Positions 1 through 43,909 of a DNA stretch of 43,909 nt are shown here, piece after piece. Origin of the DNA: an uncultured Clostridia bacterium (GTDB lineage: Bacteria; Bacillota; Clostridia; UMGS1883); NCBI GenBank assembly GCA_947630975.1, contig CANRJP010000010.1, positions 1 through 43,909 of the forward strand, written 5' to 3'. The notes beneath the pieces were generated by a model. The model searched no databases. It saw only the letters and a program-made list of their open reading frames with translations, and was not told the DNA's origin. Each line of letters starts with the position of its first letter. Within the stretch, counting starts at the first letter, position 1. A program made the translations under genes and the position numbers.

Positions 1-639
1 AATCCGGGCATATCCCTTCTGGCGGGCAGCGTTATGTTCAAGCAGCTCATGAACGGCGACGATCAGGATCGCTTCCGGCCCTACGACACCGTCAGCCGGG
101 CCGAGGTCTGCACCATGCTGAACCGTGCCGTGAACGCCTATGACCTCGATGACATCGCATACATGGACGTGCAGAGCGCCGTTGACGCTCTGACGGAAGC
201 GTATTTTGAAGATGAGGGCGGCGGCTATTTTGACGGCGCAGCCGTCGTCGGCGGTTTTTCCGACTGGGCCGTGGAGGTGCTCGATCTGGTAAACGCCGAA
301 CGGGCGAAAGTCGGGGTCGCGCCTCTTGAGCTGGACGCCGATCTCTGCGCAGTAGCCCAGCTCCACAGCGACGACATGGTGGCCCGGAGCTTCTTTGACC
401 ACTACAACCCCGACGGTATGTCTCCCTTTGACCGCATGAGCGCCTACGGCATCAGGTATATGTCCGCCGGTGAAAACATCGCCGCCGGGCAGCATTCGCC
501 CGAGGCCGTCATGAACAGTTGGATGGGTTCTCCCGGTCATCGGAGCAACATCCTTGATCCGAGCTACAGAAAAATGGGCATCGCCTGGGCCGAGGGCGGT
601 AACTACGGAATTTATTGGACACAGTGCTTCACAAATTAA
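1..639 (+). CDS. SLH/CAP-domain secreted protein, 3' part (5' end outside window)
   Basis: The reading frame is open from base 1, so the gene starts upstream of the window. The first visible residues look like the end of an S-layer homology repeat, with a YDTVSRAEV segment followed by CTMLNRA. The C-terminal ~130 residues form a CAP/SCP (CysRich-AntigenV-PR1) domain: LDLVNAERAKVGVAPLELD, then HSDDMVARSFFDHYNPDG, AGENIAAG, and WMGSPGHRSNIL with the conserved His and the SPGHR motif. Bacterial CAP proteins of this SLH-plus-CAP layout are exported and held on the cell wall; the biochemical role of the domain is not established. The gene ends TAA and the next one has its own promoter. Confidence 0.85.
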   Translation, partial: NPGISLLAGSVMFKQLMNGDDQDRFRPYDTVSRAEVCTMLNRAVNAYDLDDIAYMDVQSAVDALTEAYFEDEGGGYFDGAAVVGGFSDWAVEVLDLVNAERAKVGVAPLELDADLCAVAQLHSDDMVARSFFDHYNPDGMSPFDRMSAYGIRYMSAGENIAAGQHSPEAVMNSWMGSPGHRSNILDPSYRKMGIAWAEGGNYGIYWTQCFTN

Positions 640-678
640 CGGAACGGAATTAATTTTTCAAAAGAATTTTGAATACCC

Positions 679-708
679 TTGACATACACTCTCAAAAGAT
701 GATATAAT
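679..708 (+). promoter_or_regulatory. SigA-type promoter of the GLUG/CotH gene
   Basis: TTGACA at 679-684 and TATAAT at 703-708 are separated by 18 bp. They lie 48 bp upstream of the ATG at 756, which has a G-rich Shine-Dalgarno (GGGGGTG). Confidence 0.8.
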
Positions 709-755
709 TATGGTAAAGTGATTTGCAATAATTATATCGTTTTGGGGGTGTATTT

Positions 756-2630
756 ATGAAAAAGCTTTTGGCGGCTGTCACAGCCCTTTGTATGGCTCTG
801 GCGGTTCTGCCGGCGGTCAGCCTTGCGGCGGAAACCGTCAGCATAGGCACGGCGGAGGAGCTTATACAATATTTCGAGCAGCTTCGCGGCGGTGTTCAGA
901 ACAGCGCCGTGATTACGGCTGACATTGATCTGTCGGGGTATTTGTCCGTTGACAAGCCGATGCAGCCAATCCCCGTCTTTGGGGGAGTGCTTGACGGAGC
1001 GCTCCACAGCGTAAAGGGACTGCACATCGGGTCAACGGGTGATGAGGCGGCTCTTTTCGGCCAGCTTAACGGAAAGGTAGCCAATATTTCATTTGAAGGC
1101 ACCGTGGCCGCAAAGGAAGCCGCCGGAATAGCCGCCGTCAACAAGGGCACTGTCTCCCACGTAAAGTCGGTCATGGATGTTTTCGGCCGTTCAAGGGCGG
1201 CGGGAATTGTTCTTACCAATATCGGAACGGTCACCGGCAGCGACAACCGCGGCGAAATCAAAATCGCCGAGGCCGGCAGCCTTGCCGCCGGTATAGCCTG
1301 CGTGAACAGCGGTTTGATATCCGGCTGTGCCAACTACGGCGAGGTGGACGGCAGGGCCTTTGGGGGCGGAGCACGGTATGCGGGCGGTATATGCGCCGTT
1401 TCCACCGGAACGGTTACCGGCTGCGCCAACGTCGGCGAGATTTCCGGCGCGGACGGCAGTGAGGAGGCAGGCGGTCTTGTTTCCGCCACCGATGTGGGCG
1501 GCGCCGGCGGCATCGTCGGTGTGGCCGAGGGCACGGGAGTTATCGAAAATTCTTTGAACAGCGGCTCCGTCAGCGGCGACGGCATAATCAACGTTGGCGG
1601 TATCGTCGGCTTCAGCGCCCAAAGCGTGACCGGAGGGTTAAATTACGGCGAAGTTACCGCTTATACTCACAACGACGAGGCGTCGGATAAGAACGAGGCG
1701 GCGTCCACCGGCGGTATAGCCGGTATGGCGAGGGCCGCCGTTGAAAACGCCCGGAACTATGGCCGTATCTTCGGCGACACCCGCACGGGCGGCATCGTCG
1801 GCACGGGCACGGACACAAAAAACAGCGTAAATTACGGACGCATTGAGGGCACAGACACCCAGGGCGGCATCGCCGGCGAGGTGAACGGCTTGGCCTACGG
1901 CTGTACGAATTACGGCGAGATACACGGAAATGAGGATCGCACCGGCGGCGTTGCCGGTAAAATCACTTCCGGCAGCATAGAGCTATGCGCCAATATGGGC
2001 GTCGTTTCCGGCGCGGAGAATTCCGAACCGACGTCTAAGTTTACCGGCGGCATTGTGGGCCGGGCCGAAAAAGGCGCGGTTCTCAAGAACGTTTACGGCA
2101 TAGTGGAGGTGTCCTCCCCTTACGGCGCTACCGGCGGAGTCGGCTGCGGCGTGAATACGGATATTTCCGGCTTTATCATTAACCTCGGTTCTCATAATAT
2201 TGACGGCACTCAGGGCAACCGCCATTTTGATGACGCCAACTTTTACTGGCGTGACAACAAGTGGGGCGAGGACAAATGGCCCGAGAATATTCTTGACCTG
2301 CTGAATGCCGACGGCGGCGTTTGGGCAGCCGGCCCCGACGGCTATCCGGTTTTCGCCAAGGATACGCCCAACGACGGAGCCGTCCATGTGCGAACAGCCG
2401 AGGAGTTCAGGAACGCTCTGGCCAACGAGGCGGCGGTGAACGTCGTCGTTGACGGCGTTGTCGATGTTGACGGGGACGTCAGCGTTGTCGGCGGCAAAAC
2501 CCTGTCCGGCGGCCAGCTCAGGCTGAACGGCGGCAGCCTTGTCATGACGGCCTGGGGCGAGTTTAATCTCGGCAATATCAGCATACGCACCTCCGGCGCT
2601 CCGGCTGTGCGTGTGAACGGAACTTCTTAA
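756..2630 (+). CDS. Exported GLUG-repeat protein, N-terminal segment of a frameshifted CotH-type gene
   Basis: The 624 residues open with a clear signal peptide (MKKLLAAVTALCMALAVLPAV, cut near LAA). About 25 glycine-rich GLUG-type repeats follow (GGIVG, GGIAG and N-YG-I units, roughly residues 90-480), a fold expected to give a beta-helix-like extracellular stalk. The frame stops at TAA 2628-2630, immediately before a run of ten G (2635-2644). The protein continues without a gap in the frame shifted by +1 into a CotH kinase-like domain (2629-4284). The most economical reading is one gene broken by a 1-base indel, real or a sequencing error. As sequenced, this half would be translated alone from its own promoter and ribosome-binding site. 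Confidence 0.75.
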   Translation: MKKLLAAVTALCMALAVLPAVSLAAETVSIGTAEELIQYFEQLRGGVQNSAVITADIDLSGYLSVDKPMQPIPVFGGVLDGALHSVKGLHIGSTGDEAALFGQLNGKVANISFEGTVAAKEAAGIAAVNKGTVSHVKSVMDVFGRSRAAGIVLTNIGTVTGSDNRGEIKIAEAGSLAAGIACVNSGLISGCANYGEVDGRAFGGGARYAGGICAVSTGTVTGCANVGEISGADGSEEAGGLVSATDVGGAGGIVGVAEGTGVIENSLNSGSVSGDGIINVGGIVGFSAQSVTGGLNYGEVTAYTHNDEASDKNEAASTGGIAGMARAAVENARNYGRIFGDTRTGGIVGTGTDTKNSVNYGRIEGTDTQGGIAGEVNGLAYGCTNYGEIHGNEDRTGGVAGKITSGSIELCANMGVVSGAENSEPTSKFTGGIVGRAEKGAVLKNVYGIVEVSSPYGATGGVGCGVNTDISGFIINLGSHNIDGTQGNRHFDDANFYWRDNKWGEDKWPENILDLLNADGGVWAAGPDGYPVFAKDTPNDGAVHVRTAEEFRNALANEAAVNVVVDGVVDVDGDVSVVGGKTLSGGQLRLNGGSLVMTAWGEFNLGNISIRTSGAPAVRVNGTS

Positions 2631-4284
2631 CATCGGGGGGGGGGTAACCGCTGACATAACCATCAGTGACTCCACCGGACTTTACTATGTGCGCCCCTAT
2701 CGCAGGGACGGCATGAGCTTCTATAATTACGTTCCCGAGGATGCGGCGGTGGTGACCGGACTGGCGGCCCTCGCTGCCGACAATCCCTCCCTGGCCTTTG
2801 ATGTGTACGCCGACGTTCGGGGCGATACGGCCCGTCTGTTCATGCCCGGCACGGCGAACCTTTCCTCCGTGACGTTTACCGGCGTGAACGGCGACGGCGC
2901 TCCCGTTCCTGATAAGAAGTGGACTGCCGACCTTTCCGGCGGAAAGACCTTCGGCCCCGTACACATAGGCGGCTTTGACTATACGGTGTCCGCCGCCCAA
3001 TCCTCGCTGCCCACGCTGTCCTTCAATATTGACGAGAGCTTTGGCACTATCGCCGCCATGAACACCTCGACCGATCACACGGTAAAGTGCTACGGCAGCG
3101 CCAATATCTACGTACCGGAGGCCCTTAAGGCCAAAAACGGCTGGAGCGACATCAGCAGCCTTGACTATCAGGACAAGGATCCCGACAAATCCCCCGGAAC
3201 CATGGAGATAAAGGGCAGGGGCAACAGCACCTGGGTGGCCGACCTTACCACCAAAAAGCCCTATCAGTTCAAGTTCGAGAAAAAGGTGGATGTTCTCGGC
3301 ATGGGCGAGAGCAAGACATGGATAATTCTGAAAAACGACAACAGATACATAATCAACAAGCTGGCCTTTGATCTCGGTTTGGAAATGGGCTTGGAAAACT
3401 CCTCCCGCAGCGAGTTCGTGGACGTGTTCATGAACGGTGAGTATCTGGGCAATTACCTGCTCTGTGAAAAGGTTGAGGTGGGTAAGAGCCGCGTCAACGT
3501 TTCCGATTTGGACGACGAATACGAGGCCAACGGCAACAGCGTCGAGGGGCTTGACCTCACCGGCGGCTACCTCCTCGAGATAGACAACTGGGACGGTGAC
3601 TCGGTGCAGATACAGTACGATCCGGACAATGACGGCGTGAACGATATGATCGTTTCCATCAAGTCGCCGGAGGATCTGGCCGCGACCGCCTCCGCCGAGG
3701 CCGACAATCCCTACAGCTATATTTACAACTATATCACCGACTTTTTCGACGCGGTTTACGGCGACGGCATAATGCCCGACGGCAGGAGCTATCTTGACCA
3801 CATCGACAAGGACAGCTTCGTGAGGTACTTCCTGCATCAGGAGTTCCTGCGCAATAAGGACTGCGGCATCGGCAGCACCTATCTTTACAAGGATAAGGAC
3901 GGCATCAACTCGCTGCTTTACGCCGGCCCGCTCTGGGATAATGACCGGGCGATTTCAAGCTGGACATACGACGAGTGGACAATGAGGACCGTCACCCGCC
4001 CGCCGAACGGCTCTGTCGCCCTGTACAATCAGCTCAGCCGCAGGCCCGACTTCGCCGCTCTTGTAGTGGACTATTACCGGAACTCCGACACAAGAACGGT
4101 GTTCGCCAACGCCTATAAGCACATTGAGGATTATAACGCCTATGCGGGCTCGTCCTTCGCTATGGACGCCCTCCGCTAGGACATCACCGTGGACAATGAG
4201 TGGATGATAAATATACTCAAGAAGCGGGCGGAGTGGTTCGACGCCCACTATCAGGAGCTGCTAACCTTGGCTCAAGCAGAGTAA
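2629..4284 (+). pseudogene. cotH: CotH kinase-like domain, C-terminal segment with in-frame TAG
   Basis: After the frameshift the frame reads LNIGGGVTADITISDSTG and then a CotH-family domain. Family features seen are KPYQFKFEKKVDVLGMGESK, the segment with ILKNDNRYIINKLAFDLGLE, YLGNYLLCEKVEVGKSRVN, GGYLLEIDNWDGDS, and a WDND metal-site-like motif in YAGPLWDNDRAISSW. CotH proteins are protein-kinase-fold enzymes that in Bacillus phosphorylate spore-coat proteins. TAG at 4177-4179 interrupts the frame, but the 34 codons behind it (DITVDNEWMINILKKRAEWF...) match a normal CotH C-terminus and end in TAA at 4282-4284. A single transition (TGG or CAG to TAG) would explain it. With the frameshift this makes two lesions in one gene. 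The domain has no start codon with a convincing Shine-Dalgarno of its own; the first ATG is at about 2713. Confidence 0.75.
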
Positions 4285-4299
4285 GAAAAATAACATTTT

Positions 4300-4332
4300 G
4301 GCCGTCCGTGCGAAGGTGCGGACGGCCTTTTT
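4300..4332 (+). terminator. Intrinsic terminator after the CotH gene
   Basis: GGCCGTCCG (4300-4308) pairs perfectly with CGGACGGCC (4319-4327), followed by five T. It closes the CotH transcription unit 16 bp after its true TAA. This supports the view that the gene really ends at 4284 and not at the TAG. Confidence 0.85.
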
Positions 4333-4351
4333 GCGGCACTTGAAATAAAGC

Positions 4352-4380
4352 TTGCTTTTTTATGAGATATGTGGTATAAT
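4352..4380 (+). promoter_or_regulatory. Promoter of the tgt operon
   Basis: TTGCTT (4352-4357) and TATAAT (4375-4380) with a 17-bp spacer, 37 bp before the tgt ATG. Confidence 0.7.
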
Positions 4381-4417
4381 CTGTTGTAAAGAACGTATTG
4401 GGCTAAGGAGATTTTTT

Positions 4418-5548
4418 ATGTTCAAACTACTGACGACAGAGGGACGGGCCCGCAGGGGCGTCTTTGAGACGGTTCACGGCACGGTGCAGACTCCGGTGTT
4501 CATGAATGTGGGCACCTCCGCCGCCATAAAGGGGGCCGTTTCCACCTTGGATCTGAAAGAGGTGGGCTGTCAGGTGGAGCTGTCCAACACCTACCACCTC
4601 CACGTCCGGCCCGGCGACGACCTTATCCGGGACATGGGCGGTCTGCACAAATTCATGAACTGGGACAGGCCCATCCTAACCGACAGCGGCGGCTTTCAGG
4701 TCTTTTCACTTGCCTCTCTGCGTAAAATAACCGAGGAGGGGGTCAGCTTTCAGAGCCACGTGGACGGTCGGCGCATCTTTATGGGTCCGGAGGAAAGTAT
4801 GCGTATACAGTCAAATCTGGCCTCCACCGTCGCCATGGCCTTTGACGAGTGTATCGAGAACCCTTCTCCCTATGACTACGTAAAAAAGAGCTGCGACCGC
4901 ACCTACCGCTGGCTGGAGCGGTGCAAGGCCGAGCTGACTCGGCTCAACTCCCTGCCGGAGACCATAAACAAAAATCAGCTGCTGTTCGGCATAAATCAGG
5001 GCGGTACCTACGACGATCTGCGCGTCGAGCACATGGATAAGATCGCCGCGCTGGATCTGGACGGCTACGCCATCGGCGGTCTCGCCGTGGGGGAGAGCGC
5101 CGAGGAGATGTACCGTATCATAGATGTTGTGGAGCCACATATGCCCAAGGATAAGCCCCGATACCTGATGGGCGTCGGTACGCCCCAGAACATACTTGAG
5201 GCCGTGGAGCGGGGAATCGACTTTTTCGACTGTGTGATAACCAGCCGCAACGCCCGTCACGCCAACCTTTTCACGGACGCGGGAGTGCTCAACCTCAACA
5301 ACAACAAGTTCGCCCGGGACGGACGTCCCCTTCAGGAGGGCTGCCAATGCCCGGCTTGCCGGAATTACAGCCGGGCATATATCCGCCACCTCATAAAGGC
5401 CAGGGAAATGCTGGGAATGCGGCTCTGCGTTCTCCACAATCTGTACTTCTACAACGACCTTATGGCGAAAATTCGCTCCGCTGTCGAGGACGGCGACTTC
5501 GCCCGCATGAAGGCCGAAATGCTGCCCAGGCTTAATCAGAGGGTGTGA
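4418..5548 (+). CDS. tgt: tRNA-guanine(34) transglycosylase
   Basis: A 376-residue enzyme, the usual Tgt length. It exchanges guanine-34 for a queuine precursor (preQ1 in bacteria) in GUN-anticodon tRNAs. Seen in the sequence: the DSGGFQVFSL motif with the conserved Asp, GINQGGTYDDLR, YAIGGLAVGE, the nucleophile segment DFFDCVITSRNARHANLFT, and the zinc site near residues 308-340 (CQCPACRNYSRAYIRHL). The start is ATG 4418 because AAGGAG lies 7 bp upstream; an upstream in-frame ATG would lie in the promoter. The gene is the first of three close co-directional genes. A pseudouridine synthase follows after 3 bp, so this is a tRNA/rRNA-modification operon. Confidence 0.95.
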   Translation: MFKLLTTEGRARRGVFETVHGTVQTPVFMNVGTSAAIKGAVSTLDLKEVGCQVELSNTYHLHVRPGDDLIRDMGGLHKFMNWDRPILTDSGGFQVFSLASLRKITEEGVSFQSHVDGRRIFMGPEESMRIQSNLASTVAMAFDECIENPSPYDYVKKSCDRTYRWLERCKAELTRLNSLPETINKNQLLFGINQGGTYDDLRVEHMDKIAALDLDGYAIGGLAVGESAEEMYRIIDVVEPHMPKDKPRYLMGVGTPQNILEAVERGIDFFDCVITSRNARHANLFTDAGVLNLNNNKFARDGRPLQEGCQCPACRNYSRAYIRHLIKAREMLGMRLCVLHNLYFYNDLMAKIRSAVEDGDFARMKAEMLPRLNQRV

Positions 5549-5551
5549 GCC

Positions 5552-6418
5552 ATGCTGCGCTTTAAAATCACCAAAAACGACGCCGGACTTAAAGCCGTCC
5601 GCTTCCTCGCGAAGGCCACCGCCGCTCCCTCGTCTTTGATTTACAAGACATTCCGTAAAAAAGATGTAAAAATCAACGGAAAATGGATAAAAGAGGACTA
5701 TGTTCTCCGTGAGGGCGAGGAGCTGACCGCCTACATCAGCGGCGAATTTGCCAACCGTGCGGAAAAAATCGACCCCGGTTTCATGCCGGAGGTGGTGTAC
5801 GAGGACGAAAACCTTGTGGTGATGAACAAGCCCGCCGGTCTCAAGTCCCAGCCGGACAGGGCGGGAGAGGACGCTCTCAGCAGCCGCCTCAAGGCTTACC
5901 TCGCCGCCAGGGGCGAATACGACCCGGCGGCGGAGAGCGCCTTTGCCCCGGCGATATGCAACCGCCTTGACCGGAACACCGACGGCCTTGTCATAGGGGC
6001 CAAAAACGCCGCCGCCCTGCGTGAGATGAACCTCGCCATAAGGGAGCGGCGGGTGCGCAAGCTTTACCGCTGCATAACCGAGGGAGTGCCGAATGAAAAA
6101 ACAGCCACTCTGACCTCGACCATACAGAAGGACGAAAAAACCAACAAAAGCACCGTGGGCCAAGGCGGCAAGGCCGTATCTCTGACCTATCGGGTGACGG
6201 ACGTCCAAGGGAACCGCGCCCGGCTGGAGGTGGAGCTTCACACCGGCCGCAGCCACCAGATAAGAGCCCAGCTCGCGGCCATCGGCTGTCCCATAGAGGG
6301 GGACGCCAAGTACGGCGCCCGCACCGGCGGGGGACAGCGGCTGACGGCCTTTCGGCTGGAGTTTCACATTACCGAAGGAATACTGTCGTACCTCAACGGC
6401 AAAACAGTTGAAATATAA
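5552..6418 (+). CDS. RluA-family pseudouridine synthase
   Basis: 288 residues. The N-terminal ~80 residues resemble an S4-like RNA-binding region (FRKKDVKINGKWIKEDYVLREGEEL). The catalytic domain has the family signature NRLDRNTDGLVIGAKN with the catalytic Asp near residue 139, then ERRVRKLYRCITEG, and the C-terminal LHTGRSHQIRAQLAAIGCPI motif. Enzymes of this family isomerise specific uridines in 23S rRNA or tRNA; the target cannot be told from sequence. The ATG lies 3 bp after the tgt stop, so translation is probably coupled to tgt. Confidence 0.9.
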   Translation: MLRFKITKNDAGLKAVRFLAKATAAPSSLIYKTFRKKDVKINGKWIKEDYVLREGEELTAYISGEFANRAEKIDPGFMPEVVYEDENLVVMNKPAGLKSQPDRAGEDALSSRLKAYLAARGEYDPAAESAFAPAICNRLDRNTDGLVIGAKNAAALREMNLAIRERRVRKLYRCITEGVPNEKTATLTSTIQKDEKTNKSTVGQGGKAVSLTYRVTDVQGNRARLEVELHTGRSHQIRAQLAAIGCPIEGDAKYGARTGGGQRLTAFRLEFHITEGILSYLNGKTVEI

Positions 6419-6433
6419 GAGGAGGAAATTGAG

Positions 6434-7207
6434 TTGCCATTCATCAACGGATATTATCTGCCCTACTGGGTGCTGTTTTTCTTTATCTACTGCTTCCTGG
6501 GCTGGTGCATCGAAAGCGCCATCGTGTCGCTGGACACGAAAAAGCTCACCAACCGAGGCTTCCTTCGGGGGCCGTTCCTGCCCATATACGGCTTCGGTGC
6601 GCTGACGATAATTTTCTGCACTATGCCGGTCAGGGACAATATTTTACTCTGCTACATAGTGGGCGTCGTGTCCTGTACCGCTTTGGAATACGTCTGCGCC
6701 GTGATAATGGAGAGCATATTCAAGACGAAATATTGGGATTATACCGGCCATTTCATGAATTTTCAGGGACGAATCTGTCTGGTAAGCTCCCTGTTCTGGG
6801 GAGTGCTGACCCTGCTTGTCATACACGTCATTCACGAGCCGATTTCGGGCTTCGTCACCGACAAATTGGGGCTGGCGCTTACGACCGTCATTGACGTGAT
6901 TTTGCTTGTGATGCTCAACGTTGACCTGTACATATCCGCCCGCGCGGCCTTCGACCTGAACAAGGCCGCCGCCAAGCTGGAGGAGCTGGGCGTCCAGCTG
7001 GAGCTGGCGAAGATGGAGCTGCGGGACGCCGTGGAGGAGAAGGCTCAGGAGCTGGAGGAGCGGGTCAGCAGCCTTTCCGCCGGTCGGGAGGAGCTTGCCG
7101 CGCGGCTGCGGCTTGGTGTGCGCAGCCTTGTAAAGGGTAATCCCACCGCCGTACACAAGAGTTTCGACAGGGGCCTCATCGAACTTAAGGAACTGCTGAA
7201 TAAGTAA
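6434..7207 (+). CDS. CmpB-like (putative ABC-transporter permease family) membrane protein with coiled coil
   Basis: 257 residues. The N-terminal ~160 residues contain four or five hydrophobic segments with the family pattern YCFLGWCIESA, NRGFLRGPFLPIYGFGA, a charged ALEYVCAVIMESIF segment and KYWDYTG. This matches the Firmicutes family named ABC_trans_CmpB, whose function is not known despite the name. Residues ~175-235 form an Ala/Leu/Glu-rich coiled coil facing the cytoplasm. The start is an unusual TTG at 6434, decided by GAGGAGG at 6419-6425; no ATG fits. It is the last gene of the tgt operon and is followed by a terminator. Confidence 0.75.
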   Translation: MPFINGYYLPYWVLFFFIYCFLGWCIESAIVSLDTKKLTNRGFLRGPFLPIYGFGALTIIFCTMPVRDNILLCYIVGVVSCTALEYVCAVIMESIFKTKYWDYTGHFMNFQGRICLVSSLFWGVLTLLVIHVIHEPISGFVTDKLGLALTTVIDVILLVMLNVDLYISARAAFDLNKAAAKLEELGVQLELAKMELRDAVEEKAQELEERVSSLSAGREELAARLRLGVRSLVKGNPTAVHKSFDRGLIELKELLNK

Positions 7208-7227
7208 CCGTTCAAGGGTATAGAAAA

Positions 7228-7257
7228 ACCGTCGTTTCAAAAACGGCGGTTTTTTTT
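7228..7257 (+). terminator. Intrinsic terminator of the tgt operon
   Basis: ACCGTCGTTT (7228-7237) pairs with AAACGGCGGT (7241-7250) with one G-T pair, followed by seven T. Confidence 0.85.
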
Positions 7258-7267
7258 CAATACTTAT

Positions 7268-7583
7268 ACTAATCCCAATTAAAAGCATCTAATAAAGCCT
7301 ACCCCTTTGAGGGGACAGACATAGTCTGACGGTGGCCCGCATTAAGCTAACAATGACATGGACAAAGCCTTCCCCTTGAGGGGAAGGTGGCACGAAGTGC
7401 CAGATGAGGTGTAGCCGCCGTAGGCGGCGTTAGTTATACCGAGTGTGTTTTACAACGGACGCTTCGCGTCCTACACCTCATCAGTCGGCTTCGCCGACAG
7501 CTTCCCCTCGAGGGGAAGCCTTTTTTATCTGTCATTGTTACCGTAATAAATGCGCATAGTTATGTTTTTAATTAGGGAATAGT
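7268..7583. repeat. Possible composite MITE bounded by ACTAAT-type inverted ends
   Basis: The left end ACTAATCCCAATTAAAAGC starts at 7268. An inverted, diverged partner (ACTATTCCCTAATTAAAA on the minus strand) ends at 7583. The same left end recurs at 21198 and 22717. The structured 162-bp repeat (7365-7526) lies inside, so this may be one element nested in another. The gap 7297-7364 holds a degenerate piece of the same repeat (CCCCTTTGAGGGG), and so does 7592-7620. Confidence 0.4.
7365..7526 (+). repeat. Structured interspersed repeat, copy 1
   Basis: This 162-bp unit is nearly identical to 7652-7812; the differences seen are one substitution and a short variable stretch around TTATACC/TTTTAC. 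Its ends are inverted (AAGCCTTCCCC and GGGGAAGCC). Internally GATGAGGTGTAG pairs with CTACACCTCATC, and small hairpins sit between and outside (GGCAC-GAA-GTGCC, GCCGCC-GTA-GGCGGC, GGACG-CTTCG-CGTCC, GTCGG-CTTCG-CCGAC), giving a multi-branched fold. The 3' part GCTTCCCCTCGAGGGGAAGC followed by TTTTTT is also a good intrinsic terminator. No protein is encoded. It sits between two convergent genes. Confidence 0.8.
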
Positions 7584-7651
7584 ATTAAAATCTTCCCCTT
7601 TGAGGGGAAATCTGTGTGTTGCCTGTCATTTATAGTATTTGAAGCGGAGAG

Positions 7652-7812
7652 AAGCCTTCCCCTTGAGGGGAAGGTGGCACGAAGTGCCGGATGAGGTGTA
7701 GCCGCCGTAGGCGGCGTTAGTTTTACGAGTGTGTTTTACAACGGACGCTTCGCGTCCTACACCTCATCAGTCGGCTTCGCCGACAGCTTCCCCTCGAGGG
7801 GAAGCCTTTTTT
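7652..7812 (+). repeat. Structured interspersed repeat, copy 2
   Basis: Second copy (161 bp) in the same orientation as copy 1, including the terminal hairpin and T-run. The shared tail ATCTGTCATTGTTA extends the similarity ~14 bp beyond the T-run in both copies. Another fragment of the left end (GTTGAGGGGAAGGTGG) lies at about 16930. Beyond this repeat and its fragments, nothing further is visible in 7258-7879. Confidence 0.8.
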
Positions 7813-7879
7813 ATCTGTCATTGTTACTATAATATATTTATGATTTTGATTTGGGATTAAAATTGCCTCCCCCCTTTAA

Positions 7880-9871
7880 TTACTTCGGTATAATCTTGCC
7901 GGAACCCATGCAGTTGGTACACATCTCGCTGCCGGCGCCTCCGCACCTCGGGCAGGGAGAGAGGGTCACACTGTCCCGCAAACCCGAGCCGTGGCAGTAA
8001 TAGCATGTGTGTCGGCCGCTGCCGCCGCATATGGGACAGGTAGCCAGTACGCCCGTGCCGCCGGAACTGCCGCCGCTTGAACTGCCGCTGCCGGAACTGC
8101 TGCCGCCGCTTGATTTGCCGCTGCTTGAACTGCCGCTTGTGTTGCCGCTTGAGCTGCCGCTTTCATTGGAGGCGATTTCGATAATATTGTTGCCGTCGGG
8201 ATCCATAATGTATATTTTAGCTTTGGAATAATCCGACGGTGTATCCCACTGGTGGTCTCTGTAGTAACGAAACGAGCTGAAACCGCTGCAGAAAACAACG
8301 CAGTTGGGGTCGTCGGTAATATAACGGTAAGAAATTTTGTTGGCATTTTTGCCTTCCGATTTTACGAGAATCTCTTCGATGCCGCTTTTTTTGTTTATCC
8401 TCATCAGACTGCCGCGGTCGGCATTTGAGTTAGTTACGTCATAGAACCACTCACTGTTGTTGATACGCGTGTAATTTGTATCGTCACAGTGGCTGTAGTA
8501 TTCGTCTTCATCGATCTCGACGGCCTTATTTGTAACCGGGTCAAACTCAAGATAATATTCTCCGGAACTACTGAAAATAGAATTATTTCCGAGTTCCCTC
8601 ATATAAATATTGTTTCCGCTGCTGAAAATTGAAAAGTCTTTTTCTCCGGTTTCCGGCACCCAGGGCGTGTCGGCGCCATAAGTAGCACCCATAATTCGAT
8701 TATAAACAGTTTCAACCGTAAAATCGTTAAGGTCAATGGCGAACATTAAGTTGCCGTGAACACATTCTTCGTCGGTTTTTAAACATTTGTACCATGCTTC
8801 ATAGGCCGCGGTGATATATAATTTACCGTTTTTAACAGTCGCGCCGTCACAGATGGTGGCCATATCAAAATTAGAAATTTCAGCCATATAATCATGGTCT
8901 CCGTACGGGCACGAAAGCTTTGAATTATACATTTTCAATTTGTTCATATACCGGCTCTCTCCGGTGGCAATGTCAAATTCGTACACGGGGAACTCTATGT
9001 TTTTCTCGTCTTTCGCGTAAAACCTGTTGTCGGCAAGGCCCTCGATTATGTAGATTTTTCCGTTGTAATACAAAAATTTCCTTATCGCCCCGTCGCCGGA
9101 ATACAGGGGCTTTCTGCTTCCGGTGGTGAGGTCAAGCTGGTTGACGCTTTGGTTGTCCTCGTTTAAGTAATATAAGTAATTTCCGGATACCACTATATTG
9201 GAGGGTTCTCCCCCGGTGTTGTAGCTCCTTGTCGTCCCTCCGTCAAAGGCGAATATGGCCGGCCGTTCGGCAAATGAATAATAAATTATGCCGTTATTTA
9301 TAAAAACGGAGGTAACAGCGGAATAGCTCTTATAATCAACAAATATTGGATCACCGTTGCTCTTATGTGACATTATGTCGGAATTGGCGCTACTAAGATA
9401 TACATTTCTTGTGTTTGTCAGCACCTCGTTGGTGAGTATCTCTACCCGGTTCTCGTCCCCGAGCCAGTTGACCGTGGCGTGCAGAATCTCGGCCGCGGCT
9501 CTGGCGGGGACAAAGGTGCGTCCGTCGATTATTTGGGCAGGCACGTCAAGGGTGACCGTGTGCGAGCCCTCGTGGTCTATCACCGTTACGTCGACGCTCC
9601 CTATCCGCATTTCGCCGCTTACGTTGTTCTTTTTGAAGTAGACCGTCTGTGTGGCGTTGTCCCACTCCACCAGCGCGCCCAAAGCCTCGAAGATGGCCCG
9701 CACGGGCACCAGCGTCCGGCCGTTGACGGCCGTGGGCGGTACGTCAAAGGTCACCGGCCGTCCGTCAACGGTGACGGATATTTCCCCCGCGGCCAGAGCC
9801 GCCGCCGGCATAACGGCGCAGAGCATGGCCGCGCAGACCAGCAGGGCCAGCAGTTTGTGTGTGTGTTTCAT
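7880..9871 (-). CDS. Secreted stalk-domain protein with beta-propeller-like body and DnaJ-type zinc finger
   Basis: 663 residues. A signal peptide (HKLLALLVCAAMLCAVMPA, cut near ALAAG) is followed by two copper-amine-oxidase-N-like stalk units (VNGRTLVPVRAIFEALGA and IDGRTFVPARAAAEILHA, residues ~30-150). A long region with YYSF, YYLN and IYI repeats follows (~150-580), resembling DUF5050-like beta-propellers. A Ser/Gly linker of ~30 residues then leads to four CxxCxGxG knuckles at the C-terminus (CPICGGSG, CYYCHGSG, CPRCGGAG, CTNCMGSG), the DnaJ cysteine-rich pattern. Such a zinc finger on an exported protein is unusual. The start is supported by AAGGAGG 9 bp upstream. Expression is probably controlled by the structured leader at 9920-10087. 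Confidence 0.8.
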   Translation of the reverse strand: MKHTHKLLALLVCAAMLCAVMPAAALAAGEISVTVDGRPVTFDVPPTAVNGRTLVPVRAIFEALGALVEWDNATQTVYFKKNNVSGEMRIGSVDVTVIDHEGSHTVTLDVPAQIIDGRTFVPARAAAEILHATVNWLGDENRVEILTNEVLTNTRNVYLSSANSDIMSHKSNGDPIFVDYKSYSAVTSVFINNGIIYYSFAERPAIFAFDGGTTRSYNTGGEPSNIVVSGNYLYYLNEDNQSVNQLDLTTGSRKPLYSGDGAIRKFLYYNGKIYIIEGLADNRFYAKDEKNIEFPVYEFDIATGESRYMNKLKMYNSKLSCPYGDHDYMAEISNFDMATICDGATVKNGKLYITAAYEAWYKCLKTDEECVHGNLMFAIDLNDFTVETVYNRIMGATYGADTPWVPETGEKDFSIFSSGNNIYMRELGNNSIFSSSGEYYLEFDPVTNKAVEIDEDEYYSHCDDTNYTRINNSEWFYDVTNSNADRGSLMRINKKSGIEEILVKSEGKNANKISYRYITDDPNCVVFCSGFSSFRYYRDHQWDTPSDYSKAKIYIMDPDGNNIIEIASNESGSSSGNTSGSSSSGKSSGGSSSGSGSSSGGSSGGTGVLATCPICGGSGRHTCYYCHGSGLRDSVTLSPCPRCGGAGSEMCTNCMGSGKIIPK

Positions 9872-9919
9872 TTTGTTTTCCTCCTTATAAAGTGAAATAT
9901 GGTTTATTACGGCGCAAAT

Positions 9920-9950
9920 AAAAAATGCGCCGCAGAGTTGAAGCGGCGCA
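9920..9950 (-). terminator. Intrinsic terminator inside the leader of the stalk-domain gene
   Basis: On the minus strand TGCGCCGC... pairs with ...GCGGCGCA (plus 9926-9933 and 9943-9950), followed by TTTTTT (plus 9920-9925). It lies between the predicted transcription start and the coding start. This is the arrangement expected of an attenuator or riboswitch expression platform. Confidence 0.7.
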
Positions 9951-9975
9951 AAAAAACGCCTGCTTCGGTCTATTG

Positions 9976-10087
9976 CTGCGACACAACCATTTCATAGTCC
10001 TCAGGGCAAGAAATGCAACCTTAAGCATACGTTTTTTTCAAACGTATACTTGTCCTAAATAAAAAGATATATTCAGTTGTGTCGCAG
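9976..10087 (-). ncRNA. Candidate cis-regulatory leader RNA (riboswitch-like, class not recognised)
   Basis: A perfect 12-bp closing helix joins minus-strand CTGCGACACAAC (plus 10076-10087) to GTTGTGTCGCAG (plus 9976-9987). It encloses two hairpins: AAGTATACGTTT/AAACGTATGCTT (plus 10023-10034 with 10040-10051, one G-T pair) and CATTTC/GAAATG (plus 9988-9993 with 10010-10015), whose loop is TTGCCCTGAGGACTAT. The loop-side CTTGCCCT could also pair with AGGACAAG (plus 10049-10056) with one mismatch, as an alternative or pseudoknot. A promoter places the transcript start at the first helix, and a terminator follows 25 bp later. I compared it from memory with common bacterial riboswitch consensus motifs and found no match. 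Confidence 0.6.
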
Positions 10088-10091
10088 TTTT

Positions 10092-10120
10092 AATATATCA
10101 TATTTGAACAATTTTGTAAA
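10092..10120 (-). promoter_or_regulatory. Promoter of the structured leader and stalk-domain gene
   Basis: On the minus strand TTTACA (plus 10115-10120) and TATATT (plus 10092-10097) have a 17-bp spacer. The predicted start falls at about 10086, exactly at the 5' strand of the leader's closing helix. Confidence 0.65.
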
Positions 10121-10163
10121 GGGGTTTTCTAAAAAAACTGTATATTTTTTTCGGATAAAAGTC

Positions 10164-10194
10164 TTGACAAATTAAGTTAGTTATGCTAAACTAA
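10164..10194 (+). promoter_or_regulatory. feo promoter with DtxR-like operator
   Basis: TTGACA (10164-10169) and TAAACT (10187-10192) are 17 bp apart. An 18-bp inverted repeat TTAGTTATGCTAAACTAA (10177-10194) covers the -10 region. It resembles the DtxR/IdeR box (TTAGGTTAGCCTAACCTAA), which fits iron-dependent repression of the ferrous-iron uptake genes that follow. The regulator itself is not in the window. Confidence 0.65.
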
Positions 10195-10231
10195 TTATTG
10201 TAATTAAAACTAACAAGAGGAGTTGAGAGCC

Positions 10232-10441
10232 ATGCCCTTGTTGATGCTGGATTCGGGAGTGAAAAAACACATTGTCAAAATCAGCGGCAAGGATAAGGTG
10301 CGCCGGTTTTTGGAGAGTCTGGGCTTTGTGGAGGGCGCGGAGGTGAGCGTCGTCTCGGAAATGGCCGGGAACGTCATCGTCAACGTCAAGGAGTCCCGGG
10401 TTGCGCTGGACAGAGATCTGGCAAGATGTATAATCGTATGA
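10232..10441 (+). CDS. feoA: FeoA family protein, first copy
   Basis: 69 residues forming an SH3-like FeoA domain: ...KISGKDKVRRFLESLGFVEGAEVSVVSEMAGNVIVNVKESRVALDRDLARCI. FeoA-type proteins are small cytoplasmic partners of the FeoB ferrous-iron transporter. The start ATG 10232 lies 9 bp after AGAGGAG; an in-frame TTG at 10223 overlaps the Shine-Dalgarno and is less likely. It is the first gene behind the DtxR-like box, and a second feoA follows after 18 bp. Confidence 0.9.
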   Translation: MPLLMLDSGVKKHIVKISGKDKVRRFLESLGFVEGAEVSVVSEMAGNVIVNVKESRVALDRDLARCIIV

Positions 10442-10459
10442 TTTGGAGGAGGTTTTGAT

Positions 10460-10681
10460 ATGAAAACACTTAGAGATGCCGGTATAGGCGAGACCGTCAC
10501 CGTGACGAAGGTGGGCGGCGAGGGCGCCGTCAAGCGCCGCATTATGGATATGGGCATAACCCGTGGCGTTCAGATTTACGTCCGCAAGGTGGCTCCCTTG
10601 GGCGACCCGGTGGAGGTCAACGTTCGCGGCTACGAGCTTTCGCTGCGCAAGGCCGACGCCGAGAATATTCTTGTGGGTTAA
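10460..10681 (+). CDS. feoA: FeoA family protein, second copy
   Basis: 73 residues: MKTLRDAGIGETVTVTKVGG followed by a KRRIMDMGITRGVQIYVRKVAPLGDPVEVNVRGYELSLR segment, the classic FeoA pattern ending in LRK-A--I. It differs clearly from the first copy, so the pair is an old duplication and not a recent one. A Shine-Dalgarno GGAGG lies 9 bp before the ATG. Its last stop base is shared with the left end of an inserted 172-bp MITE, which separates it from feoB. Confidence 0.92.
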   Translation: MKTLRDAGIGETVTVTKVGGEGAVKRRIMDMGITRGVQIYVRKVAPLGDPVEVNVRGYELSLRKADAENILVG

Positions 10682-10852
10682 GGCAATACCGCACAAAGAC
10701 CGCCAATGAGCTTTGCACCCGTCTTGCTTGCATCTTTTCCGACGTTTCTTACGAAAACTCCTTGAAATACGACAGTATTCCGACGTCGTTTTCGTAATTC
10801 CGTCAAAAAATCTGCGGCGCAATACGGGCACAATCTCTGTGCGGTATTGCCT
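10681..10852. mobile_element. 172-bp MITE, copy 1, between feoA and feoB
   Basis: The element is bounded by inverted ends AGGCAATACCGCACA and TGTGCGGTATTGCCT (15 bp perfect, then imperfect). A second copy of identical length lies at 36812-36983. Both are flanked by a 2-bp duplication (TA here, AT there, or TA in each case if the terminal A/T is counted as target), like Tc1/mariner-IS630-type MITEs. An inner pair TTACGAAAAC/GTTTTCGTAA strengthens the hairpin. It contains no gene. Confidence 0.85.
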
Positions 10853-10860
10853 TAATTTTT

Positions 10861-10908
10861 TTGAAAATTAGTTAGTTTAATATAATTAAAATAAATCAAG
10901 CTAACTAA
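10861..10908 (+). promoter_or_regulatory. Possible second DtxR-like half-site pair upstream of feoB
   Basis: TTAGTTAG (10868-10875) and its exact inverse CTAACTAA (10901-10908) lie between the MITE and feoB, with TATAAT at 10881-10886 between them. The half-sites match the motif at the feoA promoter. A separate feoB promoter under the same regulator is possible, but no good -35 is visible at 17 bp. Confidence 0.4.
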
Positions 10909-10950
10909 ATATTACCGCATTACGAAAAATAAATTGAGGAGGATTTTACA

Positions 10951-13371
10951 ATGGCTTTGACAATAGCCCTTGCGGGCAACCCGAACAGCGGCAAGACAAC
11001 CCTGTTCAACGCGCTGACCGGCGCAAATCAGTTCGTCGGCAACTGGCCCGGCGTCACCGTGGAAAAAAAGGAGGGCAGGCTGAAGGGGGAGAAGGACGTC
11101 ACTATCATGGACCTGCCCGGCATTTATTCCCTTTCGCCCTACACCCTTGAGGAGGTAGTGGCCCGGAATTATCTCATCAACGAGAAGCCCGACGCCATAA
11201 TCAATATAGTCGACGGCACCAATCTGGAACGCAACCTCTACCTGACTACCCAGATAATGGAGCTGGGCATACCCGTGGTTATGGCGATAAACATGACGGA
11301 CATTGTTGAAAAGCGGGGGGACAAAATCGATGCCAAAAAGCTGGGCGAAAAGCTGGGCTGCACCGTCATTCCCATTTCCGCCCTGAAGGGCACAAATATC
11401 GACAAGGTGACGGAAAAGGCCGTCTCTCTGGCACGGAACAAGACCAAGACCCCGGCGGTTCACAGCTTTGACAAAAAGGTGGAGGGTTATCTGGACGAGA
11501 TAGAAAAGCGCCTTACCTCCGTGCCCACCGAGCAAAAGCGGTTTTACGCCGTCAAGCTCTTTGAGCGGGACGATAAGGTGGACGTCAAGGCGAATGTTTC
11601 CGACATAATAGCCAAGGCTGAGAAGGAAATGGACGACGACAGCGAGAGCATCATCACCAACGAGCGCTATAACTACATAGCCTCCATAATAGACAACTGC
11701 TACACTAAAAAGAACAGGGAAAAGCTCAGTGTTTCCGACAAGATAGACAAAATCGTCACCAACCGCGTTCTGGCTCTGCCCATTTTTGCCGTGGTAATGT
11801 TCATTGTGTACTTTGTGTCGGTTACCACCGTGGGCACTTATGTGACCGATTGGACAAACGACGGCCTTTTCGGCGACGGCTGGTTCATGTTTGGCCGTGG
11901 CCGCGCCGCCTTTGACGAGGCTTCCGAGGAGTTCGCCTCCTCCGACGCGATTACAGCCGCCTTTGAGGCCGCCGCTGCCGAGGCGGGCTTTGAGGACGCT
12001 TCTCAGGCTGTGGACGTCACCGCCGAGGTTGACGTTTATGACGAGGAGGGCGGCGTCGAGGTAATTCCCGTTGATTACGCCGCGTATATGGCCGAGACGG
12101 CCAAGGGCCTTGAGGAGCCCGACCCCGCCGACTACGGCCCCTGGGTGCCGGGCGTTCCGGTGATAATCGAAAAGGGCCTGACGGCGGTAGGCTGCGCCGA
12201 CTGGCTCCAAAGCCTGATACTGGACGGCATTGTGGCCGGTGTGGGCGCGGTGCTGGGCTTCGTGCCCCAGATGCTGGTGCTGTTCATCTTCCTGGCCTTC
12301 CTCGAGGGCTGTGGCTATATGGCGAGGATAGCCTTCATCATGGACAGGATATTCCGCCGCTTCGGCCTGTCGGGCAAGTCCTTCATTCCCATGCTCATCG
12401 GCAGCGGCTGCGGAGTTCCCGGCGTCATGGCTTCGAGAACCATAGAGAACGAGCGTGACCGCCGCATGACAATAATGACTACCACCTTCATTCCCTGCGG
12501 GGCCAAGCTCCCCATCATCGCCCTCATCGCCGGCGCGCTGTTCAACAACGCGGGCTGGGTAGGGGCCAGCGCCTATTTTATCGGCGTGGCGGCGATAATC
12601 GTCTCCGGCATAATCCTTAAAAAGACGAAGATGTTCTCCGGCGACCCCGCCCCCTTTGTTATGGAGCTGCCCAGCTATCACCTGCCAACCGTGGGCAGCA
12701 TACTCCGCAGTATGTGGGAGCGGGGCTGGTCCTTCATCAAAAAGGCCGGCACCATCATTCTGATTTCCACAATTTTCGTGTGGTTCACCTCCAACTACGG
12801 CTTTACCGAAAGCGGCTTCGGCGCCGTTGACGAGATGGGCAGCCAGAGCATACTGGGCATAATCGGCGGCGCCGTGGCCTGGATATTCAATCCCCTCGGC
12901 TGGGGCGACTGGAGAGCAGCCGTGGCGGCCGTTACCGGACTTGTCGCCAAGGAGAACGTGGTCGGCACCTTCGGTATTCTCTACGGGGCCGAGGTGGCAA
13001 CCGAGAGCGGCGCGGAGATATGGAGCGCCATACGTTACGGCTTCAACGCCTCGGCGGCGGGCTTCGGCGGACTTGCGGCCTACTCATTCCTGATATTCAA
13101 TCTGCTCTGCGCCCCCTGCTTCGCGGCCATCGGCGCCATCAAGCGGGAAATGAACAGCGCCAAATGGACTTGGTTCGCCATCGGTTATCAGTGCGTGTTC
13201 GCCTATCTCGTTTCCCTCTGCGTGTTCCAGATAGGCAAGGTAATATCCGGCGGAGGCTTCGGTATAGGCACCGTCGCGGCGGTTATAGTGATGGCTCTGT
13301 TCGTCTTCCTGCTTTTCAGAAAAAACAGTTTTGAGCAAAACAGGCTTGACAACCGTGCTTTTGTGCGGTAA
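10951..13371 (+). CDS. feoB: Ferrous iron transporter B
   Basis: 806 residues. The N-terminal G-protein domain shows G1 GNPNSGKT (residues 9-16), NWPGVTVEKKEG (G2), DLPGIYSLSPYTLEE (G3) and NMTD (G4). The membrane part has the two conserved gate repeats (GCGYMARIAFIMDRIFRRFG with a SFIPMLIGSGCGVPG segment; later TGLVAKENVVGTFGILYG). An acidic, Ala/Glu-rich insertion of ~100 residues follows the first membrane helix (about residues 305-400). The protein imports Fe2+ in a GTP-dependent way. A strong GAGGAGG precedes the ATG. It is followed by a Cys-rich FeoB-associated gene. Confidence 0.95.
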   Translation: MALTIALAGNPNSGKTTLFNALTGANQFVGNWPGVTVEKKEGRLKGEKDVTIMDLPGIYSLSPYTLEEVVARNYLINEKPDAIINIVDGTNLERNLYLTTQIMELGIPVVMAINMTDIVEKRGDKIDAKKLGEKLGCTVIPISALKGTNIDKVTEKAVSLARNKTKTPAVHSFDKKVEGYLDEIEKRLTSVPTEQKRFYAVKLFERDDKVDVKANVSDIIAKAEKEMDDDSESIITNERYNYIASIIDNCYTKKNREKLSVSDKIDKIVTNRVLALPIFAVVMFIVYFVSVTTVGTYVTDWTNDGLFGDGWFMFGRGRAAFDEASEEFASSDAITAAFEAAAAEAGFEDASQAVDVTAEVDVYDEEGGVEVIPVDYAAYMAETAKGLEEPDPADYGPWVPGVPVIIEKGLTAVGCADWLQSLILDGIVAGVGAVLGFVPQMLVLFIFLAFLEGCGYMARIAFIMDRIFRRFGLSGKSFIPMLIGSGCGVPGVMASRTIENERDRRMTIMTTTFIPCGAKLPIIALIAGALFNNAGWVGASAYFIGVAAIIVSGIILKKTKMFSGDPAPFVMELPSYHLPTVGSILRSMWERGWSFIKKAGTIILISTIFVWFTSNYGFTESGFGAVDEMGSQSILGIIGGAVAWIFNPLGWGDWRAAVAAVTGLVAKENVVGTFGILYGAEVATESGAEIWSAIRYGFNASAAGFGGLAAYSFLIFNLLCAPCFAAIGAIKREMNSAKWTWFAIGYQCVFAYLVSLCVFQIGKVISGGGFGIGTVAAVIVMALFVFLLFRKNSFEQNRLDNRAFVR

Positions 13372-13394
13372 AATAAGCACGGGAGATGTTCTGT

Positions 13395-13565
13395 ATGGGT
13401 ACGGTCTTAGTATTGATAATATTGGCGGCGCTGGTGGGGCTGGCGGTGTTCAGCCTTGTGCGGAAGCGTAAATCCGGCGGCTCCTGCGGCTGCGGGTGCG
13501 GCTGCGGAGGCTGCGCCATGGCCGACGCCTGCCATAAAAAGTGCGGCGATACGGCGGCAAAATAG
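13395..13565 (+). CDS. FeoB-associated Cys-rich membrane protein
   Basis: 56 residues that are easily missed because of length. One N-terminal membrane helix (MGTVLVLIILAALVGLAVFS) is followed by a basic stretch RKRK and then a Cys/Gly tail (SCGCGCGCGGCAMADACHKKCG, shown in two overlapping blocks CGCGCGCGGC and ACHKKC). This matches the small FeoB-associated Cys-rich membrane protein family that often follows feoB in Firmicutes; a role in iron handling at the transporter is inferred. GGGAG at 13381-13385 serves as Shine-Dalgarno, and feoB ends 23 bp upstream. Confidence 0.85.
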   Translation: MGTVLVLIILAALVGLAVFSLVRKRKSGGSCGCGCGCGGCAMADACHKKCGDTAAK

Positions 13566-13587
13566 ACTTTAAAAATCGTATACGCCT

Positions 13588-13613
13588 ACGGCGGCATCAC
13601 CCGATGCCGCCGT
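13588..13613 (+). terminator. Strong hairpin after the feo operon
   Basis: ACGGCGGCATC (13588-13598) and GATGCCGCCGT (13603-13613) form an 11-bp perfect stem with an ACCC loop. There is no T-run behind it, so termination would be weak or factor-dependent. It separates the feo operon from the sigma-factor gene. Confidence 0.55.
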
Positions 13614-13729
13614 TAAACGTTTGCAGCGATAATAATAGATGAAATAATATGTTGCTTATTTTACCCAACCTTTTTTACTCTTTCTCTGTCTATCTTATGA
13701 AAGCTTTCAAAAACGAAAGGATGATTAGA

Positions 13730-16700
13730 ATGGCATATCCCGATAAGAGCGACGGCACCCTTGTGCTGCTGACCCTGGCCGGGGACGAAGGGGCCTACGG
13801 CGCCCTTGTGGAGCGGCATCAGAGGGGTGTGCTGGCGGCGGCAAGGGCGGCTGTGAACAACCGCCATCTGGCCGAGGACGCCGCACAGGACGCCTTTATC
13901 GCCGCATGGATGAAGCTGAACCTCCTGCGGGAGCCGGAAAAGTTCGGCTCGTGGGTGCGGCGCATAGCCAAAAACTGCGCCCTGAACACGGCTTTACGGT
14001 TCCGGAGCTACATAAGCCTTGAGGACGCTCCGGCCCTGAGGGAAATGTGCGACCCCCACGGCGGCCCGGAGGAAATGCTCATGTCGTCCGAGGAGGCACG
14101 GCTGGTGCGGAGCGGCGTCGACCGCCTGCCCGAGCGTGCCCGTCAGGTGGTGTACCTCCACTATTACGGGGATTTGACCGTGGAGGAGATAGCCGCTCGG
14201 CTGGGAATTTCCGAGGGAACGGTCAAGTGGCAGCTCCACGACGGAAGAAAGAGAATAAGGAAGGAGTTAAGCGCAATGGACGAAAACATAAACGATACAT
14301 TGGTAAGAAAGGTAATGAAAAAGGTAAACGAGTTAAAGCTGTGGAAGCTGAAAAACGACAAGACCGGCTTTGAAAAGGAATATAAGGACGTGATGGCCGA
14401 CATCGAGGCCATGCCCGAGTGCGGCAAAAAGTACCACGCTTTGGCCGACGTGCTCATGCGGGGCTACTGGTGGCTGCCCGGGGCGGAAAACGACGCCCTG
14501 TTCGAGCGGATAAGAGAAGCCGCCGAGCTGGGCAAAAACGACGAGGTAATGGCCTTTATCGCCAGTCGGGAGGATCGCCGCCGCTGGGATAAGGACAGGA
14601 TAAAATTCATCAGGGAGGTTCAAATACCGAGGCTGGAAAAGGGCGGCTTCACAGGCGCCCTCGGGCGGGAATGGCTCCAACTGGCCTGGGATCTGGCCAA
14701 CGCCGGCGAAGCCTTGGAGGCGGAGGCCGCCGTGGATACGGCCCTGAATATCCTGCCCGTCGGCGACTGCAATTACGCCTGCGCTATGGCGTCAAGGGCA
14801 GTGATACCCACCGTCGTCGACCGGAAGTTTCAAGACGACAAAATTCATCGGAGAGCGACGGCTTTCGGGGCGGAAATCAGGCTCGACGGCGGCGCCCTCC
14901 GGTGCTGGGATTACAGCCATCGCTTTGCCGGATGGATGCGTTCGGGCGACGACCTTGCCGAGACCCTCATATTGACCGCCGCCCTCTGCGACAGGTATCT
15001 CACCGTTCCCGGCCTAAAGGTTGGGGAGGCCTACACGGGAACCGACGGGTCGTCCCTGACCTTTGAGAGCGATAACGCCACGGTCGGGACTCCCTGCGGC
15101 GTCTTTGACGGCTGTCAGGTCTGGGTCACGGTGAAAGGCACCGAGCGCGTCAGGGCCTGCTATAAGGAGGGAGTGGGCCTCGTCCGGCTGGAGCACCGCC
15201 TTGACGGCGTCACCGAGGCGCGGAGCCTTAAGTCCTACAAGGTGCGAGGCGAGGGCCTGCTGCCCATGAACCGGGGCAACCGATGGGAGTACGTGTCCGG
15301 CTTCGATCCCGAGTGCGTCAGCTATGACACGGAGATGGAGGTAATATATTCCGACGGCGAAAAAGCGCTTTTCACTCAGGTCAGCCATATCCGCCGCACG
15401 GGTTATGACGAAAATTCCTGGACGGAAATGATGATGCAGATACGCAACGAATATTATCACTTTGAAAACGGCGACGAGCATATATGTGACGTGAGCCGTG
15501 CCGTGGAGCGGGCGGAGCTGCTGGCAAAAACGCCTCTCGAAAGGGCCCACACCCGTCTCGCGGCATCCACTGCCAGACGGATAATGGCTACCGACCCGGA
15601 CTTCAACCCCGGTTGCGCCTCCGTCGGCCACTGGAACTTTTTCCAGCGCAATACGGCCGTGGAGCGGGACGGGAAGGTGATTTTGGAGAACAGCCACCGC
15701 TGGAGCTTTGAGTGGAAGCTGGGCGCCAAACTGGGCGCCGCCGGTGAGCCCATCCTCTGCAACCACATTTACGGCATACTTTTCGACGCCTGCGGCTGTC
15801 TTTGGGCCGAGGGCTGGCAGTCCGGGGTCGAGCTCACCGAAAACCGCTTTTGCTACGGCGAGCCAACTACCACACACATGAAGTTTGAGGACGCCGGAAC
15901 GGTGTCCGTCCTGGCCGGTGAGTTCCGCGGCTGTCTGCGGCTCAGTCTGGACATCAAAGGCATGGGCGAGTACACCCAGTATCGGGCCGGGAAGAAGGAA
16001 TACTATTTCGCCCCCGGCGTCGGCATTGTGAAAACCGTCAACCATAACCGGAAGGACGGCAGCGCCTCGTCCTTTGAGCTGGCGTCCTACGAGGGCGGGG
16101 GAGAGGGTTACATGCCCTTTGAGGACGGGCTTGTCCGCCGCTATGAGGCGGTGGGCCTCACCGACGGCTTCACCGCCGCCGCCGAGTACGCCTATGTCAG
16201 GGACGGGGACGGGAACATCGTCATTTTTGAGGAGAATGTCGGCGTCCGCACGGCGCCCCGGGGCGTGACCCGCTACGACTCGATAGAGGCCGAGCAGAGG
16301 GAACGGGCCCTGAACGATGAGGAAAAATACAAGGAAGGCGCGGCTTTGGGCGCTTATAACAACTTTATGGTGCTGTACCACGAGCTCCGCCGCCTGCCCT
16401 GCGGTGAAAACACCCTCCGTAACGCCGCATGGCAGAAGTACCACCTCCGCCGCTGCGAGGCGGCGGGAGAGGACGGCCAAGTCCCGCCCGCCCTTCTGGG
16501 CTTCTGCACAAAAATGGCCCTGTGGGCGGCCTCCGATCTGGCCGGCGGCGGAGAAAAGGAGGAGAGCTACGCGTATATTGAGTGCGCCATCGAATATGAG
16601 AAGCGGTGGACGGCCTTTCCAAAAGGCGCAAAGCTGTCTGTGGGCGATCCGCTGGTTTTCGGCGGCATAAAGTATGTTAAGGGCGAAGGCGTTATCGAGC

Positions 16701-16879
16701 TTCCCGACGGCAGCCGTAAGCAGCTTGACGACGACTGGTTCGTCGATCGGAACTGGAATATGGAAGCTCTCGCCGTGTATTACGCCCTCACCGCGCCACG
16801 GGGCTGGGAGAGGTTCGACCTTATGCGGGACGAGGAGCGGTATAAGGCTCTTGTGGAACGGGCGAAAAATCTGATATGA
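13730..16879 (+). CDS. ECF-type sigma factor fused to a large C-terminal domain
   Basis: 1049 residues from ATG 13730 (Shine-Dalgarno GAAAGG 9 bp upstream). Residues ~20-90 are sigma region 2 (LVERHQRGVLAAARAAV; EDAAQDAFIAAWMKL; FGSWVRRIAKNCALN) and ~125-180 are region 4 (RLPERARQVVYLHYYGDLTVEE; ARLGISEGTVKWQLHDGRKR). The remaining ~867 residues have no membrane helix and no domain I recognise. They contain two related blocks, near residues 444-520 (FESDNATVGTPCGVFDGCQ ... GVGLVRLEH) and 717-800 (MKFEDAGTVSVLAGEFRGC ... GVGIVKTVN). At the junction an internal AAGGAG (14261-14266) stands 9 bp before an in-frame ATG (14276). This suggests that two former genes were joined and that a separate C-terminal product may still be made. 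A candidate promoter TTGCAG/TAATAT lies at 13621-13650. Confidence 0.8.
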   Translation: MAYPDKSDGTLVLLTLAGDEGAYGALVERHQRGVLAAARAAVNNRHLAEDAAQDAFIAAWMKLNLLREPEKFGSWVRRIAKNCALNTALRFRSYISLEDAPALREMCDPHGGPEEMLMSSEEARLVRSGVDRLPERARQVVYLHYYGDLTVEEIAARLGISEGTVKWQLHDGRKRIRKELSAMDENINDTLVRKVMKKVNELKLWKLKNDKTGFEKEYKDVMADIEAMPECGKKYHALADVLMRGYWWLPGAENDALFERIREAAELGKNDEVMAFIASREDRRRWDKDRIKFIREVQIPRLEKGGFTGALGREWLQLAWDLANAGEALEAEAAVDTALNILPVGDCNYACAMASRAVIPTVVDRKFQDDKIHRRATAFGAEIRLDGGALRCWDYSHRFAGWMRSGDDLAETLILTAALCDRYLTVPGLKVGEAYTGTDGSSLTFESDNATVGTPCGVFDGCQVWVTVKGTERVRACYKEGVGLVRLEHRLDGVTEARSLKSYKVRGEGLLPMNRGNRWEYVSGFDPECVSYDTEMEVIYSDGEKALFTQVSHIRRTGYDENSWTEMMMQIRNEYYHFENGDEHICDVSRAVERAELLAKTPLERAHTRLAASTARRIMATDPDFNPGCASVGHWNFFQRNTAVERDGKVILENSHRWSFEWKLGAKLGAAGEPILCNHIYGILFDACGCLWAEGWQSGVELTENRFCYGEPTTTHMKFEDAGTVSVLAGEFRGCLRLSLDIKGMGEYTQYRAGKKEYYFAPGVGIVKTVNHNRKDGSASSFELASYEGGGEGYMPFEDGLVRRYEAVGLTDGFTAAAEYAYVRDGDGNIVIFEENVGVRTAPRGVTRYDSIEAEQRERALNDEEKYKEGAALGAYNNFMVLYHELRRLPCGENTLRNAAWQKYHLRRCEAAGEDGQVPPALLGFCTKMALWAASDLAGGGEKEESYAYIECAIEYEKRWTAFPKGAKLSVGDPLVFGGIKYVKGEGVIELPDGSRKQLDDDWFVDRNWNMEALAVYYALTAPRGWERFDLMRDEERYKALVERAKNLI

Positions 16880-16960
16880 AAAACGGGGCCGTAAAAAGTG
16901 GCAATGCGTGATGATTTGGGCCTTTTCCGTTGAGGGGAAGGTGGGTATGTTATCATATCA

Positions 16961-16990
16961 AGTTGGATCAATGTCAATAAAGTGGACAAA
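16961..16990. repeat. 30-bp IS-end-like repeat, copy 1
   Basis: 29 of 30 bases match 24108-24137 (core GTTGGATCAA, one A/T difference, then GTCAATAAAGTGGACAAA). At the other locus this sequence borders an IS3-family transposase remnant, so here it looks like a stranded IS end. It abuts the phage-like remnant. A fragment of the 162-bp repeat lies just upstream (about 16919-16945). Confidence 0.6.
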
Positions 16991-17259
16991 GCGCTGCGCG
17001 GCGGCGTGAGCACCGAGGCTTTTGAGACGGTGAGAACGGATGCGGAGCGGACGGCGGCGGTGCTTTCGGCCTGTGAGAGAAGCTGGCGACAGCGTACGAT
17101 ATGTTTGTTAAGGCGTTCCCGGTATTGAAGAATTTCATCACCGTGGATGAGTTTTCGTCCCTCGTTGACGAGGCTCTTGAGGATATGCGGGCCATGCTGG
17201 CAAACAACCGGAAGATAAACGATATAGTTTCGGGAGAAGGCGCCGGGAATGAAACGTAA
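16982..17259 (+). pseudogene. Frameshifted phage-like gene remnant
   Basis: The first part reads VDKALRGGVSTEAFETVRTD and continues AERTAAVLSAC; the second part, in another frame, reads EKLATAYDMFVKAFPVLKNF and on through DEFSSLVDEALEDMRAMLANNRK to TAA 17257-17259. The frames join cleanly if one GA of GAGAGAAG near 17076 is removed, so a 2-base duplication broke the gene. No start codon with a Shine-Dalgarno is visible, and the 5' end is cut by the IS-like repeat. The helical Ala/Glu-rich sequence and the coupled Zn-binding gene behind it suggest a phage or integrative-element origin; the function is not recognised. Confidence 0.55.
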
Positions 17260-17515
17260 AGACCCTTTCCGGATTAAATTTTGTATTATGTGCGGCAAGC
17301 GCATACCGCCAACCAGCGACCGGCAAAAGCTGTGTTCCGAACGCTGCGCCAAAAAGCGCAAGGTGTTGCACCGGCGCGGCCTTCCGGCACCGTATGAAAA
17401 CTGCACCGAACCGCCAATGCAGACCTACACCCTTGGCGAGGTGAATGCCGAAGCCCGCGCACACGGAATGAGTTATGGGCAGTATATGCTCAAACGCAGC
17501 CGGGGCGAGCTGTGA
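17249..17515 (+). CDS. Small zinc-ribbon-like protein, phage-type
   Basis: 88 residues. CIMCGKRIPP and LCSERCAKKRK form a Cys-x2-Cys ... Cys-x3-Cys zinc site in a very basic protein; the C-terminus (TYTLGEVNAEARAHGMSYGQY) looks helical. Proteins of this type are common in phages and mobile elements of Clostridia; a nucleic-acid role is inferred. The ATG overlaps the stop of the preceding remnant (ATGAAACGTAA), which indicates former translational coupling. The gene lies 160 bp from the 3' end of tRNA-Leu, a typical integration position. Confidence 0.6.
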   Translation: MKRKDPFRIKFCIMCGKRIPPTSDRQKLCSERCAKKRKVLHRRGLPAPYENCTEPPMQTYTLGEVNAEARAHGMSYGQYMLKRSRGEL

Positions 17516-17611
17516 CGGTAATACAAATTCGTGTTGCATTTTGTGTTGCATGGTGGCAAAAATGTTGCATTAAAACATAAAATTTATTTTAGAAACATAA
17601 AATCAATAATT

Positions 17612-17664
17612 AAAAAAAATCCCGTGATTACGCGGAAAACCTGACGTTTCCCATAATCACGGGA
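17612..17664 (-). terminator. Terminator of tRNA-Leu
   Basis: On the minus strand TCCCGTGATTA (plus 17654-17664, complement) pairs with TAATCACGGGA (plus 17620-17630, complement), followed by eight T. It starts 10 bp after the tRNA CCA end. Confidence 0.85.
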
Positions 17665-17673
17665 CTTTATTTT

Positions 17674-17760
17674 TGGTGCGGATAACAGGACTTGAACCTG
17701 CATGAAATTGCTCTCATACGGACCTGAACCGTACGCGTCTGCCAATTCCGCCATATCCGC
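17674..17760 (-). tRNA. tRNA-Leu (anticodon CAG)
   Basis: An 87-nt cloverleaf. The acceptor GCGGATA pairs with TATCCGC with CCA encoded. The D arm holds AATTGGCAGACGC, the anticodon stem is TACGG/CCGTA with loop TTCAGGT (anticodon CAG), there is a long class-II variable arm, and the T arm is CAGGTTCAAGTCCTG. It reads CUG codons. It has its own promoter and terminator. Confidence 0.97.
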
Positions 17761-17772
17761 AACTGCCTGATT

Positions 17773-17801
17773 ATTATAGCACACTTTTCTCCAAATTGCA
17801 A
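17773..17801 (-). promoter_or_regulatory. Promoter of tRNA-Leu
   Basis: On the minus strand TTGCAA (plus 17796-17801) and TATAAT (plus 17773-17778) have a 17-bp spacer, 12 bp upstream of the mature 5' end. Confidence 0.8.
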
Positions 17802-17820
17802 GCCCTTTTTTAAATTTTTC

Positions 17821-17849
17821 TTGATTTTTTTTGGCCAACGTGCTATAAT
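17821..17849 (+). promoter_or_regulatory. Promoter of the rhodanese/transglutaminase operon
   Basis: TTGATT (17821-17826) and TATAAT (17844-17849) with a 17-bp spacer, divergent from the tRNA-Leu promoter. The predicted transcript start (~17856) is only a few bases before the candidate start codons at 17860 and 17866. Confidence 0.7.
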
Positions 17850-17865
17850 TACCGTGGTGATGCTG

Positions 17866-18174
17866 ATGTACAGAAAAATCGACCAGAGCGAAGCAAAAAA
17901 GATCATGGACACCCGACCGTGTCTGGTGCTGGACGTGAGAACCGAGGACGAATACGTGCTCGGGCACATAGAAAACTCCGTCTGCATACCCGTCGACGAC
18001 CTGGACAAAAGGCTGGACGAGCTTCCGGACAAAAAACAGCTCATACTGGTCTGCTGCCGAAGCGGCAAGAGCAGCGCACTTGCGGCGGAATATCTGGACA
18101 AAATGGGCTACGAAAACGTTCTGGACTTTGGGGGGCTGGTTTACTGGAGGTACGGCTATGTGGAATGGGATTAA
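17866..18174 (+). CDS. Single-domain rhodanese
   Basis: 102 residues from ATG 17866; ATG 17860 would add two residues. VLDVRTEDEYVLGHIENSVCIPVDDL and the active-site loop CRSGKSS with the catalytic Cys near residue 64 are standard for a GlpE/PspE-like sulfurtransferase, which moves sulfane sulfur to acceptors such as cyanide or thiols. No Shine-Dalgarno is visible and the promoter's -10 ends only 16 bp upstream, so the message may be nearly leaderless. The 3' end overlaps the next gene by 17 bp. Confidence 0.85.
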   Translation: MYRKIDQSEAKKIMDTRPCLVLDVRTEDEYVLGHIENSVCIPVDDLDKRLDELPDKKQLILVCCRSGKSSALAAEYLDKMGYENVLDFGGLVYWRYGYVEWD

Positions 18175-19267
18175 AAAACTGACGGTATGTGCAATCACAG
18201 CCGCCGCTCTGACAGCGACAGCCGCCGGCTTTCCGGCGGAGGCACAGGTCATAGCCCAGGTCACAGGCACGGATATTGTTGCCTATATCAACAACTATCC
18301 CGTTCCCTCGTACAACATAAACGGCTATACCGCCGTCGTCGCCTCCGATTTGGTGAATTACGGCTTCAATTACAAATACAGCGACAGCCTGCGCCGAGTG
18401 GATCTAAGCTATACCGGCTCTCCGCCCTCTCCACTCTCCTTTTGGCGGGACGAAAGCACCTACGGCGAACCGGTGGCCGACGTGCTGGCCACGGACATCG
18501 AGGTTTATCTGGACGGCGTAAGGATCGACGGCTTCAATATCGACGGCCTGACGGCCATATATTTCGACGCCCTCAGACGTTACGGCCCGGAGTACTACGA
18601 CGACGCCGATAGGATACTGACCCTTACCATTCCGGGTATGTCAATGGGGACTTTCGTCACCGTTCCGGAACGCTCACAGGCCACGGCCGACATAAGGTGT
18701 AACTGGAGCAGCGACGGCCGGGGCTGGGAGTGTATTCTACGCATACCCGTGGCTCAGTACGACTATTACAGCTCCCTGCCAAGGGGCGGCGAATACGGGG
18801 AATATCTGACCTCGGGGGATAACCCCGGATATATCCGCTCTTTGGCGGAGGTTTTTGAAAGCATGGCCGTAAACTACGGCCTGTCGCGAAGAGAAGAACT
18901 GAATATGGTGGTCGAATTCGTCCGTTCCATAAGGTACGCGGACGACATGACCGCCAAAGGCGAGGCGGATTATGTGAGTTATCCGGTGGAAACCCTGTTT
19001 GAACAGCGGGGGGACTGCGAGGACACATCCATCCTTCTGGCCGGAATACTCAGGGAAATGGGCTTCGACGCGGTGCTGATGATTTTTCCAAAGGACGGGG
19101 CGGGCCACATGGCGGTGGGCATAGCCGACGACGGCGCCATGTCCGGAGCGGCTTACGAGTACAACGGAAAAATCTATTACTACACCGACACCACGGAACC
19201 CGGCTGGGCCATAGGCAGACTGCCCGACGAGCTTGCCGGACTTGTGCCGATTGTGGCCGGGCTTTGA
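18158..19267 (+). CDS. Secreted transglutaminase-like protein with stalk-type N-terminus
   Basis: 369 residues. The start ATG 18158 has GGAGG 8 bp upstream and gives a signal peptide (MWNGIKKLTVCAITAAALTA, cut near PAEA). Two degenerate copper-amine-oxidase-like repeats follow (VAYINNYPVPSYNINGYTAV and VYLDGVRIDGFNIDGLTAI). The C-terminal half is a transglutaminase-like cysteine-protease fold: FEQRGDCEDTSILLAGILREMGF with the Cys near residue 287, GHMAVG (His ~316) and YYTDTTEP (Asp ~344). Bacterial members usually act as peptidases or cross-linkers on envelope proteins; the substrate is unknown. It overlaps the rhodanese gene, so it belongs to the same operon. Confidence 0.85.
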   Translation: MWNGIKKLTVCAITAAALTATAAGFPAEAQVIAQVTGTDIVAYINNYPVPSYNINGYTAVVASDLVNYGFNYKYSDSLRRVDLSYTGSPPSPLSFWRDESTYGEPVADVLATDIEVYLDGVRIDGFNIDGLTAIYFDALRRYGPEYYDDADRILTLTIPGMSMGTFVTVPERSQATADIRCNWSSDGRGWECILRIPVAQYDYYSSLPRGGEYGEYLTSGDNPGYIRSLAEVFESMAVNYGLSRREELNMVVEFVRSIRYADDMTAKGEADYVSYPVETLFEQRGDCEDTSILLAGILREMGFDAVLMIFPKDGAGHMAVGIADDGAMSGAAYEYNGKIYYYTDTTEPGWAIGRLPDELAGLVPIVAGL

Positions 19268-19353
19268 GAGTGTCCGTGGCAGTTTGCGCAAAAAGCGAGA
19301 AATATTTGTCCTTTTTTTGGTAAAATTGACTAATTAATAATTTAAAAACCCTC

Positions 19354-19382
19354 TTGATAAAATCGGCAAAAAATGTTAAAAT
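19354..19382 (+). promoter_or_regulatory. Promoter of the scaffold/GGGtGRT operon
   Basis: TTGATA (19354-19359) and TAAAAT (19377-19382) have a 17-bp spacer. An overlapping TATAAT lies at 19383-19388 at poorer spacing. The ATG at 19415 is preceded by AAAGGAGA. Confidence 0.6.
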
Positions 19383-19414
19383 TATAATAACATATGCGAA
19401 AGGAGATCGTCAAT

Positions 19415-20107
19415 ATGAACTATTCAAAAGAAGTTGAGAATATGTGCTGTGTTGCCAAGGGCGTTGCCCACGAACCGGCGCCTATCCCTCAAGAAGGCGC
19501 TTGGACTTATTCCAAGCAGATCACTGATATCTACGGCCTTACCCACGGCATAGGCTGGTGCGCTCCTCAGCAAGGCGCCTGCAAGCTCACCCTTAACGTT
19601 AAGGGCGGCGTTATTGAGGAAGCTTTGGTCGAGACTATCGGCTGCTCCGGCATGACCCACAGCGCCGCCATGGCCGCCGAGGTTCTCCCCGGCAAGACCA
19701 TTCTCGAGGCGCTCAACACCGACCTGGTGTGCGACGCCATCAACACCGCCATGCGCGAGCTCTTCCTCCAGATAGTATACGGAAGAACTCAGACCGCCTT
19801 CAGCGAGGGCGGACTTCCCATCGGAGCCGGCCTTGAGGATCTGGGCAAGGGTCTCCGCTCTCAGGTGGGCACTCTCTACAGCACCAAGGCCAAGGGCCCC
19901 CGTTATCTGGAGCTGGCCGAGGGCTACATCACCAAGATCGGTCTGGACAAGGACGGCCTTATCATAGGCTATAAGTTCGTTCATCTCGGCAAAATGATGG
20001 AATCCATCCGCAAGGGTATGGACGCCAACGAGGCCATGGAAAAGGCCAGCGGTCAGTACGGAAGATTTGACGAGGCGGTCAAGGTAATTGACCCCCGCGT
20101 AGAATAA
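19415..20107 (+). CDS. NifU/IscU-like iron-sulfur scaffold-type protein
   Basis: 230 residues. The central block GACKLTLNVKGGVIEEALVE, TIGCSGMTHSAAMAAEVLPG and LVCDAINTAMRELFLQIVYGRTQ follows the NifU-N/IscU pattern of conserved Cys within a KLTL-V--G-I--A-----GC core. The C-terminal part (GPRYLELAEGYITKI ... QYGRFDEAVKVIDPR) is specific to this Firmicutes family, which is found next to GGGtGRT proteins. A role in Fe-S or metal handling is inferred from the fold. The start was set at ATG 19415 by the AAAGGAGA Shine-Dalgarno; ATG 19394 overlaps it. It is paired with the next gene. Confidence 0.75.
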   Translation: MNYSKEVENMCCVAKGVAHEPAPIPQEGAWTYSKQITDIYGLTHGIGWCAPQQGACKLTLNVKGGVIEEALVETIGCSGMTHSAAMAAEVLPGKTILEALNTDLVCDAINTAMRELFLQIVYGRTQTAFSEGGLPIGAGLEDLGKGLRSQVGTLYSTKAKGPRYLELAEGYITKIGLDKDGLIIGYKFVHLGKMMESIRKGMDANEAMEKASGQYGRFDEAVKVIDPRVE

Positions 20108-20126
20108 GAGAGGAGGAAAATACAAA

Positions 20127-21122
20127 ATGGCACTGTTTGAAAGTTATGAAAGAAGAATAAATCAGGTCAACGCCGCGCTGAACAAGTACGGTATTTCCTC
20201 TCTCGAAGAGGCCGAAAAGATCTGCAAGGACAAGGGTATCGACGTATACAGCATAGTAAAGGGCGTACAGCCCATATGCTTCGAGAACGCCTGCTGGGCT
20301 TATATCACCGGCGCGGCCATCGCCATCAAGAAGGGCTGCACCAAGGCCGCCGACGCCGCCGAGGCTATCGGCGAGGGCCTCCAGAGCTTCTGTATTCCCG
20401 GCTCCGTCGCCGACGACCGCAAGGTTGGTCTCGGTCACGGCAATCTGGCGGCCATGCTCCTCCGTGAGGAGACAAAGTGCTTTGCCTTCCTGGCGGGTCA
20501 CGAGTCCTTTGCCGCCGCCGAAGGCGCCATCGGTATAGCCAAGAGCGCCAACAAGGTTCGCAAAGAGCCTCTTCAGGTAATTCTTAACGGTCTCGGCAAG
20601 GACGCCGCCCAGATAATTTCCAGAATAAACGGCTTCACCTTTGTTGAGACCAAATTCGACTACGCCACCGGCAAGCTGAACATCGTCAGCGAGACTCCCT
20701 ATTCCGACGGCGAAAAATCCAAAGTACGCTGCTACGGCGCCGACGACGTCCGCGAGGGCGTTGCCATAATGGAGTATGAGAGCGTGGACGTTTCAATAAC
20801 CGGCAACTCCACCAACCCCACACGCTTCCAGCATCCTGTGGCCGGCACTTATAAGAAACGCTGCTACGAAACCGGCAAGAAGTACTTCTCCGTTGCCTCC
20901 GGCGGCGGCACGGGCCGTACCCTCCACCCCGACAACATGGCCGCCGGCCCCGCTTCTTACGGCATGACCGACACCATGGGCAGAATGCACAGCGACGCCC
21001 AGTTCGCGGGCAGCAGCTCCGTTCCCGCCCACGTTGAGATGATGGGCCTTATCGGCATGGGCAACAACCCCATGGTTGGCGCCACTGTCGCCGTTGCTGT
21101 CGCTATCGAGACAGCAAAATAA
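20127..21122 (+). CDS. GGGtGRT family protein
   Basis: 331 residues. The family-defining motif GGGTGRT stands near residue 259, followed by LHPDNMAAGPASYGMTDTMG and the conserved C-terminus (VEMMGLIGMGNNPMVGATVA). The biochemical function is not established. In Clostridia it is regularly found directly after an IscU-like gene, as here, where the gap is 19 bp and contains AGAGGAGG. Joint action of the two is inferred. The operon ends at the hairpin at 21143. Confidence 0.85.
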   Translation: MALFESYERRINQVNAALNKYGISSLEEAEKICKDKGIDVYSIVKGVQPICFENACWAYITGAAIAIKKGCTKAADAAEAIGEGLQSFCIPGSVADDRKVGLGHGNLAAMLLREETKCFAFLAGHESFAAAEGAIGIAKSANKVRKEPLQVILNGLGKDAAQIISRINGFTFVETKFDYATGKLNIVSETPYSDGEKSKVRCYGADDVREGVAIMEYESVDVSITGNSTNPTRFQHPVAGTYKKRCYETGKKYFSVASGGGTGRTLHPDNMAAGPASYGMTDTMGRMHSDAQFAGSSSVPAHVEMMGLIGMGNNPMVGATVAVAVAIETAK

Positions 21123-21142
21123 AATTATACTAAAAATAAATA

Positions 21143-21175
21143 ATAGGCTGCTCTTGACGGAGCGGCCTATTATTT
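21143..21175 (+). terminator. Terminator after the GGGtGRT gene
   Basis: AATAGGCTGCTC (21143-21154) pairs with GAGCGGCCTATT (21160-21171) with one G-T pair and a short T-rich tail. Confidence 0.7.
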
Positions 21176-21197
21176 GTTTACTTATCACCGGTTTTAT

Positions 21198-21357
21198 ACT
21201 AATTCCAAATAAAAGCGTCAATGAAGATTTTTTTTTTGGCGGACAAGGAATACCATACTGTATGTATTGGCAGCACTACGAACCCCGCAAAAACAACTCT
21301 GTTGTTTTTGCGATATGAGGCCAGCTTCGACGATACGTTGTATGGCGACGGCCTTTG
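21198..21357. repeat. MITE-like repeat of the ACTAAT family
   Basis: It starts with ACTAATTCCAAATAAAAGCG, matching the ends at 7268 and 22717. It shares short blocks with the 22717 copy (ACAAGGAA/GCAAGGAA and TATGTATTG). It contains a 10-bp hairpin GCAAAAACAA-CTCTG-TTGTTTTTGC (about 21287-21311). The right boundary next to the XRE gene is not clear, and no gene is encoded. Confidence 0.45.
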
Positions 21358-21358
21358 C

Positions 21359-21583
21359 CTACTTTAATTCAAACAGCTTTTCAGCGGTAATACCCATTAT
21401 GTCACATATACCAAATATCAAATCCATCGACGGGGCGCACTCGGCGGTCTCTATCCTGCTCATGTGCGTCCGGCTTATATTCAAAAGCTCTGCAAATTCT
21501 ATCTGAGAATAACCGCCCAACTTTCTGTAGTAGGCAATATTAAGTCCAAGTCTCTTATAAAGTTCATAATATTTTGACTCCAT
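21359..21583 (-). CDS. XRE-family helix-turn-helix regulator
   Basis: 74 residues: LGLNIAYYRKLGGYSQIEFAELLNISRTHMSRIETAECAPSMDLIFGICDIMGITAEKLFEL (quoted as family pattern in parts: YSQIEFAELLNIS, HMSRIE). It is a stand-alone Cro/C1-type DNA-binding domain. The start ATG 21583 has AAAGGG 8 bp upstream; ATG 21589 is an alternative. It is divergent from the lipoprotein gene. The 13-bp palindrome over that gene's -35 box is the obvious candidate operator. Confidence 0.85.
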   Translation of the reverse strand: MESKYYELYKRLGLNIAYYRKLGGYSQIEFAELLNISRTHMSRIETAECAPSMDLIFGICDIMGITAEKLFELK

Positions 21584-21653
21584 TCGCATCACCCTTTATA
21601 TTATTATATGACTTTTATCGCATCATATAAACAACGTGTAAAGTTAAAAATAT

Positions 21654-21685
21654 AACTTGACAAGTTACGTTTTCGATGTTATAAT
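21654..21685 (+). promoter_or_regulatory. Lipoprotein promoter with palindromic operator candidate
   Basis: TTGACA (21657-21662) and TATAAT (21680-21685) have a 17-bp spacer. The perfect palindrome AACTTGACAAGTT (21654-21666) contains the whole -35 box, the expected position for a repressor such as the divergent XRE protein. Confidence 0.7.
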
Positions 21686-21742
21686 AAAAATAAAGGTATT
21701 GCGTCCGACGCGGTACGATATTTGAAATCAGGGAGGATATTT

Positions 21743-22630
21743 ATGAAAAAACCAGTATTTACAGCGGCACTTCTGGCGCTCAGCCTATCGTTGAGCGCCT
21801 GCGCCGGATCCGGCGGACAGACAACAAAAAAGGCCGGAGAATCGGACCATTCCGGCTCAGTCGAAAAAGCGGGCTCATCTACGGCAAGCACCGGCTCCGC
21901 AAAAATCGAGGAACAAGTCCTCATTGACGAGTCCGGAATCAAAATAACCGCCACCGGCCTCGATGACGGATTTATGGGTACCAATATAAAACTGCTTATC
22001 GAAAATAATTCCGAGGAAAATCTCACAGTACAAGCGCGAGATGTTTCGGTAAACGGTTACATGGTTGACTGTTCCATGTCCACCGACATTGCGGCAGGCA
22101 AAAAAGTCAACAGCGAAATTACAATTATGGATTCAAGCCTTGACGAATGCGAAATCGAAAACATAGCCGACGCCGAACTGTCCTTCCACGTTTTTAACGC
22201 CGATAGCTGGGACACTTACCTCGACACCGAACCGATTCAGATTTTAACCTCCATTCACGACAATTACGAGTACAAATTCAATGACAGCGGCACGGAAATA
22301 TATTCCGAAAACGGTGTCAAAATAGTGGAGAAAGGTTTATCAAAAGACGAACTTTTGGGGCCGGAATTGAAGCTGTACATCGACAACGAGAGCGGCAAAT
22401 ACCTTACCATTCAAGCGAGAAACGTGTCCGTCAACGGCTTTATGATAGATTCATCAATGTCTGTTGATGTGCCCAACGGTAAAAGAGCCATTAACGGAAT
22501 AAGCCTTCTAAAAACCAGTTTAGATGAAAACGGTATAACAGACATAACCGATATGGAGTTTTCACTTGTTGCCATCGATGAAAATTTCAACACCATATTT
22601 GAAACAAATATGATTTCACTGAACTTATAG
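21743..22630 (+). CDS. Lipoprotein with two tandem repeat domains
   Basis: 295 residues. The lipobox LSAC places the lipid-modified Cys at residue 20. A Ser/Gly-rich linker is followed by two homologous ~110-residue domains. The paired motifs are IDESGIKITATGL and YSENGVKIVEKGL, IKLLIENNSEENLTVQARDV and LKLYIDNESGKYLTIQARNV, and VNGYMVDCSMSTDIAAGKK and VNGFMIDSSMSVDVPNGKR. The domain is not assigned to a named function; such Ig-like lipoproteins are common in Clostridia. GGGAGGA precedes ATG 21743. It has its own promoter and terminator. Confidence 0.8.
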   Translation: MKKPVFTAALLALSLSLSACAGSGGQTTKKAGESDHSGSVEKAGSSTASTGSAKIEEQVLIDESGIKITATGLDDGFMGTNIKLLIENNSEENLTVQARDVSVNGYMVDCSMSTDIAAGKKVNSEITIMDSSLDECEIENIADAELSFHVFNADSWDTYLDTEPIQILTSIHDNYEYKFNDSGTEIYSENGVKIVEKGLSKDELLGPELKLYIDNESGKYLTIQARNVSVNGFMIDSSMSVDVPNGKRAINGISLLKTSLDENGITDITDMEFSLVAIDENFNTIFETNMISLNL

Positions 22631-22649
22631 GTTCTCAACAATTTTGTTT

Positions 22650-22685
22650 TTAGGCGTTGGTTCAATCCAACGCCTAACCTTTTGA
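22650..22685 (+). terminator. Terminator of the lipoprotein gene
   Basis: TTAGGCGTTGG (22650-22660) pairs perfectly with CCAACGCCTAA (22667-22677), followed by CCTTTTG. Confidence 0.8.
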
Positions 22686-22716
22686 TGAAACGGCTTCGGA
22701 ATCATCTGTCGTTTGT

Positions 22717-22872
22717 ACTAATTCCTATTTAAAGCATCAACCAATGGGCAAGAATTTTTTGTAACAGGCAAGGAAAAAGCCTTGACAATACTCTATGTAT
22801 TGTCAAGGCCGATGACACTGCACGGTGCGAAAAAATATCACCACGAATCAATGGTTTTAATTAGGAATTAGT
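22717..22872. mobile_element. MITE of the ACTAAT family with both ends
   Basis: The left end ACTAATTCCTATTTAAAGC starts at 22717. The right end TTTTAATTAGGAATTAGT (22855-22872) is its inverted counterpart, giving a ~156-bp element. Inside, GCCTTGACAATAC pairs perfectly with GTATTGTCAAGGC (13 bp). The right end supplies the last codons and the stop of the convergent aquaporin gene. Confidence 0.6.
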
Positions 22873-23532
22873 CTTGGTAAGAAGCTTATACACCAGCGCC
22901 GCAAGCGCGCCGCCCACAAGAGGAGCAATTATGAACACCCAAACGCAGGATAGAGCCGAGCCGCCGGCGAAAATTGCCGGGCCAAGGCTGCGGGCGGGGT
23001 TGACGGAAGTACCGGTAAAATGTATGCCGATGAGATGTACCATTGTCAGGCTGAAGCCTATGACAAGACCGGCCACCGAGCTGTTTTCGGCTTTCGCGGT
23101 GGCGCCCAGAACGGCCAGAACGAATATGAACGTGAGAATGACCTCTATCACCAGAGAGATCGGCACGTTCTCGTGATACAGAGCGTTCGCGCCGAGGCCG
23201 CTGCCCGCGTCAAGGACGGTCAAAAGCAGAGCCGCGCCGGCGATACCGCCCAAAAACTGGGCCGCAACATAGCCGACAAAGTCAGTCAAACTCATTCTGC
23301 CGCTTATGAGCATGGCGATTGACACGGCGGGGTTAATGTGGCAGCCGGAAACATTTCCTGTCGAATAGGCCATGGCGATCACCACCAAGCCGAAGCAGAG
23401 AGCCGTAATGAGATAGGCCGCGTTTGCCGAAGCTCCGTTACATCCCACTGACGCGGCCGTGCCGCACGCGCAGAATACCAGCACGAGAGTGCCGATAAAT
23501 TCCGCCAGGTACTTTTGGATTGACGTTTTCAT
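22861..23532 (-). CDS. Aquaporin/glycerol facilitator (MIP family)
   Basis: 223 residues with six membrane helices and both NPA boxes: GCHINPAVS and TSVNPARSLGPAIF. The protein conducts water or small neutral solutes through the inner membrane; the choice between aquaporin and glycerol channel is left open. The start ATG 23532 follows AAGGAGG; upstream in-frame ATGs lie in the promoter. The final residues TNS and the TAA come from the terminal repeat of the adjoining MITE, so the native C-terminus was probably replaced. Confidence 0.92.
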   Translation of the reverse strand: MKTSIQKYLAEFIGTLVLVFCACGTAASVGCNGASANAAYLITALCFGLVVIAMAYSTGNVSGCHINPAVSIAMLISGRMSLTDFVGYVAAQFLGGIAGAALLLTVLDAGSGLGANALYHENVPISLVIEVILTFIFVLAVLGATAKAENSSVAGLVIGFSLTMVHLIGIHFTGTSVNPARSLGPAIFAGGSALSCVWVFIIAPLVGGALAALVYKLLTKTNS

Positions 23533-23566
23533 AAAAAACCTCCTTACAATTTTCTCCTCCAACTCG

Positions 23567-23595
23567 ATTATACCAATAAATAAAAATTTTGTCAA
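23567..23595 (-). promoter_or_regulatory. Aquaporin promoter
   Basis: On the minus strand TTGACA (plus 23590-23595) and TATAAT (plus 23567-23572) have a 17-bp spacer. Confidence 0.85.
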
Positions 23596-23611
23596 TATTT
23601 TTTTCAACTTC

Positions 23612-23640
23612 TTGACAAAATACTAAAATGAGAGTATAAT
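23612..23640 (+). promoter_or_regulatory. Promoter of the small membrane protein gene
   Basis: TTGACA (23612-23617) and TATAAT (23635-23640) with a 17-bp spacer. It is back-to-back with the aquaporin promoter, the -35 boxes being 16 bp apart. Confidence 0.85.
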
Positions 23641-23672
23641 TATAATGAGATAATATATAGGGAGGGACATTT

Positions 23673-24095
23673 ATGCCGGTATTGACCGAAAATCTCATGT
23701 GCTTTTTGGGTATGGCCCTGTGCGCCCTGCCGGGCGCGGCGTCCAACCGCTCTTTACTGACGGGAATTTTCATCGTTTTTTGTCTGGGACAGATACCCGT
23801 TTTTGAGGCCGCGTACCGAAAGCTCACCGTGAAGCAAATCCTGAGTTATGAATCCGTCTATCTCATGACGAATTTCCTCTTTGCCCTGGGCTTCCGTCTG
23901 CTGGTGTGGAAGTCCTTGCCCGCCTCGACCTCCGGCGCCGACGCCGGATTTATGTTCTTCTTAATTTTCAACGGAACCCATTGGCTGTATGCCGTCATCC
24001 GCCTCATCATTAAACGGATAATCGACGGCCCCGGCCCGAAAAAATACGTGCGCTACGGCATTATACAGGACGATGAGACCGAAGAGGGACTGTAA
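23673..24095 (+). CDS. Small integral membrane protein, unknown function
   Basis: 140 residues with about four hydrophobic segments (MCFLGMALCALPGAA, LLTGIFIVFCLGQIPVF, YLMTNFLFALGFRLLVW, FMFFLIFNGTHWLYAVIRLI) and a short charged C-terminus (IIQDDETEEGL). I do not recognise the family. It has a consensus promoter and GGGAGGG 6 bp before the ATG. It is divergent from the aquaporin, so co-regulation is possible but not shown. An IS remnant begins directly downstream. Confidence 0.75.
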   Translation: MPVLTENLMCFLGMALCALPGAASNRSLLTGIFIVFCLGQIPVFEAAYRKLTVKQILSYESVYLMTNFLFALGFRLLVWKSLPASTSGADAGFMFFLIFNGTHWLYAVIRLIIKRIIDGPGPKKYVRYGIIQDDETEEGL

Positions 24096-24107
24096 AAAAA
24101 GTTCAAG

Positions 24108-24137
24108 AGTTGGATCAAAGTCAATAAAGTGGACAAA
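24108..24137. repeat. 30-bp IS-end-like repeat, copy 2
   Basis: Near-identical to 16961-16990. It lies just outside the 3' end of the IS3-type transposase remnant and is probably that element's terminal sequence. Confidence 0.6.
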
Positions 24138-24158
24138 AAAATGAGAAAAAGTAGAAGC

Positions 24159-24272
24159 TAAATATTCATAAAAGCCGCCTCCTTTTGGTTAGGCGTCAAA
24201 CCGCCATTGTGAGAATGAGGCCTAACCGAGTTGTAAAAGCCATGAATGAAAATACAAACGATATGCCGAGAT
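24159..24272 (-). pseudogene. IS3-family transposase (OrfB) C-terminal remnant
   Basis: The minus strand reads FYNSVRPHSHNGGLTPNQKE and then AAFMNI-stop (stop at 24159-24161). This is the conserved end of IS3/IS150 integrase cores (YN--RPH--L-GLTP). Only about 35 codons remain. The upstream part was lost, apparently where the IS256-type element begins (about 24240-24290). Confidence 0.75.
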
Positions 24273-24372
24273 TTTTCTTAATACCCGCGAAATTTTGTGT
24301 AAAATAGAATAAAAGACTTCCAACCAGACAATACTCAAAACAGAGAAAAAACTGGAAAGGAAGTCTTTTATC

Positions 24373-25176
24373 ATGGAAAAAACATCAAAGGAATTACTGC
24401 GCGAATTTGTCAACAGTCAGAGCTTCACGAGCACGACCGACATCTTCAACGCCATGAAGGAGCTGTTCAGTGACGTCCTTCAACAGGTTATGGAAGCCGA
24501 GCTGGAAGAAAAGCTTGGCTACGAAAAAAGCGAGCGTGTGTCGAGAGACGGCGAAAATATTTCGTCGAAAAACTACAGAAACGGGTACTCGAAAAAGAGC
24601 ATAAAAACTCAGCTTGGCGAGGTTGATATCAAAATTCCCCGAGACCGGAACGGCGAATATGAACCCCAAATCATCGGAAAATACAGCCGCAACGCAGACG
24701 GTATGGAGGAGAAAATTCTCGCCCTTTACTCCTGCGCAATGTCTCAGCGTGACATCGCGGAGCAGATCAGAAACCTTTACAATGTTGAGATTTCCGATAC
24801 CCTGGTGAGCAAAATTGTTGAGAAAATAACTCCCGAGATCTCCGTATGGCAGAATCGCGCTCTCAACCCGGTTTATCCATGCAGTGACCGCTGTGTGCGC
24901 AGCTGGGAAGAAAATTGGGATATTCTTACAACATTTTTTGCATATCCGGCGGAGATACGAAAAATAATATATACAACGAATATCATTGAGGGTTTGAACC
25001 GGCAATTCCGGAAAATCACGAAGAGCAAGCCGTCGTTTACGAACGATGATTCGCTGAGAAAAATAATGTATCCGGCGTCGAAAAATATTGTCGGACATTG
25101 GAGTGTCATATGTCGAAACTGGGACATGGTATCAAACCAGTTGAGCATAATGTTCAGCGACAGAGCAACGGCGTAA
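24373..25176 (+). CDS. IS256-family transposase with internal in-frame deletion
   Basis: 267 residues against ~400 for the family. The N-terminal part is intact (ELFSDVLQQVMEAELEEKLGYEKSER; KNYRNGYSKKSIKTQLGEVDIKIPRDR; CAMSQRDIAEQIRNLY). After NPVYPC near residue 171 it jumps to SDRCVRSWEENWDILTTFF and the C-terminal YTTNIIEGLNRQFRK. The missing ~130 residues normally carry the two catalytic Asp of the DDE triad (the MDAIHYK and VDGL regions), so only the Glu side remains. The protein can probably still bind the IS ends but not cut. The start has AGGAAG upstream. Confidence 0.85.
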   Translation: MEKTSKELLREFVNSQSFTSTTDIFNAMKELFSDVLQQVMEAELEEKLGYEKSERVSRDGENISSKNYRNGYSKKSIKTQLGEVDIKIPRDRNGEYEPQIIGKYSRNADGMEEKILALYSCAMSQRDIAEQIRNLYNVEISDTLVSKIVEKITPEISVWQNRALNPVYPCSDRCVRSWEENWDILTTFFAYPAEIRKIIYTTNIIEGLNRQFRKITKSKPSFTNDDSLRKIMYPASKNIVGHWSVICRNWDMVSNQLSIMFSDRATA

Positions 25177-25285
25177 GTGGATTTCCTGTGAGTGTATAAT
25201 TCCCGGAAATCGAACGGAGCATTCGCGCTGCGGTGTGCATACTCCGCCCGATTTCCGGGAGACAGATTGCTGTGAGGAAATCCAC
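25177..25285. repeat. Long nested hairpin in the IS256 3' region
   Basis: GTGGATTTCCT (25177-25187) pairs with AGGAAATCCAC (25275-25285). Inside, CCCGGAAATCG (25202-25212) pairs with CGATTTCCGGG (25249-25259) and CGGAG with CTCCG. It begins directly after the transposase stop. The remaining 25286-25460 holds the IS right end and a smaller inverted pair GCCCCT/AGGGGC, and no gene. Confidence 0.7.
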
Positions 25286-25460
25286 CGGTGGGCTCGACGG
25301 GCAAGCCACGAGTGTGTTTGGTTGGATGGTTTTTACACAGAATTTTATGGGGTGCCCACGTGAGCGGCTGCCTGTGATAGTAATGCGGTGTCAAACTTCT
25401 GCGCCCCTTACAGGTGTAAGCCTGTAATATCTCCTTTTAGGGGCTGTGCAAGCCACCGGT

Positions 25461-26198
25461 TCAACCGCTGGTCTTACTTATGTTTTTTAAAGATTCCATA
25501 ATCGATTGTAGCATTATTTTTGAACCGCCTACCTTTAATCTGTACGCCACCTGCCCGTCAAACCATACGGCGGAATTGATTTCATTTCCGGTGTCTCCAT
25601 TGACTTTCATAAAATAAACGGATTTTTCCCCGTCAAAGTTTTCGATGTAATCATAATCGCTGCGTTCCAGAAAAACAGACTCGTCTGAATTATCCGTATT
25701 TTTAGAAATGATTTCTTGAGAAAAGACAATCTCGTTTTCTCCATATTTGTATTTTAGCATTAAATTGTAATTGTTATCAAAGATGCCAACCAATTCGGTT
25801 CCTTTGGGAAGCCACCCGGGGATAAGAATTTTTTCTTTGAGGCGAAAATTGGAAATACTGTCATATTGTTGCCTGATGTCAGCTTCATCGGTCTCTATTT
25901 GCATAAATTCGCCGCGAATGTCAATATATGATTTAAACAGAAAAATACCGATTGCCGAGGCGTTAAGTGCCAGTGTTACAAGGAGCAGGGACATCGCAGC
26001 CGCGATGACAGCAATAAAGCGCAAGCTTTTCTTTTTCTTACGTCTCTTTTTGATATTCTTCTTTATAGAAGCATAGACCTCATCCATCATTTTTTCAAAT
26101 TCCGGAGTTTCGGTAAAAGGGTCGCTCTCTCCATAGTCATTTAACTGATCGATGTTTTGTTCGGCGGCCTTTTTTATATCATCGGAGTCAACCTTCAT
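25461..26198 (-). CDS. Membrane-anchored DUF4367-type protein
   Basis: 245 residues. A cytoplasmic acidic N-terminus (DIKKAAEQNIDQLNDYG) and a basic stretch (KKNIKKRRKKKKSLRF) precede one membrane helix (FIAVIAAAMSLLLVTLAL, about residues 61-80). An external domain with WLPKGTELVGIFDNNYNLML and VWFDGQVAYRLKVGG has the DUF4367 pattern, often found in anti-sigma-like or sensor proteins of Firmicutes. The start ATG 26198 has AAGGAAGGG 5 bp upstream and overlaps the stop of a truncated upstream gene by 11 bp. A partner sigma factor or regulator would be expected there but is lost. Confidence 0.7.
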   Translation of the reverse strand: MKVDSDDIKKAAEQNIDQLNDYGESDPFTETPEFEKMMDEVYASIKKNIKKRRKKKKSLRFIAVIAAAMSLLLVTLALNASAIGIFLFKSYIDIRGEFMQIETDEADIRQQYDSISNFRLKEKILIPGWLPKGTELVGIFDNNYNLMLKYKYGENEIVFSQEIISKNTDNSDESVFLERSDYDYIENFDGEKSVYFMKVNGDTGNEINSAVWFDGQVAYRLKVGGSKIMLQSIMESLKNISKTSG

Positions 26199-26427
26199 TT
26201 TTACCCTTCCTTTCCTCAAGCATCGTGGCCAGAAGGCGCTTACCCCATCTTTTTTCGGAGCTGATAAACACTAAGCTCGTAATGAACAGCAAAATGGAAA
26301 CAGGTATCCCCGCGCTAATTTCAATGCGGAGGCCTGTTTCTTTTTTTATGTTTATGTGTTGTTGACTGTTGCAATGGTAATCAGGAAGAGAATGAACCGG
26401 TTGCAGACTGCCGTCCGTTAAAGCACA
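26188..26427 (-). pseudogene. 5'-truncated small membrane-protein gene
   Basis: The frame is open from 26427 to TGA 26188-26190 without any ATG. It includes a plausible membrane segment and tail: KKETGLRIEISAGIPVSILL, then FITSLVFISSEKRWGKRLLA and TMLEERKGKNEG. Its stop overlaps the start of the DUF4367 gene, a coupling that argues for a real former gene. The 5' end is lost at the border of the serine-recombinase cassette. No family recognised. Confidence 0.45.
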
Positions 26428-26502
26428 TTAAAAATGAATTATTATGAATACATGAAACTTGGTATGGAAATACTTGGATTATAAAGGAAGGAGACAAGTT
26501 AT

Positions 26503-26751
26503 ATGAGTGAAAATACTCGAAGCATTGATCGTTCTTCTCTTAGAGACATAAACGGTGTCGTGCTTGATCCGAGCCTGCCTAAAGAGGAGAGAATGAAAAG
26601 TTTTGTCGAGCAAATCGGAAACCCATATTGTTATCTCGATGACGGTGTTGTCGTGCAAATCGCCTATGCGGACACGCAGGTAAGCTTACAGGAAAGACTT
26701 GATACCTATGTCTGCTTTATCAGTGCCGGAAATTTGTTGCCAAAAATGTAA
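26503..26751 (+). CDS. Small recombinase-associated protein (DUF6870-like)
   Basis: 82 residues: RSSLRDINGVVLDPSLPKEE, RMKSFVEQIGNPYCYLDDG and VVVQIAYADTQVSLQERLDTY. This matches, as I remember it, a family of small proteins encoded beside large serine recombinases in gut Clostridia (DUF6870); no function is known. AAGGAAGGAG lies 8 bp before the ATG. A 16-codon frame (26434-26484) directly upstream has no Shine-Dalgarno and is probably not real. Confidence 0.75.
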   Translation: MSENTRSIDRSSLRDINGVVLDPSLPKEERMKSFVEQIGNPYCYLDDGVVVQIAYADTQVSLQERLDTYVCFISAGNLLPKM

Positions 26752-26762
26752 TTTTTTAGCGT

Positions 26763-26805
26763 ATTGACAAACAGCTCTTGAAAGTGTATAATTAATTTGT
26801 CAATG
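26763..26805 (+). promoter_or_regulatory. Recombinase operon promoter flanked by inverted repeats
   Basis: TTGACA (26764-26769) and TATAAT (26787-26792) have a 17-bp spacer. ATTGACAAA (26763-26771) and its perfect inverse TTTGTCAAT (26797-26805) frame the promoter, the left arm covering the -35 box. This is a likely operator, possibly for autoregulation. A 7-bp hairpin TGCGGAG/CTCCGCA follows in the leader (about 26808-26826). Confidence 0.75.
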
Positions 26806-26877
26806 ATTGCGGAGCGGTTCTCCGCATATGGTCACGCCGGAAACAAATTTCCTGAAATATTTTGGGAGGTTTGTTGT

Positions 26878-28515
26878 ATGGGCGGCTTTATAACCGAAAA
26901 CGGATCTGACAGCTACAGAGCCGTTGCATATTACCGTCTTTCCAAAGATGACGGTAACGGTCATGAAAGTGACAGCATAGTCAATCAGCGTAAGCTGATA
27001 AGGGAATATATAAAAAATCACCCTAACATTACTCTTGTTGGGGAAGAACAGGATGACGGATATACCGGAACGAACTTTGATCGTCCCGGCTTTTGTCGTG
27101 TGATTGAAACAGTAAAAGCTGGTGAGGCAAATTGCGTCATAGTAAAGGATCTCTCGAGACTTGGCAGGGAGTATATCGAAACGGGTAAATATCTGGAAAT
27201 GACATTCCCGGCTCTGGGTGTGCGTTTCATTGCGATAAATGACGATATCGACAGCGAGCACCGCGGTTCAGGGGACGATATAATTATCCCTGTAAAGAAT
27301 ATAATGAACGAGGCATATTGCCGTGAGTTGTCAAAAAAGCTGCGCAGGCAGTTTAAAGTTCAGCGTATGAACGGTGAATTTATGGGCGCCTTTGCGTGCT
27401 ACGGCTACCGTAAGTCGCCCGAGGACAAGCACAAGCTCGTGCCGGATGAATTTGCGGCCGAGGTCGTGAAAATTATTTTTTCGTTGAAAGCGAGGGGCTT
27501 CAGCCAGCAGCGGATAGCCGATTTCCTTAATAGTGAAGGAATTCTGCCGCCGGCTGAGTACAAAAAAAGCAAGGGATCTAATTACAAATCCGGCTTTTCC
27601 TCGGCATCAACAGGCGTTTGGACAGCGGGGACCGTCAGGGCGATACTGATAAACCCGGTGTACACGGGTACTTTGATACAGGGTAAGCGAGGAACGCCAA
27701 ATTACAAGATAAAGAAAATGAGATCAAGAAATCCATCTGAGTGGGCGGTGGTTGAAAACAATCACGAGCCTATCGTTGACCCGCTTTTGTTTTCGGCGGT
27801 TCAAAAAGTACTCGGCCGCGATACGCGGACTTCTCCTACGCTTGACGGAGTGCTTCCGTTGGCGGGAATGCTTTTTTGCGGAGATTGCGGTAGAGCCATG
27901 TGCCGCCGGAGTGTGAACAGATGCGGAAAGAAATTCTACTATTATATATGTTCGACGAGCAAGGGCGGAGGCGAATGTTCCGGTCACAGTTTTGAACAGG
28001 GCAAGCTGGAAAAGGCCGTACTCCACGCTGTTATAGGACGCATTAAAGCGGTGGTCGAGGTGGATAAACTCCTTGAAGAATACGGGCAGAAAAATATAGC
28101 CTCTGCCAAGGTAAAGGGGCTTGACCTTTTGATTGCCGACAAAACAGCCAACATTGAAAAAAACAAGACCTTTCGCATGAAGCTTTACGAGGCGTACACC
28201 GATGATTTGATAAGCCGCGAGGAGTATGACCGTATGAGGGAGAAGTACTCGGCTCAAATCGAGGATGATACCTTGGCGGTGGAGAAAGCCGAGAGTGAAA
28301 AACGGGAGGTCATGGGCGGCAAAGAAAGAGACAGGGGCTGGATAGAGCAATTCTTAAGGTTTGACGGGGCTGAAAAACTGACCCGAGAGATGGTTTTTAC
28401 TCTTGTTGACCGTATATATGTTTATGAGGATAAACGGATAAAAATAATTTTTAACTATTGTGACGAGTTTGCTGCAAGCGTGGAGCTTGCACAAAAGTCT
28501 AAGGAGGTTGGGTAA
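26878..28515 (+). CDS. Large serine recombinase 1
   Basis: 545 residues. The resolvase catalytic domain has YYRLSKDD with the nucleophile Ser near residue 22, DDGYTGTNFDRPGF, VIVKDLSRLGREY and RQFKVQRMNGEFMGAFACYGY. The recombinase domain shows INPVYTGTLIQGKRG. A zinc ribbon (FCGDCGRAMCRR ... YYYICSTSKGGGECSGH) and a coiled-coil C-terminus follow. It is a TndX/TnpX-like site-specific integrase/excisionase. The start ATG 26878 has GGGAGG 8 bp upstream; an upstream in-frame ATG lies in the leader. TAA is directly followed by the TTG start of recombinase 2. Confidence 0.93.
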   Translation: MGGFITENGSDSYRAVAYYRLSKDDGNGHESDSIVNQRKLIREYIKNHPNITLVGEEQDDGYTGTNFDRPGFCRVIETVKAGEANCVIVKDLSRLGREYIETGKYLEMTFPALGVRFIAINDDIDSEHRGSGDDIIIPVKNIMNEAYCRELSKKLRRQFKVQRMNGEFMGAFACYGYRKSPEDKHKLVPDEFAAEVVKIIFSLKARGFSQQRIADFLNSEGILPPAEYKKSKGSNYKSGFSSASTGVWTAGTVRAILINPVYTGTLIQGKRGTPNYKIKKMRSRNPSEWAVVENNHEPIVDPLLFSAVQKVLGRDTRTSPTLDGVLPLAGMLFCGDCGRAMCRRSVNRCGKKFYYYICSTSKGGGECSGHSFEQGKLEKAVLHAVIGRIKAVVEVDKLLEEYGQKNIASAKVKGLDLLIADKTANIEKNKTFRMKLYEAYTDDLISREEYDRMREKYSAQIEDDTLAVEKAESEKREVMGGKERDRGWIEQFLRFDGAEKLTREMVFTLVDRIYVYEDKRIKIIFNYCDEFAASVELAQKSKEVG

Positions 28516-30222
28516 TTGGCAAGGAAAAGCAGGGTGACGGCACCCACCGCAAATCATGAAAGCAACAAAGCGCCGTACCGTGCGGCGGTATATTTGCGCT
28601 TGTCGGACGAGGATAGGGAGGATATGGAGCAAAATTCCATAGGAAATCAGAAAAAGATAGCGTTAAACTATCTTAAATCTCATCCCGATATATCCCTCGT
28701 TGAAATATACGCTGACAACGGCTTTTCCGGCATGAGCTATGACCGGCCTGACTTTTTCAGAATGAAAGGCGATATAGAGCAGGGGAAGGTAAATTGCGTT
28801 ATCGTTAAGGATATATCCCGTTTTGGCCGCGAATTTATACTGACAGGCGAATATGTGGAAAAGTTTTTCCCGGAGCATGGGGTTCGGCTTATCTGCATCA
28901 ATGACGGCTATGACAGTATAGATGAAAATTCAGATGTTTCGGCGCTTATTATGCCGTTCAAAATGATAATGAACGATAACTACGCAAGAGATATATCTAA
29001 AAAAATCAGGACGAGTATAGCCGCGAAAATGAATGCCGGGGAATTCCTGCCCGCGTCCGGCAGTGTTCCTTATGGATATATTCGAAATCCCGATGAAAAA
29101 ACCTACGATATTGATGAAGAATCAGGTGATATTGTAAAAGAAATCTTTATGATGCGGGCTTTAGGAATGTCCTTCTCCTCTATTGCAAGGACTCTCAACG
29201 AAAGAGACATTCCCAGTCCCGGAAAGCTAAGATTGATGCGTGGGCTGACCACCGCGGAAAAATATAGGGATGCCCTGTGGATAAGGGGGACGGTACGAAA
29301 AATCACCTGTGACCGAGCGTATATCGGCGAACGTATTCACGGAAAACTCAAAAGTGACAAAATCAAAGGAAAAAAGGAGAGGAGAGATGAGGATGAATGG
29401 CTGGTTGTTGAAAACGCTCATCCTTCCATAGTACCGCGTGAGCTGTTTGAAAAGGTTCAAGACGTAAACCGCGATGAGCTTGAAAAACGCTCTCAGTTCA
29501 AAACAAGAACAGATCCGGGAGCCGATTACAGAGAATTGTTGCGGAGTAAAATCTTTTGCGCCGACTGCGGCGGGGAGATGACCGGTATTAAGCGGTGCGC
29601 CAAGGTTGGGGCCAAAACCCCAAGCGGAGTATACTATGATTGCCGCGAGTACAAAAATTCTTCCGGGATAAGGTGCGGCTGCCATTATATCAGCCAGGAG
29701 ACTGTCATGAAAGTGTTGACAGAACTTTTGAACAGTCAGGTAGCCTTGAGTGTGGATGTTGAAAAGCTGGCATATCAGCTTGAGCGTATTCCTAAAGTCA
29801 AAGGACATAATGACTTGCTGAAGCAGAAGCTTGCGGCTGTATCATCAAAGAAACGAAATATAGAATCAAAAATTGAACAGTTAATTGTTGATTTGGCAGA
29901 AAGACTTATAGACAGAGAGGAATATGAGTATATCAAGAGTCACTATGAAATACAGCTTGACGGTTTTCGCGCCGAAGAAAACCGCATCTTATCAGATCTG
30001 GATAAGGTGAGATCGGTAACCTCTGAAACTGAGCGGTGGGTCAAAGCCTTAAAAAAGTATCATCGGCTGTCGGAAATAGACCGACCCCTTTTGGATATGC
30101 TTGTGAATAAAATATTGGTTCATTCAGATAGAAATATAGAAATAATTCTAAATTACGCTGATCCCTTTTGTCCTATTACGGATTATTTGAATGAAATTGA
30201 GGCGATAGACAATGCGGTATAG
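28516..30222 (+). CDS. Large serine recombinase 2
   Basis: 568 residues from a TTG start at 28516, decided by AAGGAGG at 28501-28507 and zero spacing from the previous stop. The catalytic segment is VYLRLSDEDRED (Ser near residue 30), followed by DNGFSGMSYDRPDF, VIVKDISRFGREF and a recombinase domain with CDRAYIGERIHGK. The zinc ribbon is FCADCGGEMTG ... YYDCREYKNSSGIRCGCHY, and a long coiled coil follows. It is clearly diverged from recombinases 1 and 3, so the three are not recent copies. Its stop lies 11 bp inside recombinase 3. Confidence 0.93.
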   Translation: MARKSRVTAPTANHESNKAPYRAAVYLRLSDEDREDMEQNSIGNQKKIALNYLKSHPDISLVEIYADNGFSGMSYDRPDFFRMKGDIEQGKVNCVIVKDISRFGREFILTGEYVEKFFPEHGVRLICINDGYDSIDENSDVSALIMPFKMIMNDNYARDISKKIRTSIAAKMNAGEFLPASGSVPYGYIRNPDEKTYDIDEESGDIVKEIFMMRALGMSFSSIARTLNERDIPSPGKLRLMRGLTTAEKYRDALWIRGTVRKITCDRAYIGERIHGKLKSDKIKGKKERRDEDEWLVVENAHPSIVPRELFEKVQDVNRDELEKRSQFKTRTDPGADYRELLRSKIFCADCGGEMTGIKRCAKVGAKTPSGVYYDCREYKNSSGIRCGCHYISQETVMKVLTELLNSQVALSVDVEKLAYQLERIPKVKGHNDLLKQKLAAVSSKKRNIESKIEQLIVDLAERLIDREEYEYIKSHYEIQLDGFRAEENRILSDLDKVRSVTSETERWVKALKKYHRLSEIDRPLLDMLVNKILVHSDRNIEIILNYADPFCPITDYLNEIEAIDNAV

Positions 30223-31765
30223 AGATTTTTATTATCTAAGACTGTCAAAGGAGGACAGCGACGATGGGGAAAGTAACAGCATAGCGTCACAGAGAAGCTG
30301 TATTCGGCAATATATAAAGGAAAATTTCGGCTCGGACAGAGAGTTTGAAGAGCTTTCTGACGATGGATACAGTGGAACGAGCATGGAGCGGCCTGCTGTG
30401 AAAAGACTTCTGCATTATGTTATGCTTGGTGAGGTGCGGACGGTTATCGTCCGCGACCTGTCCAGATTTGCGAGAAACTACCTTGAAGCCGGACATTATC
30501 TCGAATATGTTTTCCCATCTTGCGGCGTTCGTTTTATATCGGTGAATGACCGTTATGACAGCGATTTGCTCGGCGAGGATACCGGGGGTCTTGAGCTTGC
30601 TGTAAGGAATCTTATAAATCAAATGTACAGCCGTGATATTTCGAGAAAAATCAAAAGCGCCGTGGATTTAAAAAAGCTGAGTGGGGAATATGTTTATGGG
30701 AGTGCGCCATACGGGTACAGGAAGGGGGAGAGGAAGAATACCATTGTCATCGACGAGGAGGCTGCCCGCGTCGTTCGGGAGATTTTTTCTCTCGCCGCCG
30801 GATGTGCGACGGTTACGCAGATCGCCGCCACTCTAAACGATAGGGAAGTGCCGACCCCGTCTGTGTATCTCGCTAACGTTCGGGGTAAGTACAAGACCAG
30901 AAAATACTGGAGCTTTGAATCAGTTCGGAATATTTTGACGAACCGCATATATACCGGCGACACGGAACCGTTTAAATCTCATGTTATCCGGGTTGGCAGC
31001 AGTAAAGTCCGACAGATACCGGAGGAGCTTCGGCAGATCATACCAAACACTCATGAGGCAATAGTTTCAAGGGAGCTGTTCTATCAGGCGAGGACGACTA
31101 TTAAATCAGTAAAAAGAGTAAAAGGCGTCCCATCCGCCAATCCTTTTGCGTCGCTGCTCGTGTGCGGCTGCTGCGGAAATAAACTGTTTAAGGGAAAGGA
31201 ACGGAATAAAAGTTGGCTTTGTCAAACTGCGAGGTATGTCAAGAATAACGGTTGCGAACTCATCAGAGTTGATGAAGGACGGCTCAGAAGTATCGTCCTG
31301 AAGGCGATCAATACCCAATGCCTACTGTTTGAAGCTCAAATCCGCAGCAGACTTCAAAAAAACATTAAGCATATTAATGAAAAGGAAGCCATAGAGAAGA
31401 AGCTTAAAGATTATAAGAGGGTACTCGATAAAATCAGGAGAGATAAGCTTAACTTATATGAGGCTTATGCGGAAGAGCATATTATAAAGGAAGAGTTTCG
31501 GTTAAGACGAAAAAAGCTTGATGAAACAGAGGCAGATACAGAGAAATTGATTTTGACCGCAGAAAAGCGGCTTTCAGAGTTGAACTCGGCGTTGGATAGT
31601 AACAGCGGTGAAATATCAGAGCTTAAAAATGTAACGAAATTTAAGGATGTCACCGAGCTGACCCCGGAATTGGCGAAGGAGTTTATAAAAAAGATCACCG
31701 TCTATCCTGACGGAGGACTGACTATTGAATGGAACTTCAAAGACGAATTACAAATTGCGCAATAA
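30212..31765 (+). CDS. Large serine recombinase 3
   Basis: 517 residues. FYYLRLSKEDSDDGES (Ser near residue 12), DDGYSGTSMERPAVKRLL, VIVRDLSRFARNYLEAG, a recombinase domain with TNRIYTGDTEPFKS, a zinc ribbon (LVCGCCGNKLF ... WLCQTARYVKNNGCEL) and a coiled-coil tail. The ATG overlaps the end of recombinase 2, so all three are translationally coupled and probably made in fixed proportions. Joint requirement for excision or insertion is inferred. A perfect inverted repeat ATTAAAT-AA-ATTTAAT (31768-31783) follows the stop. Confidence 0.93.
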   Translation: MRYRDFYYLRLSKEDSDDGESNSIASQRSCIRQYIKENFGSDREFEELSDDGYSGTSMERPAVKRLLHYVMLGEVRTVIVRDLSRFARNYLEAGHYLEYVFPSCGVRFISVNDRYDSDLLGEDTGGLELAVRNLINQMYSRDISRKIKSAVDLKKLSGEYVYGSAPYGYRKGERKNTIVIDEEAARVVREIFSLAAGCATVTQIAATLNDREVPTPSVYLANVRGKYKTRKYWSFESVRNILTNRIYTGDTEPFKSHVIRVGSSKVRQIPEELRQIIPNTHEAIVSRELFYQARTTIKSVKRVKGVPSANPFASLLVCGCCGNKLFKGKERNKSWLCQTARYVKNNGCELIRVDEGRLRSIVLKAINTQCLLFEAQIRSRLQKNIKHINEKEAIEKKLKDYKRVLDKIRRDKLNLYEAYAEEHIIKEEFRLRRKKLDETEADTEKLILTAEKRLSELNSALDSNSGEISELKNVTKFKDVTELTPELAKEFIKKITVYPDGGLTIEWNFKDELQIAQ

Positions 31766-31846
31766 ATATTAAATAAATTTAATGTTTATTGCTGATTAGC
31801 TGCTTTTTGGAAAAAATTTTGTTGTCCCTTATTGACATCACCCCTG

Positions 31847-31966
31847 AGCGGAAGCCCCATAATCCAAAACGGACGTTTGGTGGGGGCGGTGACTCATGTG
31901 CTGGTAAACGACCCTACCTGCGGCTACGGGGTATTTGTGGAAAATATGCTGCAATATGTCAAATGA
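31847..31966 (+). pseudogene. spoIVB: spoIVB 3' remnant
   Basis: 39 codons plus TGA read [20 protein letters not shown] then [19 protein letters not shown]. This is the C-terminal end of the SpoIVB peptidase (S55 family), in which GMSGSPI carries the catalytic Ser. SpoIVB is the forespore serine protease that triggers sigma-K processing in Bacillus. The sequence before AGC (31847) no longer matches, so the gene is broken exactly at the catalytic-serine motif, where the recombinase cassette ends. No 5' part of spoIVB is visible in the window. Confidence 0.8.
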
Positions 31967-31975
31967 CCGTCGGTG

Positions 31976-32021
31976 AAAAAAGGCTTACCGTCCGTAAAAC
32001 TATGGATGGCAAGCCTTTTTT
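31976..32021. terminator. Bidirectional intrinsic terminator
   Basis: AAAAAAGGCTT pairs with AAGCCTTTTTT, and the stem continues as CCGTCC/GGATGG with one G-T pair. A-run and T-run flank it, so it works for spoIVB (plus) and for the GNAT operon (minus). Confidence 0.85.
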
Positions 32022-32025
32022 ATAA

Positions 32026-32481
32026 TCAGAGTTCCTTTATCATTTTTACGTGTTTTACACCGGCCTCAATGAATACGTCCGAGACCCGCCGGCAGCCGCA
32101 CCTCTCATAGAAGGGAAAGACCTCGTATTTGGAGTCGATCTCCATGACCCTTATACCGAGACCCCGGCAGTAGTTTTCGACGTGTTCCATGACGCTCCGC
32201 CCCAGACTCAGGCGTCGGAATTCCTTCAAAATACAGAACCTCTGAACCTTGACTGTGCTTTCAGATATGCGCACAAGCCTGACCGCTCCCGCGTCTTTGC
32301 CGCCGTATGTCAGCAAAAAGTGAGCGCAGTCCGCTCCGAGACGGTCGTTCCCGTCCGTTTCAATTTCTTCCGAAACGCCCTTTTCCACCGTGAAAACCTC
32401 TCTGCGTATCCGGAGACACCGGGCGAGGGTGCCGTCCGTTTCCGCCTTTATTATTTTTATCCGATTCATAGTGTCACACAT
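32026..32481 (-). CDS. GNAT family N-acetyltransferase
   Basis: 151 residues from ATG 32481 (ATG 32469 is an alternative; neither has a clear Shine-Dalgarno). The family pattern is RLVRISESTVKVQRFCILKE, the acetyl-CoA loop RRLSLGRSVMEHVENYCRGLG, and the final FPFYERCGCRRVSD segment. It transfers an acetyl group to an amine; the substrate is unknown. It is the last gene of the ATP-grasp/racemase/Mur-ligase operon, 10 bp after the kinase domain stop. Acetylation of an amino acid that the neighbouring NAGK-like domain then phosphorylates is possible but only inferred. Confidence 0.85.
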   Translation of the reverse strand: MCDTMNRIKIIKAETDGTLARCLRIRREVFTVEKGVSEEIETDGNDRLGADCAHFLLTYGGKDAGAVRLVRISESTVKVQRFCILKEFRRLSLGRSVMEHVENYCRGLGIRVMEIDSKYEVFPFYERCGCRRVSDVFIEAGVKHVKMIKEL

Positions 32482-32491
32482 CGGCGGCGCT

Positions 32492-34843
32492 CTACTTTCT
32501 TATGGTCGTGCCGACTTTTTTTGCGGAGATCAGGCTGGAAATAAGGTTGTTTTTTACCTTGCCGTTGAGTATCTCCACTTCGGAGACCCCGTTTTCCACC
32601 GCCTCCACTATATTGCTCAGCTTCGGTATCATGCCGCCGCCCACAAAACCGTTTTCGATGAGGAGCCTTGCGCGGGAGGAGTTGAGGGTCTCGACTACGG
32701 TTTTTTCGTTGTTTTTGTCGATAAAGATGCCGTTCACGTCGGTGATAAACACCAGCTTGTGGGCACGGAGCTGCCTTGCCACGGCGGTGGCGGCGTCATC
32801 GGCGTTTACGTTTAATGGTTCGCCCTCGGGGCCGGAGCTCACCGGCGAGACCACGACGACATAGCCCGCGTCCAAAAGCTGACTGACGAGGTGACAGTTC
32901 ACCGAGGTTATCTCGCCCACAAAGCCCAAATCGATCCCGTCCGCTGTCTTACGCGCGGCGGAAATTGTGCCCCCGTCCCGACCGCTGATGCCCACGGCTT
33001 TTACTCCGCAGGCGGATATGGCGCCCACAAGCCGTTTGTTCACGCTCCCGCTGAGTGCCATTTCCACAAAGCCTATTTCCTCCTCGCCGGTGACGCGGTA
33101 GCCGTTTACAAACCGGCTTTCAATGCCGAGGCGGTTCAGCAGGGCGTTTATCTCCTTGCCGCCGCCGTGTACCACGGTAACTCTCGCGCCCACCATGGAC
33201 AGGAGGGAAATGTCCTCCATCAGTGAGCGGGTCAGTTCGCGATCCTCCATGACGCTGCCACCCAGCTTAATTACCACGTTCCGACCGTACAGCCGGTGGA
33301 GAGCCGGAAGTATGTCCTGAAAGCCCTTTATCTTTTCGGTGGCGTCGATTTCGTGTTCGATGTCGTACTCGTCCAGATATTTTTTTGCGTATTCCACGTC
33401 GCTGGGACAGTCGATGTACTGTATGCCCCGCTTTTGCCGAGTCTCGTCGCCCTTGCCGGTGACGAGCACGACGGTGGGTTCGTCACAGTCCATGATAGAG
33501 CGGCGAATGGCCTCGCCACGGTCGTCGATTATCTCGTATTCTCCGCCGACGGCCTTTACATACTCCGCTATCTCGGCGGAAATCCGGCCCACAGGCTCCT
33601 CGCCGGGATCCTCCTCGGTGATATAGACCTTTTTGGAGTACCGCCCGGCTATGGTGCCAAGATCACGGCGGCGGTCAAAGGCTTTTTTCCCCGGACAGCC
33701 GAAAACGGCGGCGATGGCTCTGTCGGGGTACTCCTTACGGACGGATGAGAACAAATTCTCGAAGCTCAGCTTGTTGTGAGCGTAGTCCACAATGACGGTC
33801 ACGGTCTTGTCTGCGTTGGCGTAGACCTCCATGCGGCCCTTGCTCCGAGCTTTCATGAGGCCGGTGAGCATATAACGGCTGTCGATGCCAAGAGCCATGG
33901 CGATGCCAATGGCGGCAAGAGCGTTTTCCACATTGAAAAGGCCGGGTATGGTAAGGGTAAACTCCATGTCGAAGTCCTTCGTTTTTACCATAAAAGCCGT
34001 GTCGCTGTTGGTTTTATGGATCCCGTAGGCGAAGATGTCGGCGTCGGCTCTTTTTTGAGAGAAGGTTATGACACTTCCGGCGGCCTTGGCGGCCTCGGCC
34101 ACCTCGTCGGCGCGGTCGCAGTCAAGATTGATGACGGCGGTTTCACAACTCTCGAACAGCCGGAGCTTGGACTTGAAATAGTCCTCAAAGTCAGGGTGCT
34201 CTATGGGACTTATGTGATCCACCCCTATGTTCAGGAAGCAGCCCACGGTGAAGCCCACGCCGAGAACACGGTCGTATTTCAGGGCCTGGCTTGACACTTC
34301 CATCGTCAGGTAGTCGATACCGCTTTTAACCGCGTTGCTGAAGTGGCGGTGAAGGTCGAACGGTTCGGGAGTGGTAAGATGGCTCTCGAAATTCTCGATG
34401 CCGTCATAGGTGTCTATGGACGAGATTATGGCCGAGTCTTTTTTATCTTCCGCCCGCAGCGCCTCGTCAAGAATGTACTTGACAAAATAGGCCGTGGTGC
34501 TTTTGCCCTTGGTTCCGGTAATGCCCACAAGGTTCAGCCTGCGCCAGACGTCGCCGTAGTAATAGTTGGCCGTCAGCGCCATGGCGCGGCGCACGTCGTC
34601 CACAATGATCGAGGGCAGCTCCACGCCCATATCCCTTTCGGCAATATAGGCCACGGCCCCCTTTTTTATGGCGTCGCCGAGATACTCGGGTTTGAAATGG
34701 GCGCCCTTGCAGAGAAAGAGAGTGCCACGGCGAATGTCCGCCGAGTTGCAGGAGATATAGTCTATGATTTGATCCGGCAGTCCGCGGACTTCGGTCTTAA
34801 GGCCGTTTTTTTCAAACAGCTCCGCAAAATCTTTAAGTGTCAT
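32492..34843 (-). CDS. murE: Mur ligase (MurE-like) fused to acetylglutamate-kinase domain
   Basis: 783 residues. Residues 1-~490 are a Mur ligase: ATP loop GITGTKGKST (~106-115), LTTPEPFDLHRHF, MEVSSQALKYDRVLGVGF, FLNIGVDHISPIEHPDFEDY with FKSKLRLFE (the carbamylated-Lys region), and DYAHNKLSFENL. The substrate motif DNPR of diaminopimelate-type MurE is replaced by EEDPGEEP (~410-417), and the rest resembles Lys-type streptococcal MurE. Residues ~521-783 are an amino-acid kinase of NAGK type: VIKLGGSVMEDRE, VVHGGGKEINALLNRLGI, RFVNGYRVTGEEEIGFVEM, GFVGEITSVN, and the final GGGMIPKLSNIVEAVENGV. Both parts look complete. The ATG overlaps the racemase stop (ATGA). Confidence 0.9.
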   Translation of the reverse strand: MTLKDFAELFEKNGLKTEVRGLPDQIIDYISCNSADIRRGTLFLCKGAHFKPEYLGDAIKKGAVAYIAERDMGVELPSIIVDDVRRAMALTANYYYGDVWRRLNLVGITGTKGKSTTAYFVKYILDEALRAEDKKDSAIISSIDTYDGIENFESHLTTPEPFDLHRHFSNAVKSGIDYLTMEVSSQALKYDRVLGVGFTVGCFLNIGVDHISPIEHPDFEDYFKSKLRLFESCETAVINLDCDRADEVAEAAKAAGSVITFSQKRADADIFAYGIHKTNSDTAFMVKTKDFDMEFTLTIPGLFNVENALAAIGIAMALGIDSRYMLTGLMKARSKGRMEVYANADKTVTVIVDYAHNKLSFENLFSSVRKEYPDRAIAAVFGCPGKKAFDRRRDLGTIAGRYSKKVYITEEDPGEEPVGRISAEIAEYVKAVGGEYEIIDDRGEAIRRSIMDCDEPTVVLVTGKGDETRQKRGIQYIDCPSDVEYAKKYLDEYDIEHEIDATEKIKGFQDILPALHRLYGRNVVIKLGGSVMEDRELTRSLMEDISLLSMVGARVTVVHGGGKEINALLNRLGIESRFVNGYRVTGEEEIGFVEMALSGSVNKRLVGAISACGVKAVGISGRDGGTISAARKTADGIDLGFVGEITSVNCHLVSQLLDAGYVVVVSPVSSGPEGEPLNVNADDAATAVARQLRAHKLVFITDVNGIFIDKNNEKTVVETLNSSRARLLIENGFVGGGMIPKLSNIVEAVENGVSEVEILNGKVKNNLISSLISAKKVGTTIRK

Positions 34844-35550
34844 TGTCCATCACCTTTCAACTTTCCGCCGCAGAGGGTCACGCACCGCTCCGCGAGCACT
34901 CCCATGGCGTCTATATAATAGCTGTCCAGCTCGTGATTTGCACGGAACACGCTCAGCTCCGTACAGCCCAATATCGCCCCGTCGCAGCCGTTCTTTTTCA
35001 AAAACAGATCCACGGCGGCAAAGTCGTCGCGGTTGCCCTTTTGTCCGGCCTTGATCTGGTCATAAATTATGTTCATTACGGTTTTTTGATGCTTTTCGTC
35101 CGGAACAAAGGCGCTTATGCCCCGGCTCTCCAGCGCTTTTTGGTACAGGCCGGAGCGTACCGTGCCGTCGGTGGCGAGGATGCCCGCTTTCTTTATCTCG
35201 GGCCTCATGGCGCGGATAAATTCAGCCGTTTCTTCGATCATGTTCACCACGGGTATGTCCACGGCGTTTTCAATGTCGGAGATAAAATTATGGCTGGTGT
35301 TGCATGGCACGGCCAAAATGTCCGCCCCGGCAAGGCGCAGCTTTCGGGCGTCGGCGGCCAGCAGAGCCCTGATCTCGGCGGTGTCGCCGCTTTCGATGGC
35401 GGCGGTGCGGTCGGGCATGGACGCGTGGCTGTATATGAGAATATCGATGTGATCCTGGTCGCGTTTCGCGTCCGTGCGGTCGATTATTTCACGGTACATT
35501 ACTTGAGTTGCCTCGGGGCCCATTCCGCCGATAATTCCAAGTGTCAGCAT
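34840..35550 (-). CDS. Aspartate/glutamate racemase family protein
   Basis: 237 residues. The cofactor-independent racemase fold shows LGIIGGMGPEATQVMYREII, the first catalytic Cys at residue 83 (VPCNTSHNF) and the second at 196 (LGCTELSVF). The GGMGPEAT start is typical of aspartate racemases. It interconverts L- and D-Asp or Glu. The start ATG 35550 lies 16 bp after the ATP-grasp stop; longer in-frame forms overlap that gene. Its stop overlaps the Mur ligase start by 4 bp, so the two are coupled. It most likely supplies a D-amino acid to the two ligases of the operon. Confidence 0.9.
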   Translation of the reverse strand: MLTLGIIGGMGPEATQVMYREIIDRTDAKRDQDHIDILIYSHASMPDRTAAIESGDTAEIRALLAADARKLRLAGADILAVPCNTSHNFISDIENAVDIPVVNMIEETAEFIRAMRPEIKKAGILATDGTVRSGLYQKALESRGISAFVPDEKHQKTVMNIIYDQIKAGQKGNRDDFAAVDLFLKKNGCDGAILGCTELSVFRANHELDSYYIDAMGVLAERCVTLCGGKLKGDGQ

Positions 35551-35566
35551 GGCAAAACCAACTTTC

Positions 35567-36784
35567 TCAGGCCTTTTTGCCCAGATATTTTTTGTATTTC
35601 GCATAGTGGGAATTGTGCTGCTTAAGAAGCCTCAACAGCCGTCCGGGTTTGTTGTCGCCCTTGCAGAACAGGGGATTTACCACCCGTCCCTGACGGATGA
35701 GGGACTTCATGCGGGTCTTGTATTCGGTGGGGGCTATGTAGTCGAAGGCCACCTTTTCGGGTACGACGAGCCAGAGGTTTTCCCTGTCGGCAAAGACTGT
35801 ATCGCCAAGATCCTCGTTTTTAATATGATCCCTTACAACGTACTCGGCGATGTTATAGCCCGCGCCGGTTACATAGAAGTTGCTGCGGCCCTGACGGACG
35901 TTTATCTCGAACACCTTGAATTTCCCGTCCCGCCGGTCGTACTTTATGTCGAAGTTTGAGAAGCCGGTAAAGCCTATCTCCTCAAGCAGAGCCTTGAATT
36001 TCTCCATAAGCTCCCGGTCGTATTCGTTGATTATGACGGCGTGGTTGCCGATGCCGTAGGGCGTGTGCTCCTCAAGAAGCACATGACCCAGACACATGAG
36101 CTTTACCTTACCGTTTTTGTCGGAATAGTTGGTGAGGACGCGCATATAGGTGTCGTCGCCGGGTATGAAGTCCTGGACGATGAGGTTGTCCTTATATCCG
36201 CTGTTGTATACGGCGGCCACTGTTTCCCGCAGTTCACGGAGGCTGTCCAGCTTAAACACCTTTTTCTGGCCCTCGAAGGGGTGGGCGAAGTACTGAGGCC
36301 CGTTGCAGGGTTTGAGGATATAGGGTGCGCCGAAGTCGGGAGCGACCTCCATGGTGTTGGGGGTGCAGACATAGGTGGCGGGGTACTCGATGCCGTGCCT
36401 GTCGCAAAGCTCGTAAAACCTTTCCTTGTCCATCAGGCTGTTCAGCAGCTCGCCGCTGCCGTAAGGGGCCACGATATTGGCGGCCAGCCTGTCCTTATTT
36501 TCGGCTATGAGCCGGACGTAGTTGTCGCCGCAGCCCATGAGCAGCACCGGCTTGTCCCGCCCGGCGGCGAAGCCGTTCACCGTCCTGACAAACACCTCCG
36601 GGTCGTCTATATCCGGCACGGTGGCCTGATCTATCATTTTGCTGTCGGCGCAGGGAGCGCCGGATTTTTTGCCTATGGATGCGGAGCGTATACCGTAAGC
36701 CTCGTGAAAGGCCCGTGCCACGCTGTAAACGTTTATGTCGTTGCCCATTAGAAGGGTGACGAAGTCCTGTTCTTTGAATTCCAT
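35567..36784 (-). CDS. ATP-grasp carboxylate-amine ligase, D-aspartate-ligase-like
   Basis: 405 residues. TLLMGNDINVYSVARAFHEAYGI at the N-terminus resembles Aslfm-type D-aspartate ligases. The ATP-grasp core has APYILKPCNGPQY, NLIVQDFIPGDDTYMRV and the Mg-binding end FSNFDIKYDRRDGKFKVFEINVRQGRSN. Such enzymes activate a carboxylate as acyl-phosphate and couple it to an amine; in Enterococcus faecium Aslfm adds D-Asp to the Lys of peptidoglycan precursors, and its gene lies next to a racemase. The start ATG 36784 has AGGGG 8 bp upstream. Longer in-frame starts lie inside the MITE that forms its 5' UTR. Confidence 0.85.
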   Translation of the reverse strand: MEFKEQDFVTLLMGNDINVYSVARAFHEAYGIRSASIGKKSGAPCADSKMIDQATVPDIDDPEVFVRTVNGFAAGRDKPVLLMGCGDNYVRLIAENKDRLAANIVAPYGSGELLNSLMDKERFYELCDRHGIEYPATYVCTPNTMEVAPDFGAPYILKPCNGPQYFAHPFEGQKKVFKLDSLRELRETVAAVYNSGYKDNLIVQDFIPGDDTYMRVLTNYSDKNGKVKLMCLGHVLLEEHTPYGIGNHAVIINEYDRELMEKFKALLEEIGFTGFSNFDIKYDRRDGKFKVFEINVRQGRSNFYVTGAGYNIAEYVVRDHIKNEDLGDTVFADRENLWLVVPEKVAFDYIAPTEYKTRMKSLIRQGRVVNPLFCKGDNKPGRLLRLLKQHNSHYAKYKKYLGKKA

Positions 36785-36811
36785 TAAATCAGCCCCTAAG
36801 ACAAATATCAT

Positions 36812-36983
36812 AGGCAATACCGCACAAAGACCGCTAAAGAGCTTTGTACCCATCTTGCTTGCATCTTTTCCGACATTTATTACGAAAACTCCTTGAAATA
36901 CAACAGTATTCCCGCGTCGTTTTCGTAATTCCGTCAAAAAATCTGCGGCGCAATATGGGCACAATCTCTGTGCGGTATTGCCT
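36812..36983. mobile_element. 172-bp MITE, copy 2, in the 5' UTR of the ligase operon
   Basis: Same length and ends as 10681-10852 (AGGCAATACCGCACA ... TGTGCGGTATTGCCT), with about a dozen substitutions. It lies between the operon promoter and the ATG at 36784, so it is transcribed as a long hairpin leader. Confidence 0.85.
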
Positions 36984-36993
36984 ATATCAATTT

Positions 36994-37022
36994 ATTCTAT
37001 CATAGATTTTATAATAATGCAA
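36994..37022 (-). promoter_or_regulatory. Promoter of the ATP-grasp/racemase/Mur-ligase operon
   Basis: On the minus strand TTGCAT (plus 37017-37022) and TAGAAT (plus 36994-36999) have a 17-bp spacer. The predicted start is at about 36987, four bases before the MITE. Confidence 0.65.
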
Positions 37023-37090
37023 GAATTATTTCAAAAAAGATGGCCGACATTTCCATATTCGTAAATTTTTTGTGACATTTAAAAAAAATC

Positions 37091-37119
37091 TTGTAAAAAT
37101 TTTAATAAAGGTGTAAAAT
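37091..37119 (+). promoter_or_regulatory. Promoter of the BMP lipoprotein gene
   Basis: TTGTAA (37091-37096) and TAAAAT (37114-37119) with a 17-bp spacer. Confidence 0.65.
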
Positions 37120-37125
37120 AAATGT

Positions 37126-37203
37126 ATGGGCGCACTTGACATGGACGGCATGGCTGCGAGGCCCGTCGGCGGTTTTTGCGCATTACAAAAGAGGGAGTGG
37201 TAA
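37126..37203 (+). CDS. Possible 25-codon leader peptide
   Basis: ATG 37126 to TAA 37201-37203 encodes MGALDMDGMAARPVGGFCAL and five more residues. It occupies nearly all of the 5' UTR and contains the Shine-Dalgarno (GGGAG) of the next gene near its end; the GTG start follows 4 bp after its stop. No Shine-Dalgarno of its own is evident, so this is speculative. Confidence 0.25.
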   Translation: MGALDMDGMAARPVGGFCALQKREW

Positions 37204-37207
37204 AAAA

Positions 37208-38452
37208 GTGAAAAGGGTAATTTTGGCATTGACGTTGGTATTGGCGCTGCTGTCCTTTTCCGCGTGCAATAAAAACACCGTTCCGGATTCGGACGGAAAG
37301 CCCGTTGTGGACGTTTCAAGCGAAAGCGATATACGTGTGGGCGTTATCCTCAGCGGTGACGCCGGTACGGATAACTCTTATATTCAGTCTCATATTCAGG
37401 GAATCGAGGCCATGCGCCGTGCCCTGGGCATGGCGGAGGAGCAGATAAAGTGGGTGAACAATGTCTCCACGGAGGACAAAGAGAGCATAAAATCGGCCGT
37501 GGAGGCTTGCGTCGCCGACGGCTGTAAGGTCATATTCGCCACGGAAAAGGAATACGCGCCGGCAATGAAGGCCGCCGCAAAGAAAAATCCCGAAATCATA
37601 TTCTGCAACGCCCTTGTTACCAGCGGCGAGGAACCGGCCAATTACAGCGGATATTCGGCGGATATGTACGAGGCCCAGTACCTCGGCGGAATCGTGGCCG
37701 CCAGCCGCACAAAGACCGGAATTATCGGCTATGTGGGTTATGTGGGCGAGCAGTCCCTTAAGGGCATAAACGCCTTTGCCCTGGGCGTCGAGCGTGTAGA
37801 CCCGTCCTACAAAGTATATCTCCAACGCGTGGAGGAACGCTTTGACCCCGAGGAGGAGGGCGCCGCCGCCGCCGAGCTTTTTGGCGCCGGCTGCGACGTG
37901 GTGGCCCAGAACACGTTCTCCTCCGCACCGCAGCTTGCGGCGGCGGAGAGGGAGCTTTGGAGCGAGGGATTTATGACCGACATGACCGCCGCCGCGCCAA
38001 AGGCTCACCTTCAGGCTCCCGTTACCAACTGGGGTATATATTATACCAAGGTTGTGAAGGAGACCATTGAGGGTCTGTGGGGCGGTTACAGCGCCAAGGA
38101 GGTCGACGGTGAGATTCAGGTCGTACATGAGAGCAACGACGTTAAGGGCGGCCTGTCCGACGGACTTGTGGCGCTTTCGCCGGTAAATCACAACTGCGCC
38201 AGAGGCACCACGGCTGCGGTGAATGAGGCCGTGGATGAGTTTTTTGCCGGCAGACCCATTTTTACCGGCCCCCTTTATGACAATGCCGGCAACGAGGTGT
38301 GCCCCGAGGGAGAGGTGCTGACGGAAAAGGATATACAGAGCATGGACTGGTATTACAGAAATATTCTGACTCAGTGGGCCGTCGGAGGCGTCGGCCCCTT
38401 GCCGTTGAAGGTTCCCTCGGACGGCGGCGAAAGTTCGGAGGGAAACATATAA
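37208..38452 (+). CDS. BMP-family (PnrA/Med-like) substrate-binding lipoprotein
   Basis: 414 residues from a GTG start (GGGAG 10 bp upstream). The signal peptide ends in the lipobox FSAC, Cys at residue 20. The BMP fold shows RVGVILSGDAGTDNSYIQSH, FATEKEYAPAMKAAAKKNPE, QYLGGIVAASRTKTGIIGYV, and a later GCDVVAQNTFSS and NWGIYYTKVVKETIEGLWGG. Family members bind nucleosides or related ligands for ABC importers. No permease or ATPase gene is adjacent, so it may act with a distant transporter or as a sensor. Confidence 0.88.
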   Translation: MKRVILALTLVLALLSFSACNKNTVPDSDGKPVVDVSSESDIRVGVILSGDAGTDNSYIQSHIQGIEAMRRALGMAEEQIKWVNNVSTEDKESIKSAVEACVADGCKVIFATEKEYAPAMKAAAKKNPEIIFCNALVTSGEEPANYSGYSADMYEAQYLGGIVAASRTKTGIIGYVGYVGEQSLKGINAFALGVERVDPSYKVYLQRVEERFDPEEEGAAAAELFGAGCDVVAQNTFSSAPQLAAAERELWSEGFMTDMTAAAPKAHLQAPVTNWGIYYTKVVKETIEGLWGGYSAKEVDGEIQVVHESNDVKGGLSDGLVALSPVNHNCARGTTAAVNEAVDEFFAGRPIFTGPLYDNAGNEVCPEGEVLTEKDIQSMDWYYRNILTQWAVGGVGPLPLKVPSDGGESSEGNI

Positions 38453-38460
38453 ACCAAGTG

Positions 38461-38518
38461 AAGCCGCACTTTGCGGCGGCTTGTAATTTGGAGCGTGCCG
38501 ATTTTTTTCGGTGCGCTC
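38461..38518 (+). terminator. Two hairpins between the BMP and GH43 genes
   Basis: AAGCCGC (38461-38467) pairs with GCGGCTT (38476-38482). GAGCGTGCCGA (about 38491-38501) pairs with TCGGTGCGCTC (about 38508-38518) around a T loop. Neither has a T-run behind it, so termination is uncertain and read-through into the GH43 gene is possible. Confidence 0.4.
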
Positions 38519-38553
38519 AAAGCTATATGAATATTTGGGAGAGGTAAAGGAAA

Positions 38554-41004
38554 ATGAAAAAGGTGCTTATAGCGGCTATGGCGGCGCTCGGTCTCATGGC
38601 GCCCGCCGCCAGGGCGGAAGTCTCCGTTCACGATCCGTCCGTAATCAAGGCCGACGGGATATACTATATATTCGGTTCACACTTAACGGCGGCTAAATCC
38701 ACCGACCTTATAAATTGGACGGTGTTCACAAACGGCTACGCCGAGACGGATAATGTCCTGTTCGGCAATTTGTCCGAAAATCTTGCGGGTTCCTTCGCAT
38801 GGGCCGGAGAGGACGACATGGACTGCAAGGGCGGCTTCGCGGTCTGGGCTCCGGATGTGTACTATGACGCCGAATACATAAATCCCGACGGCACGAAGGG
38901 TGCGTATTTGATGTACTACAGCGCCTCCTCAACGGCCATACGCTCCTGTATAGGTCTGGCCGTCAGCAAAAATGTGGAGGGCCCGTATACCTATGCCGAT
39001 ACCCTTGTGTATTCCGGCTTTACGCAGAATGACGCGTGGGACGAGGGCAGCGGGATAAACAAAAATTACCGAAACACTAACCTTGGACGGCTTATTGACG
39101 AGGGAAAGGTCAGCGGCTACAGTACGAACTGGGGCAAGGGTACAAATTACAATAACAGCTATGCCCCCAACTGCATCGACCCCTGCGTGTATGAGGACAC
39201 GGACGGAGGTCTCTGGATGGTCTACGGCTCCTGGTCGGGCGGTATATTCACTCTTGAGCTTGACCCCGCTACCGGACGGGCCGTCTATCCCGGCGTCGAC
39301 GGCACTACCGCCGGCGGCAACCCCATTGACAGATATTTCGGCGTTCGTTTGGCCGGAGGCAAGGCATGGAGCGGCGAGGGCCCGTTTATCTACTATGACA
39401 GCGAAACAGGTTATTATTACCTTCAGGACACCTATGAATGGCTGGGAGAGGACGGCGGCTATCATATCCGCATCTTCCGCAGCAGGAACCCCGACGGCCC
39501 CTTTACCGATACAATGGGACGGAACGCCCTTTACGGCGGGGATCTGGCTTATCAGGGACTTAAGCTCTTCGGCAATTACCGCTTTGATGAGATGACCCCC
39601 GCCTACAAGTCGGGCGGCCACAGCTCCGCACTCATTGACGACGACGGCAAACGCTATCTCTTTTATCACACCCGTTTTTCCGATCGGGGCGGATACTTTG
39701 AGTCAAGAGTCTGTCAGCTTTTCATGAATGAGGACGGATGGCCCGTGGCGGCGCCTTACCGCTATTCCGGCGACAACGACAGCGGCGGTTTTTCCGCCGG
39801 AGAGATCGTTGGCGGCTATCAGTACATAAATCACGGCAGCGCCACCGGCGAAGGCGGCGGATACAGAAATCCCATGGGCATCTCTTTGAACGTGGACGGT
39901 ACGGTGACCGGAGCCGAGACCGGGAGCTGGATCTGTGACGGCAAAAATATTACGCTAAATCTGGGCGGTTATGTTTATAAGGGCGTTTTGCACCGGCAGA
40001 AGAACGAGTCCGGGAAGATAGTACTGACCTTTACGGCTGCGGGGAAAAACAACTGCTGCGTCTGGGGCGTGAAGAATGAGAGCGCGGCTCTGCCCGAACC
40101 CATACTGACCGCCGCCCTCGATGGAGATCTGGAAGGGGCGGTGACCGTCGCCCGACCTGGAAACGGCAGTGAGATAAATCCTGTTGAAATTTCCAAGTCA
40201 GTCACTTACGAAGAGGGCGTCAATGGCAAAGCCCTCCGCATGGATGGCTCCTACGGCCTTAAGCTGCCCGATGTGGGGACGCTGAAAAGTTATGCCGTCA
40301 GTCTGTGGATACGTCCGGACAGCCTGAGTCAGTTTGGCCCAATCGTAGCTGCGTCGCCGGACTTTGTTTCGGGCGTATGGCTTAACATGACGACCGTTGA
40401 GGACGACCATAAATCGAGAATTTGGTCGCGGCGGCAGGATCTGGATATATGGCCGTGGGAGGACAAGGCGGACGTGTTTACCCTTGGCAGATGGCAGCAC
40501 ATGATAATCAGCGTGGACGGCGACAGAAACGGCCTTGGCTCAAATTCGATCCGGGGCTCCCTTTACATCGACGGTGAAAGGGTATCGCAGGGAGATGTGG
40601 CCGTGGGCATTCTCGAAAACGGCGGCGCGGTCTACATAGGAGCCAACGCCTGGGATCCGTATTTTGACGGTCTTGTGTCAGATGTGCGTGTATATGACAA
40701 ATCGCTTACCATGGCTGAGGCCCGGGAGGTCTACGAGGACAGCCTTCCCCTTTCTCTTGAAACCGGCGGCTCCGGCGGTTCCGTCTCAGTCAGGATAAAG
40801 GGCCGTCTACCCTTGGGGGCGAAGCTTGGCGCGGCCTCGTACACGGACGGCGGACTCACGGCTCTGGATATTGCGGATGTGACCGGCAGGGATTATGAGT
40901 TCAAGCTGCCCTCCGGCGGCGCAGAAAAAGTGAAGGTGTTCCTTTGGAGCGATATTCCCGGAATGGAGCCGTTGACCCCGGCAAAAATTTGGCCGGACAA
41001 TTAA
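38554..41004 (+). CDS. GH43-type arabinanase-like glycosidase with LamG domain
   Basis: 816 residues. A signal peptide (MKKVLIAAMAALGLMAPAA) is followed by a five-bladed GH43-like catalytic domain with VHDPSVIKADGIYYIFGSHL (catalytic-base Asp), FAVWAPDVYY, NCIDPCVYEDTDGGLWMVYG, EGPFIYYDSETGYYYL (acid Glu) and a SGGHSSALIDDDGKRYLFYH block. Residues ~530-720 form a LamG/concanavalin-like domain (ISKSVTYEEGVNGKALRMDG ... WIRPDSLSQFGPIVA), and a short C-terminal beta region follows. GH43 enzymes of this layout cut alpha-L-arabinan side chains of plant pectin, which fits a gut fibre degrader. Secretion without a wall anchor is visible. Confidence 0.88.
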   Translation: MKKVLIAAMAALGLMAPAARAEVSVHDPSVIKADGIYYIFGSHLTAAKSTDLINWTVFTNGYAETDNVLFGNLSENLAGSFAWAGEDDMDCKGGFAVWAPDVYYDAEYINPDGTKGAYLMYYSASSTAIRSCIGLAVSKNVEGPYTYADTLVYSGFTQNDAWDEGSGINKNYRNTNLGRLIDEGKVSGYSTNWGKGTNYNNSYAPNCIDPCVYEDTDGGLWMVYGSWSGGIFTLELDPATGRAVYPGVDGTTAGGNPIDRYFGVRLAGGKAWSGEGPFIYYDSETGYYYLQDTYEWLGEDGGYHIRIFRSRNPDGPFTDTMGRNALYGGDLAYQGLKLFGNYRFDEMTPAYKSGGHSSALIDDDGKRYLFYHTRFSDRGGYFESRVCQLFMNEDGWPVAAPYRYSGDNDSGGFSAGEIVGGYQYINHGSATGEGGGYRNPMGISLNVDGTVTGAETGSWICDGKNITLNLGGYVYKGVLHRQKNESGKIVLTFTAAGKNNCCVWGVKNESAALPEPILTAALDGDLEGAVTVARPGNGSEINPVEISKSVTYEEGVNGKALRMDGSYGLKLPDVGTLKSYAVSLWIRPDSLSQFGPIVAASPDFVSGVWLNMTTVEDDHKSRIWSRRQDLDIWPWEDKADVFTLGRWQHMIISVDGDRNGLGSNSIRGSLYIDGERVSQGDVAVGILENGGAVYIGANAWDPYFDGLVSDVRVYDKSLTMAEAREVYEDSLPLSLETGGSGGSVSVRIKGRLPLGAKLGAASYTDGGLTALDIADVTGRDYEFKLPSGGAEKVKVFLWSDIPGMEPLTPAKIWPDN

Positions 41005-41034
41005 GGTGCAAAGGTGACTTTGTTGTCTGAACTA

Positions 41035-41063
41035 TTGACAAAGAGAAAAAAATATAGTAAAAT
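41035..41063 (+). promoter_or_regulatory. Promoter of the stalk/RICIN gene
   Basis: TTGACA (41035-41040) and TAAAAT (41058-41063) with a 17-bp spacer. Confidence 0.8.
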
Positions 41064-41095
41064 TAAGTTACAGTAATCACAGGGAGGAAAATCAA

Positions 41096-42376
41096 ATGAA
41101 AAAACTCACTTTCATCTTGGCGCTGGCGCTGGTTCTTTGTCTGGGAGCGTCGGCCTTTGCCGCGGACATTTCCGTGGTGCTCAACGGCCAGGCCATAGAC
41201 ACCCGCGACGCCGACGGCAATCCCGTGGCGCCCTTTGCCGAAAACGGCACCACCTATGTTCCCGTCCGTGCCATAGCCACGGCGCTGAATTTGGATATAG
41301 AATGGGACGGCGAAACCGGCACCGTTTTTATCGGCGGCAGGGGAGAGACTCAGCCCGAGTTGGGCGATAAAATAAACATCTATATCAACGGCACAAAATT
41401 CATACCCCGTGACGCCGACGGCGACGAGGTGGCTCCCATCGCCATGGACGGCACCACATATCTGCCTGTCCGCGCCATAGCCCAGGCCTTCGGTAAAAAG
41501 GTGGATTGGGACGGAGCCGCAAGCAGCGTCCTCATTAATGACGCCTCCACTGTGGACACTGAAAAGACCTATAAGATAGTTGCTCAAGGCACTCAAAGCG
41601 CCGTAACTCCCGACCACAGCGGCAGCGGCAGCGGTCTTTCCGCCGTCACATTCACCGGTGCGCCGGGACAGATCTGGAGATTTGAGCCGGTGGAGGGTCA
41701 GGACGGATTTTATTTCATAATTAACGCCGAGAGCGGTTGCGCCATGGACGTGAACGGCCAGAGTCGCAAGCCCGGCGCGACCATTCTTCAGTACAACAAG
41801 GGCGACGGCGACAACCAGAAGTTTATGCTGGTGCAACAGGCCGACGGCTCCTACAAGATTTATTCCAAAAATTCCATGCTGCTCTTTGAAAATTCCGCCG
41901 GTGTGATAAGACAGGCCGCCGATCGGGACAGCTCCGTTCAGAACTGGATTATCGAGGAGGCCGCCGCCGCAGCGCAGCGCGAATATGCTCCCGCCTATAA
42001 GAAAATCGTCGTTAAGGGCAGCGACACCGCTCTGACCTATTCCGCCGACGCCAACGCGCTGGGCTCGTCCGCCTATACCGGCGCCGATACCCAGAAGTGG
42101 CTGTTTGAGGCCACCGCCGAGGGGTATTATGCCGTAAACACAAAGAGCGGCGGCAAGAGCATAGACGTTGCCAACAACTCTACCGCCGAGGGCGACCCGC
42201 TTATCACCTACACCTCGTCCACCGACAACAATCAGCGGTGGATATTGGAAAAGCAGGACGGCGACGGATATAAGCTCCGCAGTCTGCACTCCGATCTGTA
42301 TATGGCGGTTGCCGCCGACGGCGGAGCGGTGCAGACGGCTGCGGGCACCGTGTTTGAGATTGTTGACGCCGATTAA
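41096..42376 (+). CDS. Secreted protein with two stalk units and RICIN-type beta-trefoils
   Basis: 426 residues. A signal peptide (MKKLTFILALALVLCLGASA) is followed by two copper-amine-oxidase-N-like units (FAENGTTYVPVRAIATALNL; IAMDGTTYLPVRAIAQAFGK, residues ~25-150). Then come two RICIN-type blocks with the QxW-like repeats GAPGQIWRFEPV, GDGDNQKFMLVQ and SVQNWIIEE, and later TDNNQRWILEKQDGDGYKL. It is probably a cell-surface carbohydrate-binding protein; the ligand is unknown. GGGAGGAAAA precedes the ATG. The position directly after the GH43 gene suggests a shared role in polysaccharide capture. Confidence 0.82.
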   Translation: MKKLTFILALALVLCLGASAFAADISVVLNGQAIDTRDADGNPVAPFAENGTTYVPVRAIATALNLDIEWDGETGTVFIGGRGETQPELGDKINIYINGTKFIPRDADGDEVAPIAMDGTTYLPVRAIAQAFGKKVDWDGAASSVLINDASTVDTEKTYKIVAQGTQSAVTPDHSGSGSGLSAVTFTGAPGQIWRFEPVEGQDGFYFIINAESGCAMDVNGQSRKPGATILQYNKGDGDNQKFMLVQQADGSYKIYSKNSMLLFENSAGVIRQAADRDSSVQNWIIEEAAAAAQREYAPAYKKIVVKGSDTALTYSADANALGSSAYTGADTQKWLFEATAEGYYAVNTKSGGKSIDVANNSTAEGDPLITYTSSTDNNQRWILEKQDGDGYKLRSLHSDLYMAVAADGGAVQTAAGTVFEIVDAD

Positions 42377-42391
42377 AAAGGAGGAATTTGC

Positions 42392-42847
42392 ATGAAGCTT
42401 GCGGAAGCGCTTCAGGAAAGAGCCGATCTCAACCGCAATATTGAGCAGCTCAAGAGCCGCGTAAACAATAACGTTCTCGTTCAGGAGGGAGAGGCTCCCG
42501 CCGAGGATCCGGCAAAGCTCAAGAAGGAGCTGGACTCCTCATATAAGCGGATGATGTGGCTTGTTACCCATATCAATCTCACCAACTGCCGGACGGAGAT
42601 AGACGGCCATACTTTGACCGAGCTGATTGCAAAGAGGGACGTTCTCACGCAAAAGATCGCTGCCTGTAAGGAGGTCGTGAACAACGCCAGCCAGAAGGTA
42701 TATCGGGCCCGGGGCTCCGAGATAAAGATACTTTCCACTATTGACGTGTCAGCGTGGCAGTCGGAGATAGACAGGCTGTCAAAGGAGCTGCGGCTTCTGG
42801 ACAACAGGCTTCAGGAGAGCAACTGGCTCACCGATTTGATAGAATAG
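42392..42847 (+). CDS. DIP1984 family (septicolysin-like) protein
   Basis: 151 residues, helical: MKLAEALQERADLNRNIEQL, KSRVNNNVLVQEGEAPAEDP, a following MMWLVTHINLTNCRTEIDG block and TLTELIAKRDVLTQKIA. This is the DIP1984 family pattern. The family is small and cytoplasmic, no function is established, and the name septicolysin is historical. AAGGAGG lies 7 bp before the ATG and only 15 bp separate it from the RICIN gene, so the two share an operon. Confidence 0.85.
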   Translation: MKLAEALQERADLNRNIEQLKSRVNNNVLVQEGEAPAEDPAKLKKELDSSYKRMMWLVTHINLTNCRTEIDGHTLTELIAKRDVLTQKIAACKEVVNNASQKVYRARGSEIKILSTIDVSAWQSEIDRLSKELRLLDNRLQESNWLTDLIE

Positions 42848-42863
42848 ACCGAAAGCAGGTAGC

Positions 42864-42952
42864 CGAGGCAGGGTGAATGTCACGCGGTGACCGCGCAGGT
42901 CATACATATGGTGCGCCCGGAGCGGGCGCGGGGTTCAAATCCCCTTGCATCG
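42864..42952 (+). other. tRNA-like structured sequence, unassigned
   Basis: A T-arm-like GGGGTTCAAATCCCC follows a long variable-arm-like hairpin GCGCCC-GGAGC-GGGCGC. The ends CGAGGCA (42864-42870) and TGCATCG (42946-42952) pair at 6 of 7 positions. A further hairpin CGCGG-TGA-CCGCG lies in the 5' half, but no proper D arm or seven-base anticodon loop can be drawn, and CCA is not encoded. It may be a decayed class-II tRNA gene or an unrelated RNA. The rest of 42848-43085 shows nothing else. Confidence 0.35.
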
Positions 42953-43085
42953 TTATTGCTCCGACTGTGTATATATGTATCATTTATGGTTTATCGTTAA
43001 TACCGGGCATTGACTGCCGACGCGAGGGCGGGATCGGGGAGTAAATCAGGGACAGGGAACAGGAGTACAAAGGAATAAGAGACAG

Positions 43086-43739
43086 ATGAAAAGGGTAAAC
43101 AAAATATTTTTAGCGTTTCTTGTGTTGGTTTTAGCCGTCGGCGTGATTTTTATGGTCAACGCGTTCAGCGACAGGCCGCCGGGCAGCTATGACGAGATAA
43201 AAACTCTGAACAAAAAATTCGCGGTCAAGGACGGAACCGTTTTTGAGGATATTGTTTCCGCCGTGGATAAGGCCGTCAACAAAGACGGCGTATACGGTCT
43301 TTGCGAGGCCGCGGCGTGGCTGGACAGCGGCGGAACGGCGGAAAGTGTGGATTTGTATTATTACGCCGAAAATGAAAAATTTATGCAGCTTAAGGTTCAC
43401 TGCGATCTGCCCAAAAAGAAAAAGGGCCGTATAAAATACGTGGAGTATTACAGATACGCCGAAAAGAGCTATTCCGACACCCTGGCCCCGCCGCTTATCG
43501 GCGAGTGTATCGGCGAGGTTCGTGAAAAATTCGTTAAAGATAATTCCAATGACGAGTTTTACGTGAATGTTTATGGGAACGGAAATATGTACGTAATGAC
43601 GTCCGACGGCTCCGAGGGCGACGGCTATGACTCGGTTATAAGGTGCGACAGAAAAACCGACAGCCGGTGGGAAATCGATTACAGCAGGAGCACCGGGGTG
43701 GGGCGGCTGACCCGGCCGTTCCCGGATAAAGATAATTAA
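43086..43739 (+). CDS. Membrane-anchored hypothetical protein
   Basis: 217 residues. An N-terminal membrane anchor or uncleaved signal (IFLAFLVLVLAVGVIFMVNA) is followed by a soluble external domain with a LNKKFAVKDGTVFEDIVSAV segment, YYYAENEKFMQLKVHCDLP and a Tyr-rich stretch (YVEYYRYAEKSYSDT). I do not recognise the family. AAAGGA lies 12 bp before ATG 43086, so the start is plausible but not certain. No close partner gene is visible. Confidence 0.7.
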   Translation: MKRVNKIFLAFLVLVLAVGVIFMVNAFSDRPPGSYDEIKTLNKKFAVKDGTVFEDIVSAVDKAVNKDGVYGLCEAAAWLDSGGTAESVDLYYYAENEKFMQLKVHCDLPKKKKGRIKYVEYYRYAEKSYSDTLAPPLIGECIGEVREKFVKDNSNDEFYVNVYGNGNMYVMTSDGSEGDGYDSVIRCDRKTDSRWEIDYSRSTGVGRLTRPFPDKDN

Positions 43740-43909
43740 TACTATAAAATCAAATTAACAAAAAACGGGCTGTAAAAAAACTCGCTCTGTAACACGGAGA
43801 CACGGGGGCCGGTCGAAAAAATTGTGCAGAATGGACGAAAATCAGCTCTCGCAGGCGGCTCCTGCCGCCGAGAAAGCCCTCCCGACGGCGTACATAGGTA
43901 CGCCGAGGG
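43740..43909. other. Intergenic end of window with two hairpins and a possible gene start
   Basis: GGCGGC-TCCT-GCCGCC (43854-43869) and CGGCGTAC-ATAG-GTACGCCG (43886-43905) are perfect hairpins. An ATG at 43831 opens a frame (MDENQLSQAAPAAEKALPTA...) that runs out of the window. It has no clear Shine-Dalgarno and reads through both palindromes, so a repeat element is as likely as a gene. Confidence 0.25.

Follow-up and report, generated by a model that had tools for sequence, protein, structure and literature searches.

What decides whether the gene of a secreted 663-aa protein is transcribed in an uncultured Clostridia bacterium? The question is raised by the leader at positions 10120 to 9872 (minus strand) of the window, by which the whole 43,909-nucleotide stretch of DNA analyzed here is meant. 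The controlled gene (7880 to 9871, minus strand) encodes a signal peptide, a Cu_amine_oxidN1 (stalk) domain and C-terminal DnaJ-like zinc knuckles. In a preliminary description, the region upstream of it was presented as an unassigned riboswitch-like transcriptional leader, and a metal signal was guessed from the CxxCxGxG knuckles of the protein. Judging from the sequence comparisons reported below, the window probably holds one representative of a Clostridia RNA, unclassified and riboswitch-like, that would decide by transcription attenuation whether surface-protein genes are transcribed. The earlier interpretation is partly supported, being right in kind, the metal guess aside.

Architecture of the leader

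On the minus strand, a promoter, P1, P3 and P4, a terminator, a Shine-Dalgarno sequence and an ATG follow one another in this order. The sigma-70-type promoter (10092 to 10120) harbors a -35 box, TTTACA (10120-10115), and a -10 box, TATATT (10097-10092), 17 nt apart. P1, already described as a perfect 12-bp closing helix, pairs its 5' strand (10087-10076) with its 3' strand (9987-9976). The transcript start does stand in the order given previously, but its position has been corrected to a predicted 10085-10088 or so, at the first bases of the P1 5' strand. The two enclosed hairpins are P3 (10025 to 10049; 10049-10040 with 10034-10025), which has a conserved A-run (10038-10032) in its loop and 3' strand, and P4 (9988 to 10015), a hairpin or pseudoknot in which CAUUUC (10015-10010) pairs with GAAAUG (9993-9988) and which abuts P1. 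The loop-to-junction pairing noticed earlier corresponds to P2, a long and variable helix across the family, whose 5' strand UUAGGACAAG (10058-10049) can pair with the 3' strand CUUGCCCUGA (10010-10001) inside the P4 loop with one A-C mismatch. The intrinsic terminator (9920 to 9949, -15.7 kcal/mol) has a stem formed by 9949-9943 and 9933-9927 and a U-tract at 9925-9920; with its 9-nt loop, it was passed over by a simple terminator scan limited to loops of 3-8 nt. A Shine-Dalgarno sequence, AAGGAGG (9880 to 9886), precedes the ATG at 9871.

All the features named before are confirmed. Two further pairings had been overlooked, and both are conserved in homologues. In the first one, LR, the segment AAAAAAACGUAUGCUUAAGG (10019 to 10038), made of the A-run, the P3 3' strand and the junction, pairs with GACCGAAGCAGGCGUUUUUUU (9950 to 9970), the alternative partner for the P3 3' strand, in a duplex of -19.8 kcal/mol that excludes both P3 and the antiterminator. 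The second is the antiterminator hairpin (9940 to 9966, -16.0 kcal/mol), where GAAGCaGGCG (9966-9957) pairs with GCGCCGCUUC (9949-9940). The 117-nt aptamer part folds at -41.6 kcal/mol vs -21.1 +/- 3.2 kcal/mol when shuffled (z = -6.3; 0 of 200 shuffles as good). Past the U-tract, CGGCGCA...UGCGCCG (9932-9905, minus strand) could refold, joining the terminator 3' arm to downstream sequence, as is also possible at locus L013.

Neighboring features of the window

A divergent feoA-feoA-feoB iron operon is found at 10160-10950. Two stretches at this operon resemble DtxR-type operators, namely the near-palindromic TTAGTTATGCTAAACTAA (about 10176-10194) and TTAGTTAG...CTAACTAA (10870-10908). Between feoA and feoB, a segment of about 180 bp (10680-10860) with the inverted ends GGCAATACCGCACA and TGTGCGGTATTGCC resembles a small non-autonomous mobile element. 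At 13649-16879, an ECF sigma factor (regions 2 and 4) is extended at its C-terminus by a fused part of some 850 aa, for which a weak DUF3108-like match is the only one.

Extent and distribution of the family

Homologous sequences indicate that the leader belongs to a widespread family of RNAs and is no single oddity. A DNA search revealed a 77% identical paralogue on contig 37 of the same genome and four more copies in the genus. From these five and the window copy, a first covariance model (R1, six sequences) was built, and a broader one (R2) from 100 sequences. The genome itself contains 10 matches to R1 at E up to 0.1 and 15 to R2, amounting to about 15 or more copies. R1 matches occur in 16 of 21 genomes of the family and 20 of 28 of the order. 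At E 1e-5, 61 of 391 Clostridia genomes matched in the class sample; the phylum sample gave 2 of 398, both Clostridia, and a mixed-phyla panel 1 of 45, a rumen Ruminococcus MAG. Among the carriers are an Oscillospiraceae MAG, Ruminococcus sp. and uncultured Clostridia of the 'Lapin' series, and several of the carrier Clostridia come from animal guts. Altogether, 140 copies were annotated, 122 of which are non-redundant.

Some copies depart from the simple arrangement. Complete cassettes, with promoter, element and terminator present twice, can be found in tandem before one gene at three loci (L180, G008:C42, 14968 and 15181; L181, G008:C35; L182, G000:C115). Two larger variants of the same genome (L003 and L004, on contigs 79 and 33) were recognized by their terminator side; between P1 and P3 they carry additional hairpins amounting to about 100 nt, with P1, LR and terminator unchanged, and they were missed by both R1 and R2. 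Phage and plasmid searches gave no match to the element. Matches from the first pattern scans of viral sequences and genomes were nearly all due to chance, with clear scores in L043, L057 and L058 only, and an IMG/VR pattern match (L286) was dropped as a viral copy, having no match to R2. An element copy at one locus is followed, after about 850 nt, by an RT-14 RNA (L217:2485-2661; Rfam RF02921).

Relation to described RNA families

No family of Rfam 15 matches the window at the gathering cut-off. At E up to 10, weak partial matches were obtained on the terminator/Shine-Dalgarno stretch only; caiA, ncS54 and freshwater-2, sub-threshold and confined to that stretch, were dropped as identities. 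The element also went unmatched at 38 homologue loci searched with relaxed thresholds, where tRNAs and RT-14 were the only hits, elsewhere on the loci. The label "unassigned" given in the preliminary description is therefore retained for both the window and these loci.

A literature search found no paper describing this RNA by gene context, the closest being the SLH motif (PMC6429828). The SLH motif is described there as a candidate riboswitch of the orphan type that lies before genes of S-layer-homology proteins, with 80 examples reported in Synergistaceae, Clostridia and Negativicutes, about 60% of which precede SLH-domain proteins (Stav et al., 2019; PMC6429828). That the present family belongs to this motif is considered rather improbable. 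Both are candidate riboswitches located before cell-surface protein genes, with Clostridia among their hosts, so that context and, in part, taxa agree with the published description. However, the SLH domain (PF00395) was detected in 3 of 104 downstream proteins here vs the roughly 60% given there, the sole Negativicutes genome of the panel (Pelosinus) contains no copy, and the non-Clostridia genomes of the phylum sample have none either, whereas the motif is also reported, with only 80 examples, from Synergistaceae and Negativicutes. The best reading is an orphan riboswitch-like RNA family absent from Rfam, which gene share and taxonomic range would probably set apart from the SLH motif.

Comparative support for the helices

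The same cassette of promoter, P1, P2, P3, P4, LR, antiterminator and U-tailed terminator recurs in the 122 non-redundant copies. Both promoter boxes agree in at least 4 of 6 positions in 93 of 140 homologues vs 7% of random windows, and in 102 of 140 copies the spacing from the end of the -10 box to P1 is exactly 4 nt, which implies that the transcript should begin within the first bases of P1.

Among 100 homologues, 96.9% of the P1 cells are paired and double changes are seen in 11 of 12 pairs, with 174 double-changed cells vs 34.7 +/- 4.7 in shuffles, a count reached by 0 of 500; position 5, for instance, varies as GC, CG, AU and UA. U-G pairs occur at position 9 in 38% of the copies (38 of 100) and at position 1 in 43%. 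P2, of 10 to 24 bp (mean 16.5 bp), differs in almost every copy, and its strands pair at -21.2 kcal/mol with their own partners vs -7.9 kcal/mol when swapped, the own partner being the best of all in 92 of 117 cases. P3 directly adjoins P2. P4 is short and joins the end of the post-P3 junction to the nucleotides immediately preceding the P1 3' strand; its partners are specific to each copy (for example, TCATAC/GTATGA, TTTTCG/CGAAAA and TGTTTCA/TGAAACA), and the score is 9.7 for own vs 8.0 for swapped and shuffled partners, which suggests a real pairing with modest support, the weakest among the helices.

On the expression side, LR reaches -17.5 kcal/mol with its own tail in the 122 non-redundant copies vs -12.7 kcal/mol with foreign tails and -7.6 kcal/mol with shuffled ones. 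Column-wise, 96% of its cells are paired in the A-U part and 76% elsewhere, with 42 double-changed cells vs 19.8; since the number of double-changed pairs is equaled by 89 of 500 shuffles, this column-wise signal is partly plain sequence conservation. For the antiterminator, the values in non-redundant copies are -11.9 kcal/mol (own) vs -8.9 kcal/mol (swapped). Of 137 homologues, 134 have a terminator hairpin at least as stable as -8 kcal/mol, and the terminator averages -15.4 kcal/mol. Compensatory changes, which the preliminary description expected homologous leaders of a riboswitch to display, are present. Two hallmarks of riboswitches are thus found: a conserved structured 5'-leader domain with covariation, and an expression platform with mutually exclusive LR, antiterminator and terminator pairings in about 120 non-redundant copies.

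Inverted repeats between a promoter and a gene, together with surface proteins downstream, also recall an invertible DNA switch (phase variation), in which the 12-bp repeats would recombine and inversion would swap terminator states. This reading is the least credible of those considered and was rejected on account of the G-U pairs in P1 and the constant orientation. U-G at position 9 spoils a DNA repeat while keeping the RNA pair, and every copy has the same orientation, including three (C79, C33 and C145) found by the terminator side alone. Moreover, the terminator lies outside the repeats, and P2, LR and antiterminator covary.

Other features are less easily reconciled with a riboswitch. 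Strictly conserved unpaired bases are few (mainly the UNAAUA junction and the CA, both after P1); many aptamers have more, which counts against the riboswitch reading. P1 positions 2-4, 6, 7 and 10 are nearly invariant though paired, and a bound protein could equally explain this. Accommodating both observations, a protein-controlled attenuator of the LicT, ANTAR or LoaP type, where an RNA-binding protein would recognize the conserved P1 bases or P3 and favor antiterminator or terminator, is the main rival as regards what is sensed, although we regard it as unlikely. LicT (RAT) and ANTAR targets are far smaller than the structure of the element, and no conserved regulator gene was noticed beside the copies in an unsystematic look. 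LoaP-dependent antitermination was rejected, as none of 28 genomes of the order reaches the curated NF033641 cut-off.

A predicted attenuation switch

The attenuation reading assigns each of these pairings a role. Comparison of the copies shows a domain of P2, P3 and P4 closed by P1, where the RNA should begin. The P3 3' strand has two possible partners, the P3 5' strand or the segment before the terminator (LR), and this pre-terminator segment can in turn form either LR with the P3 strand or the antiterminator with the 5' arm of the terminator. P3 and the antiterminator are compatible and would give read-through (ON), while LR and the terminator are compatible and would give termination (OFF). 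With P3, LR, antiterminator and terminator as alternatives, the leader has the parts of a complete attenuation switch.

As for the way in which one state would give place to the other, we infer that the single-stranded junction after P3 (GCUC-type) may serve as a toehold for the newly made tail (GAGC-type), which, having landed there, would displace P3 and turn the gene OFF. A signal that stabilizes the folded domain (probably at its P2/P4 pseudoknot, which neighbors the toehold) would block strand exchange, whereupon the antiterminator could form and the gene be ON. Both the toehold exchange and this polarity, with the folded domain as ON, are deduced from the pairings. Considering that P2 averages 16.5 bp and that hardly any linker separates the P4 strands from P2 and P1, the geometry suggests that full P2 and full P4 should exclude each other; the domain itself is therefore predicted to be two-state.

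Genes downstream of the element

Downstream of the copies, 108 distinct genes were called. Of the 69 with 150 codons or more, 60 have a signal-peptide-like N-terminus, as called by a simple hydrophobicity rule and not by SignalP; for background ORFs from these loci, the figure is 45 of 185 (odds ratio 20.7, p = 6e-20). In the genome of the window, a secreted protein follows 12 of 15 copies. A Pfam scan of the first 420 aa of 104 downstream proteins gave LRR_5 (26), Cu_amine_oxidN1 (9), SLH (3), M23 (2) and CHAP (2). With LRR, SLH, RCC1, amidase, peptidase and other secreted proteins behind the copies, secretion or surface location is the common denominator. The metal guess thus finds no support, because the zinc knuckles belong to one gene and not to the whole regulon; the metal transport and homeostasis regulon expected of a metal-sensing riboswitch was not found among the downstream genes. 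The functional breadth of the regulon counts against the attenuation reading.

A second group consists of short cytoplasmic proteins, namely six AbrB-like regulators, a Cys-rich family of 61-75 aa (CCCDEC) and another whose members have about 78 aa. The AbrB/SpoVT-like regulators, which have a C-terminal zinc-ribbon-like part (L238, L255, L265, L268, L270 and L271), possibly form a wider regulatory layer. The two small families are repeatedly encountered downstream of the element, at loci L212, L219, L222, L235, L249 and L251, and L200, L201, L269 and L280. Tested members (L219 and L200) had no Pfam match, and no Cys-rich (CCCDEC) protein was found in GenBank phages.

Nature of the signal

Between the two kinds of signal, a small molecule is favored, most likely one common to the carrier bacteria. 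With a regulon resembling those of c-di-GMP and with tandem copies, a c-di-GMP sensor like the c-di-GMP-I and -II riboswitches of surface and adhesion genes comes to mind, but this is highly improbable because five element-bearing genomes have no GGDEF domain at all: G008 (13 copies, 96% complete) and G010, G012, G002 and G003 (1-4 copies each, 89-93% complete). Nor do the c-di-GMP riboswitch families in Rfam match.

Extending the attenuation reading, it can be proposed, if only tentatively, that the family is a candidate new riboswitch class, in which an as yet unrecognized intracellular signal other than c-di-GMP would switch on a set of surface adhesins and wall enzymes from 10-15 or more copies per genome, by means of a two-state P2/P4 domain and toehold strand exchange with the terminator segment.

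Significance and comparison with known systems

Orphan regulatory RNAs this abundant per genome and associated with one coherent set of surface or secreted genes are uncommon. A family that Rfam lacks is described by the alignments and covariance model, and thanks to the conserved LR/antiterminator/terminator cassette, the switch can be tested directly and used as a reporter. Identification of the signal would open a way to understanding how carrier Clostridia control surface display.

With regard to known systems, the c-di-GMP-I and -II riboswitches are likewise transcription attenuators of surface and adhesion genes in Clostridia, sometimes in tandem; they differ from the present family in sequence and structure, as judged from Rfam, and several element-bearing genomes here are devoid of GGDEF proteins. 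The invertible cwpV leader of Clostridioides difficile also has a terminator before a surface-protein gene and inverted repeats between promoter and gene, whereas the repeats here form an RNA helix that includes G-U pairs, and only one orientation is observed. The ZTP, fluoride and preQ1 transcriptional riboswitches share with the element a pseudoknotted domain followed by a competing antiterminator/terminator pairing. However, none of them is matched in Rfam by the present family, their helices and conserved bases are different, and they serve metabolic and resistance genes rather than surface proteins.
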